Shown here one piece after another: positions 1-64,000 of a DNA stretch of 64,000 nt (position 1 is the stretch's first letter; each line of letters opens with the position of its first letter). The notes under the pieces were generated by a model. That model was not told the origin of the DNA, made no database searches, and saw only the letters and a program-made list of their open reading frames with translations. The stretch is from positions 5,678,001 to 5,742,000 of the forward strand of contig NC_084774.1 of assembly GCF_028858725.1 (NCBI RefSeq). Reading direction: 5' to 3'. Both the position numbers and the translations under genes were made by a program. This stretch comes from Colius striatus. Its lineage: Eukaryota; Chordata; Aves; Coliiformes; Coliidae.

Positions 1-1934
1 AATACTTCTGTTATGCCACCTCCTCCATGAAACAGGCACTTAACTGACCTCAGGTTACTCAGAAACTACACCCTTCTGAGAGACGGGTGCAGAGGCAAGG
101 GAGTGAAGAGTACTCTGCATTTGTGCCACTCTACTCTTTCTTAGTTACAGTCATGTCTCCCCTCTGCTTCATTAGGGATCCAGGCAGGAATTACAGATGT
201 ATAGCCTGGTAACTCCTGGTTAGCAGCCTGTTGTCACTGCTTCATCCATGCACAGCCTGCCTGCTATGCTGAACCATCAGCAGATAACCATCAAGCAGGC
301 TCTTGCCACTGCCTTCACCACCTCCTTGGCAGTCCCATAACAGCAACATGTGTCAGTACCAACCTCTGCTGCTAACCAAGTCCATCATCCTAGAAGAAAC
401 CTTCTAAAAAAAGATAAAATAGGACAAAGGGATAAGTACTTTAGTGCTGCAGAAACAGCAAACAGGAATTCACATGCTAGAAGTGTGCTTGGGTCTCAGC
501 CAAGCTGTTACTGAAATGCTGAGGTCTCAATTATCTGCTGCATTCAGTGTCATTTCCTACGCTCAAGCTCCACTGTACAACAACAGCACATGTGTTCACG
601 TGGCCATCTCAGACTACAAGCCACAGTACTCAATTCAAGTAGCCAAGGACACTGCAAGTTGTCATAGATGGACAAAAAATTTTATTATATAGAAACTAAA
701 CTGATCTCAACTAGTGAGCTAATAATAGGGCTACCAGACATTATGCAAGAAAATTCAAGGGTCCTGCAACTTTTCCTTGTAAAGATTTACAAGGATGTGA
801 ATGAAAGACCAGAACACTGTTTCTTTTCAAAGGTCCCACTGAAGGAGTGCCCTATTGTTTTTCTGTATGATAACAGCAAAGTTCCTTCCATACTTAGCTA
901 GCACAGAGGATTGAGTGAGAAAGCCTCTAATTTTTTTCAAGAGACACTAATTTTGCAGACAGCTCAACGGTCCAAGCACTCACAGCCAGGGACTGATGGA
1001 ATAAGCTGTGCAGATGGAAACAATTATTTAGAAGGGGAAGGACTCCTGCATGCACGGAGTAACATCTCACTAAAACTGAAGCCTCCCACCAACACATTCC
1101 AGACTCTTGGAGTAATCTACTTTGGGGAATATGGTTTAAGCTACATCAGCTTTCGTATTTCTTTCTCTAAATTTCTTTGCAATCACAAAAACATACTCTC
1201 CTGCAAACTGACCTCACAGTCTTACCAAACAGCAACAAATACCAGAACATATTATAAACATCTGAACCTAAAAGTCTATTTAGAGAAGCAACTTTTCAAG
1301 CAACAAGTTCTGATTTCAGACAAGCTTTTCACTATGCAACACACATGGAAGGACTTACCCACATGATTAACAATGCAGCAGTGAATGACTTCTACCTAAA
1401 GTCCATGGCATTAAATAATTAATGAATCTGAGGCCATATTTGATAGGTAGAATATCAAAGCACCTTAAATAAAAAGAATATTTCTTGGAAAGGAACAAAT
1501 TACAGAAAGTAATAGCTTTAAATAGAATCATTGAATTGATTAGAAATGTCTAATTAAGGGTAATCCTTTCAAGCCAGCTGCATGAAAAATATTTCATATA
1601 ATATGTTGTAGGAGAAAAATAACTCCAGCAGGTTTCAATTAAGACTCACTGCCATATGGATTTCACATCTGCAGCAGGAAGGCTCAAACACCATGTCACA
1701 ACTAAGACATTTTTATGTTTCCAACTGAAAGCACTTAAACTGCTTGGAATAGAAGCATATGGGCCATAACATCTCCAATTAAGCAAACATTTCACTGAAC
1801 TGAGAGGCTAAAAGACACAGAAAGCTAGATCCATTGTATTCTTGGTCATGCATTGTAACCCCTAACTTTTAAAGGGCAAAAGCTATGAGTATACAGCACG
1901 TAACCTTTAGTCCTCTCCCCACCCAGCCAAAGTA
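1..1934. other. No recognisable gene; probable intron or intergenic DNA
   Basis: AT-rich, non-repetitive sequence. The open frames here are short, lack splice-site support and match no family I recognise. If the minus-strand donor at 5366-5361 is real, this stretch would lie in intron 1 of a gene running left out of the window. I found no coding exon that confirms this. Confidence 0.5.
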
Positions 1935-2757
1935 TTCAGTCTTATTAAACATCTTCATCAACGGCCTGGAGGAGGGGACGGAGTGTACTCTCAGCAAGTT
2001 CCCTGATGACCCCAAACTGGGAGAACTGGCTGATTCACCAGAAAGCTGTGCTGCCATTCAGGGAGACCTACACCTCAGGAGGAACAACCCCCTGCACCAG
2101 TACAGGCTGGGGGTGACCTTCTGGAGAGCAGCTCTGAGGAGAGAGACCTGGGAGTGCTGGTTGATAATACATCAAACATGAGTAGCAATGTGCTCTCTTG
2201 GACAAGAAGGCCAATGGCATCCTAGGGGGCATTAAGAATAGTGTAGCCAGCATGTCGAGGGAGGCTCTGCTCCCCCTCTGCTCTACCTTGATGAGGCCTC
2301 ATCTGGAGTCCAGTGTCCAGTTTTGGGCTCCCCAGATCAAGAGGGACAGGGAACTGGAGAGAGTCCAAACTGGAGCATCTTTCTTATGAGGAAGGGCTGC
2401 AGGACCTGGGACTGTTCAGCCTGGAGGAGACTGCGGGGGGAATCCCATTAATACTTACAAGTATTTAAGAGGTGTATGGCAGGAGGATAGGGCAGCACTT
2501 TTTTTCTGTAGTGTCCAGTGATAGGATAAGAGGTAATGAACAAAAGCTAGAACACAAAAAGTTCCACCTAAACGTGAGGAAAAACTACTTTTACTGTAAG
2601 GATGATGGAGCCCTGGCCCAGGCTGCCCAGGCTGGGTGTGGAGGCTCCTTCCTTGAAGGTCTTCCAAACCCATCTGGACACGTTCCTATGTGACCTGATC
2701 TAGATAGACCTGCTTCTGCAGGTCCCTTCCAATATCTACCACTCTGTGATTCTGTGA
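1935..2757 (+). mobile_element. CR1 LINE fragment (5'-truncated, 3' end intact)
   Basis: This is a decayed CR1 non-LTR retrotransposon. The left part encodes a reverse-transcriptase remnant (FINGLEEGTECTLSKF followed by PDDPKLG). The usual catalytic FADD motif reads FPDD here, so the copy is inactive. The right part is the typical CR1 3' region (GGCTGCCCAGGCTGGGTGTGG, then GGTCCCTTCCAATATCTACC) and ends on the CR1 octamer ATTCTGTG at 2749-2756. Frameshifts break the reading frame between the two parts. The left boundary is approximate. Confidence 0.9.
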
Positions 2758-5284
2758 AAAGTAGCACAACCCAATAAAAGTCAGTGATTTTTGATGAGGC
2801 ACTAAAGGAGTGGGGGGTCCTTTGCTCTGTGCAGATAGAGCACTGCAGTGCTCCCTGGAGCAGCTTACACGTGCTATCACAAACACACATGAAAGGCTCC
2901 TCGGGTCACCACCTCATGCAACCCCCTGCTTAAAGCAGGGTCAAAACAGAAACCAGACCAAGATGCTGAGAGCTTTGGCCAGCTTGGTCTTCTAAAGTAC
3001 CAAAGTGTCAGAGGTGCTCGGTGGGCTCCCATTTCAACACTTCCCTGTAACCACAGGAACTGGTATTTTTCCTTAAGGCAAGCTGGACCCTCACCCATGT
3101 ACACTTACAAAGCTTTGACAAGTGACACAATTCTCCACCCAACTAACCGAAGATGTTATGAACTGGAAAACGCTTTTTTTCCTTTCAGCACCAAAAGCAC
3201 CGTCTCAAAAACTGTGCTTTGATGAAACCAAGGGCTACGCTGCTGCTGCTGCGCCCTCTTGGGGCACACGGGACCAGGCTCCAAATCTTCAGCCTTATTT
3301 TTACTCTACATGCTGCTGGGCCAAAAACCCCCAATTCCTCTTTACTAAAAACAGATGTTCACCAAGTCAAATCATCTCATGACTCCTCCAGCAGAAGGAT
3401 GTAAACAGCCACAGCACATTCAGCTGTTACGAAGAGAGGCCTCACTTAAAGGTTAGGGATCCCAAAAGGCTGTGAGACTTTATCCCAAAATGCTTTGACA
3501 TACTAGTTTTGGACATGTTTACCACTGAAATCCATCAAAACACATTAGGTCACTTGAGTTTACACTAGATCAGATTTTGTGTCTTTTATCAATTTTTTTT
3601 CAAGAGTTTTCAGCTCAGAAGGGGAAGGAACCAAGAATTAACTTTTTGCACCATACAATGCTTCCCAATGGAGCCTTCTTGTTTAACAAACCCCACCCCT
3701 GTAGCATGCTTGAAAAGTAAATGCTTTACAAATAAGAAGGAGGGGAAAAGAGAGAGATAAAATTATGTGCAAAAGGTTATAAAACACATGAAGCAGAGTT
3801 TGGTATATAGAAATGCAGGCTTCTGTCTCCCAGAAGGCTTAACCTCTGCCAAAACAAACTCCTACTAATGCTGTGCTCCAAAGCATTCATTCCAGGTTTT
3901 GGTATCAAACTTTTACAGCAAAGAAAACTACACACTTGCTACAATATAGAAGCACCCTGGGATAGAAGCTGCTGTGTGCGTATGAGAAATGATGCTTTGC
4001 CCCAGGTGAAGAAGAGACCTTACAGGTGAATTAAATCCAAAACAACAGAAAAGCCTTCATCCTTAACAACATTTTCTATTTGCAGTCACTGCAAAACAAT
4101 CACACTGGCAGGAACTCTACTACAATATCCAAGTCTGCAAGTTCTGATGCTCTGATTGATGCCCAGAGAACAACTTTTACACACAATAAGGAAATCAAAG
4201 CACAAATATATTGATGCTATTTAAGTGCCGGCAGATTACAAGGCAGCCCAGAGGTGATGCCACGCTAACACTGTGAGCTCCCAATGCTCAGCAAATTTAG
4301 GCTCAGGGGCAAGTGTTACAGCTACATTCAAGGAAAGAAATATTTTAACAAAGGTGGATACCAAGTGAAGTCTACAGAGCTCAAAGCAAGTCCCCACATC
4401 TGTAGGTGTGGGCATTCTTCAGGTCCCTACATTCTCCAGGGTCAGGTTCACACATCACCAACCTCTTGGAAGAAACACAGACCCATAGGAAAGCCAAAAT
4501 GGCTTTTCCATGCTACTTTTATCCAAATCCACACACAGAAGTTTTATTTGTAACAGCCAACTGTTTAGTTGTGTGTTATTTCTCATAGCTCAGACACAGG
4601 AAAACCAAGTATAAATCACTAGTGCCACCAGCATAGCTGTGGTACTGGGGAGCTCCACCAGGACTGGTACTCCTCAAAATAGGTGTCTCAAGCAGGTTTT
4701 GGCCTCTGGCACCAACCTCTCTGCTATTACTGAGACATTGCAAGCAACAGCCAGCCCAGTCAAGTTAAAGTTACTCTGAGTGTATTTACACAAACTAAAA
4801 ACTACTCAAAGCATATACTTTGGTATCACCAGGCTTTAAAACATCACCATGCAATACAAAAAGCAGCAATATTCTACTGCACCTTGAGACAGTTTACCTG
4901 CTTACCCCAGTTCATCCACTTCTTTGCAGTGATGATCCCAGTAAAATGTTTTTACCTTGAGTGGTGGCATTTTGGAAAGTGCCTTAAGTTAATAGGGTTT
5001 CTGACTGAACTGAGATTACCAGAGTACAACATGGTTAAGAAGTGCCATCCCATAGAGACAGGAGGCAGCCCTGGTGATTCAGCTGCAAGATTAAGTCCTT
5101 CTTGTCAATGTGTTTTTAAGTGCACATGGACCAGGCAGAAAAGAGAAAAACCTTGAGTCTACCAGCAAACGTCCTTTGCTGGCTCAGGTAAGGCAGCTCT
5201 GAGACAGCAGTAGGGGGGCTGTAGCTGAAACAATAACCTCATCTGCAGCGGGGCAGGGGAAGACACAGTCCATGGGAAAACAGC
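2758..5284. other. No recognisable gene
   Basis: Non-coding in appearance. There are several short open frames on both strands, but none has convincing splice sites, a family motif or a promoter. It may be intronic to the leftward transcript suggested by the CpG island that follows. Confidence 0.5.
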
Positions 5285-5830
5285 CCTGAACCGCGTTACA
5301 GCCCTTGCGGCGACAGGACCCGCACTCCGCTGGGGCACAGCGGAGCCTCCCGAGCCCCAGCTTACCTGGGCAGGTCCACGCTGCGGACAAGAGCAGTCGA
5401 GACGGGGAGAAGAAAAAGACGCGAGGCGAGCGGGCTCTCCCTCCGCATCTGACTGCGGGGCCGCCGCGCTCCGAGCCCCTCCGCAACCACCGGGTCCTTC
5501 CCGGGGCTCCCGCTCCGCAGCCGCGCCCGCGACAGGAGAAGCGGGACGAGGCGGGACGAGGGACCCCGTCCGTCCCTCCCTCAGCAGCGCCCGGGCGGGG
5601 AGCAGCCCGCCCTCAGCCCCGGCCCGGCCCCTGCGCGGGCTGCGGGAGCGGCGGGGGCGGGGCGGACCCCACGCGGGGCGGCTGCCTGAGCTCGCCCCGC
5701 ACCCGCGGCTGCAGCCGTGGCCGCTCCCGCGCCATCCCCCCCCGCCAGCAGGAGGAACAAAGCCGGGCGTCCCCGAAGAAGCACCCGAGCACCCTCTGGG
5801 GAGGAGGCTGGCGGGGATCGCCTCGGCAAA
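5285..5830 (-). promoter_or_regulatory. CpG island, probable promoter of an unidentified leftward gene
   Basis: An abrupt GC- and CpG-rich block between AT-rich flanks, with Sp1-type GC boxes around 5650-5665. On the minus strand there is a textbook donor, CCCAG then GTAAGC, with the exon ending at 5366. I saw no comparable donor on the plus strand. This suggests an untranslated first exon of roughly 200-400 bases, transcribed leftward, with an intron of at least 5.3 kb running off the window. RALGAPB lies next to ADIG in mammals and is one candidate, but no coding exon is present here to test it. Long open frames on both strands through the island (up to 281 codons) are low-complexity Pro/Arg/Ala/Gly readings, not proteins. 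Confidence 0.6.
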
Positions 5831-7615
5831 CGGTTTTTTGTTGTTTGGGGTTTTTTTTTTCCCCTCTAAATAAAGGGCTTGTGAAAATAAAGAGGTGGAC
5901 AAACAAGCTTTATTTAAGAGCATACTGCTCTGGACAAATATTTGGATGTGGAGTTCATGGGACAGGGAGAAAACACAAGTAAACATGAATGAAACCTGCT
6001 TCATAATTAGTGCAGGCTAGTGGAAGTGTTTCACAGGCTGCCCATGCAAGACTCCAGAGAGACCCAAGGAGCAAAGACCAGTGTTCTTCAAAAACAGTAA
6101 CGTGCTCTGTGAGATGCAGCTTCCTAATCCAGGACCTCTTTAGAAAAAGGTTTGTTGAAGGTATGCATTAACACCGAAGCTGTTCTGTTCATAGCCAGAC
6201 ATCTGGCCACTAAATTATGGCTCATCCCAGCCCCAGCAACCTTTTTGTGTTCCCACCAACAGTTTAAACCCAGTTGTTGAGTGCTTCTCTAGGCTATAAT
6301 CTAACCTCCTATCAGCCTGCTAGCTGTGCTGAAAAGCACATCCCAAACAGAAAGGAAATGCATGCTCAGTATCTAAGGGCTTCATTATTTCTTGTTAATT
6401 GGAGGTAGGCTTCTTTCATTTGTTAGATCTAGGTGTTGAAAAAATGTTTCCTACTTTCAGCACTGACAAACTGGAGATCAGAGAAGTGTAAATTGCAGTA
6501 TGAGTAAAGTAATCACTGAGCTGCACTGCATTTAAGCTCCAGTAGGAACCACTACTGAGAGCTATCACCTTGATCTTATTTGTTTGAAATCAAAGATCGG
6601 TAATGGTGAATAGAGAGCATTGCTGTTGCCATTGTAGTGTGAAGTACACACCAGCACTGGACAACATGCTGACTGCTACCATCCATTTAACTATTAACCA
6701 GTTAGCACTGTTCACTCTGAAAGCAGCTGTTGTGACCCAAGCAGGCGTTGACTTAGCCTTAGTAAATTTCCTCTTCAGAGAACAAACCATGCTGTAGTAG
6801 CTCCCATTGATGCTGAGCAGGATTGCTGCTAGTGGCTGTGGGACTCCCTGCTTTAATTTCACCCTGAGGTGGTTCTCTGAGCCTGTTCCAGTTTCATCCC
6901 CAAGACTGAAGCCAACAGCTCTCTGCTCTCCAGCCTCAGAGAACCCAGGATTTTCAAAACTTTTTCACCCAGCAAACCAAACAGTTGAGCCATGTGGATA
7001 ATCAGAGAGGATGGCAGCAGTTGAATCCTCAGGGCATTAGAGATCTGAAGCAACTGGCAGACAAAGTTCCAGGTTAGAGAAGAAAGTGTATTGCACAATA
7101 GCTGGTGAAGAAAAGGAAGAACAGAATTGTCACACCCACGATGTCTTCAGAAGTGGTTTCATTTTCAGTAGGATATAAATTATTTGAGGCCATGAGTGCT
7201 TGGTCTCTTCTGTCACCCACCCAACACAACTAGCAAGCCATTCAGTGTGAGCATTATGTCCTACAAGAGACAAGTTTAGACCTCAGTTCTTCAAACTGCT
7301 GTATCAATACTTGGATACATGAAGAGCTCTGGGAGAGCCAAACAGTACCCCATACAAGTCCAAGTTCAGTCATAGTATTGTTTCAGTATTCTTTTAACAA
7401 CACCAATGAAAAATGATGTTACTACACTGACTTGGGTGGTGTTAATGATGTCAAAAAAACTTTGACTTGCTGAAGGTCAGCATCAGGGGGTGCTAGTCAA
7501 ACAACTGCAGCAATTTAAGATGATACCAGTCCTTACCTAGACTAGCCTAACACAGGTTATTGCTTCAGCAAAACTAGTGGAAGTAAATGTGAGTGAGTAC
7601 CTCAGTTGCTGCAAT
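5831..7615. other. Gap between CpG island and possible ADIG 3' end; nothing recognised
   Basis: No exon or repeat recognised. AATAAA occurs on the plus strand shortly after the CpG island, within 5869-5892. On the minus strand, AATAAA at 5914-5909 and ATTAAA at 6857-6852 could serve as poly(A) signals for ADIG, but nothing ties them to it. Confidence 0.4.
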
Positions 7616-7702
7616 TCAAAAATCCCAGCAATGTAAATGAGTAGACAGGACTGTGAATAGGGACAGTGGAGGCACAGAGCAGCTTTCCCTTCTGAGCCCC
7701 GT
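7616..7702 (-). CDS. ADIG: Possible ADIG terminal coding exon 3
   Basis: A strong acceptor on the minus strand (TATGTTCCTTTGCAG) precedes a phase-0 frame of 28 codons, ending HLHCWDF and a TGA stop at 7618-7616. The phase matches the exon 2 donor at 8306. There is no family support for this peptide that I can recall, so it is a splice-logic prediction only. Confidence 0.3.
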   Translation of the reverse strand, partial: TGLRRESCSVPPLSLFTVLSTHLHCWDF

Positions 7703-10442
7703 CTGCAAAGGAACATACAGTCAAGGCACAGGGAAAGAGAACACACACAAGACACTAAGCTCTTCCACTGCTTCAAATAGATCTTTGGGGATTTGTATAA
7801 AGCCTAAGAGGACTGGGATTGCCATGTTTGCAAAGAGACTTCTGGCTTCAGCTCTTATTCAAAAAGTGAAATATGTCTAATTTTTAGTCACAGGCTCCAC
7901 TGTAAAAAACCTAAAAGCAGCTTTTAAAAATGCATGGTGCCAGCCAGTGTCAGTTTAACAGTAAACTTCTTATCTTAAAGGAATAAAAAACCATTTTCAC
8001 TGTTTCAAATGCAATTCTCAAAGACTTTTAAAATATGTATACATACCTTTCAATCTGTATATACACTCATATTTATATGGTACACACATTCTGTAGGATT
8101 TTATGTTCCTTTACCTTGTCTACAACAGGAGTTGTTGCAAATAGGGAAGATGGGAAAAATCTCTTGTTAGTCATTAACCAAGCAGACACCAGTCTTGCAG
8201 TTTTCTCTTACTCAAGAGGCCAGTGAGTCAGGCAGGAGAGAAAAAATCGGAACTGAGGCACAAAAGCAATAGATAGGTAAAGAGGTAGTGTGGTCATGCT
8301 ACTCACCATCACTATGTTACAGAAATCACTCCTCTCAACATGGGAATATCTTATCTTCTGGTTCTGAGACCAGTTGTCTAAGACTACAGCAAAAAGACTT
8401 TGGTTTTGGCTTTTTGGATTTGAATTCAGATAAGCAGGCTTGGGTGTCAGGTTTCCTAGAGTTTCAACGCATTGCGACTCCTCTTGCATTTCTGTACTGG
8501 CTGTATCACTCTGGCTTTCTTCCTCTGTTGGTTCACTCTCAAATTTAGAGTCAGAATCAGGCTCATCAGAAGACTGATCCTTTATTTCTTCTGCACTGGG
8601 CATCTGTGCTAAAAACAGGTTTAAAAAGAACATGTAAAATACCTGTACGTTACTTTTTCTACCTAAGTGCAAGCCTTGCATGTTCCATCTAGGAGCTGGG
8701 CAAGGTTCTTCTGAAGCTTTTTCAGCTGAAATAAGGGATTTCCAAATCCAACTAGGCAACAGAAGGCCTGTACAAGTGTTTGATTTTAACCAACTGTGTC
8801 TTAATCAGAGACTGTATTAAAGGAGAAGCTGAAACACACACCCCTTCTTGTGCCTGCTGTAAACTAGCATAAAATAAGTGGATATGTCTGAATTATTTAG
8901 TAAGTTAATAACAGGAGCACTGTTTTCTTTTTTACCTTAAGTGTGATTGAGAAACTACTTAATGTTTTAATCCCATAAATGCACTAGTTGTGTTTAGTTG
9001 TGTTGATGATGGAATTCAGGCCCTTTATGGAAACTGTTGGAGGACTGGTACTAATAACAATCACCATAGGGCCAGAAAATGTGAAGGTAAATGTAGTAAG
9101 TGTAACCTCAAAATCTTGTTCAAAGCATCAAAAGATTCCAGAGTTACTCTATCCAGGCAAAAAGCTAACACTCAAGTGTAAGTATTTGGAACAGCTATCC
9201 CTTACCTATGCAAAATAGGTATTTTATTCTGCTTTCTGTACACCAGCTGCAAGCCATGCCTAGGGCTGCTCGGGGTCACAAACTCTCACAGCCTGTGCTC
9301 CTTCATTCCTGTGCTCAGTTACCCACAAGAGTACCCACAATTTGAGTGTGTGGAGGGAAGATCCTTTTACTGAAGCAAGGAGAGGCTGTTACGAGCACCA
9401 GCCATGTGCTAAGCCTGCGAAATGGGAGCTGAAAGTAAAACACACAGCATGCAGGATGAGAAAAGGAGTACAGGTCCTTGTTGTGGTACCTCCTGTTCCT
9501 CTGCTCTCTGTGGGTGCTGTCTCATTGTTGCTATTCCTACGAGATCTATTACAGGACTGACTACCACGTTATTCAGTAGGAACAGAGGGTACCAGAGAGA
9601 AAGAAAAGCTTGCTGAAGTGAAATTTTGTTATTTTCCTTTCCACAGCTGCTCTGCAAAGGCAGAACCACTGCTTTTCAGCTTAGGATTGATCCCTCATCC
9701 TGGATTGCTTATGCTCCAGCATTAGAGAAAGCTAGCAAAGGTTCATCCTCAGGAGTACATCAACAAGACTATTATTAGCCTAAACTCAAGCCTGTCATCA
9801 GTTACTGACATGTTGGAAACAAGAATCAGTGATGGCTTGGGAAAGATGAGTGAAATACACAAATAAATCAAAATATACATCCTGCTCCTTTCAGAAATTT
9901 TCTATCAGCCTGAGCACTGACAAAAGAATCTCTTTAACAGCTTCCCCCACCCCTAAAGAAAGGTTTGAAAGTGTATGAAATGAGAGGGTTAGGTTTGCTT
10001 TCTGGGGATTTTTTTAATAGACATTTAAAAAACTACTTGTCCTTTCCTTTCTTAAATCAAATAACCTCTGAGAAAAAGGGTGAGGGGAAGGAAGAACAGC
10101 TGACAGCAGCTTATCTTCTCAAGCATTTTTAATAGAAAAGTATAATAATTTGAGTTTGGTTTTCCATATGCTGACAACAGTACTGAAAAAAACCCTCTAG
10201 TTTCCTTCTATGACAAGTGGTATTAGCCTAAAAATAGCTAGCAGAGTGCTTTAAAGATAAAGTTAAATAAAGTCTTTATACAGGAGCATTTTATCTGATC
10301 AACTACAGAACTTACCTTCATTAAGTAGGAGCTGTAGCCAGATAATCATCATGATCAACAGCATTACAAATGGCAAACAAAACCAGAAGAAAAGAAGAGG
10401 AAAGGTCAGATCATTCACTAAAGGAACCAGAGGATACTTCAT
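7616..10442 (-). CDS. ADIG: Adipogenin (ADIG), small single-pass membrane protein, spliced
   Basis: Adipogenin is a micro-membrane protein of ER and lipid droplets in fat cells; it is reported to act with seipin in lipid-droplet formation. The start at 10442 opens with [14 protein letters not shown], the signature N-terminus of the family as I remember it. One strongly hydrophobic helix follows (about residues 15-41, including [19 protein letters not shown]). Exon 1 (10442-10316) ends after GAA G at GTAAGT. Exon 2 (8608-8307) enters in phase through TTTTTAG and encodes a Ser/Glu/Asp-rich tail. The two exons join without a frameshift, giving 143 codons. Exon 2 then meets a GTGAGT donor; a candidate exon 3 (7702-7616) would close a protein of 171 residues, whereas reading through that donor gives 175. 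Mammalian ADIG has about 80 residues, so the tail is unusually long. Identity rests on exon 1; the 3' structure is inferred. Confidence 0.78.
8307..8608 (-). CDS. ADIG: ADIG coding exon 2 (acidic tail)
   Basis: The acceptor CTGTTTTTAG lies at 8609-8618 on the minus strand, and the exon keeps the frame from exon 1 (A-Q-M-P-S-A-E-E...). Roughly the first 45 residues are rich in Ser, Asp and Glu (for example [19 protein letters not shown]), like a disordered, kinase-CK2-type acidic tail. The later part contains [12 protein letters not shown]. The exon most simply ends at GTGAGT (8306-8301). Without splicing the frame runs on to a stop at 8210-8208, but that extra stretch ([12 protein letters not shown]...) looks intronic. 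Confidence 0.7.
10316..10442 (-). CDS. ADIG: ADIG coding exon 1 (start codon and membrane helix)
   Basis: Encodes residues 1-42 plus one base (phase 1). It holds the conserved N-terminus and the whole transmembrane helix, ending LLLNE. The donor is GAAG then GTAAGT on the minus strand. The start context is GCAATGA, with no other in-frame ATG that would fit the family better. The upstream extent of the exon (5' UTR) cannot be fixed from sequence. Confidence 0.87.
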
Positions 10443-11419
10443 TGCTTGCTTCAGGTTACACTAAGTTTAGAACAGCTCTGCTCTGCTTTACTACCTTTTA
10501 ATAACTGCCATTGCATCACTCTTAATCTCAAGAAGACAACTGATATACTCAAAGGGGAGAGTCCTGTGCTATGCAGGAAGGGAGGAATAAGGATTACCTA
10601 CAGGATAAGAGCAACTCAGAAAACATCTGATTTGATTGTCATTCTTTCAGCTGCTATTTCAAGGATAAATACAAGTTAAGAAGCTTTCAAGACTTATGTT
10701 AAAACAATAGTTAAAGGTGTGTTTATGTCTTCAGAGATACAGGGTACATATCAAAGCATTTCAGCTGCTTTGAAACTGGGTAGCCAAGGTTCCTTTTAAG
10801 AAATCAATACATCAGAATCAACCCCTCAGAGATGTGTAGAACATGACTAGCTAGAAGATACTTGTCTCAGGCTTTCTTATTTGACATGGAGCACGAATAT
10901 GTCCCACATTAATATGGACTCTGTTTTTAACCTAATCTGTCCCTTTAGAGACATGTTAACCCATTAGGAAAAGAATTCTTTGCATTTTAGTCACCTTTCT
11001 ATCTCCCTTTTATCTAAGAAAGGCAAGCTAGCATGGTTCATAGGATTTATGTCCATAAAGGTATCGCTTAATAGTAAAGGAGCTCAGCAATGAGCAAAGT
11101 AGGAAGAGATACGTGACTCTGGTAACTTGATATTCATCCCACTGTACATTTCTCCTTCAGTAAAACAAACCATTATCCATCATTTACCTCACACGGGGTT
11201 ATTTGGCTAAATTGTTTGTGTAGCTCTCGGTAAACCTTAGAGGAAAGCGGCTATGTGAGTGTATGCTATGACTGATTGCACGCATTTAATGTTCTTACTT
11301 GTGTGCGTTTGTTTTTATGTAGCAACAGCCCCTTGAAATGAGATTTTAATCCCAAGAACTAAATGAACTTTGCAATTCTTATTAATTCACCTTATTACCA
11401 CCCGTGTAATAAACTAAAG
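10443..11419. promoter_or_regulatory. Intergenic stretch between ADIG and ACTR5
   Basis: About 1 kb of AT-rich sequence separates the ADIG start codon from the ACTR5 CpG island. Any ADIG promoter and 5' UTR should be here. It has no CpG island of its own, which suits a tissue-restricted gene. I could not find a convincing PPAR-type direct repeat by eye. Confidence 0.4.
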
Positions 11420-11740
11420 CCATTATTCCCCGCTGTGTGCGTCGGGTAAACAAGCGAGAAAAGCCATTAATGCCCCGACTTTCACGGACGCGAAGTATTT
11501 GCAGTCCCCATTTCACACAGCGCGGGCTGAAGGTTGGTGGCATCTCTGACAGCCAGGCTGTCCCCGGGGCAGCGACACGAGTGACGGAGGGGAGCCGAAT
11601 GCAGGGCTGTGATCGCTTCCCATCAGCGGTGACGCGTTCCCTCAGGCGTGTCACCGCGACCACCGCGCTGCCCCCGGCTCCTCACCCGGCCGTGCGCCAC
11701 GCACACTGCGGGAGCTTTTCGGTCCGGCTTTAAGGGGCTG

Positions 11741-11845
11741 TGGCTGCGAGAGAGGGGTGCGGGGGTGCCGATCTGTGGCTGCGTGAGAGGGGTGCGGGGG
11801 TGCCGATCTGTGGCTGCGAGAGAGGGGTGCGGGGGTGCGGATCCT
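11741..11845 (+). repeat. 35-bp tandem repeat, three copies, in the ACTR5 leader or core promoter
   Basis: Units at 11741-11775, 11776-11810 and 11811-11845 begin TGGCTGCG and carry GAGAGGGGTGCGGGGGTGC. The second differs from the first by one base (GCGA to GCGT); the third differs near its end (GCCGATC to GCGGATC). The array ends 105 bases before the start codon. The near-identity of the copies suggests a recent expansion, so copy number may vary between individuals. Confidence 0.95.
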
Positions 11846-11947
11846 CACCGCCGCGGGCTGCTGCCGGAGCTTCCCCTCGCTCCGCCGCGGCCCGGAACCG
11901 GCGCCGGTGGCCGCGTTTCCCGGCCGGAGGGCGCCGGGGAGCGCAGC

Positions 11948-11958
11948 AAGATGGCGGC
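11948..11958 (+). promoter_or_regulatory. YY1-type motif overlapping the ACTR5 start codon
   Basis: AAGATGGCGGC matches the well-known YY1 consensus of the class that sits just downstream of transcription starts and includes an initiator ATG. YY1 associates physically with the INO80 complex, of which ACTR5 is a subunit. Occupancy is inferred. Confidence 0.55.
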
Positions 11959-12334
11959 GGGCTCGCGGGTGTTCCCCTTCCGCGACGCGCGCTGGGCCCC
12001 GGACCCGGTGCTGGAGCCGAGCGCGGCCGTGCGGTCGCCGCAGCCGGTGCCGCTGGTGATCGATAACGGCTCCTTTCAGACGCGGGCGGGTTGGGCCTCC
12101 CCCGACCCCGCAGTCCCCGCCGAACCTCTGCTGCGGTTCCGCTCGCTGGCGGCGAAGAGCCGCGGGGCCCGCGGCGGGGCCGGCGCCGAGACGCAGGTGG
12201 GCAACGACCTGGGCAGCCCCGAGCCGCTGCGCTGGCTGCTCCGCTCGCCCTTCGACCGCAACGTGCCCGTCCAGCTGGAGCTGCAGGAGCTGCTCCTCGA
12301 CCACGTGTTCCAGCGGCTCGGCGTCGCCTCGCAG
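11951..12334 (+). CDS. ACTR5: ACTR5 coding exon 1 (residues 1-128)
   Basis: Contains the start codon, the family N-terminus VFPFRDAR, the phosphate-1 nucleotide loop and the conserved [19 protein letters not shown] block. It ends GTCGCCTCGCAG before donor GTACGG, phase 0. The exon is very GC-rich because it lies inside the CpG island. Confidence 0.96.
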
Positions 12335-15300
12335 GTACGGCCGGGCGGGGAGCGGGGATGCCGGGCCCAGCGGAGACTTTGCGGGTGAAACCAGGCCCGG
12401 CCCTGTGGAGGGGCTCGGGTGGAGCGGGAGGTTGTGTCTGGCAGCGTAGTGCGAATGGGAAATCCGGCATCACCTTGTCTGTCTAGGGATCTGCACATCT
12501 GTTTTGCCCCCTCCTTGCACCCGCGGGGTGCACGGGCTCCGAGCAGCCTGCAACAGTGACTGCCCAGCGATGGCATTTGAACCACGCTGTTCTCTTAATT
12601 TCTTCGTAGTTTTGTGGTAAAATAAGGAGGAGGTTTGGTCTGCAGCATCTTGTCAGACCACAGTCAAAACCAGCATCCAGGATCAGTTTTTGAGAAGGAA
12701 ATTAAGCGTTATGAAGTGCTGAACTAAAACTTCTAATAGTTTTCACTCACACTTCAGCACCTCATTGCATGGCTTTTGGTTACTTAGATTTGTGGTAATT
12801 TAAAAATCTATTCCCTAAGAGTGGCCCTTAAGAGTTTATTCTTTGGTTGAATTAACAGTGAAAGCCTTGCTGTTGACAAGACTGCTTTATTTACTCCCTT
12901 AAGCAATTGATATAATTTAACTTGCATGATTAATACCCTGCATGTGAAGTGTTTTCTCATTGCTGCTTTGGAAGAGTTCTTGCTGATCTTCAAAAGAAGC
13001 AGCAAGGATAAGTATCCCTGGGTTCTTCCTTTTATACCTTTATTATTTTTCTTTTCTTACAGGGTTGTGTTGATCATCCAATTGTGTTGACGGAAGCAGT
13101 GTGCAACCCTCTGTATTCGAGGCAAATGATGTCAGAGCTCCTCTTTGAATGTTATCAGGTGCCAAAAGTGTCCTATGGTGTAGATAGCTTGTACAGTTTT
13201 TACCACAACAGGAGGCAGAACTGGCCCTGCAGTGGTTTGGTGATATCTTCAGGTTATCAATGCACACACATTTTGCCAGTCTTAGAAGGCAGGTGAGTTC
13301 TTGGCTTGTAAAGTACAGTGCAGCCTCTCTTTGTCAGTCATCCAGTTTTCAGTGATGCAAATAGCTGTTCCTCTGGTATGAAATATCCCAGCTGCTGCAC
13401 TCTAAGCTCTTATCCGGTCTTAAGTTATACTGAGGAGCTAAAACTGGGTCTGAGGATTTTAAGTTCTGTTGAATTTTGAATTGAAGAAGCAGTGCTGTCC
13501 TTGTACATGTTACATTTTTTCTTACTATTCATGCATAGATCTGTACTTTCAAAAGTAGAAGGAGATGTCTACCCCAAGTAAGATTAAGGCATTAAAAATT
13601 AGGCTTTAAAGCAGCTTTGGGTCAAAAGAAAATGCTCTGTGAGATTAGTGCAGCTCTTGAGGTTTTTGTCATTCTGATTGTGCTGCTATGTTGCTCTACT
13701 TTTGTTTGTTTTTTTTGTTTTAATCCTTGCTACAGGAAATGGATTTATTATATCTGGTAAATTGTTCAAACTTTCAAGGGTTACTGCTGGCCAACTGTGA
13801 AATGTCAAAAAGGTTAAAGGAACTGCTTTTAGCTCCACTAACTGTCACTTCCCTTCTTACAATAGAACATTTCCTTGCTGTAGCCAAAATTATGTCATGG
13901 TTGGTTGTTATTTGAAAGCAGAGCAGAGCCTTTCAGAAAGTATCTGCAATAAACAAAGCAGTGATTGTGCTTGTTGTTGAAGAGCAGGTGTGCTCGATTC
14001 TCTGAATCTAACTCAATCCTGACTTATTTATCTGTGAATATTCATCAGAAGTTAAACAGTAGAGATGAAAGTAGGAGATCTGTTTTATGCTGAACTCATG
14101 GATCTCTCCAGTCTCAGATGTGTCTCTTTGCATTTTCAGGTTGGATGCTAAAAACTGCAAACGTATTAATCTTGGAGGGTGTCAAGCAGCAGTTTATCTC
14201 CAACGCCTCCTTCAGCTGAAATACCCAGGACATTTTGCTGCCATCACTCTCAGTCGCATGGAGGAAATTCTGCATGAGCATAGCTACGTTGCAGAGGACT
14301 ACATAGAAGGTAAAACCAGCTCGAATTTACCACTAGGGAGCGTCTGTCAGACTTAGTTGTGTCCTCACTATCTGTTGGTCTCAAGTTGTCTGAGACTCTA
14401 GTAGAAACACTCTACTGCTATCTGCTGTCTTCCTGGTAGTGTTACCTCATGGGAAATGCTCTGACAATAGTTTTGATTTGAACATTAAAATAGTTTTTTT
14501 TTCCATTTTGTAATTTAATTTCATTCCTGCTCTAGCTCAGATTTATCTGTGACTAGCAATTGGGATGATTTCAGAGGAAGAGAATTGAATTGGTTACTTT
14601 ATACTTCCAACAAAACTTGAACTGGGTTAGGATGGTTTCTGCATCTAGCCCTGTTTCCTCTCTGCTTTGAGGTTTCCAGAGGACACTTCTTGGGACTTTT
14701 GTGAATTCAAGACATTTTACAGTTTCTGTGGTAAATTTCACCTTAAGTGGCCAAAGAAAAGGGTTTTCTTAAATGTATCACTTAGGAGAGAGCCAGTAGG
14801 AGCCCTTAGAAATGTGAGAGAACTCTCCCATACTTTGGGAAGAGAGAAGAGATATTAGCATGTGCTTCCCACTTCTTAGTGCTTTGTGTTTCCTGCATGC
14901 TGAACATCAGAGCAGCAAGAAGTGGTGCAGAGAGTTATGTGACTGGAAGGCAGTGCTCTGAATGTGGGGGCACCTGCCAAGAGGTGACAGAATCCTACAC
15001 TGGACCATTGTTGCCTTCTTCTAAGTCTGGTCTTAGCATGGAGTGTGTACAACATGAGTCCTCATTTTCAGCCTGGCAAAACAATTCTGTTGCTTTCAAA
15101 ACCTCCAGAGCTACAGAAGTGGAGGTCCCCAGAATATTATGAGAACAACATGCACAAGATGCAGCTGCCTTTCTCTAACAAACTGCTGGGGAGCACTCTG
15201 ACATCAGAGGAGAAGCAGGAGAGGCGGCAGCAGCAGTTACGTCGACTTCAAGAACTCAATGCACGTCGTCGAGAAGAGAAGCTGCAGCTTGACCAAGAGA

Positions 15301-18300
15301 GACTGGACAGGCTACTGTACATACAGGTAACCAAGGCAAAGTTTCCTGTGTGATCTTTTGGGAGGAGGGCAGGTCATGCATCACTAAAGAATCTGCAGCT
15401 GTCCTATGTGTTTTTTAACAGGAGCTTTTTAAAGTTACTTGCAAGACAAAAGCGAGAGATGATTGATACAGAAGATGGTTCAAGGTTGTGAACAGGACTT
15501 TTTTTTGCCCATCATAATGTCTAGTAATGAAGACAAAGTGTCTGTACATGTACAGTTGACAGCTGATTACCCCATGTTGCTCATCACAGCTAACTCTGAT
15601 CTGTCTGTAGGAACTTTTAGAAGATGGTCAGATGGATCAGTTCCACAAAGCTTTGGTGGAGCTGAACATGGACTCTGCAGAAGAACTTCAGTCTTACATC
15701 AACAAATTGAGTCTATCTGTTGAACAAACAAAGCAGAAAATCCTACAGGCAGAAGTCAATATTGAAGTAGATGTTGTGGACAGCAAGCCAGAGGTATAAT
15801 ATTTTCACCAAGTTAATCCTCCTCTCTTATTTCTGCGAGAATTAAGTTTCTGTGTGTGCTCTAGCCCTCATGGGTCAGAGAAGGGATGACTGATAATCAC
15901 TCATTCCCTTTGTAGTTGCTGGCATGCCAGCTGCTGTCCTCACTGAAGGCTGACTTGCTTAGGGGTTGTAAATGCAGCAGCTAACATAATGCTTTTGTTC
16001 TTGCTTTAAACCAAACTCTTACTCTGCTTTTGCATGATTTTGATGAAATAAGTGGGCCTGGCATGTTGAAGATTTTTTTTTCACTATCTGACAATAAAAT
16101 GACATTGACTTTTAAGTACTTAAACCTCAAGTGGTTGTAATCCTGAGACAACCATCCTGAAATGTCAGTAACCTTCTATTAAAAGTATAGAAGAACCTAT
16201 CAAGGTTTTTTGTTAAGAACAGTATGTTCCTGTCTGTTCTTCCCTTTCAAGTGCAGAGAACTTTATAGTAAGCAGCTAGCCCTTTGCCTTCATTCTGGCT
16301 ATCTTTTTGTTTTGGTACAATTAAGCAGCATATTTGTTTTCTTTACTTAACAACAAAAGATGTAATTGCTACACTGGGTTGTTGGAGTTGTCCTGAAGGG
16401 GACAAGCTTGTTTGTCTGCTTTGCCACACTAACACAGGCCCAGCACATAGCAGCTGTTTACAAGAGATAGTCTAAGGCTGTTTGTGCATTTTCTTGTGAT
16501 TTCCTTTCAAGGCACAAAAGATAGAGCTTTTTTAGTTATATCAGTCTCTGCTCTGGAAAAGATAGAGAGAAAACCAGAAAATGGAAGCATAGAAGAGGAT
16601 GGTGCCAGATACAGGAGTTCTTGTGTTTCACATGGGAGTTGAGATGTAGACAAAACTGACAGTGAGTTGATACCTTCTGGGTGTTTTATTTTGCCTACCC
16701 TGATCAGTAAAATTTGTGTAAGAATCAGACTGCTGTGTTTGAGTGACATTGAGGTAGATCATGGGCTTACCTTTGCAGTAAAGAGTCTTCCTGTCTTCTG
16801 TCAAAATAAATTGTGTGAGAAGAGGATGATGAAAGACTTGTCAGTTTCTTGTAGTTTTGCCCAGTGATTGTGCTGAAGTTCTAACATGTCCATCTTGAAT
16901 CTCCTGCTGCTCTTTAGTAGGTCTAGGCTCAGACCTTGGAATGAATCCACAAGCCTTTTTGTTTGGGCTGTGCTTTGTGAGAGCATGTACAATTATCACC
17001 AAATGCAGTGTGAAGATAGGCCATCCCTCTGTGGCATGGGAAGGAGCATAAAAGCTAATTATGCTGTCCTAGGGTCTGTGCCAAGTCTTCAGCTGAGTTC
17101 TGTGCTTCTTTCTGTTGCTGTTGTTTAGGTTTTTTTTTTTAAAGACATAAAAAGAAATGCATTTAACAAAGTGTAGGTGTTGGAGCTTACTTCAAGTGCC
17201 TCCCAACTGTTTGCTATAGCAATGAATGCTGCTTAAACTTCAGTTGGAGTAATTGCCTAGGCTTTAAGTGGATGTAAGCTAGATATTTACAAATGTTTAA
17301 ATGATGTAGCTCTGTCACATCCTCTCTTGCTTGCCAGACATCCAAACAAATGTTTCAAGTGTAAAATAACAAAACCAAATCTTCAGCAAGAAAATCCCAA
17401 AGCTAACATTGTAACACAAAAGAGATCCTTAAAAAGCTGCTCTTGCTTCACAACAGTAAGGTGCCCTTGGTTCTGAGTGATGCTTTTCATTAGGAAGAAG
17501 CTTAGGGAGTACCTTTGTGTCTGTGTAGAACAGATGGGTATTGGTATGTCCCATGTGTAAATGCTGCCTGATTGAAACTGTCAAAGACTGTGTGGCAGCT
17601 TTGTAGCTGGCAAATATTTGTTTTCCAATCCCACATAAGGATGGCAGGGGATTTAATGGTAATTATAGAGTAGTTAGAGGTGCTGGGAGTACACCAAGGT
17701 TTTAACCAATTTAAAAAGCTATTTTAATAACTCCTGTGTTGTTATGTTTAGGACATGGCTGCATGGGATCCTGGCAGGCAGCCTGTTGACTGAGGCCTTT
17801 AACTTCTGAGCTGGCATCACAGTCAATTGATTGAAAGTGTCTGATTTTTATGCTTTGAGTGAATGTCTGTCTTCTGTTTTCTGGGTTATTCACGTATGTG
17901 CCTAACACACCTGAGCTAACCTACCATCCTGCACCTTCTCTGTTTCCAGACTCCTGATTTGGATCCATTAGGCAGTGAACAGTCACTGGAGGATGTGGAA
18001 AGTATAAATGAGTTTGAACCTTTATTTGCTGAGGAGCAGCCTGAAGTTGAGAAGCCTGTTGCTGCAGTGCAGGTTTGACTTCTCCATCTATACCTCGTGC
18101 TAGAGGTTACTACCTCCTGGTTGTCCAGCTAATCTGCTAACATTTCTCCACATGCAAACATTGTGTGCCTGCTTTTGAGAGAGATGCTTGAACTATCTGA
18201 GCAGGACATTGAGAGAAGTTCTTGCAATCTTAGCTAATGGTTTAGAGCATGAATATACCCACTTGGCTCACTCTGCAGGCAGTGCTGTTGAGGCAGTGCC

Positions 18301-21300
18301 ATGTTATTAGGGGTGGAAAAAAGTCACTCTCAATACCTTTTGTATCTTGTATTACATCCCAACAGAGTTGGAATCTTTTCCAGCATGTTCCTCTATCTGT
18401 AAGAGCATATCAATGTGGTTTTTGTACAATACTGTTTGGAAACTTTGCTTATTCTGGAGTATTGCTCTTCTTGAACATAACTTCCCCCTCCTTTTCAATC
18501 TCATCTTTTTAAAGCCCGTGTTTAACCTGGCAGAGTACCACCAGCTTTTCCTTGGAACTGAAAGAATCAGGGCTCCAGAGATTGTCTTCCAGCCCTCCCT
18601 GATAGGAGAAGACCAGGCTGGTATAGCAGAAACCATGCAATATGTCCTTGAGAGGTGAGTTTACAAAGCTACTTGGTACTTACTTCAGACAACCTAGTCT
18701 TGTTTTGTTATCAGCTTTTGCAATCCTGGTTACTGAAATATTCAAGCATGTTTTGTCAGACTGTTGTTCTTTTTGGTGAGGTTGAGCATTGCAAGTTAGC
18801 CATATCTTCCTGTTCTGAAAAGCACGTGTACCTCTTGTTTTAAGTCAGTGATCTCCAAACTTTTTTGATTGATTACTCCTTAGGTAGAAAGTGTTTGAGC
18901 ACACACCTCCAACACATGTACATTTAACAGTTGCATATGAGTACTCCTGAACTAATAATATTATGTACATTTAGAAATGTACACAAAAATAGCAGTTAAA
19001 CCAGGATGGGATAAAGGTGAAATAAACATTATTTTAATCACTTTTTGTATTGTTAATGAGGAAGCTTCTTCATGTACCCCAGTGGATTGTCTGGCATACA
19101 CCCCAGGCTGGAGACCCCTGGTCTGCCTTGTTATAGAAGGAAACAAGAAAGCCTTGTAAATACCTGTATCCCAAAACCCTGAGCTGGCAGTCTTTGTTTC
19201 TGTGAGACCAAAATTGGGGGTGACATATTTAAGTTATGGCAAAGACACCTTTGCTGGGCAACTGTTTTCAGACAACTTGGCATTGGCAAAATGTCACCCC
19301 TGAACTGTCTGAGCATCCCAGGTTGCATTTTCTGAAACGTCAGAATTGCAGCTCTGCTGAGGTGTTGATTTATGTGGCACAGTGCACAGAGTGTCTTAAG
19401 GGTTTACTTCTGCTGCCCCCTGAAGTTCCAGAAAAGAAACACACAGAGGTTTTCACACTAGGGGAGTGAAGGAAGTTAACACAGTGAATCCTGAAGACAA
19501 GTATAAGTGTAACCCAGAGCTGTTCAGTTCATGGGAGAGATGTCCTTGAAAAAGACTGAAGTTGTTTTTTGTCCCTTGGAGGTATCCAAAGGAACAACAA
19601 GCAATTCTTGTACAGAATGTTTTTCTCACTGGTGGAAATATGATGTACCCTGGACTGAAAGCCAGAGTCCAGAAGGAACTCCTTGAAATGAGGCCATTCC
19701 AGTCATCTTTTCAGGTATGTGTATTGACAGAACATTTGCATGAACAGCCTGTCCATCTGGGATCAGAAGTAGATGGGGCTAGGAGAGGTACAGAGTGGGT
19801 GTACTCAGAGCATAGAGATGGAGAGTATTTTATGATAAGACACTGCAAACAGCTTTTTTTTTGACCTGAGAAGGTGAAGGTTAAGCAAAAACATAGTTGC
19901 TCTTTGTGAAGACATTAGAGAGAGTAGGGTAGATACCTGTTCAGCTAAAGGATTACGCCCACACAAGCATGTTTGGTTGGGAATTTGCAGATGAATTTCT
20001 TATGATTGGGAGAGTTACTGTCTGGAACAAGTGACCTTTTGTTAGACATAGTTATGGGATAATCTGTGTTCACTTCAAAACTAAGTTACCTGTTTGGTTA
20101 CATGTCATGACTGAGACAGCACCAAAGAGATTCAGTATGTTGCAAATGTGTGGTGTTTTTCAACATCTTCAGTAGCAAGCACACTACAAGCTAGGCAAGT
20201 CCTAGAGTTCCCTGTGCCTTTTGTGAGGAGACTTGGTTCTGAAACCACCTTGTCTCCTCAAACCTGCCATCTTCCTGAATAGAAAACCAGGTTATAAACT
20301 GGAGAAAGGGAAAAACAAGAGTGCCAATGTAATCTGGTGATTCCACAACCTTTGTTTTGTACATAGCTCTCAGTGAGGTGTGACCAACTCAGTTGCAGCT
20401 GTAGACTTGGTATTTTTAGGAAGGCTATTGCTTGATAAGTCCTGAGTGTGCAACTTGTGTCTGTGAGAGGAAAATGAGTGTGTTTTCAATTGTCTTTAGT
20501 GTTACTTCATGTAACTGAGTAAGAGCTTCCTTCTTTCCATTAAAATACGATCTCTAGTGTGGTCCTATCAGAAATCTGTCACTGCACATGTATTACATCT
20601 GGGATTTACATGGTGTCTAGTCTAGCAAGCCCATAGCTGAACCAGAAAAGCAGTTCATGCTACAGTAACTTAAATGAACTTGTGAGTGGACACCAGTGAA
20701 AAGAGCACATGTGGTTCTTTCCCACATACTGCCATCTTCTAGCTTGCCATGTTCCTTCCTGCTGCTTCAAGGGATGAAGTTTTGCTAGAGCACTTGATAC
20801 TGGTTTTGTAGTGCCACCATTCTTCCAGCATTGGCTTCCAGCTGTGAGTGCTGTTGGTTGGGAATGTGATAGACCTATGTGCTTCCTCAACCTGTAGAAA
20901 CAGAGAAGGCTGATGGAGAATTGATCTCAAGGTGAAAACACACTTAAAAATATTCCTCTTCCCCAGAGGCACTAAATAATCAGTGCAGACTTCTGAAATT
21001 CAGTGGTTTGTGTCACATACCACTATAATCAAGGTAGAAAGGGCTTTTCTGTCCTGTGCAGAATTGACATTGTTGCACTCTTTTCCTTCTCTCCAGGTTC
21101 ACCTCGCTTCCAGTCCTGTTTTGGATGCCTGGTATGGGGCTAGGGATTGGGCAGTGGAATACATGGCCCGTGAGGAAGGCTGGATAACCAGAAAAGACTA
21201 TGAAGAAAAAGGGGGAGAATACCTCAAGGAACACTGTGCTTCAAATGTCTATGTCCCCATTCGCCTTCCAAAGCAGCCCCCACGGGCTGCAGAGGCATCA

Positions 21301-21345
21301 GCACCCGGCAGAGCGCTCACGGGCAATTCCTCTGAGCAGGCCTAG
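11951..21345 (+). CDS. ACTR5: Actin-related protein 5 (ARP5), INO80 chromatin-remodelling subunit; nine coding exons
   Basis: ARP5 is a nuclear actin-fold subunit of the INO80 remodeller. With INO80C (IES6) it forms a module that grips the nucleosome and couples ATP hydrolysis to sliding. Coding exons: 11951-12334, 13063-13292, 14140-14309, 15109-15326, 15611-15793, 17950-18072, 18515-18654, 19582-19714, 21097-21345. All junctions are GT-AG and the phases agree, giving 1,830 bases and 609 residues, against 607 in human. The actin fold appears in order: phosphate-1 loop ([14 protein letters not shown], 35-48), phosphate-2 region ([13 protein letters not shown] in exon 2), a long charged coiled-coil insertion (about 294-390) specific to ARP5, [16 protein letters not shown], adenosine motif ([10 protein letters not shown], 498-507), and the C-terminal [15 protein letters not shown]. 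The start is chosen because [14 protein letters not shown] matches the family N-terminus and has a strong context (A at -3, G at +4). The frame is open upstream to 11648, but that stretch is leader sequence. Confidence 0.97.
13063..13292 (+). CDS. ACTR5: ACTR5 coding exon 2 (residues 129-205)
   Basis: The acceptor is CTTTTCTTACAG. It encodes [20 protein letters not shown] and the phosphate-2 region [20 protein letters not shown], the counterpart of the DSGDGVTH segment of actin. The usual Asp-Gly pair of that loop is replaced by Ser-Gly-Tyr. Donor AG then GTGAGT, phase 2. Confidence 0.97.
14140..14309 (+). CDS. ACTR5: ACTR5 coding exon 3 (residues 205-262)
   Basis: The acceptor is TTTGCATTTTCAG. 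It encodes [26 protein letters not shown] and [19 protein letters not shown], part of actin subdomain 4. The donor is GAAG then GTAAAA, phase 1. Confidence 0.96.
15109..15326 (+). CDS. ACTR5: ACTR5 coding exon 4 (residues 262-334, start of coiled-coil insertion)
   Basis: The acceptor is CAAAACCTCCAG; the split Glu codon is restored (G plus AG). It encodes [20 protein letters not shown], then the Arg/Gln/Glu-rich helix [20 protein letters not shown], which continues into exon 5. This insertion sets ARP5 apart from conventional actin. Donor CAG then GTAACC, phase 0. Confidence 0.96.
15611..15793 (+). CDS. ACTR5: ACTR5 coding exon 5 (residues 335-395)
   Basis: The acceptor is CTGTCTGTAG. It encodes the second half of the helical insertion ([53 protein letters not shown]). 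The exon is 61 codons, phase 0 at both ends. The donor GTATAA is weaker than its neighbours. Confidence 0.95.
17950..18072 (+). CDS. ACTR5: ACTR5 coding exon 6 (residues 396-436, acidic linker)
   Basis: The acceptor is CTCTGTTTCCAG. The exon is 41 codons, phase 0 at both ends, encoding an acidic, probably disordered linker ([19 protein letters not shown]). Skipping it would leave the frame intact. The donor GTTTGA is non-optimal. Confidence 0.94.
18515..18654 (+). CDS. ACTR5: ACTR5 coding exon 7 (residues 437-483)
   Basis: The acceptor is TCTTTTTAAAG. It encodes [20 protein letters not shown] and [20 protein letters not shown], which align with the ERFRCPEALFQPSFLG region of actin and mark the return to the actin fold after the insertion. 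Donor AG then GTGAGT, phase 2. Confidence 0.97.
18846..19120. mobile_element. hAT (Charlie-like) non-autonomous DNA transposon remnant in ACTR5 intron 7
   Basis: The left end is CAGTGATCTCCAAAC. The right end read on the other strand is CAGGGGTCTCCAGCC. These are imperfect terminal inverted repeats of the CAG-GGTCTCCAA type seen in hAT/Charlie elements. Near the right end, CATGTACCCCAGTGG and CATACACCCCAGGCTGG are also typical of such elements. The body is about 275 bases, AT-rich, with no open frame. I found no clear 8-bp target duplication, so it is old or one end is imprecise. Confidence 0.5.
19582..19714 (+). CDS. ACTR5: ACTR5 coding exon 8 (residues 483-527, adenosine motif)
   Basis: The acceptor is TTTGTCCCTTGGAG. 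It encodes [19 protein letters not shown], the adenosine-binding motif of the actin superfamily, then [14 protein letters not shown]. Donor CAG then GTATGT, phase 0. Confidence 0.97.
21097..21345 (+). CDS. ACTR5: ACTR5 coding exon 9 (residues 528-609 and stop)
   Basis: The acceptor is CCTTCTCTCCAG. It encodes [40 protein letters not shown] and [12 protein letters not shown], then a short divergent Ala/Pro/Ser-rich end closing in SSEQA. TAG stop at 21343-21345. Confidence 0.97.
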
Positions 21346-22060
21346 CACCAGCCTTGTCACAGGCCCTGGAGGGAGAGGTCATCATGCAGAGGGGAGCAAT
21401 CCCTTTGTGCAGTGTGAGCTGTGGGGCTGTGCAGGCCTTGGCCTGGCCTTGCAGGTTGCTTGGAGAGCACGAAGCAGCTCATGAAGTCGCACAGCAGTCC
21501 CGGCTCGAGCACCGCAGCGTGTGTCAGTGAGGAGGAACACAGCACAAGTGCATTCCAGAGGAAAGCACTGTCTTATAAACTTCCATTGTAAGACTCAGGG
21601 GTTTTGAGAGTGGATGTTTCACAGCTGTTTTGTAAATTATTTAATTAAAATGTACTGGTTTTATGCTGCTTTTCCCAGGTGATGCAGAGGCTGGGCTGGG
21701 ACTGAGTCAGCCCTGTGGGACCCCCTCACCGGGCACAGTGAGTGTCGGTCAGGGCTTGTCAGGGCACATCTGAGGGGCCAGGCTGTGTCTCTTTGTTTAC
21801 ACACTTACTACTAAAGCACTGCCAGGTAAGGGATGGCATTTCAGGTGCATTTAGACTTTATGTCAGTGATACTGAAACAGGAGAGCTGTCAACATAAAGC
21901 TCTGTCTGGGGATAAAGACAGAACCCTCCCTGAAGTGCAGCCCGGCACTGCCATATCCCGGCAGTCCTTGAGTGGTTTACAAGAGTGGTGGCTGAGCACA
22001 GCAGCTCTTGACTGTTAGGACTTTTCATATCAAAAGTTGTTTTAGCAATAAAGCAAACTT
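21346..22060 (+). terminator. ACTR5: ACTR5 3' UTR with two candidate poly(A) signals
   Basis: ATTAAA at 21644-21649 lies about 300 bases after the stop and is followed by a T-rich stretch. A canonical AATAAA at 22047-22052 lies about 700 bases after the stop. Either or both could be used. The 3' end is inferred. Confidence 0.55.
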
Positions 22061-23453
22061 TTTGCTTCACCATTAACTTCTCTGTTTCAGTGATTTGACC
22101 TCTTAAAGAGTACAGGAATGTGAGTAATGGGTTGGATGTTGCTGAAAAATGCAGGTTTGCAGACAAGCCCTTGTCCTGCTACACAATGTCTTCTAGCTTA
22201 TATTTGACTGGGGATTCAGTCATCACACTGAGCAGCTTCATATTGCTTACCCAAAACAATAATCAGCCTGAAGTTCTAAACTGAAACCTAAACAGTCTCC
22301 ATCACTTTGGCAAAAGCTGGAAACTACTAGGCTGCAAAAGGTAAGGCTATGGGCAAAATATCCAGACTGTAACTGGTATAAAGAAGGTGAAAAGGTGATT
22401 GTTCTGTGTCCCCTAGGGGCTGAAAGAGTATCAAGATAAGTAGTCATCAGGCAGACTCAGAGTCGAGGATGTGAGGTGCTTGTTGATGCTGAAGTGAGGC
22501 ATTTGTTGCCACAGGATGTGATACACACATTTCTGGGTTGGAAAAGCACTACTCAGGTCAACTGAAGAAAGAAAAATCTGCTGTAAATATGGAGATGTCA
22601 CCTGTGTGTGGGAGGTCCTACAGTCACTTGTTCCCTGCTGAGTAGGAGGGAAGTTGTTGCAACCCTCCTGTCTCACATGATTCCTGTGGCATCCAGCACT
22701 GGTCCCTCTCAGGTGGGATACAGATGCAGGTCTTGGGGGACTTTTGGCCTGGTCTTGTCAGGCTTTCTGGCTGGGGAGGAGGAGAAGGGTTCTTGCTGCC
22801 ATCAGGTAATCTCAAGTTTGCACTATTGATCCTATCCCTAGCTGCCTGGAGGCTCACTGATTGCCAGCACCTTTAAGGCAATTATAAGGGTGGTAAAGAA
22901 TGTGAAGAAACATGCTGTGCTGGGCAGAGTTACACCCCAATGTGTCTTACCTCAGCTCCTGGCAGTGATCTGGAGTTGAATATATGACATCCCATTTGAC
23001 CTCTTTAACTGCTGTGGCAGTGACTAGTCAAGACAGAAATCTGTTGTGATGGTGTTGGATGTGAAATAGACGAGAAGCTGTTGTGCATGAAACTTGCAGA
23101 ATGAAGGCCTGAAAGGGCAGCTGTGATTATGTTCCTTCTAAATGTTTGGCCAGATTATGCCAACCACTTGCACTAATTCAAAGGAGAAGCTAATTCTGTG
23201 CAGACACACCAGATCAGCTGCTTAAACAGCTTCAAGAAGGTATAATTTTATAATCTCTGAAATATTAGCTGTTCATTGGTTCCTTTATCCCCACAATAGC
23301 TGGAGTAACTAATGAACAGCGTGATCACAGTCACAGGCTGTTCTAAATGTGCTGATGGGCATTCAGTTGCTTGGAGCAGCACTAAGAAGAGTGTGAATGT
23401 TGCAAAACAGGAATAGTTTTACCTATTGAAGTTTGGTTCCCTGGGTACAATTT
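22061..23453. other. Intergenic, nothing recognised
   Basis: Unique-looking sequence downstream of ACTR5. There are short open frames on both strands only, with no splice logic or family motif. Confidence 0.5.
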
Positions 23454-24065
23454 CACAGAATGGTGGGGGTTGGAAGGGACCTCAAGATATCATCCAGCCC
23501 AATCCCCTGCCAGAGCAGGAGCACCTAGAGTAGGTCACACAGGAACTCATCCAGGTGGGTTTGAATGTCTCCAGAGAGGGAGACTCCACAGCCCATCTGG
23601 GCAGCCCCTGCCAGTGCTCCCTCACCTCAACAGGGAAGAAATTCTTCCTTGTGTGTGTTTGGAACCTCTTCTGTTCCAGCTTGTACCCATTGTCTCTTGA
23701 CCTACATTGGCCATCACTGAGCACAGCCTGGCTCCAGCCTCCTGACACTTGCTATCTATTTGTAAACATCAATGAGGTCACCCCTCAGTCTCCAGCAGGC
23801 TAAGGAGCCCCAGCTCCCTCAACCTTTTATCACAAGGGAGATGTTCCACTCTATCATCTTTGTGGCCCTGTGCTGAACTCTCTCCAGCAGCTCCCTGTCC
23901 TTCTGGACCTGAGGGGCCCAGAACTAGACACTGTTCCAGATGTGGTCTGACAAGGGCAGAGTAGAGGGCGAGGAGAACCTTTCTTGCCCTACTGCCCACA
24001 GCCCTTCTAATCCACCCCAGGATGCCACTGGCCTTGGCCATGAGGGCACAATGTTCTGTGGTGCT
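23454..24065 (-). mobile_element. CR1 LINE fragment, minus orientation
   Basis: The CR1 3' octamer reads as CACAGAAT at 23454-23461, followed by the antisense CR1 tail (GGTTGGAAGGGACCTCAAGA, CAGCCCAATCCCCTGCCAGA). The antisense 3' coding part runs to about 24.06 kb, including CTCTCCAGCAGCTCCCTGTC and GGATGCCACTGGCCTTGGCC. It is 5'-truncated and carries frameshifts. The outer boundary at the right is approximate. Confidence 0.92.
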
Positions 24066-27000
24066 ATGTGAGCATTGGTGCTGACAGGAGGAAGATGGAA
24101 GGAGGGGGTGGTGTTGAGGGCAGGAGAACACAACATTAATTTTTACAGTAAGTGTTGGTCAGAGTCCTTGTGGAGCTCTACCCTTCTAACCGTTGTGACA
24201 AGGTTTCTCCTGCCCATATGCAGAATTTGGCACAGGGCTCTTGGACCATTTCCTCTGTGCATTGGCTTATGCCACCTGAGAGGGGAACAGGCCAATAAGG
24301 CACCTGCGTGGCTCCTGTTTCAGGGGACTTCTGGCAGTGTGAGAAGCAGTAGGAGGAATTGTTACAATGAGAAAACTCTTCACTGAAGGGGAAGAATTAA
24401 GATTATGTTGTGGACAGGAAGCTTGAACTGATGCTGTGAGAGCCTTTGCCAAGTGATCACAGAGCTGCTGCTGAGTGAGCTGCTGTGCAGGCAGCCTCAG
24501 CATCTGCAGGGTGTTTATCCTGGTGGGTGTCCTGCAAGCTGACAAAGTGCAGTCAGCAGTTCAGAGGTGGCCAACTGGTTCCCATTTGGTTCTCAGTATA
24601 TTCAGTTCAAAGCAGCCTGTAACCTGATTGCACAAGTGGGTTATCACTCAGTTCAGGTCAGAGAATACAAAAGTACAAGCTGCAATTTAACAGGCACGAT
24701 GAGCTTGATCTATTTAGTCTAAAAGAGTTCAAAGTGGGTTCCAACTTTCAGAGGGTCCCCAAGACCTGCAGAAATACCATGTTAGGGAGAAGCTCTGGAG
24801 CCTAAACAGAGCTTCTGTGTTTGATGCCCCAGATTTCTGTTTGAGCTGCACACCAGCATTGCTTTTGGCCTTCAAAGCTTCTTCTGTTTCCTGTGTCACA
24901 GCTACTTCAAACACTAACCATTCCATGCTAAATCTCCACGAGGACACCAAGATTAGAACTCTTTGCTCCAGTTACTAATCTCTCAAATACTTAATGTGCT
25001 GTGTAAGAAGCATTTCAAAAGCAGGAGAAGATGCCCATGAGCTGTCACTTCAATGTTAGGATTATCCCTCCAGAGACAGCCTGCAATGATCCCCTAGCAG
25101 CCAGTCATAAAGCAGAAGTTTGGAGCTTGTGTGGGCTGAGCAGGGGAGGGGAGAATGCTGTAATGGATTTAACATTATCCTCCCAAGTCAGATGGTGGGA
25201 TTTCCACCCCGGTTTGACACGTCAGGCTCAGGGCAGCTGTGCTGATTCCCATGGCTCGCTCCCTGTGTTGTGCAGTGAGCCATTCCCTGAGCATCAGATT
25301 CGACAAAACAACTGTTTCAAATGGCCCCAGTGTGGGTTGCCAAGAGTTCTTCAGGCTCCCTTTGCTCTCTCCTCTCAGGTGCATGATTTCCTTTAACACC
25401 TTTCCCCCTCCTTGTTCATCACACAAGCCCAACGCTACTTCTTAGGGTGGCAAAGTGACATAGTTTCAAGTTTTGGGGTTTTTTTTACAGCCTTGGGGAT
25501 CTTTTCTTCCTCTTTTTGAGCAATAGGCTTGGTTTCACATTTCCTAATGAAGCAGAGACCATGATGAGAGCACTGCACTGGGAATCAGGAGACCTGGATC
25601 CATTGTCATGGCTGTTTACTCAGGATGAGCCCTGGCTGTTTGCTCTGACCTCAGCTCTGTGCTTCAGCATCTCTACCAGCAAAGCTAACCCCAGAGTGGT
25701 GCTAGCAGAGGATCTCTCTGAGCACATAATTACTGTAGAAGACAATAAGGGTGGTAGGAAGGCTGGAAAGGAGTTTGTGGGGAAGGAAAACAATGGAGAA
25801 CAAGTCCATCCATGCTCAATGCACTGTGGGGCAAGTGGAAGGTCTTCACTCATTGCCTGAAGCTGGGAGAAGCACCTAGCATGGTAGGAGTCACTGCATG
25901 CAGGTATGCTTTTATTGGTAGGCAATTGCTGTTGAGCACTGTCAGTTGGACCATGAAGCAAGCTGCATTTATGGTCTGAATTAGAAGACTTTATGCTTTT
26001 AAAATGCCTCCATTTCAGCAGGACTGCAGTTTTTTAGCTTTTTATTTATTTCAGGACTGAGATGATCTATGAAGCATCTTCTCCCTTCTGCCAGAAAACA
26101 AATGTGCTGTGCTGATGAGGAAAGCATCTTTTATGTTACCCAGTGAGATTCTGTGAAGGCATCCAGGTTCCTGCACTTCCAGTAGCTATAGCCAGGCTGC
26201 TAGATCCAGAGGAAGCTCATCCCTGGGGAGGCTCAGTGCACTGCTCTTGGCAGATCTGGTTGGACAAATGAGCTTTACAACATGCAAGGAAAACGTGTGG
26301 CTTCATTCAAGCCTATGTCAGATGATTTCCAGAGGAGAGGCACCTTTGGAAAGCATCTAAGATCTTCACGTTTGAACTACTTGGGAACATGGTGGATGTT
26401 AGAATTCCTTGCTTAGATGAATGGCAAGAATATGTAGTGGACCTCTGGGTGGCTGAAATTTGGAGGGGTGGTGGCAATCTGCAGCCCCAAAAGCTGCCAT
26501 GGTGGCATGTGGGAGTGGCACATGGGTCTGCTGTGTAGGTACTTTCCCAAAGGCCCTTTAGGAGGGGTGGGAGGCTGCTGGCTGCAGCTGAGGATGATTT
26601 TTCCCTCCTGGGGACTTTCAGCCTTGTCCAAAGCTTTCTTGGAGGCGAGAGGCCTGTGCAAATGGTTTTTGGGTAGTCTCATCTTTCCACTAAAGATTTT
26701 GCAGTGGAGATCTTGCTCTTCAGGGTGTTCTCACTGTCTTCAAAGGAGAATAGTAATAAATAAGAAAGCCCAACCTGCCTCACAGATGCTTGTTTCTGCA
26801 TTCCAATGGCAGCCCAGCTGCATCCAGATATGAAACAGTCCAGTTGTTCTGATCTTCCTGCTCTGCTTTGGGGACTATCAGGAACTGTCACAGGGCTTCT
26901 CCACACAGTTTAAGTACAGTTGCTGTTAGAATGACCAGAAGTCTCTTGAGGCACATGAAGCCCTTTTCCTCAGGAGTGACCTCTGCTGTCACCTCTCTCA

Positions 27001-30000
27001 CCTTGAGCACCAGCTGCCTTCCAGCATTTTGTCCCTTTCACTTAGCTAAATCCACCTGATCTAGAAGCCATCAACTAATATGCTGTCAGTGCTCCAGAGG
27101 TCCCAAACTGTTGTCTTAGATGTATCCATAACAACATGCCCCTGGGATTCAATCATAGGAAGGAGGAGGGTTGTCACAAGGTAGATGCCATCTGCTTGCC
27201 TGGGTTTGAGCTATTAGTGAGCTTCTTGCATAACACCTTGCAGAAGCTTGTCTGGTGTTAGGAAAAGCACCTCTGACTTCCTAATGTGACAGGTTTAGGG
27301 GTGTCTTGGTCACCTTTAAACTTAGTTTTATGTCACTTGTGTTAAGTGTGTGCATTAGCATGATGCTCCTGGCTGGCATTTCTTCTCAGCACTGGGAAAT
27401 ACATTTCAAACCCTCATCCTTAGACCACTTTTTTGTTTTTTACCCCCCACACTACAACTTGTTTAAAATATACCCCACTCCTCCTCCTCACCCCAGATTC
27501 CTGCTACATACCTGGCATTCCTTCATCCTTAATGAGATGAAGGAGTGGGGGATTTCACCCTCTTGGAATTTTAGAGGAATACTAAGTGGATTTCTCATGA
27601 AAAGCCCCATTTAGGGTACAAATCTCCCTGAAAGATAGTCCCTGCATGGCAAACCTTGCTTTTGCTGATGATGTTGAACAGAGTTTTAGTTCCTTATTCA
27701 GTAGCTACTTTCTGCCTGGGCTGCCTTGTAAGTGTTGATGGACACTGCATTAGAACAAGCTTCTGGTGTGGATGAAGCAGAGGAGTCTTGCATCCTGGCA
27801 AAGGTAAGTAGGGACACCAGTGGAACTCCTGGGCTGTTGAAGTTTTGTCAGTCACTGCAAATAGGAGCAAACTCTCCATATAGAGAGAAGATGAGAAAGA
27901 TTAAGTCAAAATTGTTTTCTTCCAGGCTCAGTCATTAATTTACTCTAATAAACATAAAGCTGCTTTGGATCAAAGATTCCTCCAGCCTGGTCCTGCTAGT
28001 GACCTCCAGGCTATGTTGAGGGACAAGTGTAAGAATAGGAGCAGGAGAGTATATGTGTATAAAACAAGGTTGTAAATCACTACAGTTGGTTAATGGTATG
28101 TAGCCAGAGAGGCAAATGAACACAGTGCTTCTGTGTGTCTTTACATGGGATCCATCCCCATTGCAGGACTCTGCCCTCTTACATGGATTGGAAGAACAGG
28201 TTAAGGCATCCACATTACAGAGCTCCCCAAGGATGTGGGTTTTGGAGTAGCAACACCACACTGTGAACACCCACTTTGGTGTCACTGTGCTGTGGCTGTT
28301 CCTGAGCCTGCAGTGAAGCTGCTGTGGTAGCCCCAAGCCACAGTGAAGGGCTGGGACAGGACACTGCATGTGGCCAGCGAGCCCAGCTCTGCCTCTTGCT
28401 CTGGGAGAGGGGCTTTAGTGCAGTTCTGTGGGGCAGATACAAAGGCAGTGAGAGCCCTGAGTCCTGTTGTTGAGAGGCCCCAGGTTACTTTCATCCAGGT
28501 CCAGGGCCATAGGCTCTTGTTGCTGCTGAGGAAACAATGGAGAGGAAAGCTTTGATTTCACCAGCAGCAGCAGCCTCCTGCTCAAGGGTGGTGCAGATGG
28601 AAGGAACTGGGGGCCAGGGGCTTGGGTTTTTTCTGCTTTTATCCTTTGTTAACTGCTGGTAACTTCTTGTTGTGGGAACTCCTGTGACCTCTCTTCAGGC
28701 TTTGTTTATGTGCTTCTACTGACATTGTTCCCAGCAGGCCTTTGATATTCAGCCCCAGGAGTGTCCTCTGGCTTGGGAACAGGAAGAGTAGAGCTCACTG
28801 CCCACAGGCACACTCCAGCCAGGGACCTCCTCATTGCCTGTGGAAGATGAATTAATCCCATGCTTCTGTGGACTGTCCCCATGTTGATGACTTGTGCCCA
28901 GCATCTGCCCTCCTCTCTGGCTCTGGCAGGAGCAGCTGCTGGTGCTGTGCTGCCAGCGAGCAGGGAAGGGGCGGAGAACAACCGGCATTTGTGGGGAATT
29001 GTCATGTTCTTCTAGGAAGAGAAGAACAGGGGAGTTGCAGAGCTTCTGTACTGGCTTCAGGCTGCAGATTCATGCCTGGAGGAGCTGGGAGATGCCCAAC
29101 ACGTGGGATTCAGGGGAGCTTTGCTCAGGTCTCCTGTCTGCAGTGTCCTGGGGGTGCCTCAGCCATCACTGACCCTTCTCATCAGGGATGAATTGAGGCT
29201 GGAAGTAATGATTCCCCAGCTCCTGAGGGCTTGGCTGCTCATTGTGCTGGGCACATTTCCACGTGTACCCATTTTGCAACAGTTCCTGCTCACAGGAGGC
29301 TCTGTTTCTGCCCCTCACTTCCCAGATCATTTTGTCTGGGTATTGAATGAAAACAGCTTTTATAATGATTCCAAAATAAAGGAGATAATTCATATTTATA
29401 CTATCCCCTGATCCAGTTCTTGTGAAGGCATTTAAAAAATCCCAGTGAATACTGTTTTTCACAACAAAACATCCCCCAGGCAGCAAAGAAGATAATTCCC
29501 AGGAGCCATAAACCCCTTGAGTGTGTTTACCCAACTCAAAATGTACTTTATAATATTATATCCCCTTCAACCTACTCTGCTATTTTACATGCTGGGATAT
29601 GAAATATGTATAAGCAGGGGTTGAGCTGTGTGTCTCACAGAGAGCTTGGAAATGAGTCTTTAATTGCAAATTTCACGAGCTCTGGATGTCAGTTTTTAAA
29701 GCAGTCATTCCAATCCCAGGAGCCAGGAGTCATGAGCAATTGATTTGATCAGGTATCAAAATACACCCTTGCAATCTGGGAATCAGGGCTTATTGAGAGA
29801 GGCTTTACCTTGAGCTCCAGGCTTTATGGGAAGGTTTAAGTAGACAGTCACGGTTTCAAGGAGAACTTTAACTTTCAAGTAGCCTCCAATCCCCTGCTGC
29901 ATGGGCTGGCAGAAGAGGGGGTGAGATATGCAGAGCTATGGGGGAAGTGGAGCTGGTTCATGTGTGAATGTCTCAGTTCTGCAAGAAGCAGATATATTGA

Positions 30001-30014
30001 TTCTCCTTCTCTAG
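24066..30014. other. Intergenic, nothing recognised
   Basis: About 6 kb without a supported exon, CpG island or repeat that I can name. Open frames up to about 144 codons occur on both strands, but none shows a conserved motif or plausible splicing. Distal regulatory elements cannot be excluded without comparison to other species. Confidence 0.5.
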
Positions 30015-30127
30015 GGACTTTCAAAACCCACCTGGAGGAGTTCCTATGTGACCTACTCTAGGTGGTCCTGCTCTGGCAGGGGGGTTGGACTGGATGATCT
30101 TTTGAGGTCCCTTGAGATTCTGTGATT
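30015..30127 (+). mobile_element. CR1 LINE 3' tail fragment
   Basis: A short CR1 3' end: ACCCACCTGGAGGAGTTCCT, then GGGGTTGGACTGGATGATCT, closing on ATTCTGTG at 30117-30124. Only the last ~110 bases of the element are present, a typical heavily 5'-truncated copy. Confidence 0.92.
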
Positions 30128-30134
30128 AAGAAAG

Positions 30135-30150
30135 CAAACAAACAAACAAA
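30135..30150 (+). repeat. (CAAA)n microsatellite next to the CR1 tail
   Basis: Four CAAA-type units directly follow the CR1 3' end, then a C-rich stretch (CCACCCCCACCCC). It probably grew from the A-rich insertion boundary. Confidence 0.7.
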
Positions 30151-33100
30151 TACCACCCCCACCCCAGTGTTCTGAACACAAACTAGCAATTTGGTACTTC
30201 CCACTGAAGGAACCCCCCCACAACTTGTTCTGAGCAGCTGTACTGACAATCTCCTATTTCTCCTCCTTCTAGAAGGGTGTTTGAGCAGCTCCAGCTCCTG
30301 AATTGAAGGAAGTCTTTTCCTGAAACGCAGACAGAAATACTTTAGGGATTTCTGGCTCAGGAAATCACTCCTGAAATCTGAGGTTGACTTCTTTGGAGCA
30401 CAGACACCAGAAGTCCCCACGAGGCTGGTGGAAACCCAGCGAGTCACCTCCTGCCAGAAGTGACAGTTTCCATTGCTCCAGCTTCACAGACTTCATAAAT
30501 CTAGGCAAAAGTCATTAAAAATATTTAGTTTAGTTTCATGAGCATCCTAAGGACTTCCTTGAAATGAAAGCAGAAGTAGGTATATTTTGAAAGTGTTTTG
30601 TTCCTTCATGTTTCTACCTCAAAAGAAGAAGGTTGTAGCTCTCCAGATGTGGCATCAGTTTCTTCATCTCAGAAGAACTTTAAATCATGTAATGATTTAA
30701 ATATGTTGAACTTCAGTGCAAGTCTTTGTTGCCATCATTCCTTACCACTACCAGAACTGTTTAGCCATATAAGCCATTTGATTATAGTTTTATGTTAAAT
30801 GAGGAACCATAATTGGTACAATCATGTTTAATTTCTTGCTTACTGAACATAAAGATAGAATCATTTCTCCAGAGAAAGTGGTTTCCTCAAATGACTAAAT
30901 GGAAAGATTTTTTAAATCATTTAACTTTTGGAAAAAAGAGGTTTAAGCCATTACTTAGGATTGAAGGGGGACATAAAACAGAAAATGCCTTGCTTGAGAT
31001 CTGGAGACTCCCAGGGACCCTCATTTCGTGCCTGCAGCATCCCCATTCCCTGGCTGCAGACAAGCTGTGGGAGAGCACCAGGATTTTCCTTTTTCTCCTC
31101 TCAGCACCAACTCATAGAAAACAAAGAATGAAGAGCCTTTGGTTGCCACAGCTCTTCCCAACACCTGCTCCATTTGTCACTCCTCTCTCCCATTTTTGCC
31201 TAAGCTACATTTATTGGCCATTTTGGGAAGCAGAACATTTGTAGAGCAGTAGCAATGACCCTGCTGTCATGCTCAGCCCCTCGCTGTGTTCTTTCCAGAG
31301 CAGCTCACAGCATGTGCACATGCACCACCTCAGCAAAAGCACATGAAGCGTGGGAGCCTGAGCACATGGTGACATTTTCACCCACCTCCAAGTACCTACA
31401 CATCAGCATCAAGCACACCAGTGCAGCCATCTAAATCAGGGATGCTCTGGAAAGGTGCAGTGGTGCATCTTTACAATCTGGACTTGTACAAAGCAGGGAG
31501 ATGCTCCAGACCTGCTGCCCTGCCCGTGGGTGAAGCAACCCATGCACCTGGCACTGTTGCAACACCCTGGTAAATCCTGTGGAGTTCACAGTCTCAGCCA
31601 TACAACCCCATCCCTTTATCTTCTGCACAGCACATCTTCTGTCATCAGGCCCTGGAGCCTGGGAGCATTTATCTTCTCCTGGTGGAAACTGAGCACTAAT
31701 GACTTCAGCAGGAGCAGTGTTACACAGCTGAAACTCATTTCATCTGTACCCTGATACATTGTGCTGTGGCCTGGTTCACACATTGTTGGTTTGATTCCAA
31801 GCTCTTAGCCACCATCCCCAATTTTTTGGTGCAACATCAGATTTACATCCAGATTGTAAAAATGCAATCTGTTTGTGCTTTTTCTTTCTACACAGCTGCC
31901 CAATGACACCCACTTGTCCACCTCTCTGGAGGAGAAGGCCACTATTACACTCATGTTTCACCAGCAGAATATAGCTGAGCAGGGTGTCATCAAGAGGGTG
32001 TTGAAACAACTTGTGCTCCAGAATATGACCTTCAAATTATTTGTTTAAGCCTGCATGTTCAGAGAGGTCAGTGTGCTTCAAGCTATCTGTTTCTGCAGGG
32101 CTGAAAGAAGAAATAAGGGCTTATTTCTGCCTGCAGTTGGTCCCTGAACTGATTTGCCAGGAGTACTTTGGTGTTAAGTATCCCTCCCATATCTCTGCTG
32201 ACATTATAAGCAATAATGGTCAATTAGGTGTACCAGGAAGGGAAGAAGAGCTATGATCAGAGATGTCAATTTTAGCACTAGCAGGACAAAAGAAAATGAA
32301 TGTTTGCTGAGCAGAGAGGATTTAAGACCCTAGCAGGGAAGGGAGGACAGAGAAAAACTCTAAGCCTTCAAAGGAAGAACTATAGAAAATATTTCATGAT
32401 GCTTTTCAGGACTTGCCAGATGAGCAAAATCCATTACAGCCCTTTCACCTGCTGCCTCACACAGATTTCACTTTTGATTCACAATTATAGAACATATTTT
32501 GCTATCCAGGTTTTAAGCAGGGCCTGAAGGTGAGTGGATCTAGGGACCATTGTATAGTCAGGGAAAGGAATGGGATTTTGTGCTCTTGCCAGAGGTAGAA
32601 ATTTGCCCTGAGCTGCTCAGGGATTAGGTCAGTATCAGTGCTCAATGCTGCTTTAAGGCAAATTGAATTTTTCACAAAAAAGGGAAAGATGAAGAAGAAA
32701 AGCCCAACACTGCAACTTAACTAATCACCTGCCACTAAAGAAAGCACTATGTTCCATTCACCACCTCCATTTGGCTTTGTAACATTACTGCAGTAATTAC
32801 ATGGCACCTGATGAAGCATTTCTAATCCTTGAGGAGCAGAAATCCTTGAGCAGTGGTTCTGCCCAGCTGTGCTGGCTGTGGGGGCGATCTGGTGGGTTTG
32901 AGCTCTTGGTCATGGGGCCAGTTAGTGGGTGAGGTGTGGGAAGGCAGAAGGTGAGCTTGGGAGGCTGGGTTTTAGCATGGAGAAAACGAATGTGTGGGGT
33001 GTCCAGGTGAGAGTCACAGCTTTGTCTCACAGCAGTTTTATTCTCAGCTGGGTCATTTCAGAGATTCTGGGTCTGTTGATTTGCATTTGCTGATGCTGCT

Positions 33101-33265
33101 GTTGGAGAGGTAGGAAACAGGGTGCCTCATCCAAAACACATACTGGTCCTGCTTGTCACTTGTTGCTTTTCCTTCTGTATGGGTATAAGCAGTGCTCTAA
33201 CTCCTGTTAACCTCCCAGCTCAAACCTCTGTTTGTCTTAAACTTTGGGGGGTGGGTGGCTGCTGA

Positions 33266-33282
33266 GGGTGGGATGGGAAGGG
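33266..33282 (+). other. Canonical G-quadruplex motif
   Basis: Four GGG runs (33266-33268, 33270-33272, 33275-33277, 33280-33282) with loops T, AT and AA, preceded by a further six-G run at 33246-33251. This meets the usual rule for a stable intramolecular quadruplex. No gene context explains it. Confidence 0.6.
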
Positions 33283-36200
33283 TGTTTTTGCTGGGCAAGT
33301 GTCTCTGGACTCTGTCTCCTGCTGAGCTGAGCTGTTTGCAGAAACCCTGCAATGGTTGCAGACTCCCTCTGCTTTGCTTGAAGGAGGTTCACTTCAGATA
33401 CAAGATACATGTTTCTAGACAGAAAACAACAGGGAAGAAACCTACAGATGAGGAGGCTTAAGGATGACTCTCAGATAGTGTTTCTCACTGTGGCTCCTTA
33501 GAGAAATGCTCCCAAGAGAAAGGAGAAGAGAACTGACTGTTTCCCTTGCTCTCCAGTGACTGAAAAGAATATGTAACATGGAGTCTCTTGTGTGATGCTT
33601 TGCTTCTCCTGCTCCTGAGGCTGTTGATCTTCACCCCCAGAAACTCTCCCACATAACTGCCACAGCTCTGCTTGGCCAGGCTGAGTGCTGGAGGTGATTG
33701 TGAGTCACAAAACGGAACAAAAAGCCCCAGAGAGCTGCTGTAGCTTTGCTTGCTCCTCTTGCTTTGACATGTCTGTCATAGTGTGGACAACAACCTGGTG
33801 ACCCCACAGAGAATTAATATCCCTATTGCAAGAGCTTTGGCAGTGCTGCTGAATGCACTGATGAAACCAGAGCCTGTTTCTCACCAGCTTGGTGCCACGT
33901 GGTGAGAGGAGGTCAAGGACCTGACTGTTAGTGGTGCTGTGGGTATGTTAAGGCTTGGGCTGAAACAGAGTATTCAGGTAGAACAAGTTTAGTCAGGTGT
34001 GCCAGTGACCTGAGCACTTTCCTTTATGGTCCTACCAGTTTTGCTGAGATGCAGCCTGGCAGTGGCTGTACTGAGCACTGCTGCCAAAAGAGAAGGGATT
34101 GCCATCTTGCATGGAGGCACGTGAAGTGGGGACACAAATGTGCAAAGGACACAAATGAACTATTTGACTTTTTTTTTCTGCTGTGTTCTGGATGCTGGGT
34201 TGATCTACACTGATGTGTCTGATGAAAGGTGTTTTTGATGACACACACAAATCTGATTTGATTGCCTTCTTGGCACATGGTGGAAGGCATCAGCTGGACT
34301 TTTGAGGAGGAGATGTGGATGATTGCCTAAGTAGAGAAGAGGTGGAAAGATGTTGGATGAGTTCATAAGGGATTAATGCTGATGAGGCTTCATTACATTG
34401 TGTGCAATGTGCTTAGAGTCTTGTGTAGGAGTCTTTCTGGTTATTTTAAAATTCATAGCAATGGAGATTTCCTCTAGTAGCTGGTTAAGATGGTCAGAGG
34501 AAAAATAAGACTGTGACCCAGGGCAAGCCTTGGACCAAATAGGTAAACACCTCTAATATGTCTTCATCTGGTATTTCTGCTGATCCATTGCAGTGTTCCT
34601 GCAGCCCCTGTGGGCAGGGACAGGTCTCATGCCTGCCCCATGTCATTTCAAGAGCTCTTGGTTATCTCTTACTGGGTCTCCCCCAGGCCACAGGGCCATT
34701 TCACACAGGTGTGTGAGAGCCAGAGGAAACCACACTAATATAGCAGAATTGAAGAGAGAAGTGCCTATGTCAAGCAGAGACAGCAAAAGCATCAACTTTC
34801 TGGTCATGAGGAATTTATAGCAACCTATTAACTCCTGTTCTTAAGAAATGAAACAGGATTTGCCTGCTTGAATTAGTAAAACAAAGCAGGAGAGGACTTT
34901 CCTCTATCCCTCTCTACATTTTCTATTTGACAGCAGTGCAGCTCAGCAGTCCCTGCATTCCCTGGGGAGCACTGCAACATCTCCCCAGCTTGGGCTGGGC
35001 TCTGCAAGGCAGCTTCAGGGCTTTATCCACATACTAGGGCATGATGCTGCCAAGCTGAGAGCTGTGCCAAAGCCTGCTGCCAACGTCTGTCTCAATACCT
35101 GTGCATTCACAAGAGCTGCAAACTGTGACTTTCAGGGTTTTTTAAAGAAAATAAAACCTGAGACTTGTGTTACATATATGCACAGAGTGTATGGTTTATA
35201 CATATATACACACCTGACTGAGGGCTTAAAACATGCCACATATAGCAAAAGGCAAGACTGTGCCTCTTGCTTCAGCAGAGGTGATATTTCAGGATGGGAA
35301 GCTACTAGAAGATTTGTTAAGTGTTCAGTCTGATAACAAGACAAGGCTTCTGTTGATATCTATGGCAGCAGACTTAAACCAGTATTCATTGCCTTTGGAA
35401 GCCTTACTTATTCCTACTTTATTTCAGATTTAGGGTCTTGGGTTTTCTTTTACTGCTTCATGGTCAAGGACAGGAATATCTCCTTGATACATCAGACTGC
35501 TGTAGTCCAGGTATCAGAGTTATTGCTTGGAGCATGATTTAAGGCATAGCCAAGCAAATAAATGTCACTGAGAATTCTCACCACTGCTGTGAGACTTACT
35601 GGATATAAATCTGTATTTCTGGTGACTTCAGGGATACCTCCCTCCCTGTATGCCTCCAATAAACCATCACCAAGAAAATTTAAGATCTCACCAAAGAAGC
35701 TCAGCTAAAGCATTTCGTGTTGTGTGTTATTGTGCATCCTGAAATGCTCAGTAAGGGTTTCTGAGGAAGAGCTGGGTGGTTTAATCCACCTCACCTGAAG
35801 GCTTTAACTGCTGTAAATGCCCTTGGGAATAACTTAGCATAGGTACCAAAGCATCTTATCAAACCGAGGAACACTCCAGCCTGCCGTAAGCCAGCCAGAG
35901 AGACAGCAGTCCCAAATGCTTCCTAAACCCTCTTGTGAGTGTGTAAATTAAGTCCTAATTTCTTAAGGAGTTAAGGCTTAATTTTCTTCCCAAGAACCCT
36001 TAGAAAATGAGAGTGGTATTGTTAGGCCTTCAGAGCACTGGGGGCAACCAGGTACTGCTGTGAGCTGACCCCTCCCCTTCAGGGATGCAAGTCCCCAGTT
36101 TAAGTTCTTCTGTTACTCAGTGCTGAGTCATCACATCATTAGCTGCTGGGATGCTGCAGTGAATACACAAGAGAGGACTTATTTAAAAAATCAAGGCTTT

Positions 36201-36878
36201 ATTCCTTCACCTGTAGGTGGAATAAAGAAAGAGGAATTAAATGCTAAGCAGTTAAAATTTAGAAATGTCTCCTTTGTCATAACTTTATCCAATGTCCTTT
36301 CATATTTCTGTAATGCCATCTTCCCCTCTGCACTTCCCTTTTCCTGGGGACTCAAGCAGTGCTGTAGCTCTCTGTTGTAGCTCTCCTTGCTAAGCAGTTC
36401 ACACCTCTAAGGCTTTCAGACTGAAATAGGCATTTATGTCACAGATGTTTATGGTACAGTAAAGTGACAAAGGCTCAGTTTTGGTAAGTTCATCCCTCAT
36501 GGTGAGAGTTTTCATCCATACAGCCATCTTTATAGTAGCTGCACAAGTGCTGTTAGTGTTAAACAAGCAGCAGCAGTGCCCTGCAAGGAAGAGGGGACAG
36601 GGGATGTCAGTAAAAGCTCAAAATGAAGCCCTGTGCAGTGCCTGATCAGACAGCAAACCTTCTGATTGGGCTGGGAACTTACACTCTTACTTCTTGGGAA
36701 ATGGAAGAGTATGTGAACAACACTCATCTGTGAAACAGCCATCATCTCACTCTTTGTTCCTTTCTTCTTAGTATTTATTTTCCCTGCAAGTTCATCCTTG
36801 TGTCAAAACATATTAGAAAGACAAATTCTGTAGGAGAGTGATGTTTGTTATCACACTAGCTGGTACAGCTGAGAACCA

Positions 36879-36908
36879 GTAAGCACTTGTAAGCACTCAG
36901 TAAGCACT
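36879..36908 (+). repeat. Short triple repeat of GTAAGCACT
   Basis: Three exact copies of the nonamer at 36879-36887, 36889-36897 and 36900-36908, with 1-2 base spacers. Functional meaning unknown. Confidence 0.75.
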
Positions 36909-39900
36909 TGAGCTCTCAGAGCAGGAAACTTACAATTAATATTGATTGGAAACATTTTTTTTTCTCATTGCAAATACAGTGTACATTGTCAGCAGCACTT
37001 TTCCTATTACATATGTCTGGATTTTTGCTTGCCCATTAGCATCTCAATGGGAAGATGGTCTTTCATTTATTCTACAACATTAACAAAGCTCATTAATTGG
37101 AATCCACATGAAAGCAATTAGAAAAATCTTGACCAGACTGACAACTGAATGCACCAAGAAAGGTGAAAACATTTCTCTGCTTTGTTAAAAGCTCAGTAAA
37201 AGTGTAAAAAAGACTGAGATGCAGGAAAATAAAACCCAAACACATGGCAGGGGTGCCTTATGTGTTCCTATAACTGTTTACACACAGGGTTTGTTCTGTG
37301 TATGTTTTCGTGCTTTGTTAGGTTGTCCTGATATGTCATTAAACCAGATCTCAATAGCCTTGGGGGGAAAAAACCCCAAATCCTGGTGTTACTTTCAGTG
37401 TTGTATGAATTGTGTAATGCTGAATACATAATTAAGGCTAGAACACTTAACCTTGAGTCTGTTTATAATGTCAAGTAACTTTGACAACGGACTGAGCTCC
37501 TGGTGTCTCCTGATAGGTCTGTTGGTGTTGCTTAGTTCTTACTGTTCTTAATTGCTGATTATTTAAATGTTCATTTATGAATTTAAAGAGTAAAGGCAAT
37601 GTATTCTCATTTGGAAACACTGGAGGGGGTGTGACAGGCTGGACTCTGTTACCTCTGAGAGCATAACCCTGGTTACCTGAGTGCTGCTGCACCAGTCTCT
37701 TGTATCCATGCGGTCACATCCCTATTAGAGCACCTGACCCATAAAGCCTCTCTTCCTATGGAGGGGAAACTCCTAAACGTGGAATACCTGTGTTTAAATC
37801 CCTAAGACCCAGTTGCTGATTCTCACAGCTGTATGTCTGAGGTGTAGCTTTCCTTGTATGTATCTGATTAGGTCCTGAGTCCAGTCCTGCTAAAATGGAG
37901 ACTTTCATTAACCATAGAAACTAGATCTGGTGCTGAAAGATGGACAAAGGCTTCCAACACTCCAGCTCCTGCTGAGGCTTTTATGCCTTCAGCTATCAAA
38001 TGTGTACTCTGCTGAGCAGCATCATTAAACATGCATGAACTGTCAGGATCTCTGTTTCCCAATGGGGTAGGCACGTGTGCTGCACAGGGCTCTGCGTCGT
38101 AGCTCCAGCAGTAAAAGTCTCCTTGAGCTCTTTTGCTTCACAGATGGTCCAGACCCGATGAACTCAAAGCATCTCTGAAGTCAAACCAGCCAGGTACAGT
38201 TATCTAGTACAGAGATATAAGGACTTTGCACCTTGAGAAAAATCTTTCCAATTAACCTTCCCAACCTGCTGTGAAGGAGGTAAGTAACAGGCACTAACTG
38301 CCATCCAAGGATTGCAGCAAAGAAACCCGATGCAGAGCTGAAGGTGAAGGATGAGGAGCTCACAGTTAATAATGGGACTACAGTTCACACTTGGTGCTGG
38401 GCAGGCAGCCAGCTCCTAACCACTGGGATTTTAACTTGTAATCTTGCAAGCCATGGATCTTGGCCCACCAGTTCCTTCCTGTCATGGCATGAAATCTTCC
38501 ATAGGTCAGCTTGGTCCTGGCTCTTTATGTGTTTGGAGAGGTTTAGTCTCCAAGCCTGCTCCTGGCTTTTGTGTCTGCAAATGGCCCTTCTGGGAATGTC
38601 CTGGATCCTAACACTGCAGCATTGCTTTGGGTCAGTGCTGCTGCTGGAGCTGGTACTGAATGCTTTACTTGTAGAGAGCTGTGTCTACAGAAAACAGGAG
38701 GAATGAACACCAGCCTTTGACAAAGATGAGTTGTTCAAATATTGGGGGTTGACCATGTTTTTTCTTCTTTTGGTACATTTACAAGGTAAAAACTGCCATT
38801 GGTGCCATCTCAAGTCCTATTTTTTCTGTAGTGGTGAGGGTACCCTTGGACAACTTGTACTGTTGGGAAGTTATTGTGCCACTTTAGTGGTTCCTGCTCA
38901 GCTTGGTGTAAGCTTTCCTAGTGCAGATGGAGTAATGCTCCTCAACATCAGGGCCTCTCCTGTGAGCCTTTACAAAGCCATTTTTTTACTGATTTGATGC
39001 TCAAGAATGAAAGATGAATTACTTTTCACTTCTCTTGCTGCAGCACTTTTTTGTTCTGCTGTACCAGAAAAAACCCTCCTGGTTTGTTCTTCACCTAACC
39101 TTTGATTTCCTCTCATGGCCTTCTGCTGAAATCAGCATGAATATTCCTCTACCTCTTGTAGTCCAACATTTTGCTGCCACTTTCAGCTTTCCCTTGGTGT
39201 CCTCCTGTGCCTTCTCTTCTCTTAGCAATTTCCTTCCTTTCTTTTCCAGTCAGTCCCTGGTTATTCCATGTGCCATTCTATAAGACATTTGAGAGCCTTC
39301 CCATGACTTCAGCACTTTGAACTGTTGTTTGTTTGCTGCTTGTTTGCTTTCTACAGGGAATAACTAATGCCAGTGTTCTTCCTCATCTGTCTTTTTCTGT
39401 GATAGTATTTAATCACTGGTAACCCCTAGTTTGAGCATCATTTCCTTTTCTTGTCCCATGTTGCTTCCTTCTAGACAAAACTCACACCACACAGCTGAAT
39501 CACTTCTCCTCTGCCACTACACCATGATTCCTCCTTTGCTGCACCACTCATTTCCTCCCCCTGTCTGTTTGAAACCTCTTGCCCTCAACGTGAAGACTGC
39601 AAGACTATGCAAGACTGTATTTCCTACTTTTTCCCCATCTCCATCATTCCCACCCTCATCTCCCTCACCTTCCCAATGCTCTCCATTCCTCCTCTGCACA
39701 GCTGGCTTTACCTCTTGCACTGAGCAAGCCTCAGTGCCCCAAGCAGCCCATGTTCACCAACCATGACCAACTTCTGCCTTTACTTCTTGTCTCACAGTTT
39801 GTTTCTTCCCCCCAACCTTTTCTGTGCTGCCAGGTGTCACCCAGGAGCGTTGCCCAGCAGTGCTGAGACATGGGAGCATAGGCTGCTGCTCTGCTTTGCT

Positions 39901-42289
39901 CATTCACACTAGGTTTAAGTATGGCCATTGTCTACTTGCTTACCATCAGCCTTGCTTCATAGTGACAGCAACTCTTGGCTGGAACAAAATACACTGGGAG
40001 ACCTTAAAAGATCACAAGAAGAAAGCTTTGCCAGGGAATTAAAACTGTAGAGATAGAAGCATAAATTGGAAAGGGGAAAATGGGGCAGCACTTTCAGCTC
40101 GTGCACAGGGCTGCTGGCACAGCTGCTCCTCCAGCGCTCGGCCCCCGCTGCCGCCCGCCTGCGCTCAGCCGTTTTGACAAGTGTCACCATGCAGCAATCA
40201 CAGGCACATGAGCTCTGTACGCCTGCAGAACAAGGATGGGAGTTTTACTGTCCCCTCCATTCTACGTTGTCAAACTCCCAGCACAGCCCAGGACTGGCAG
40301 CTCCTTCTGTGCATCCACATTACAGGGTCTGCTCACTGCCCTTCCATCACTGCAGCTTTTTACCTATTTAGTTCTAATCCAGTTTTAATTGGATGCCAGC
40401 ATCTAGTCTGACTATACTTATGTATTGTAAAAGCACAAGAGAAAAATCCTGTTCATAGACCTGGGTGAAATCTTTCCAGCAAGTAGTAAATTTAATAAAG
40501 AAAGGAGTTTGAGGGGCCAAAACTACCTGTGAAATTGGACTGAATGCTGGGTGAGGAAGAAGATGCTAGGAACTGGGTCTATTTGAAAACAGTGGAGGTT
40601 TTAGTGGTGCTTTTTATGAAACTTTACTTTCAAAGTATGTTTTCCTTAACCTAGTCTCTGTAATCTTTTTGATTTGTACCCACCAAAAAAGAGAAAACTT
40701 GATGCAGTGAATTTTGACTCTATTAGAAAACAAACAAACTGTATTTCTGTTCTAGCTCCAAACTTTTGTATTGGCAACCGAAGCAAGAGCTTTGATTCAC
40801 CAGCAAAAACGAGGATGATGCGGATGCCTGCAGGCTCTCTCTGATGTGCTCATCCTCATCTCACCCTCTGCCTTGAAGGTCTCCACCTTCTCCATTCCTG
40901 GGCACCACAAGAGCCTGCTGACCTAGTAGCTGTCCTTATCTTCACAATCACGGTGCTCATACCCAGATTTGAATTGAAGATGAGTTTTTTTTGCTTGTTT
41001 GAGGTTTTTTTGATCCTCTAACTGTTAAGATGCACTTCAGCTCTTTGCGCTGACTCACTGGCCTGGCACAGGGCCAGTTTATTTATGTGACTCCCCCATC
41101 ATTACCATACGTGCCTCAGAAAGCAGCTGTGCTTACAACACATTTTCAATTAGCAGACGACTGAATTATGGACTTCAGAGACTGGTCCAAAGCTGTTGGC
41201 CCCTCCAGCACACCGGGATAAGGCTCCAGCTGCCAGACTCATGCTTTGGAAAGTTTCCTCCAGCCCTACACAGCCCAGGGCTACTAAGGTCTCCGGCTGG
41301 TGAGGATCCAAGTCTAGTCCTAGACCTGTCACTAACCTTCCACTTGGCTAAAAATCTTGCACTTACACCTCTGTGGATCCAGTGAGAAGGAGGACATGGA
41401 TGTACTTTCTTCCCATCAGTTTTGTTTTCCAGATTTTTGCATATGCAAATGCAGCAATAAGAAAATTTGAACAATTAAGGCACATCTCCATGTGTCACTT
41501 GGTGACTCCTCAAAGACGGTCCTGCCATGCTCCAGACAGGGCTCCCAGACACTCCTAAGGGGAAACTCCCACCTGAATCAGACTTCAACACTCAGGATGC
41601 TCTCTCACACTCTGGTATGATTGCAAAGATCCAGGTTTATTAACCACAAATTGTCCTGCTCAAAGGAGGGAGTCACATTCCAAACCAAACAGCGTTTGTC
41701 GAGCCTGCATGTTCTAATGAACACCACCATGCTCTAATGAAACCCCCCAGCTCAATGGTCAGAGCTGTCTCCCCATTGACCTGTTAGGCCTGGAGAAATA
41801 AGTTGATGATGACTTATCCTCCAAGCCTTCTGAAACCTATTTCATCCCAGAAAAGGCACCCAGTCCCAGACACATCTGTCGGCAGCACAAGGAATCCTCT
41901 CTGCTCTGCTCCCTGGCCCTGCAGGAGCACCCAGGCTCCTGAGTGCCACTCCCTGGCCCAGGAGGCTTCTTGGCTTCGCTCCCAGCTCTGGTAACTGGCT
42001 TTGGCTCCTGGTGAAGCCTCTTATCCGTCTCTCTTCCTCAGTCTATAAAATGGGCATGAGGCATACTTCAGGAATGGCATTTTGTTTACATCGGTCACTG
42101 TGCTTTACAAGCCTGACATGAACGTCGTGTCAGGGGTAGCTTTTTGTTTCTCTTTTGGTTTTTTGTTTAAAAAAAGTGCTCTTTGTCCCTAGCATCTCCT
42201 TGCTCTGTGGCAAACAGGAACCTGCTCTCAGGCTCAGCTCGTTACACCTAAAAAAAGAGCAAAATGGTTTCTAACCCGGATATCCTCCC

Positions 42290-43060
42290 CAGACCTTTCA
42301 GATTCAGCGCAGGCGGCAGCATCCCACGCCTCGCACCCGGCCAGAACTCAGCGCGAAATCTTATCTGCAGCCACAGCCGCAGCTTCAGGAAGGCCGAGGC
42401 GCGGCTGCAGCGCTCCAACAAAGCCTGAAGACCTTTACAAGAATATGTATTTGCTTTAACCACCGCCCAGGCGACCGCAGCCGCCGCGCTTCCCCGGGCC
42501 CTCCCCGACGGACGGGCGGACAGACTCCCCTCGCCGCCGCTCCGGCTCCGCGCCTTCCACCTGCCGGGGCGGAGCGGCCGCGGCCGCGGCTCTCTCGTCT
42601 CTGGCCCCGCCTCGGGGCGGAGCGGCGGCCGCGGCCGGAGGCGGGCGGGGCCCGGGGCTGCGCGGCGCCGCTGCCGCTCGCCCGCTGGCCCGCCTGGCTG
42701 CCGGGGCGGCGGGAGCGCGCGGCCGGGCCGTCCGTGCCGCAGGGGCTGCCGCGGGTGAGTGCGGGGCCGGGGCCGGGGCAGCGCGGGGTAGGACTGACCG
42801 GACCCGGCGGCGCGGCGCGGGGCCAACCGCGGGGCTACCGCGCTCCTTCCCTCGGCGAGCGGGGGCCGTCGTGTCGCCCGTCGCCCCCCCGGGGCAGGGA
42901 GGGCCGCGGAGGGGGGTCCCGGCCGCGGGCAGGGCAGCGGCTGCAGTCACGCCGCGGAGTTTCGGCGACTCCAGCCCAGTGCAATGCTAGACCGGGCTGG
43001 CGAGAGTCACCGAAATAACGTATCCCGCTGCCTGCCCGGGTGGCACCGGGCACCCGCTAA
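42290..43060 (+). promoter_or_regulatory. PPP1R16B: CpG island promoter of PPP1R16B
   Basis: The densest CpG block in the window, peaking at 42.47-42.95 kb, with many GC boxes (for example CCCCGCCTC and GGCGGGCGGGGC around 42606-42650) and no evident TATA box. It lies about 18 kb upstream of the first coding exon and contains a strong plus-strand donor (GTGAGT at 42755). Open frames across it on both strands are Pro/Ala/Arg-rich low-complexity readings. Confidence 0.75.
42650..42754 (+). other. PPP1R16B: Probable untranslated exon 1 of PPP1R16B
   Basis: GGGGCTGCCGCGG followed by GTGAGTGCGG is a near-perfect donor in the middle of the CpG island. The next supported exon on this strand is 60768-61019, which begins only five bases before the PPP1R16B start codon, so an upstream untranslated exon is required. 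The left boundary given is arbitrary; the transcription start cannot be read from sequence. Confidence 0.6.
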
Positions 43061-46000
43061 CCTTGCCTTGGACGCGACCAATGGTGAGCACGCATTTACC
43101 CCTTTGAGGCGATTTCTACTCCTTCGAACGATTGGTTTTGGTACTTAGGTCCACGCTTGTACCGTGGGTCATCGAGAAAAAGCAAGACGCTGAGCATGCG
43201 AATTTCTCGTGTGTTGGTGGATGGGTTTTCCTTATTGTATTTAGAAATCTTCTCCAATTGGTATGGTTGTGATGTGGAGGAAACGTTCTGGAGGCAGCGT
43301 GAGTGTAAGTGCCAGTGATTCCTGAAATGGCATCAGGATTGTGAGGGCTGGTTTGTGGGAGATGAAGGGCTTTCTCACAGAGTCTCCTTCAGATGCTGGC
43401 AGAGCAGGCAAACTTCAGCGTGAACTTCAGCCCCTTCTCCAGCTGCAGGGTCTAAGGTGCCAGTGTTGGGAGAGATGCTTTCCGTTGACAAGCTGACAAT
43501 TTTGTGGTTGTGTCTTTGACTTACATATTGCAAAAGGATATTTTTCTGCACTGTGCTCGAGGAGGATGTTTCAAGTTATGATGGAATAGCAGAGAAAGTG
43601 GCCTCTCACAAATTGTCAAGGAAGCAGAGGGCTCCCAAACCCAGGGGGGAAAAAAGTCCCTTTTGGTTGGAGCTCTCTGTGCTCCCTAACAAATGCTCGG
43701 GGAACCTCGGGGGAAGTGACTGTCCTAGCTGTCACCTTGACCTAGCCTTTCTTGGCCTGGGTGTCCTGAGCCCTGCCATTACGGTTAAGTGCTTTTTCAC
43801 AATTGGAAGAGACAAGCTCTGTGATGGCAGAAAGCAGAAGGGGTTTTTCTGGCTGCAGTTTTCACCTGGTGAGAGAATTGTGTTTCTTGTGGAAAATGTA
43901 ATGTATTTACCTTTTCATTTAGGTTTTTTCCATTCATTTTTTAATCTCTATGCTATAGGTTGGACCAAAAACTGTGAATGATATTGAAAATGCTGGTATT
44001 ACACTATTTTAATGGGTTTTGATTTGTGTCTTGAAATCTCTTATGAGTTTAAAAACCAGAAGTACTTATTTTCCTTCTGATTGGAAAACATAAGTGACTG
44101 TTTCATAAGGAAAAATAAAAGGTTTGATGTCTTGAACTTTGTGGTGGATGTGATGAAATGCTGAGATACTGCATCTTCTTTTTGCCATCAAAACCACGTG
44201 TCCAGGCTGCTCATTTCTAACAATGTCTTGTTGTTGAGTTCGTCATTGCAGGAAAGATGACTCTGTGAATGTGCTGGTACCAATTGTACCAGCTCCTTGG
44301 TGTTTCTGCATCACTTCTTTGGCCACTTTGTTAGAACCTTATTTTCTCTTGGTTTAATAATTTATAAAATGTCAGTTGCCTCTAGGCACATTTCATCCAG
44401 TAAGAAGAAAAACATCAACCAGTGTTTACTGGTTATGGAGCCTGAGGTTGACAAATAGTGAAACTTCTGTGGATGAGGGGATGTCTCATTTTTAATCTTG
44501 AATAAACTCACAAAAATGCCAGGTTTGTGCTAAAAGCCTTCTGGGAATGTTACATGTTACTCCTTTCTCTTATCTCCATCCTTAAAAAGGTCTCTTGCTT
44601 GCTGGTGACAAAGTAGGTTTTAACTGTGACCTTCCCTAACCTGTTTTGAGATCTGCTTCTCCTTTTTGCCCTTACCTATGTCTGTCTGAAGTTTTGCAGC
44701 TCTTGGGTATCTAATGGTTGTGAGTTAAGGGTAGCAAAATTGGGTCCTGTGTCTTCACAGCCTTTGTTTCTTTGACGTGAAAGAGGTCAGTCTCTTTTTG
44801 GGAAATAAATTGCCCTCTCAAATCCTCTGCCAGACACATACGAACCACTATCATTAACTGCATTTTGAGTCACTTCTTGAGCTGGAGGGGAAAAATTGGC
44901 CTGCTGTTTATCTTGTCTCCTTTGAAACTGCTAAATGATGATTCAGTGATCTTAGTGGGCAAATTATATCACCAGCTAATTGACCTAAGGAGGAAAACTT
45001 GTGTGCTGTCAAGCAAATGGCTGCTGCTGTTCTTCACTCTGAAACACTCAGCTCCCCAGCAGCTACTCGCAGTTTCAAATGGGGGTTTTGTTGAGGCACG
45101 GGAAAGGGGACAAGGGGAACCCTTCCTGTTAGCCATACCTGTGCACCGTGTTCACTTCTCTTCCAGCAGGTTTTGAAGGTACTGATTCTTAAAGTATAAG
45201 AATTGTAACATCTCAAGCTTGCTTCCCCTGTGGGTAACCCTCTCCTCTTCATCCTGGGAGGGTGAAACTGCTCACTAACATTTTGGGAGGACATGGCTTT
45301 GCCAAGGATCTCAGCAGAGCTGAGTTTGGGAAGGAGGCAAAGGCATGATGCAGGGACCCCCCTCATCACCTGCCTGTTCCTGTCTTTGCTTTGGCTAAGT
45401 CTTTTTCAGGAGTGATCTGCCCCTCTCCAGATGTGCATGGCAGCTTCATGGCCTGATGCCAGGCAGGTGGGTTGGGATTAGCGCTGTGGTCAGTGAAGTG
45501 TGTGCTGCGTGGCTGGCCAGGGCTGGGGAGAGCGAGCCCAGTGCTCTGCCAGCACCGAGGGTCGGCCTGACCTCACAGCTTGTTTGCTTGTTTAAAATAG
45601 TTCAGGGCTGGCCACCTCCCTGCAAGAAGGGCTTGTAATTGCAGGAGAGTACCAGTGTAGAAGCATCCAGGCATCGTGTTTTCAGATCTCTTTGCTTAAA
45701 GAGCTGCAGGAGTGAGCTGTGATGTGTGAAAGGGGTCAGCTGTTGGCTTTTTTCAAGGCTGTTAGTTGAGTTACACCACCTCCTAGGATGGCCTTGCCAG
45801 CTGGCTCATCCTTTAGGGAAGTTTAAAGAGGCTTAACACAATCTTACTAGAAATCTGTCGTCTTCTATTAATCTACTTGTCTCTCCTTGTCTGCTTTCCA
45901 CGTGCTCCCTTGCTCATTCATCTCGACACCACTGTTCTGCCTGCATTGCTGTCGGTCGATATGAGCTGTGCCACTTGCCAAAGTCTGGTTCATTTTTAAG

Positions 46001-49000
46001 ACAGCTGTCCAATGTGGGTTTTCCTTGTATATGCATATAGATACAACACTTCAGTATATTTTTTTTGAAGGTGGCATTTCTGAAAGGACAGCAGAGGCTG
46101 AGTGCTTTGCTGGCTGGGGTGGAGGTGCAGGAGAACCACAGTACCTGGGAGCAGTCAGACTCCAGCTCTGAGTAAGCCAAAGCCCCCTCCTATGCCAGGT
46201 CCCGCTCTGCATGTGGCACAGCTCACCTTGATGCTGGCAGCAGCACAAGGGACTGGTGATTGTGGGTATGAATCACTGTCTACCTGCACCTTCTCTTCTG
46301 AAATCAGAGTAGTTGCTGCTTTGGAGGGTAGTGCTGCTTGACTGGAGCGACAGCACAGATGAACAGCAACAGGAGGCTGGGAGGTGAGAGGGGTGACACC
46401 CTCGAGTGTCACAGCAAAGTGGGAAAGAGTTCTTCAGTGAGAACTGATGATGCTGGACTGAGTCTGAACTCAGCAGCACCCTTCAGCACCTCTGCTAGGG
46501 GAGGCAAATGTTGCTTTCAGAGTAATGCAGTTCTTCCTAATAGATCTTTTTCTTGCAGGTCTCACAGAAGCATGTCATTGCTGGGGTTAACAGCCATGTA
46601 GGCACTAGTGAGGAAGGCTAAACTTGAATACCCATAGAAAATAAACAGGTAGTATATTATGTGGTATGGATTAAGTGAGCTGCAAGATCTCTGGCTCTAG
46701 AGGCCCAGGTAGGAAATGCTTTTGACAAAGGTGACTTGGCCATCCCTGCTTTCAGGGAGAGCATCCACAAGCTGATGCAGGTACCAGTGCTGCCTTTCCC
46801 CTCAACTTTCACAGGGAGGCTCTTTTTCCTGCACAATATGTTTGCTATGCTTGAACATTGCTAGCTGACAGGGAAAGAGATCAGTGTGTTTTTTTTCCAG
46901 AATAGTCAGCTGATTTAATCCCATGGGAAGTGGTTGAAAAGCAGGAGACAGGTAGGTTGACATTCTTAGCTTTCAATAATTCCAATAGGAGAAGGATAAA
47001 CTGAGATGTACAGTTGCTGGAGACTTTTTCTCTGTTTGCATTTGAAAGAGCTTGATAGGCTGTGATTAATGAAGCTCAATGGAAGCTTGATAAGTGATAA
47101 ATTCAAATAAACCTGAAGCGAAAATGGCTTTATGAGAAGGCTTTTGGTTGCCTGTAAAGTGCAGGTAGTGGATTTTGCCTAGTGTTGTTCGCTTTGTGGT
47201 TGGCAGACTGCTATTCATGGGCTGTCCCCCTACTGAGGCCTGTCCCCAAATGGGCTGTGCCCTACTGAGGTGAGACCCCCAAACAAGCTGTCCCCAAAGG
47301 GGATGTCCCTGTGTGCCTTCTGCAGGCGTAGCTGCAGTGCCGTGGCTCCTGCCCAAGCCATGTCTGTGCAGACACTCCTGCAGGCAGTTGTTTCTTTCCT
47401 GGTTCAGATTAATAGAAAGTTTCCAAATTACGACTATTCAATTTGTGTCCTGGAACCCCCAGTGTCCCCATATCTAGGCTCCAATTAAGGGTGCTCTAAA
47501 AGCAGTAGGCCAGCTAGCAAGGCCTTGCAGATCAGAACCGTTGGCCTAATCTATTTTTGAAGTGAATTAAAAAGGTACTGCCACTCCAGAATAAGAAGTC
47601 ACCTGGGGAGTTAACCCACAATAGTTGTTCTGCTTTGAATTCGCACCCTGTCTCACTTCAAAATAACTTTCCTTTCCATTTATGCAAGGTCTGTAAGCAC
47701 AGGGCTTAGGCAAGGTCCCTCAGCAGAGCTAGGAAAACATCTTATTTTTCCTGAGTCTTCACTGCATCGCTTCCTGGTGATCTGCACATGCTCCTTAATT
47801 TAGGCATCCTTTTGTGTAATAAATCCACCCTGTTTCTTGCTCAGTCCCCTGCAGAGATCTGTGCTCCTTTTGCACCCTCACCTCTGTGGTTTGCTGTAGC
47901 ACCCTGAGTGCCAGCTCCCTGCAGACACCTTTGCTCTCTTTCCCTCCCCTGGCTCTGGCTGTTGTGCTTGTTGTACGCAGTGAAATGAGCATCTCGACTG
48001 CTCATCTCCCCAGAGGTCCACGTCAAGATTGCGCCAAGAGCTTTTCTTAGGCTGGATGGGACCTTATCACCTTTCTTGGTGAGTCACTAGGTAAGAGACA
48101 GCATCAGGTGCCTTTTTCTGAGCTGTGGCTGATAACCTGAGCTGGGCAGAGGTGGCAGGCGTAAATTATTTGCAACAGTCGACCCAGGCACTGCTCTTGT
48201 GCTGCTCTCATCTTGCGTTGGCCGGGAGAAGGAGCGGGGATATCTGCTGGATGTTTGGAGTTGTACTGAGACGCTGTTGTTACACTGCTCCTTTGCATTT
48301 GTCGAGCTCAAGTTAAATGTATATAATTTTAATGTCTCATGATTCTTTGGGGGCTGAGTCATGGTTTTCTGGCCTGAATGAATCATACCTCTTGAACTCC
48401 ATTGCTAAATTCATTCTGCAACAATTACAGGGTTGGAAATGCCACCCTAAGTGCACACAAACAAGCTGGCAGCAATTTTCTCACCCTGTGTTGCCAAGAG
48501 ACCTCCCTTATAAGTTTGATCATTAGCTTTTGCCTTTGCTCTGTAGATGAGGGGCTGCTTGGCACACTATGTCTTGATGCCCTTGAGCTGGTAGGGAGGA
48601 AATTGCAGGTTGTGTATTTCTGGAAGAGGAGGGACAGCTTAAGAGAGAAGGCTGGAGATGTGCAGCTTCTGTACCAGTTTTTTTAGTGTTGGCCCAGCTT
48701 CTCCCTGTGATGTTATGGCGCATTGATGCCATCTCTAATGATTTGTATGGGAAACTCTCAAGTATGAGGCATTGCTCTAAAGTGGTGGCAATATTGGATG
48801 TCAGCAGCATTTCACGGTGCAAATTCTGCTTGATTACTTGCTCAGAGGAGAAGGACCAAGGAAGGTGTGACCCTCATGCTAGCTCTAAAGTGTCTGCTAG
48901 TACTGCCATAGTTTTCTCTACTTTGTGGTGCTAAGCTGAGATTTAGGGATTTGTGTAGGTCTTGGCTCTTTATTACTGAGGCCTCGAGCAAGAGTTCATC

Positions 49001-52000
49001 TCCTATGTGAAATTAAGAGGGGCTTTCTACTGAGTGGGCTTTGCCTGCTTATTTGCTTAACCCACCAAAGCAGCTGGTGGGAGCTGTGTCTATCAGTGGG
49101 ATGCAGAAGGGCCATCTTCACCATCTGCAGGATCAGGTCTGATTTCTGGCTTTAAGATGCTCCTGATACCTGAATTTGACTTTTTGCTACCAGAACACTG
49201 ATTCTTCTGCCATCCAAATAAAACTGCTTCTCAGAACAGATCCTCATTTGAGGTACATACTGAAGGACAGGGTGGGTACCTGTGCCCACGAAGCCTTCCA
49301 CAAAGTCTCCTTTAAGAGCAGTCATTCTTTCCAGCTGAGTTCTGGCCCTAAATCTTGGAAAGAGTCTCTGTCCTGGACAGGTCTGGCTATTTGCATATCC
49401 AGGCATGGCTGCACATCGATACAGTAGAGAAGGATGGCTAGACCTTGTGCCATGGTTGTGAACAAGGATCTTGTTGTCTCTTTTTGTCCTGTGGCAGCAG
49501 AGCCCTGGTGTTTCTAATCCCAGAAATGGCAGCAGCAAATTAAGAACTAGACTGACGAAAAGGAGAGCAGTACCATCAGTTCTGGTGCCATGTTCATACT
49601 CAACCTAAAGTATCCAAAATTGTATACTCAGACTGAGAAGTGGTAAATATTTAATGAAACAATGTCAGAGGAGTGGTATTGTCAAAGCAGCAAGTCAAGC
49701 CTGTGCACCATGTCTGACTGGCCATGAGTAGATGCAGAAAACATAGAAAGTAGGGCACGTATGGTGACGTGCGGGTTGATAACTGCACCTAAAAATAAGG
49801 TATTTCTGGAACAGAAAATCTGCCTCGCAAGCAAGGCAGCAGCAAGCTGCTCTGAGTGACTGATTTAAGACTGGGACTGGTGATGTTGGTGCTGCTGAAA
49901 GCTGTACTGACGTTTTTCTAGCAAAACATTTTGTTTCCATCTCATGGTTTGCACCCAAGATAAGTTATTCTGGAGCTATGCTTGGGCAGAAGTGGGAGCG
50001 AGAGGCAGTGGTGGGGCTGTTGGCAGAGATGCTTTTCCTCAGCCAAGGCCTGCTGGCGGCAGCCTGCTTCCCGTGCAGGCTTTCTGCTGATCTGCATTTT
50101 AAGGAGCCTTTGCCCTCTTGCAGTATTACAGTTCAACTTTCTAGAAGATGCACTTAAAATATTCCTGCAGTCTTCAAGGGAAAACTGTCTTGCTGGCCCT
50201 GTAGTGACAATTTTCTGGTGGTACTGATCTTTGCTCCATTTGTGAATGGGCTGACAGTGGTACCCTATAGTGACTACACGATGCTGCTTGTTGGCGTGCT
50301 GCAGGGAAGCATGACCTGCTGTGCTGGAGATTTCTTTGTGTCAGATCAGCAGCCTCACAGCCCCCTTCTTGCAGGCTGGTGCCTGACCTTGACCTGCAAA
50401 GGCTAGGTGGAAAGGAAGATGAATATTTTGGAGTAGAGAGGTGACATGAGTGGTGTAGCAGTGGAATAAGTCAGCAATTGTGGAGTTCACCAAGGTATAA
50501 GGGTTGTGCCTTAGACAACAAATCCAGATGTTTGAGCAGTATGGAACAAAACATCCCACACTGTAGCACATGGAATTCTTTTTTCCCCAACGTGTCACCT
50601 CTTTACTCTCCCAGCAGAGCCCACAGGCACCCCACTGTTCCCTCCACAGCCGAGGCAGGTGGGCAACACCATCCTGAGTAGATGTACAGGCTCCCTGCCA
50701 GATGCAGGGTGGGTCAGAAGGCATCTTTTTGTTTTATGTGGTTAAGATCTTTTGAGGATTATTGTAATGATTGCAGATATGCTCAATAGTGTCTATAAGC
50801 ACTACAGTTGAAAGCATTTTGTTAGCAATAATTAAATACAACTGCTATTTAAAAAAGGATAAATCAGATTGCTGGGAAGAGCATTATCTCTTAAATCTCC
50901 CACAAAATCAATATTCCTCCTGTCAGGTGTGTAGCAAACACTTTCAAATCCTGCCAGTTGTATCAAAGCACACCATAAAGCATCCTCCTGACAGCAACAC
51001 TCCTTACCAGTCTCTCAAACCCTCTCTTCGTGCCGTGGTGGGCTGTTTGATGTGCTTGACTCTGGCACCTGGGTGCTGTGCGTTGGTGGTGATTGTGCCC
51101 AGCTGGTGACATCTGTCCCATGGCTAGTGCCAAGTAACTGGTACTACTGGCCTACATGATATTTGCTGCCGTGGTTTGGTCATCAGGGAACCTCTTCTAC
51201 CTTCTGCACGATCTGATGTGTACCATTGGACTTGACCTTGGATTACTGTGTGGTGTGGTCTAGGTGTTCAGCTTGGTTCTTGGTGTCAATGTTGGTATAG
51301 TAAACTCCAGTAATGGATGTGCAGGGATAAGTCTTCTCTCATCCCTCAGCATTGTCCCTTCCTCTCATCTGGTGGTTGCTGTTGCGGTGGTTTTGGTGCC
51401 ATATAGCTGTCAGAATTGCAGCTTTGCCTTGGAAAAAGAAGAGCAAGGCAGAGCTCTCTTCTGGTGGCCAAGAAAACATTAAAAATGGAGGAACATCGTC
51501 CCATTGGATGGTAACTCCTCGGGGTGATGCTGTGTCTCCCAGCCTGCTGCAGAAAGGCACAGCTATGGGGAGCTGTATAGCTGTACAGGGGCAAGTGGGA
51601 TGCCTGCTCTTGCCATCACCTCCGTGTGATGCACCCCTCATGCAGAGATGACAGCAAGAGTGAGTATTCCCTGGGAAAGGTATGTCCCTGTCAACAGCTG
51701 AGAGCCTGCAAACGCCCTGCTGCTAAAACATCCCGTATTGGCACGGCTTGAGGTGCCTAGGAGCTGTATGTGGAAAATCCAGGCACTTATCCTGCAAATG
51801 CTGTTCCAGGATATATTTTTTTCCCGTGGGTCAAAATGTGTGTAAGTGCCTTTGAACAATGGAAGGATTTCTATTAAAAAGACTGGAGTGCAGGCGAATA
51901 GGACTTTAAGTTGTATCTTAAGGGAAGGGTGTGGGCTCATGCAGTGATGTTTTTGAGTTTGTTGGAAATGAGATGTGGTTTGTTTGTTGTTTTTCTTTCC

Positions 52001-55000
52001 CCCGTGCCTTGTTTTAAAGCCTGTTTTAGGCTTTAAAAAATGTTGCCATTTCTCAAATTCTGGATCTTTAAATGTGTAGTTAAAAGCATCAGGAAAAGGG
52101 GAGGCAGTCTTGGAAGACTCCACACATCTGTCTGTTGCAGGGCTGATGATAAATGGAAGCTTTAACCAGAAAAATAAAAGGAAGTAATATCACTGTCACA
52201 GATGGGTCGGGCTGCTTTCCCTGCAGGTGTCTGCATTGCAACCCACACTCACATATAATGTGCTGTGGAAAAAATAAATGGAGAGCTGAATCGGAGACTT
52301 ATGCCCTCAATTAATTTTTGTTCCACATAATCAGAGCTGCTGCATGCCTTTCCTTCAATATTTAACTGCCTGGCTGAGAAGATGCATCTGCTCTGGTGCT
52401 ATGGAAGTTGGGATTTGGTTCACGTTTACACAGAAATCCTGCTCTGATCTCCCTTTCTTTGCCTAAGGGCAGGGATCCTGCCGCTCCTCTGATCGTAGAG
52501 ATACATTTTGTTAGCAGATACTTTTCTTTGGAAGAGCAAAAGGGAGAGGGGAGTGGTAGGTAATAAATTCTTGAAGGAATAAAATCGTGTATTCAGGCAT
52601 CATATTCTCTGCAGTCTTACGGTGCTACCTTGGGTAGAGCTGGTGAGGAGCAGAGGTTGAAGTACACAGCCCTCATCTAAGGGAAAAAAAAGTCAAGGAT
52701 TGGTACAGTTAGTGTGTCCACTGCAGATTTACAGGCTGTTGAATAGTTTTGTCTGTTGCACTAGGTTAAAAGGGAAGAGCTTGTTTTGGTGTGCAGTTTG
52801 AAATTGAGCCCTGAACTTAGTTTCAGATTTTTAACTTGATTGAAAATCACAGTTAAATTTTCAGGTTCAAATTAACTGAAATGTCCCTTTGCATGGCAAG
52901 CTGATGGCTAAGAGCCCAGGATATGTGCTTTTACTGATTCACTGATGGGCCTGAAAACAGGAGGTAAACCTGAGGTTTCACCTTTGAAAAGCAAAAGAAG
53001 GCTGAGCAGTTTCTGCAGCTCCAAGACATCCTCAAAGGTACAGCCAGCACCTGAACTGGAGCTCTGCTTCAACCTGGGGCTGAAAGAACCCTTGGTGTCT
53101 AGGGATATGGAGCTCAGCTGCTCACCTTGGGAGCTTGGGTGATCAGTAGCATGCTAGAGAATAAAAACTGAGAGGGAAGCAAAACCCCCAAACTTACAGT
53201 GAATGTGAAAAGTATCCACGTAAAAGTTCTGGCTGTGAAAATGCACCCAGGCAAGGACAGTTTAATGCAGGAAAGTGGCAGCCTTCAGAGAACTGTGTGG
53301 AGCAGATGTAGAAAACAGCATCTGCTCTACAGAGCTTCTAGATGAAGATTTTTCTGAACACCTCTGAGTCCTGATTTCTTACACTGAGAACTGGGTTTAG
53401 TGAGCTGCTTTGCACAGGAACCATGTGGAGAGAAGCAAACACAATGTTGGTCTAGCTTTAATGCTCTGCTTGGCTCCTAAATCACATGTATAAGCTGGGC
53501 TTGGGCTTGTGTTTCACTCAAGCAAAGCCCTCCTTGGCTGCAGCCTTGTCCAGTGAACCCAAAGACCCATCTCTCCAGCTGTAGATAGGAGCTTAATGGT
53601 TGGTGTATACACATCTGGGGACCACCGCTAGCCTTGTTTTGCTTGTCACTGAGATGCCATTGGAAAGAGCAGCGTGTTTCCAAGCACGCTGGTGTGGGGG
53701 AGGACTGCTTGGCAGAGAAGGCCTTTTTTCAAGGAAGCCCACGTTGCAATATTGGTAGTAAAAATAATGTCTCTTGTGCTGTGCTGAGTGTTTACACAAA
53801 ATTTATAGTGAAAATACTGAAGGGCTTTCCTCAAACAACTGCCAATGTTGTTCAGAGTGAAACAGTTGGGAGGAGAAAAGAATGAGGCATTTAACATTTT
53901 ATGTTACCAGCACTGGCTCCAAAGAGGTTTTTTCACTTGCTGTTTTGCTTTTTTCTTCTTACTCATATTTCATTCTGATTGCTAGGAAGGAGTTCATTGA
54001 AGAGGGACAGATTATCTGGAACTAGAGGTGGTCCCAACCAAAATGGTTTTAATACTCTGGGGAAGAATTTAGCTTTAAATTTTGAACTTGCCATTACGCC
54101 AGAAAAATAACTTGCATTGATGCACTTCCACTACCAAATTAATCTTTGCATCAAGCAGCAATGAAATAGTATCTTCACTTGAAGAAGGGAATTGGGGCAC
54201 AGATTAAGTTACTTACTTTGCATGCAAGAAACCTGTGGGAAAGCCAAGAATCTCTCCCGAAACTCCTGATTTCTGATCAAGTCTTTCACCCAGAAGAGTT
54301 CTGTGCCAGTTCTATTCACCAGCCCTCCAGGGCAGACAACAGGAGTTGTGTACCCTAAGGGGTCTTGGCCTAGTTTTTGGGTTTTATTTTTATTCTTTTT
54401 TTTTTTAAGTGATGTTTCCTGACGCTCTCACCTTCATTCCTTCAGGAGGAACCATTCATTTGGTATTGCTGAGCATCTGCTGCTTAAAATGCCCTGAGAG
54501 GAAGGAGTTGTTTGCTTCTGAGATACCAGTGAAATTAAATCATGTAGCAACGATTTTCATAATTTTCACTCTCAATGTGGTTAACCTGAGGGTGCTGTGC
54601 GCTCACAGCACAGTGCAGGGAGAATCACATGGTGCATGCAAGAAGAATTTGCTACCAGAAGCAATAGTCAGAGTGCTGAAGGATGAGTAGGTTTTCAGCA
54701 GTACCTCCTGGCTGGAGCATGAGACTAGAAATAATAGTTCAGAGATTGGTGGTGTAGCTCTTGCAGTGAGTTTGTTACCTGCAGTCAGGCAAATGGCCTT
54801 GTTCTGCATTCATCAGTTCGTCAGTGAATGGTCTTGACCTCTGGAGAAGGATTTGTTGCATATTGTTTCGAAAACAGAGGCTTAGGTGTATGTCAAGCTG
54901 CTTTTTAATGTGCTGCCTTGGACTGTGTTCAGACTGCATGTGTTATCAGTGGCAAGTTTCTGACTTCAGCTTTGCCCTCAGCCCTGACATCCCAGAGGAG

Positions 55001-57439
55001 ACGGTGGTCAGTGCCCATCTGCATTGCACTCGTTGCAGACAAGGGAGCTGATTCAACCTGGCTGTCAGGGTCTAGCAGGGTGTGATATTAGAGAAATACA
55101 AACTCCGGTTTTGGAAAAGAAAGGAAGCCCATCGGGAGGCTGGAGGTGCTGCATTTTGAATTGCTTACCTGTTCAGCCTTTCACCGTGGGCATTCTCTCC
55201 TCATCCCCTAGCCTTCAGAGGAAATGTGGCTGTGCTGTAGCATTGCAAGTGAAAACAAATGTTTTGGGGCTGTGATTCCAAAAGAGGGGCAGGCATGTGA
55301 CTGTGATTTGAACTCCCCTTCCCAGTTTGCTGTATGGTCACTGTTGGTATCTGACTCTCTCTCTGCATTTGGAAGGCCCAGGGGCTGAGTCTGCTGTTAC
55401 AGATGTGTGAGACTGTAGTGATTTAGATAGCTGGGTGGTGGTGCTGGATGTTGTATCCTTGATAATGATGCTCTAATGAACACCATTTTTTTCCAAAATG
55501 CAGGAGATGAGAGAAGCAGTTACAGAGGAAAATAAATCTGGTTCTAGGCTATGGTCTTCTTAGCACTAAAGACCCTCTTAACTGCTGCTCTGCCTTTCTC
55601 ACTGTCAGTGTGGGCTGTGGTGAGGGAGGGAGGTAATGGACCTTGGCTCACTGTGTATGGTCAGCCCTGTGGTACATCCATGCTTTGGGCAGCCTGCCAT
55701 GTCCCCTGCCTTGTTCTGCCTTGGGGAAAATCAAACTCCTGTGCTTTTCTCTCCTTGCTGCCCCTGCCTATCCCTCAGTCTGTCACCTCCTTCACTCAGT
55801 GGCTTTCTGGACATCTCTGGATGGTGTTCTGGCTGCTGGACTGCCAGTGAGCTCTTGCCCTCAACAGGGAGCAAGTGATGAAGAGCTGCTCTGCTGCCTC
55901 CTCTAGACTGTGGGGAGATCCTGGCCAACAGCAGTCTAGAACACGTCTTGGCCACTTTGTGTTGCCAACCAATGACAGTCCTAAAGGTGATGCCTGAAGG
56001 AGAAGCCTGTGAATTCTTCATTGGTGCTTATTGCCAGAGGATGGGTTCAGCAAAAGGGCTGCAATGGGCTGGTCATCTAGTATTTCATGGGGCAGGAGTA
56101 GCCACAGATTGGCCTTGGCCCTTGTAGGAGGCAGAAGGAGTAAATTTGGCAATTCCTCACCTTGTCGTGGTGCAGGAGTTGATTCTGCAGGCTGCTTACG
56201 TGCTCAGATCCCTGCTACAGGCTTTTGTACTTGATTTCCAATTCTAGCTGAGAGAAGATTAGCTTGGGGTGGGGAAGAGTGCTATTTCTGTCTTCATGCT
56301 ACTGAATTGACTTTATGCTGCGAATGCAAATGCTTCACCTAATCGACTGGACCCAATCCTGCAGGTGCTTTCCCACAAGCAATGAAAGGAATGAAAATAA
56401 TCTCCTTGACTTCAGAAGTGGCAGCTCACCTATCTGGGTCTTGAATTTTAAATTTGCCTGAAAGATGCACAACTTGGAATTCTCTAGTTGCTGAACTATT
56501 TAATTTCAAGGTGTCCTCTTCAAAGGCTGCTCCTCCATAGTTTGTGGTTTGGTTTTGTTTTAAAGTGGAATAAAACTGAAGTCAATTGATGACACTTAAG
56601 TGAAGGACTCTTGTGTTTGTTTTCTGCTTCAGTGTCGTGCTGTGCTTTAAGTAGTGCCTTGGGGAGATGTAACAGAGGATTTGCAAGTCTTAGCTCCAGC
56701 TTCATGTCTGGTGAGGCTATGAGGAGGCACTCCATTATCACACAGCAACATGTCTGTTTTAACAGATCCAGCTCCAACCTCAGCAATGTTATGCCAAAGT
56801 GTCTGCAAGTTAAATGCTCTGTAGGAAGGTCAAGGGGTGCAGCTCTGAGTGTTTACTGGAACAGGAATATAAGTACACTTGGCTTTCTCCTTTATGTGAT
56901 GCAAGTGCCAGCCTCTAAATGTGAAATGGGAGGAAGTGTGTGTACAGGTGATGAAGGACCATTCCAGGCAGGGTTGTAACACAGGGTAGGCAGCTTGTTG
57001 CAACCAGTGACTCAGTAAATTCTCACTTCCCAGAATTGTCATCTCTTCTTGTATTGCAAGTGAGTAACCAGTACCCTGAAAGTCTTTTTGGACTTATTGA
57101 CACAAATCTTGCACTAAGGTAAGATAAAACAGAAAATGCAACCTTTTTTGAAAAAGCAGCTGTGTTTGCCAACATTGTGTGCCCTTTGCAGGGACTGATC
57201 TCTGGCATGGTTGGAATGGATCTTCCTCTGCCATAGCACTAAGAGGTTAGTGCTGGTACAAGCACAGTACAATTGTGAGCATCTTGCCTTCCTTTGGGCC
57301 CCTGAAGCAGTTGTTTGTTGTCCCAGCAGGGCTGGGGCTGTCTGTGTGTGGCAGGATGTGCTCTGCACAGTGCAGGCAGATCTGCTGAGCTCATGGAAAC
57401 TCAACTCAATCAAACACAAGGAAAGGCACTCTATTTCCA

Positions 57440-57458
57440 CCCCCCCCCCCCCCCCCCC
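57440..57458 (+). repeat. Uninterrupted poly-C tract (19 C)
   Basis: Nineteen consecutive C, preceded by CTATTTCCA and followed at once by TTAAATAAAACAG. The tract may form an i-motif, with a quadruplex on the other strand, and is prone to length error in sequencing. Confidence 0.95.
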
Positions 57459-59417
57459 TTAAATAAAACAGAAACCAAAATTTGATGCCTCGCAAACCAC
57501 AAACACCCACACAGGCAGCTTCTGTGTCACTTAGCAGGTAAACAAATGCTGGGACCTGCAACTATGCTATAGTTAGACTGACCAGTTTGTGCAACGAGAA
57601 GCCAATGTACCATTTTTTTTGGCACAGGGAAGAAACTAGGTCATTGGGAAGCAGGCAGACAGAGTGATGGTGTCAAGTATCTGGCTCTGGGGTCTGTGGA
57701 GGGTGCTAGGGGACTTGAACCTAAGTCTGGGAGGAGACGAACTGTGTCCCCTTCCTGTGTTCAGGAAGACATTTCAAGGTGACACACCTCTGCTCTTCCA
57801 GAGGTTCATTTGCTGGTAGGTTTGGGAAGACGCTGGTGTCTAGTACTTCAGGATGGCTCTTTGTGCATCTCCTCTCTCCATTTCATTCCCTTCTGTAGGC
57901 CACTCAGATCTCTCTTTTGTTTTGTTCTGAGAGCAGAGGAGCTCCTGGAGGATGAGATGTGTGCAGGGAAGCTGAAACATGGGCAAACAGAGCAAGCCAT
58001 GCTTCTCTCCTTAAAAATCAATGTTCTGTTGCTCTTTCTGAGGTACAGTCCCAGTCCCACCACCAAAGCATCCAGCTTTTTTTTTGAGTAAACAGGGAAA
58101 CGCTGCAATAAGTCTTCTTTACTTTAATAAACCTGCAGAATTAGATCCTCGTTTCTACTCCAGGTGTGTTTTGGAAAGTATTTGTTCATCTTTCAGCGAA
58201 CAATAGCAGAAGTGGCCTGGAAAAGGAGCAGGGTGGGAGTGCCGTATGTGGTATGCCGAGAGGCATTTCCTGCCCTTATCTCCCCTCCTTCGAGGTATTG
58301 TAAACGGGGCTTCAGATCTGCAGCCTGTGTTACTGGAGCAGAGATTGCCAAAAAAGATACCTTCCCAGGAACGCCAGCAAGGAGCAGGAGCACAGGGTCA
58401 TGAGAGGCGGTGAGGAGCTTTCCAGCCAAAAGCCTGTGCTTGGAGAATGTGTGTGCCCCAAAATAAAAGCTCTTTAGGAAAGTGTGCTGCATTTATGCTG
58501 CTCTTGTCAGCAGGGTTTGTGGGGACCATGGTGCCTCTCAGCTCATGGGGGCTGTGGGCAGGGGTCAGGGAGAGCTGTGATGGACTCTTGTGCCATGGAA
58601 GAGCCCCAGGATGCTTCTCTCACTTCCCAGGGGCATGCTAAAGTCATGAGCTGGTATTTTTCCCCGCAGGCAAGTGTTTTAATTTCTAGGTAGTATTTCT
58701 TTCATGAAAAGCTTTGTAAGGATTTGGGTTTGTCCCTGTGTGGAACTAAAGTTTTGGTTTTTTTTTTCAATCTTAAGATCTTTAGGCATGAAACAGGGAT
58801 TTTTTTATTCAGGTCTGTCCTGAAACCCTCAAAATAAGGTTTGCAGGTGCTGCTGAAGCTGCCCTTGGCCTTCTGTTGTCCATTTGCTGGCTAAACATGA
58901 GACCTGCCTGTGTGCTCTGGCTGAGTGAGTTTGTTTTCAGTTCTAAACCCAATTATTTTGTGGAGGAAATGGCGTGCCTCTGTCAGTCAGCTGAGATATT
59001 TATAGGTGAGCTTAACCCCCTGTGGCAGGTCTGTAGCAATGTTTGGAAGGAGTACGTGTCTCAAGCTTGCGAAATTTGCTGGTCAATGTGTTGCATGGCA
59101 TGGACATTTCTCTATAGCTCCTCAGAGTAATGCCTCCCCAGCTGGGCTGCTCTGCCCTGTGAAGAGGGATGAACAAAGTCTTTCCCTGGCCCGGCTGGAT
59201 GATGTAAGGGTTGGTATCCTTACCATGTCTGTCACCTGGGTCTAGCTACCTCTCTTCTGCTGCTATTTTTCCCATGGATGCTTTGCATCCATTGCTTACA
59301 AACTGCTGCTTCCTCTGTTCTGGAGCATGAGAGTTGAGCGGGGAATGGCTTCAGCTGCTCTGTTGGGGCTTTCTCAGGCTCTTACAAGTTCTCCACAGTC
59401 TCTCTTCCCTATCATCT

Positions 59418-59450
59418 CCTTTTTTTCTTTTCTTTCTTTTCTTTTTCTCC
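59418..59450 (+). repeat. Pyrimidine microsatellite (CTTTT/CTTT)n
   Basis: A pure T/C run built from TTTTCTTTTCTTTCTTTTC units, ending CTTTTTCTCC. Simple-sequence DNA in PPP1R16B intron 1. Confidence 0.85.
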
Positions 59451-59555
59451 AAGCTGTCTGAACCACACGAGCTCACATGTTGTGTGGTTGGTTACAGCTT
59501 ACCTTGATTTGGCATGCTCACCTTATCATTCAACATACTTTGCGTGGCTCTGTTC

Positions 59556-59595
59556 GGAAAGAACTCTTTCCAAAGAGTTGTGGAAAGAACTCTTT
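59556..59595 (+). repeat. 14-bp direct repeat with an internal inverted repeat
   Basis: GGAAAGAACTCTTT occurs at 59556-59569 and again at 59582-59595. Between and within them AACTCTTT-CC-AAAGAGTT forms an 8-bp perfect stem with a 2-base loop. The cluster could be a transcription-factor site group or a local duplication. Confidence 0.7.
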
Positions 59596-60772
59596 GCTCG
59601 TGACATTGGCTTTATTTCAAATGCACTTTTTGCTGTGGAACTGCTCCTTACACGTGGGACGCATTTCCTCCTGGCAGCTGCCTGTGGGTCCCCCAGCTGA
59701 TTACATCTCAGGTCTCTGGTGGTGTGGTCACACCAAGAGTGTGTGTGATTTAACAGCTCTTCTTGCTGCATGTGGTTAAGGACAAAACACGAAGGAAGAG
59801 AGAAATTAACACAAAGCCCCAGGTTTTTAAGTAGCTGAGACAGTTCAAGTGGTTAATAATACCTCCCTGGGAGCCCCGTCCTATCCATTTGCCCTCACCT
59901 AGGGCTAGGGTGAGAAGGCTTGGTAGAGGGGTGCAGATGATAGTACTTGGTGGACAGAGCTCCTCTGGGAAAACCTGCCTGGCCTTGGGGCACTGCGTGG
60001 GTAGCTCCATGCACCTACAGCCTATACCTTCTGGTGTTATTTTGGTGGGATGGCTTTGTCTGACATTTGTGGCTTCCTTGGGTTCTGCTGCTGTAGTCTT
60101 GGTCCCCTCTGCCTTGTGTCTGCTGCTCAGACAGAAATGCTTCTTGGAAGTGGCTGCTGGTGCACATCAATGCAGGACAGTCCTGGCTGTGGTGTTGGGG
60201 ACACTCCTAACAAGGGGTGATGGTTACACTGGAAGGGGCCAGCTGGAGGGAAGGATTTATCTCAGTACTTGAACCTCTCCTGAGTTGTCTGAGGAATGAT
60301 ACCAAATACTATGGAAGATCTTTGCTTATTAAGGCTTTATTCTCCTTGTCAGAGAGGACTGCCTTGAACTGTAGACACGAGTGAATTGTGCAGTAAAACT
60401 ACTTAATGAAGAGGGTTTTGTTTGGGTGTTTGTAGTGGGTGAAGAGTAGAATCACAAAGGCCAGTGAAAACAAACAAGCAATTAAAACACAATTAAGTGA
60501 GCTGCCTTTTGAGGTGCGAGTTGTTGCCTCTCCTATTTTCCAACAGTCTGGTCTTAGTTGCTTGTCAGCACAGGGTGATGAGATTTGGTCCCTGACATTT
60601 TCCTCCTCATTTCAGGTTTGTACCGTATTCTCCTCTGACACTGTGATGGACCCTTCCCAGCTCAGCCTCAAGATGCTGGTATAGCAGCAGGTGGCTGCGA
60701 TCCAGAGGACTTGTGGTGGGACATAATTTCCCGCTGGGACATCCTTCACCCCCCTCTCTCTCGGCAGAAGTG

Positions 60773-61019
60773 ATGGATGCCCACGTGGACCTCCTGACGG
60801 AGCTGCAGCTGCTGGATAAGGTGCCCACGCTGGAGAGGCTGCGGGCAGCCCAGAAGCGGAGGGCTCAGCAGCTGAAGAAATGGGCACAGTACGAGAAGGA
60901 GATGCAGCACAAGAAGCGGAAGCATGAAAAGAAGAGAAATGCTGTTAGCAGAAAGAAGGTGTCGTTTGAAGCCAGCGTTGCCCTGCTGGAGGCTTCTCTG
61001 AGGAATGACTTGGAGGAAG
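60773..61019 (+). CDS. PPP1R16B: PPP1R16B (TIMAP), first coding exon; rest of gene beyond the window
   Basis: TIMAP is a regulatory subunit of protein phosphatase 1, attached to the plasma membrane by C-terminal prenylation and prominent in endothelial cells. The exon is 60768-61019; ATG at 60773 has G at -3 and G at +4. It encodes residues 1-82: MDAHVDLLTELQLLDKVPTL, a basic helical stretch ending in KKRKHEKKR (47-55), then KKVSFEASVALLEASLRND. KVSF at 62-65 is the RVxF-type docking motif for the PP1 catalytic subunit. The sequence is closely similar to mammalian PPP1R16B and clearly nearer to it than to the myosin-phosphatase subunits of the MYPT1 type. The donor is GAAG then GTAAGG, phase 1, where the ankyrin repeats should follow; those and the CAAX end lie to the right of this window. 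A 567-residue protein is usual for the family. Confidence 0.95.
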
Positions 61020-64000
61020 GTAAGGCACTGGTACATGGAGTTTCTTTGTCTGGTTATTGTGAGGACCATGTAGTGCTGTGATATGATGAGGCATCTCTGT
61101 TGACATCCATGGACTGGAATGCCCTTGAGGTGTTGTTTGTGTTGCCACCTTTGATATAGCTTTGGCATCCTGAAAGCACTGTGACACCAGTGTTACCTAG
61201 ATTGACATCAGGAGTGGGCACATGAGTGCCAGGATAAGGCAGGAGCTGTGACAGAGAATTGCAGGAAGAGAGGTGGCTTTTGTCACTTCGTGTTTCACAC
61301 TTTCTACTTACAGGAGGTGTGAAACACTTATTTTGCCTTCTGGATATGCCTCCTTCAGTGGTTTTATAGAAACCTGTCACAGGGATTTACGTGTCAGTGT
61401 AAATCTCTTCACCTTCCCTGGTTGGAGGGATGAATTGAGAGCTACATGGATATATGATTTTTTTTCCCTCTATTCAAAATACTGAAAAGCATGACTTTAT
61501 TTAATGCTTTCTGTAGAAGAGAACTGCAAATTATTCAGGAATTGGTTTAATTGCACCATTTTAAAGTGGATGAAAGTGCTTTGCTTTTGCTTCAAAATCT
61601 GAAGGGAGGAAGAAAAAAAGTCAAAATTTCAATTTCCATTAGCCTCAGCATAGCACAGGGGAAAACCAGTACGGTATGGGCAGCTAGGGCTTACTTCTCT
61701 CCAGAGAAGTAAAAACATTTATTCAAGGAGACCTGGAGCAGCCTTTGGGGTTGCTGCTTTGGCAAGTAGTGAAATTGGTGTGATCTTTGTGATCTCTTGG
61801 CATGGTAGAGACAAGGGAGATGCTTAGGAAACCTGGCAGTTGAGCTGTATCTTTGCTAGTGAATGGTGCTCTAGCTTCCAGCATATTTTTCAAGAAGCAG
61901 TGTATACTTGTCCGATACGTGGGTGGAAGACAAGGACCTCATCTTATCTTGTGAGGAATCTCCCCAAAGTCACATCCTTGATTCTGAGAAGGTATTTTAT
62001 GCACCATAACTTCTCCTTGTGTGCATGTTTTGCACCAATTTGGAAATGGAGAGCTTTGGTGTGGACAAGGATGTCTGCCTAGGCAGTGGGTTACAAGCAT
62101 TTGTCAAGCTCTGCTGTGTGCCTGTGGACTTGTGTGCATGTGTGGCCTGACCCTGGAGAAGCAGATGTGATAATGCCCTGAAAGCTGCAGGTGCTATTAT
62201 TTGTTTTGACCCTGCCTTAAAGGTTTAACAGTTACTTCCAGCACTTTGCCCCAATGAACCTGTCTCTCTGAGCTGTTGTAGGAGAGCCCAATAGTGAAGC
62301 CAGCCAGAGCCTTACTGTGACACTGTGTCTATTGACATTGCCTGAGGTGACAGATGTATGACTTGTATTGCTTCTGCCAGTGCTGGCAGCACTTGGCAAG
62401 GTATGGCATGGTTGGGTTTTGCAGACTTGTCATGGGCTGAGGGTAGTTGTGCACCCTGAGGGCAGTGAGCAGGCAGGGCCCAATCCTCAGGCAGCAGCAG
62501 TAACAGGCTGGTGCGGAGGTGCTGTGGGTGACACAGGCCTTGCACCACGTACTGTTGGGGTGCAGGAGTGGAGCTCTCAGTTCACAGCTTCACTCCTTTC
62601 CTCCTGTAAGGGAAAATCCAGTGCTGTGGTCTCCCTGAGCACTGGGCTCGTGTTGGCCTCTTTCTGTAGGTGAGCCCAGGCAGCTTTAACCATCGGTCGC
62701 TCTTTCCACTGCTGTGCTGGTTGCGCTGGGCTTGATAAAGGCACTTCCCTTGGAAAATCAACCCCTCCACCCACTGGAGAGGGCAGGGGCCATATCCCTG
62801 GTGCCACAGATGCTTCCCCTGTGTAGCTGGATTTTTCAGATGCGTCAAGTTTTAAAATTTGATTTGTTTTCTAGTCAATTAAGTTCTAAATGTAATGTGT
62901 GGGCAGGATTAGTCCCTGCTCTGCCCTCTCTGTGCTGTGGGACCAGCAAAAGGGGAGGGGAGGACAGAGTCAAACCCAGATGCCAAGCTGGGAAAATTCC
63001 TTATCAAGTGCCCTAGGTCAATGTGAGGGAATTGATGGGCTTATGGGAGTCCCAGGTGATTTATTTTGGTGTGTGAATCATTTTTTGTTTCCATGTGGGA
63101 AGTGGAGGGGGAGATGAAATACAAATGATTAAGAAGCTGAGAAGTTAGTGTGAGGCAGGCTAGAGCCGGGGGTGCAGCTGGCACGCCTCACACGGAGCGG
63201 CCTCGGAGCTGGTGTGCCGTTTGCATTCTTTGGTACTTTCCTGTACTTCTGTATTTAGTTTTAATGTTCTTGCTCCTGAAGTGGGAGAGGGGATGGTAAT
63301 AGGCTCTGTGCAATGAAACTGGGGAGAAGAAGTCAGTTGACTCTGTATCTGGAAGGTGTCTTGTAGTGTCATGTAACCTCCTGAGGAAGCCAGTGAGTGC
63401 AAACCCCTTCCCTGCTCAGAGGAGCCCTATGTCCCTGGGAACCTCACTGTCCTTTGCCTGTTCCCTGCCCAGGTGTAATTGAAAGTGCAGTAGCAGTTTC
63501 ACTCAGCTCCCCTGCACCTGTAGATATCTGCAGCTCCTTCCCCTGTCCCTGTTTCCTTTTGCCATCAGCGGCATGGTCGCTGGGCTGAGCCACCCAACAT
63601 CCCACCTAGCCTGGAACCTCTCAGGCTCTGCAAATGTGACAGCCTCAGGGAAGTGGACTTATTTCCCATGTGAGAAATTCAGGTTCATCCACAGCTGAGT
63701 GCACGGGTGGCTAGGCATGTTGCAGAATTGCTGTATCTTCATGTGGCAGCCAAGCAGGGCTGAAAGCAAGGGCTCCTAGGGAGAGTCAGCCCTGGCGTGG
63801 GCAGAAGCTGCAGAGGGGTGATGGCTGCTCATTCCTCACATCTTTTGTGACAGCTCTGTCAAGATATCCCAGGTTTAACAAACAAGCTGCTATTAAAAGT
63901 TCCTTTGTGTCTCTGCTGACAGAACCAGGGTAGGGAGCACACCCCAGACATGGTGGTGGCAGATGTAAGCAGACAGTCACTCTGAGGAGAAGTAGGTGGT
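61020..64000 (+). other. PPP1R16B: PPP1R16B intron 2 (runs off the window)
   Basis: Begins GTAAGG. I looked for an ankyrin-repeat exon continuing from phase 1 and found none before the edge, so this intron is at least 3 kb. No repeat family is recognised in it. Confidence 0.6.

Follow-up and report, generated by a model that had tools for sequence, protein, structure and literature searches.

The minus strand of the 64,000-nucleotide window analysed here, a stretch of the Colius striatus genome, carries what we read, with a probability of roughly 0.8, as the bird orthologue of adipogenin (ADIG): a protein with one hydrophobic segment, a mouse-like role at seipin, and an acidic tail that resembles coding sequence and is longer than the mammalian one. 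The identification comes from the first coding exon (Table 1), whose product opens with MKYPL.PLV.DLT and continues into a single hydrophobic membrane-type segment, the most hydrophobic 19-residue stretch by hydropathy being residues 16–34. This product matches the Pfam Adipogenin profile PF15202 (E 1.3e-14; 54.5 bits for exon 1 alone, against a gathering cut-off of 27 bits), and the five versions of the protein that were scored range from 47.6 to 62.1 bits, all above the cut-off. It also matches mouse adipogenin as it appears in the structure of the seipin complex (PDB 9c8d_M, E 1.3e-10), and 25 of its 42 residues are identical to mouse adipogenin; when full mouse ADIG was compared with the whole window by tblastn, exon 1 was the top match (E 2.4e-12) and the runner-up had an E of 0.98. 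Judged by similarity, the locus is an adipogenin orthologue, with homology across residues 1–43, and the identity put forward in the original prediction is borne out by the PF15202 and PDB 9c8d matches. The gene is described as occurring in "Sauria and Mammalia" (PMC7966854) and, since Sauria includes birds, the presence of adipogenin in a bird is already in print and is not new. A literature search across titles and the openings of abstracts returned, among the matches listed, none on a bird adipogenin protein or on how long it is. What we describe is an ordinary orthologue, its tail possibly lineage-specific.

Table 1. Features of the ADIG locus and its neighbour, in positions of the window.
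Feature	Coordinates	Strand	Basis or remark
ADIG coding exon 1: residues 1–42 and first base of codon 43	10316..10442	-	Pfam, PDB, donor, hydropathy
Putative intron 1, GTAAGT...TTTTTAG, phase 1	8609..10315	-	splice sites; acceptor rank 38/460
Acidic part of exon 2: remainder of codon 43, then residues 44–93	8457..8608	-	acidity, periodicity
Exon 2, second part: residues 94–143, open frame, coding uncertain	8307..8456	-	donor at end
Read-through alternative to stop: residues 144–175, probably intron	8208..8306	-	follows good donor
Hypothetical, unsupported exon 3 of 28 residues up to a TGA (171-residue product)	7616..7702	-	acceptor score 2.7
ACTR5 first coding exon, head-to-head neighbour of ADIG	11951..12334	+	extent inferred from frame, donor

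The gene had been predicted to consist of two exons on the minus strand, with a phase-matched second exon and a product of 143 residues, and all of this was found as claimed. Exon 2 (8608..8307, minus strand, 302 nt) joins exon 1 in phase 1. By splice-site weight matrices that are not calibrated for birds, the exon 1 donor (AAG/GTAAGT at 10316) ranks first and the donor that ends exon 2 (ATG/GTGAGT at 8307) third among the 344 GT sites from 5000 to 11300, and the acceptor at 8608 is mediocre (38th of 460). Exon 2 lies in a frame of 198 codons without a stop (8804..8208), a length that the longest open reading frame in any of the six frames reached in none of 500 dinucleotide-shuffled versions of the surrounding 4.3 kb. 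The same shuffles reached the 133 codons from the 8608 acceptor to the stop in 38 cases and the 100 codons from that acceptor to the 8307 donor in 248, so that the length of exon 2 by itself says little. No second copy of exon 2, such as a repeat-derived sequence might have, was present in the window above chance-level matches (E 0.65). A TATA-like candidate box (TATTAAAAGG, 10494–10503, minus strand) lies some 50–60 bases upstream of the ATG. An AATAAA (GAAGAAATAAAGGATC) is found inside exon 2 at 8581–8586, minus strand; were it used for premature polyadenylation, the tail would be cut short.

Composition and periodicity are what argue for translation of the tail. The fraction of D and E over the first 50 codons of exon 2 is 0.34, a value that none of 200 shuffles reached, the best D/E stretch in any frame of those shuffles being 0.24. 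Three-base periodicity across the same acidic part (8606–8457) gave p 0.0015, and 0.00075 in a repeat run. Calibration shows this test to be somewhat permissive and a miss in it to be uninformative: p was below 0.05 in seven of ten known coding segments, taken from ACTR5 and from what we take to be PPP1R16B, with the other three missed, and among 300 random segments at 22.5–59 kb it was below 0.05 in 8.3% and below 0.01 in 2.0%, while 1.3% had 0 of 200 shuffles as periodic as themselves, a p comparable to that of the acidic part. Residues 1–93 are supported as protein, as compared with the 80 residues of the mammalian form. The same observations bear on the possibility, which we consider unlikely, that exon 1 is genuine and the acidic tail merely a chance open reading frame, the true exon 2 lying elsewhere and being short as in mammals. 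Such an arrangement would fit the weak 8608 acceptor, the absence of a confident alignment between the tail and its mammalian counterpart, and the 248 of 500 shuffles that held a frame of 100 codons somewhere; it sits poorly with an acidity matched in 0 of 200 shuffles and a periodicity of p about 0.001, and when only the mouse tail served as the tblastn query, none of the listed matches with E up to 10 fell on the minus strand in the interval 5–10.3 kb.

Codon periodicity is absent over residues 94–143 (8456–8307, p 0.64) and in the read-through segment past the 8307 donor (p 0.83). If the acidic part is translated, translation would most simply continue to residue 143, since there is no stop before 8208 and none of the 15 best of the 344 donors lies inside exon 2. 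The expectation of at least 143 residues therefore holds on the understanding that translation covers the acidic part and that splicing uses no internal donor; residues 94–143 are aperiodic, in a test that also missed three of the ten known coding segments. Longer products, of 171 residues through a hypothetical exon 3 at 7702 or of 175 through read-through to the stop at 8208, had been suggested as well; neither is favoured. The acceptor of the hypothetical exon 3 scores 2.7, which places it 14th among acceptors at 5001–8250, and of the downstream acceptors that were weighed (7101, 7650, 7702 and others) none stands out. From sequence alone, the 143-, 171- and 175-residue versions are indistinguishable.

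It is quite unlikely that the second coding exon begins instead at 8725, which would yield a protein of 182 residues or longer. The acceptor there (TTATTTCAG) is in phase and falls within the open frame that spans 8804 to 8208, and this start lifts the PF15202 score from 54.5 to 62.1 bits; nine shuffles of the 27 residues that it adds scored 58.3–64.9 bits, however, so that the rise is a composition effect and uninformative. The tail of equal length that starts at 8608, which differs in composition from the 8725 tail, left the score at 53.4 bits with its first 28 residues added, versus 54.5 for exon 1 alone. Against the upstream start there is also the lack of codon periodicity in the segment 8723–8609 (p 0.87) and an alignment of its tail, with that of mouse or with a provisional human sequence, that does not rise above shuffles (p 0.29–0.77). 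The 8725 acceptor was dropped once the nine shuffled controls cancelled the Pfam gain. That the locus is an adipogenin pseudogene is very improbable, as its start is intact, and so are the hydrophobic segment, the donor and the long open reading frame.

In the preferred model, a functional orthologue with exon 2 starting at 8608, neither anchored alignment, local alignment nor the profile relates the tail significantly to that of mammalian adipogenin. The PF15202 match ends at position 43 of 79 and leaves the mammalian C-terminal part (44–79) unmatched; mouse and human sequences entered as queries match the profile to 74 and 79. Alignment of the tails anchored at the exon junction gave p 0.10 for mouse and 0.84 for the provisional human sequence, and local alignment against composition-preserving shuffles gave p 0.03–0.06 for mouse and 0.20–0.28 for the same human sequence. 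With the profile match stopping at 43 and the tail alignments near chance, homology rests on the N-terminal part, and we assign the tail to no family. The best local alignment sets mouse SKEDDSDLCFNWEP against the acidic start of the exon 2 tail, the exon 2 open reading frame ranks 11th among 889 in the window against the mouse tail, and a sub-threshold tblastn match falls in the exon 2 frame at 8576–8529 (mouse 42–57, 9 of 16 identical, E 2.5); any tail homology shared with mammals would be confined, at most, to this acidic start. The proposal that the part after the membrane is longer than in mammals is likely to be right when residues 1–93 are set against 80, and is less certain for the full 143 or more. 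The excess over the mammalian tail probably amounts to roughly a dozen residues or more, and might reach 60–95.

Our best reading of the tail is that of a flexible, acidic extension, which we infer to be cytosolic and disordered. Its many S/T-x-x-D/E motifs had suggested CK2-type phosphorylation; their density does not exceed what composition gives. Exon 2 has 100 complete codons with six such sites, and the five in the acidic part compare with 4.32 ± 1.45 in shuffles of the residues (p 0.44). For adipogenin, a type I topology with a lumenal N-terminus has been predicted (PMC7966854). Phosphorylation by CK2 would also require a cytosolic tail. By the positive-inside rule, an acidic C-terminal side would be at odds with that prediction; were the tail lumenal instead, its three S-x-E sites would better fit a kinase of the secretory pathway, Fam20C for instance.

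The neighbour of ADIG, arranged head-to-head with it, is ACTR5, whose first exon scores 16.5 and 14.2 against Pfam Actin, below the cut-off of 27, and whose later exon within 18520..18655 matches Actin-related protein 5 in the PDB (E 3.1e-20). A 35-base repeat in three copies (95% matches) occupies 11738–11843, just upstream of the ACTR5 start codon. In human, ARHGAP40 and SLC32A1 lie between ADIG and ACTR5, which share one orientation, and since this differs from the head-to-head arrangement found here, local gene order seems to be rearranged. Further along, the gene at about 60.8 kb, with no Pfam match above cut-off, is presumably PPP1R16B, and the stretch at ~1930–2750 on the minus strand we take to be a CR1-like retrotransposon, typical of birds. 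ADIG has been placed in the SLC32A1 locus (PMC4740377). Neither SLC32A1 nor the N-terminus of RALGAPB was found in the window with provisional query sequences, the best matches having E 0.37 for the former and E 0.006 for the latter (located at 36.3 kb with 32% identity, and regarded as a chance match). A donor at 5366 on the minus strand (CAG/GTAAGC, second of 344) lies in a G+C-rich stretch; it perhaps ends the first exon of a further gene on that strand, downstream of ADIG. Rfam at its gathering threshold gave 0 matches in the window, and in viral and prokaryote collections, where relatives were not expected, 16 and 75 pattern matches included no confirmed one.

Adipogenin is an adipocyte-enriched membrane protein (PMC7966854) and, according to a review, it partners seipin, stabilises the seipin dodecamer and favours larger droplets (PMC13083654). 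Were the bird protein to act as its mouse counterpart does, its N-terminal motif and helix would join seipin in the ER membrane, adipogenin would stabilise the dodecamer, and the flow of triglyceride in fat cells would shift from making droplets to enlarging existing ones. As the N-terminal motif and hydrophobic segment are the conserved part, the same role is the best guess for birds, and expression in fat and binding to seipin would be expected by the same analogy. PPAR-type DR1 elements were absent near ADIG, the window containing two matches, both beyond 41 kb, versus 7.6 expected. More tentatively, and at clearly less than even odds, bird adipogenin might have on its cytosolic side a long acidic tail of ~50–130 residues, perhaps phosphorylated and lost or replaced in mammals, that would act as a regulatory arm on the seipin dodecamer in avian fat. 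Adipogenin has only recently been tied to seipin and droplet size, and if the bird version works with so different a tail, comparison of mammals and birds would show which part is functional (by conservation, the helix) and would also tell whether the tail tunes activity. Small genes such as ADIG are, moreover, a test of bird gene annotation.

Among known systems, LDAF1, or promethin, has several helices and belongs to another family, which sets it apart from the present protein. It too is a membrane partner of seipin (PMC13083654). Sauropsid adipogenin, stated to be present in Sauria (PMC7966854), is the same gene as that described here. Mammalian adipogenin (ADIG/SMAF1) has in common with the bird protein the N-terminal motif and the single hydrophobic segment; the difference lies in what follows, for the mammalian protein has 80 residues, whereas the bird tail is acidic, not confidently alignable to it and probably longer.
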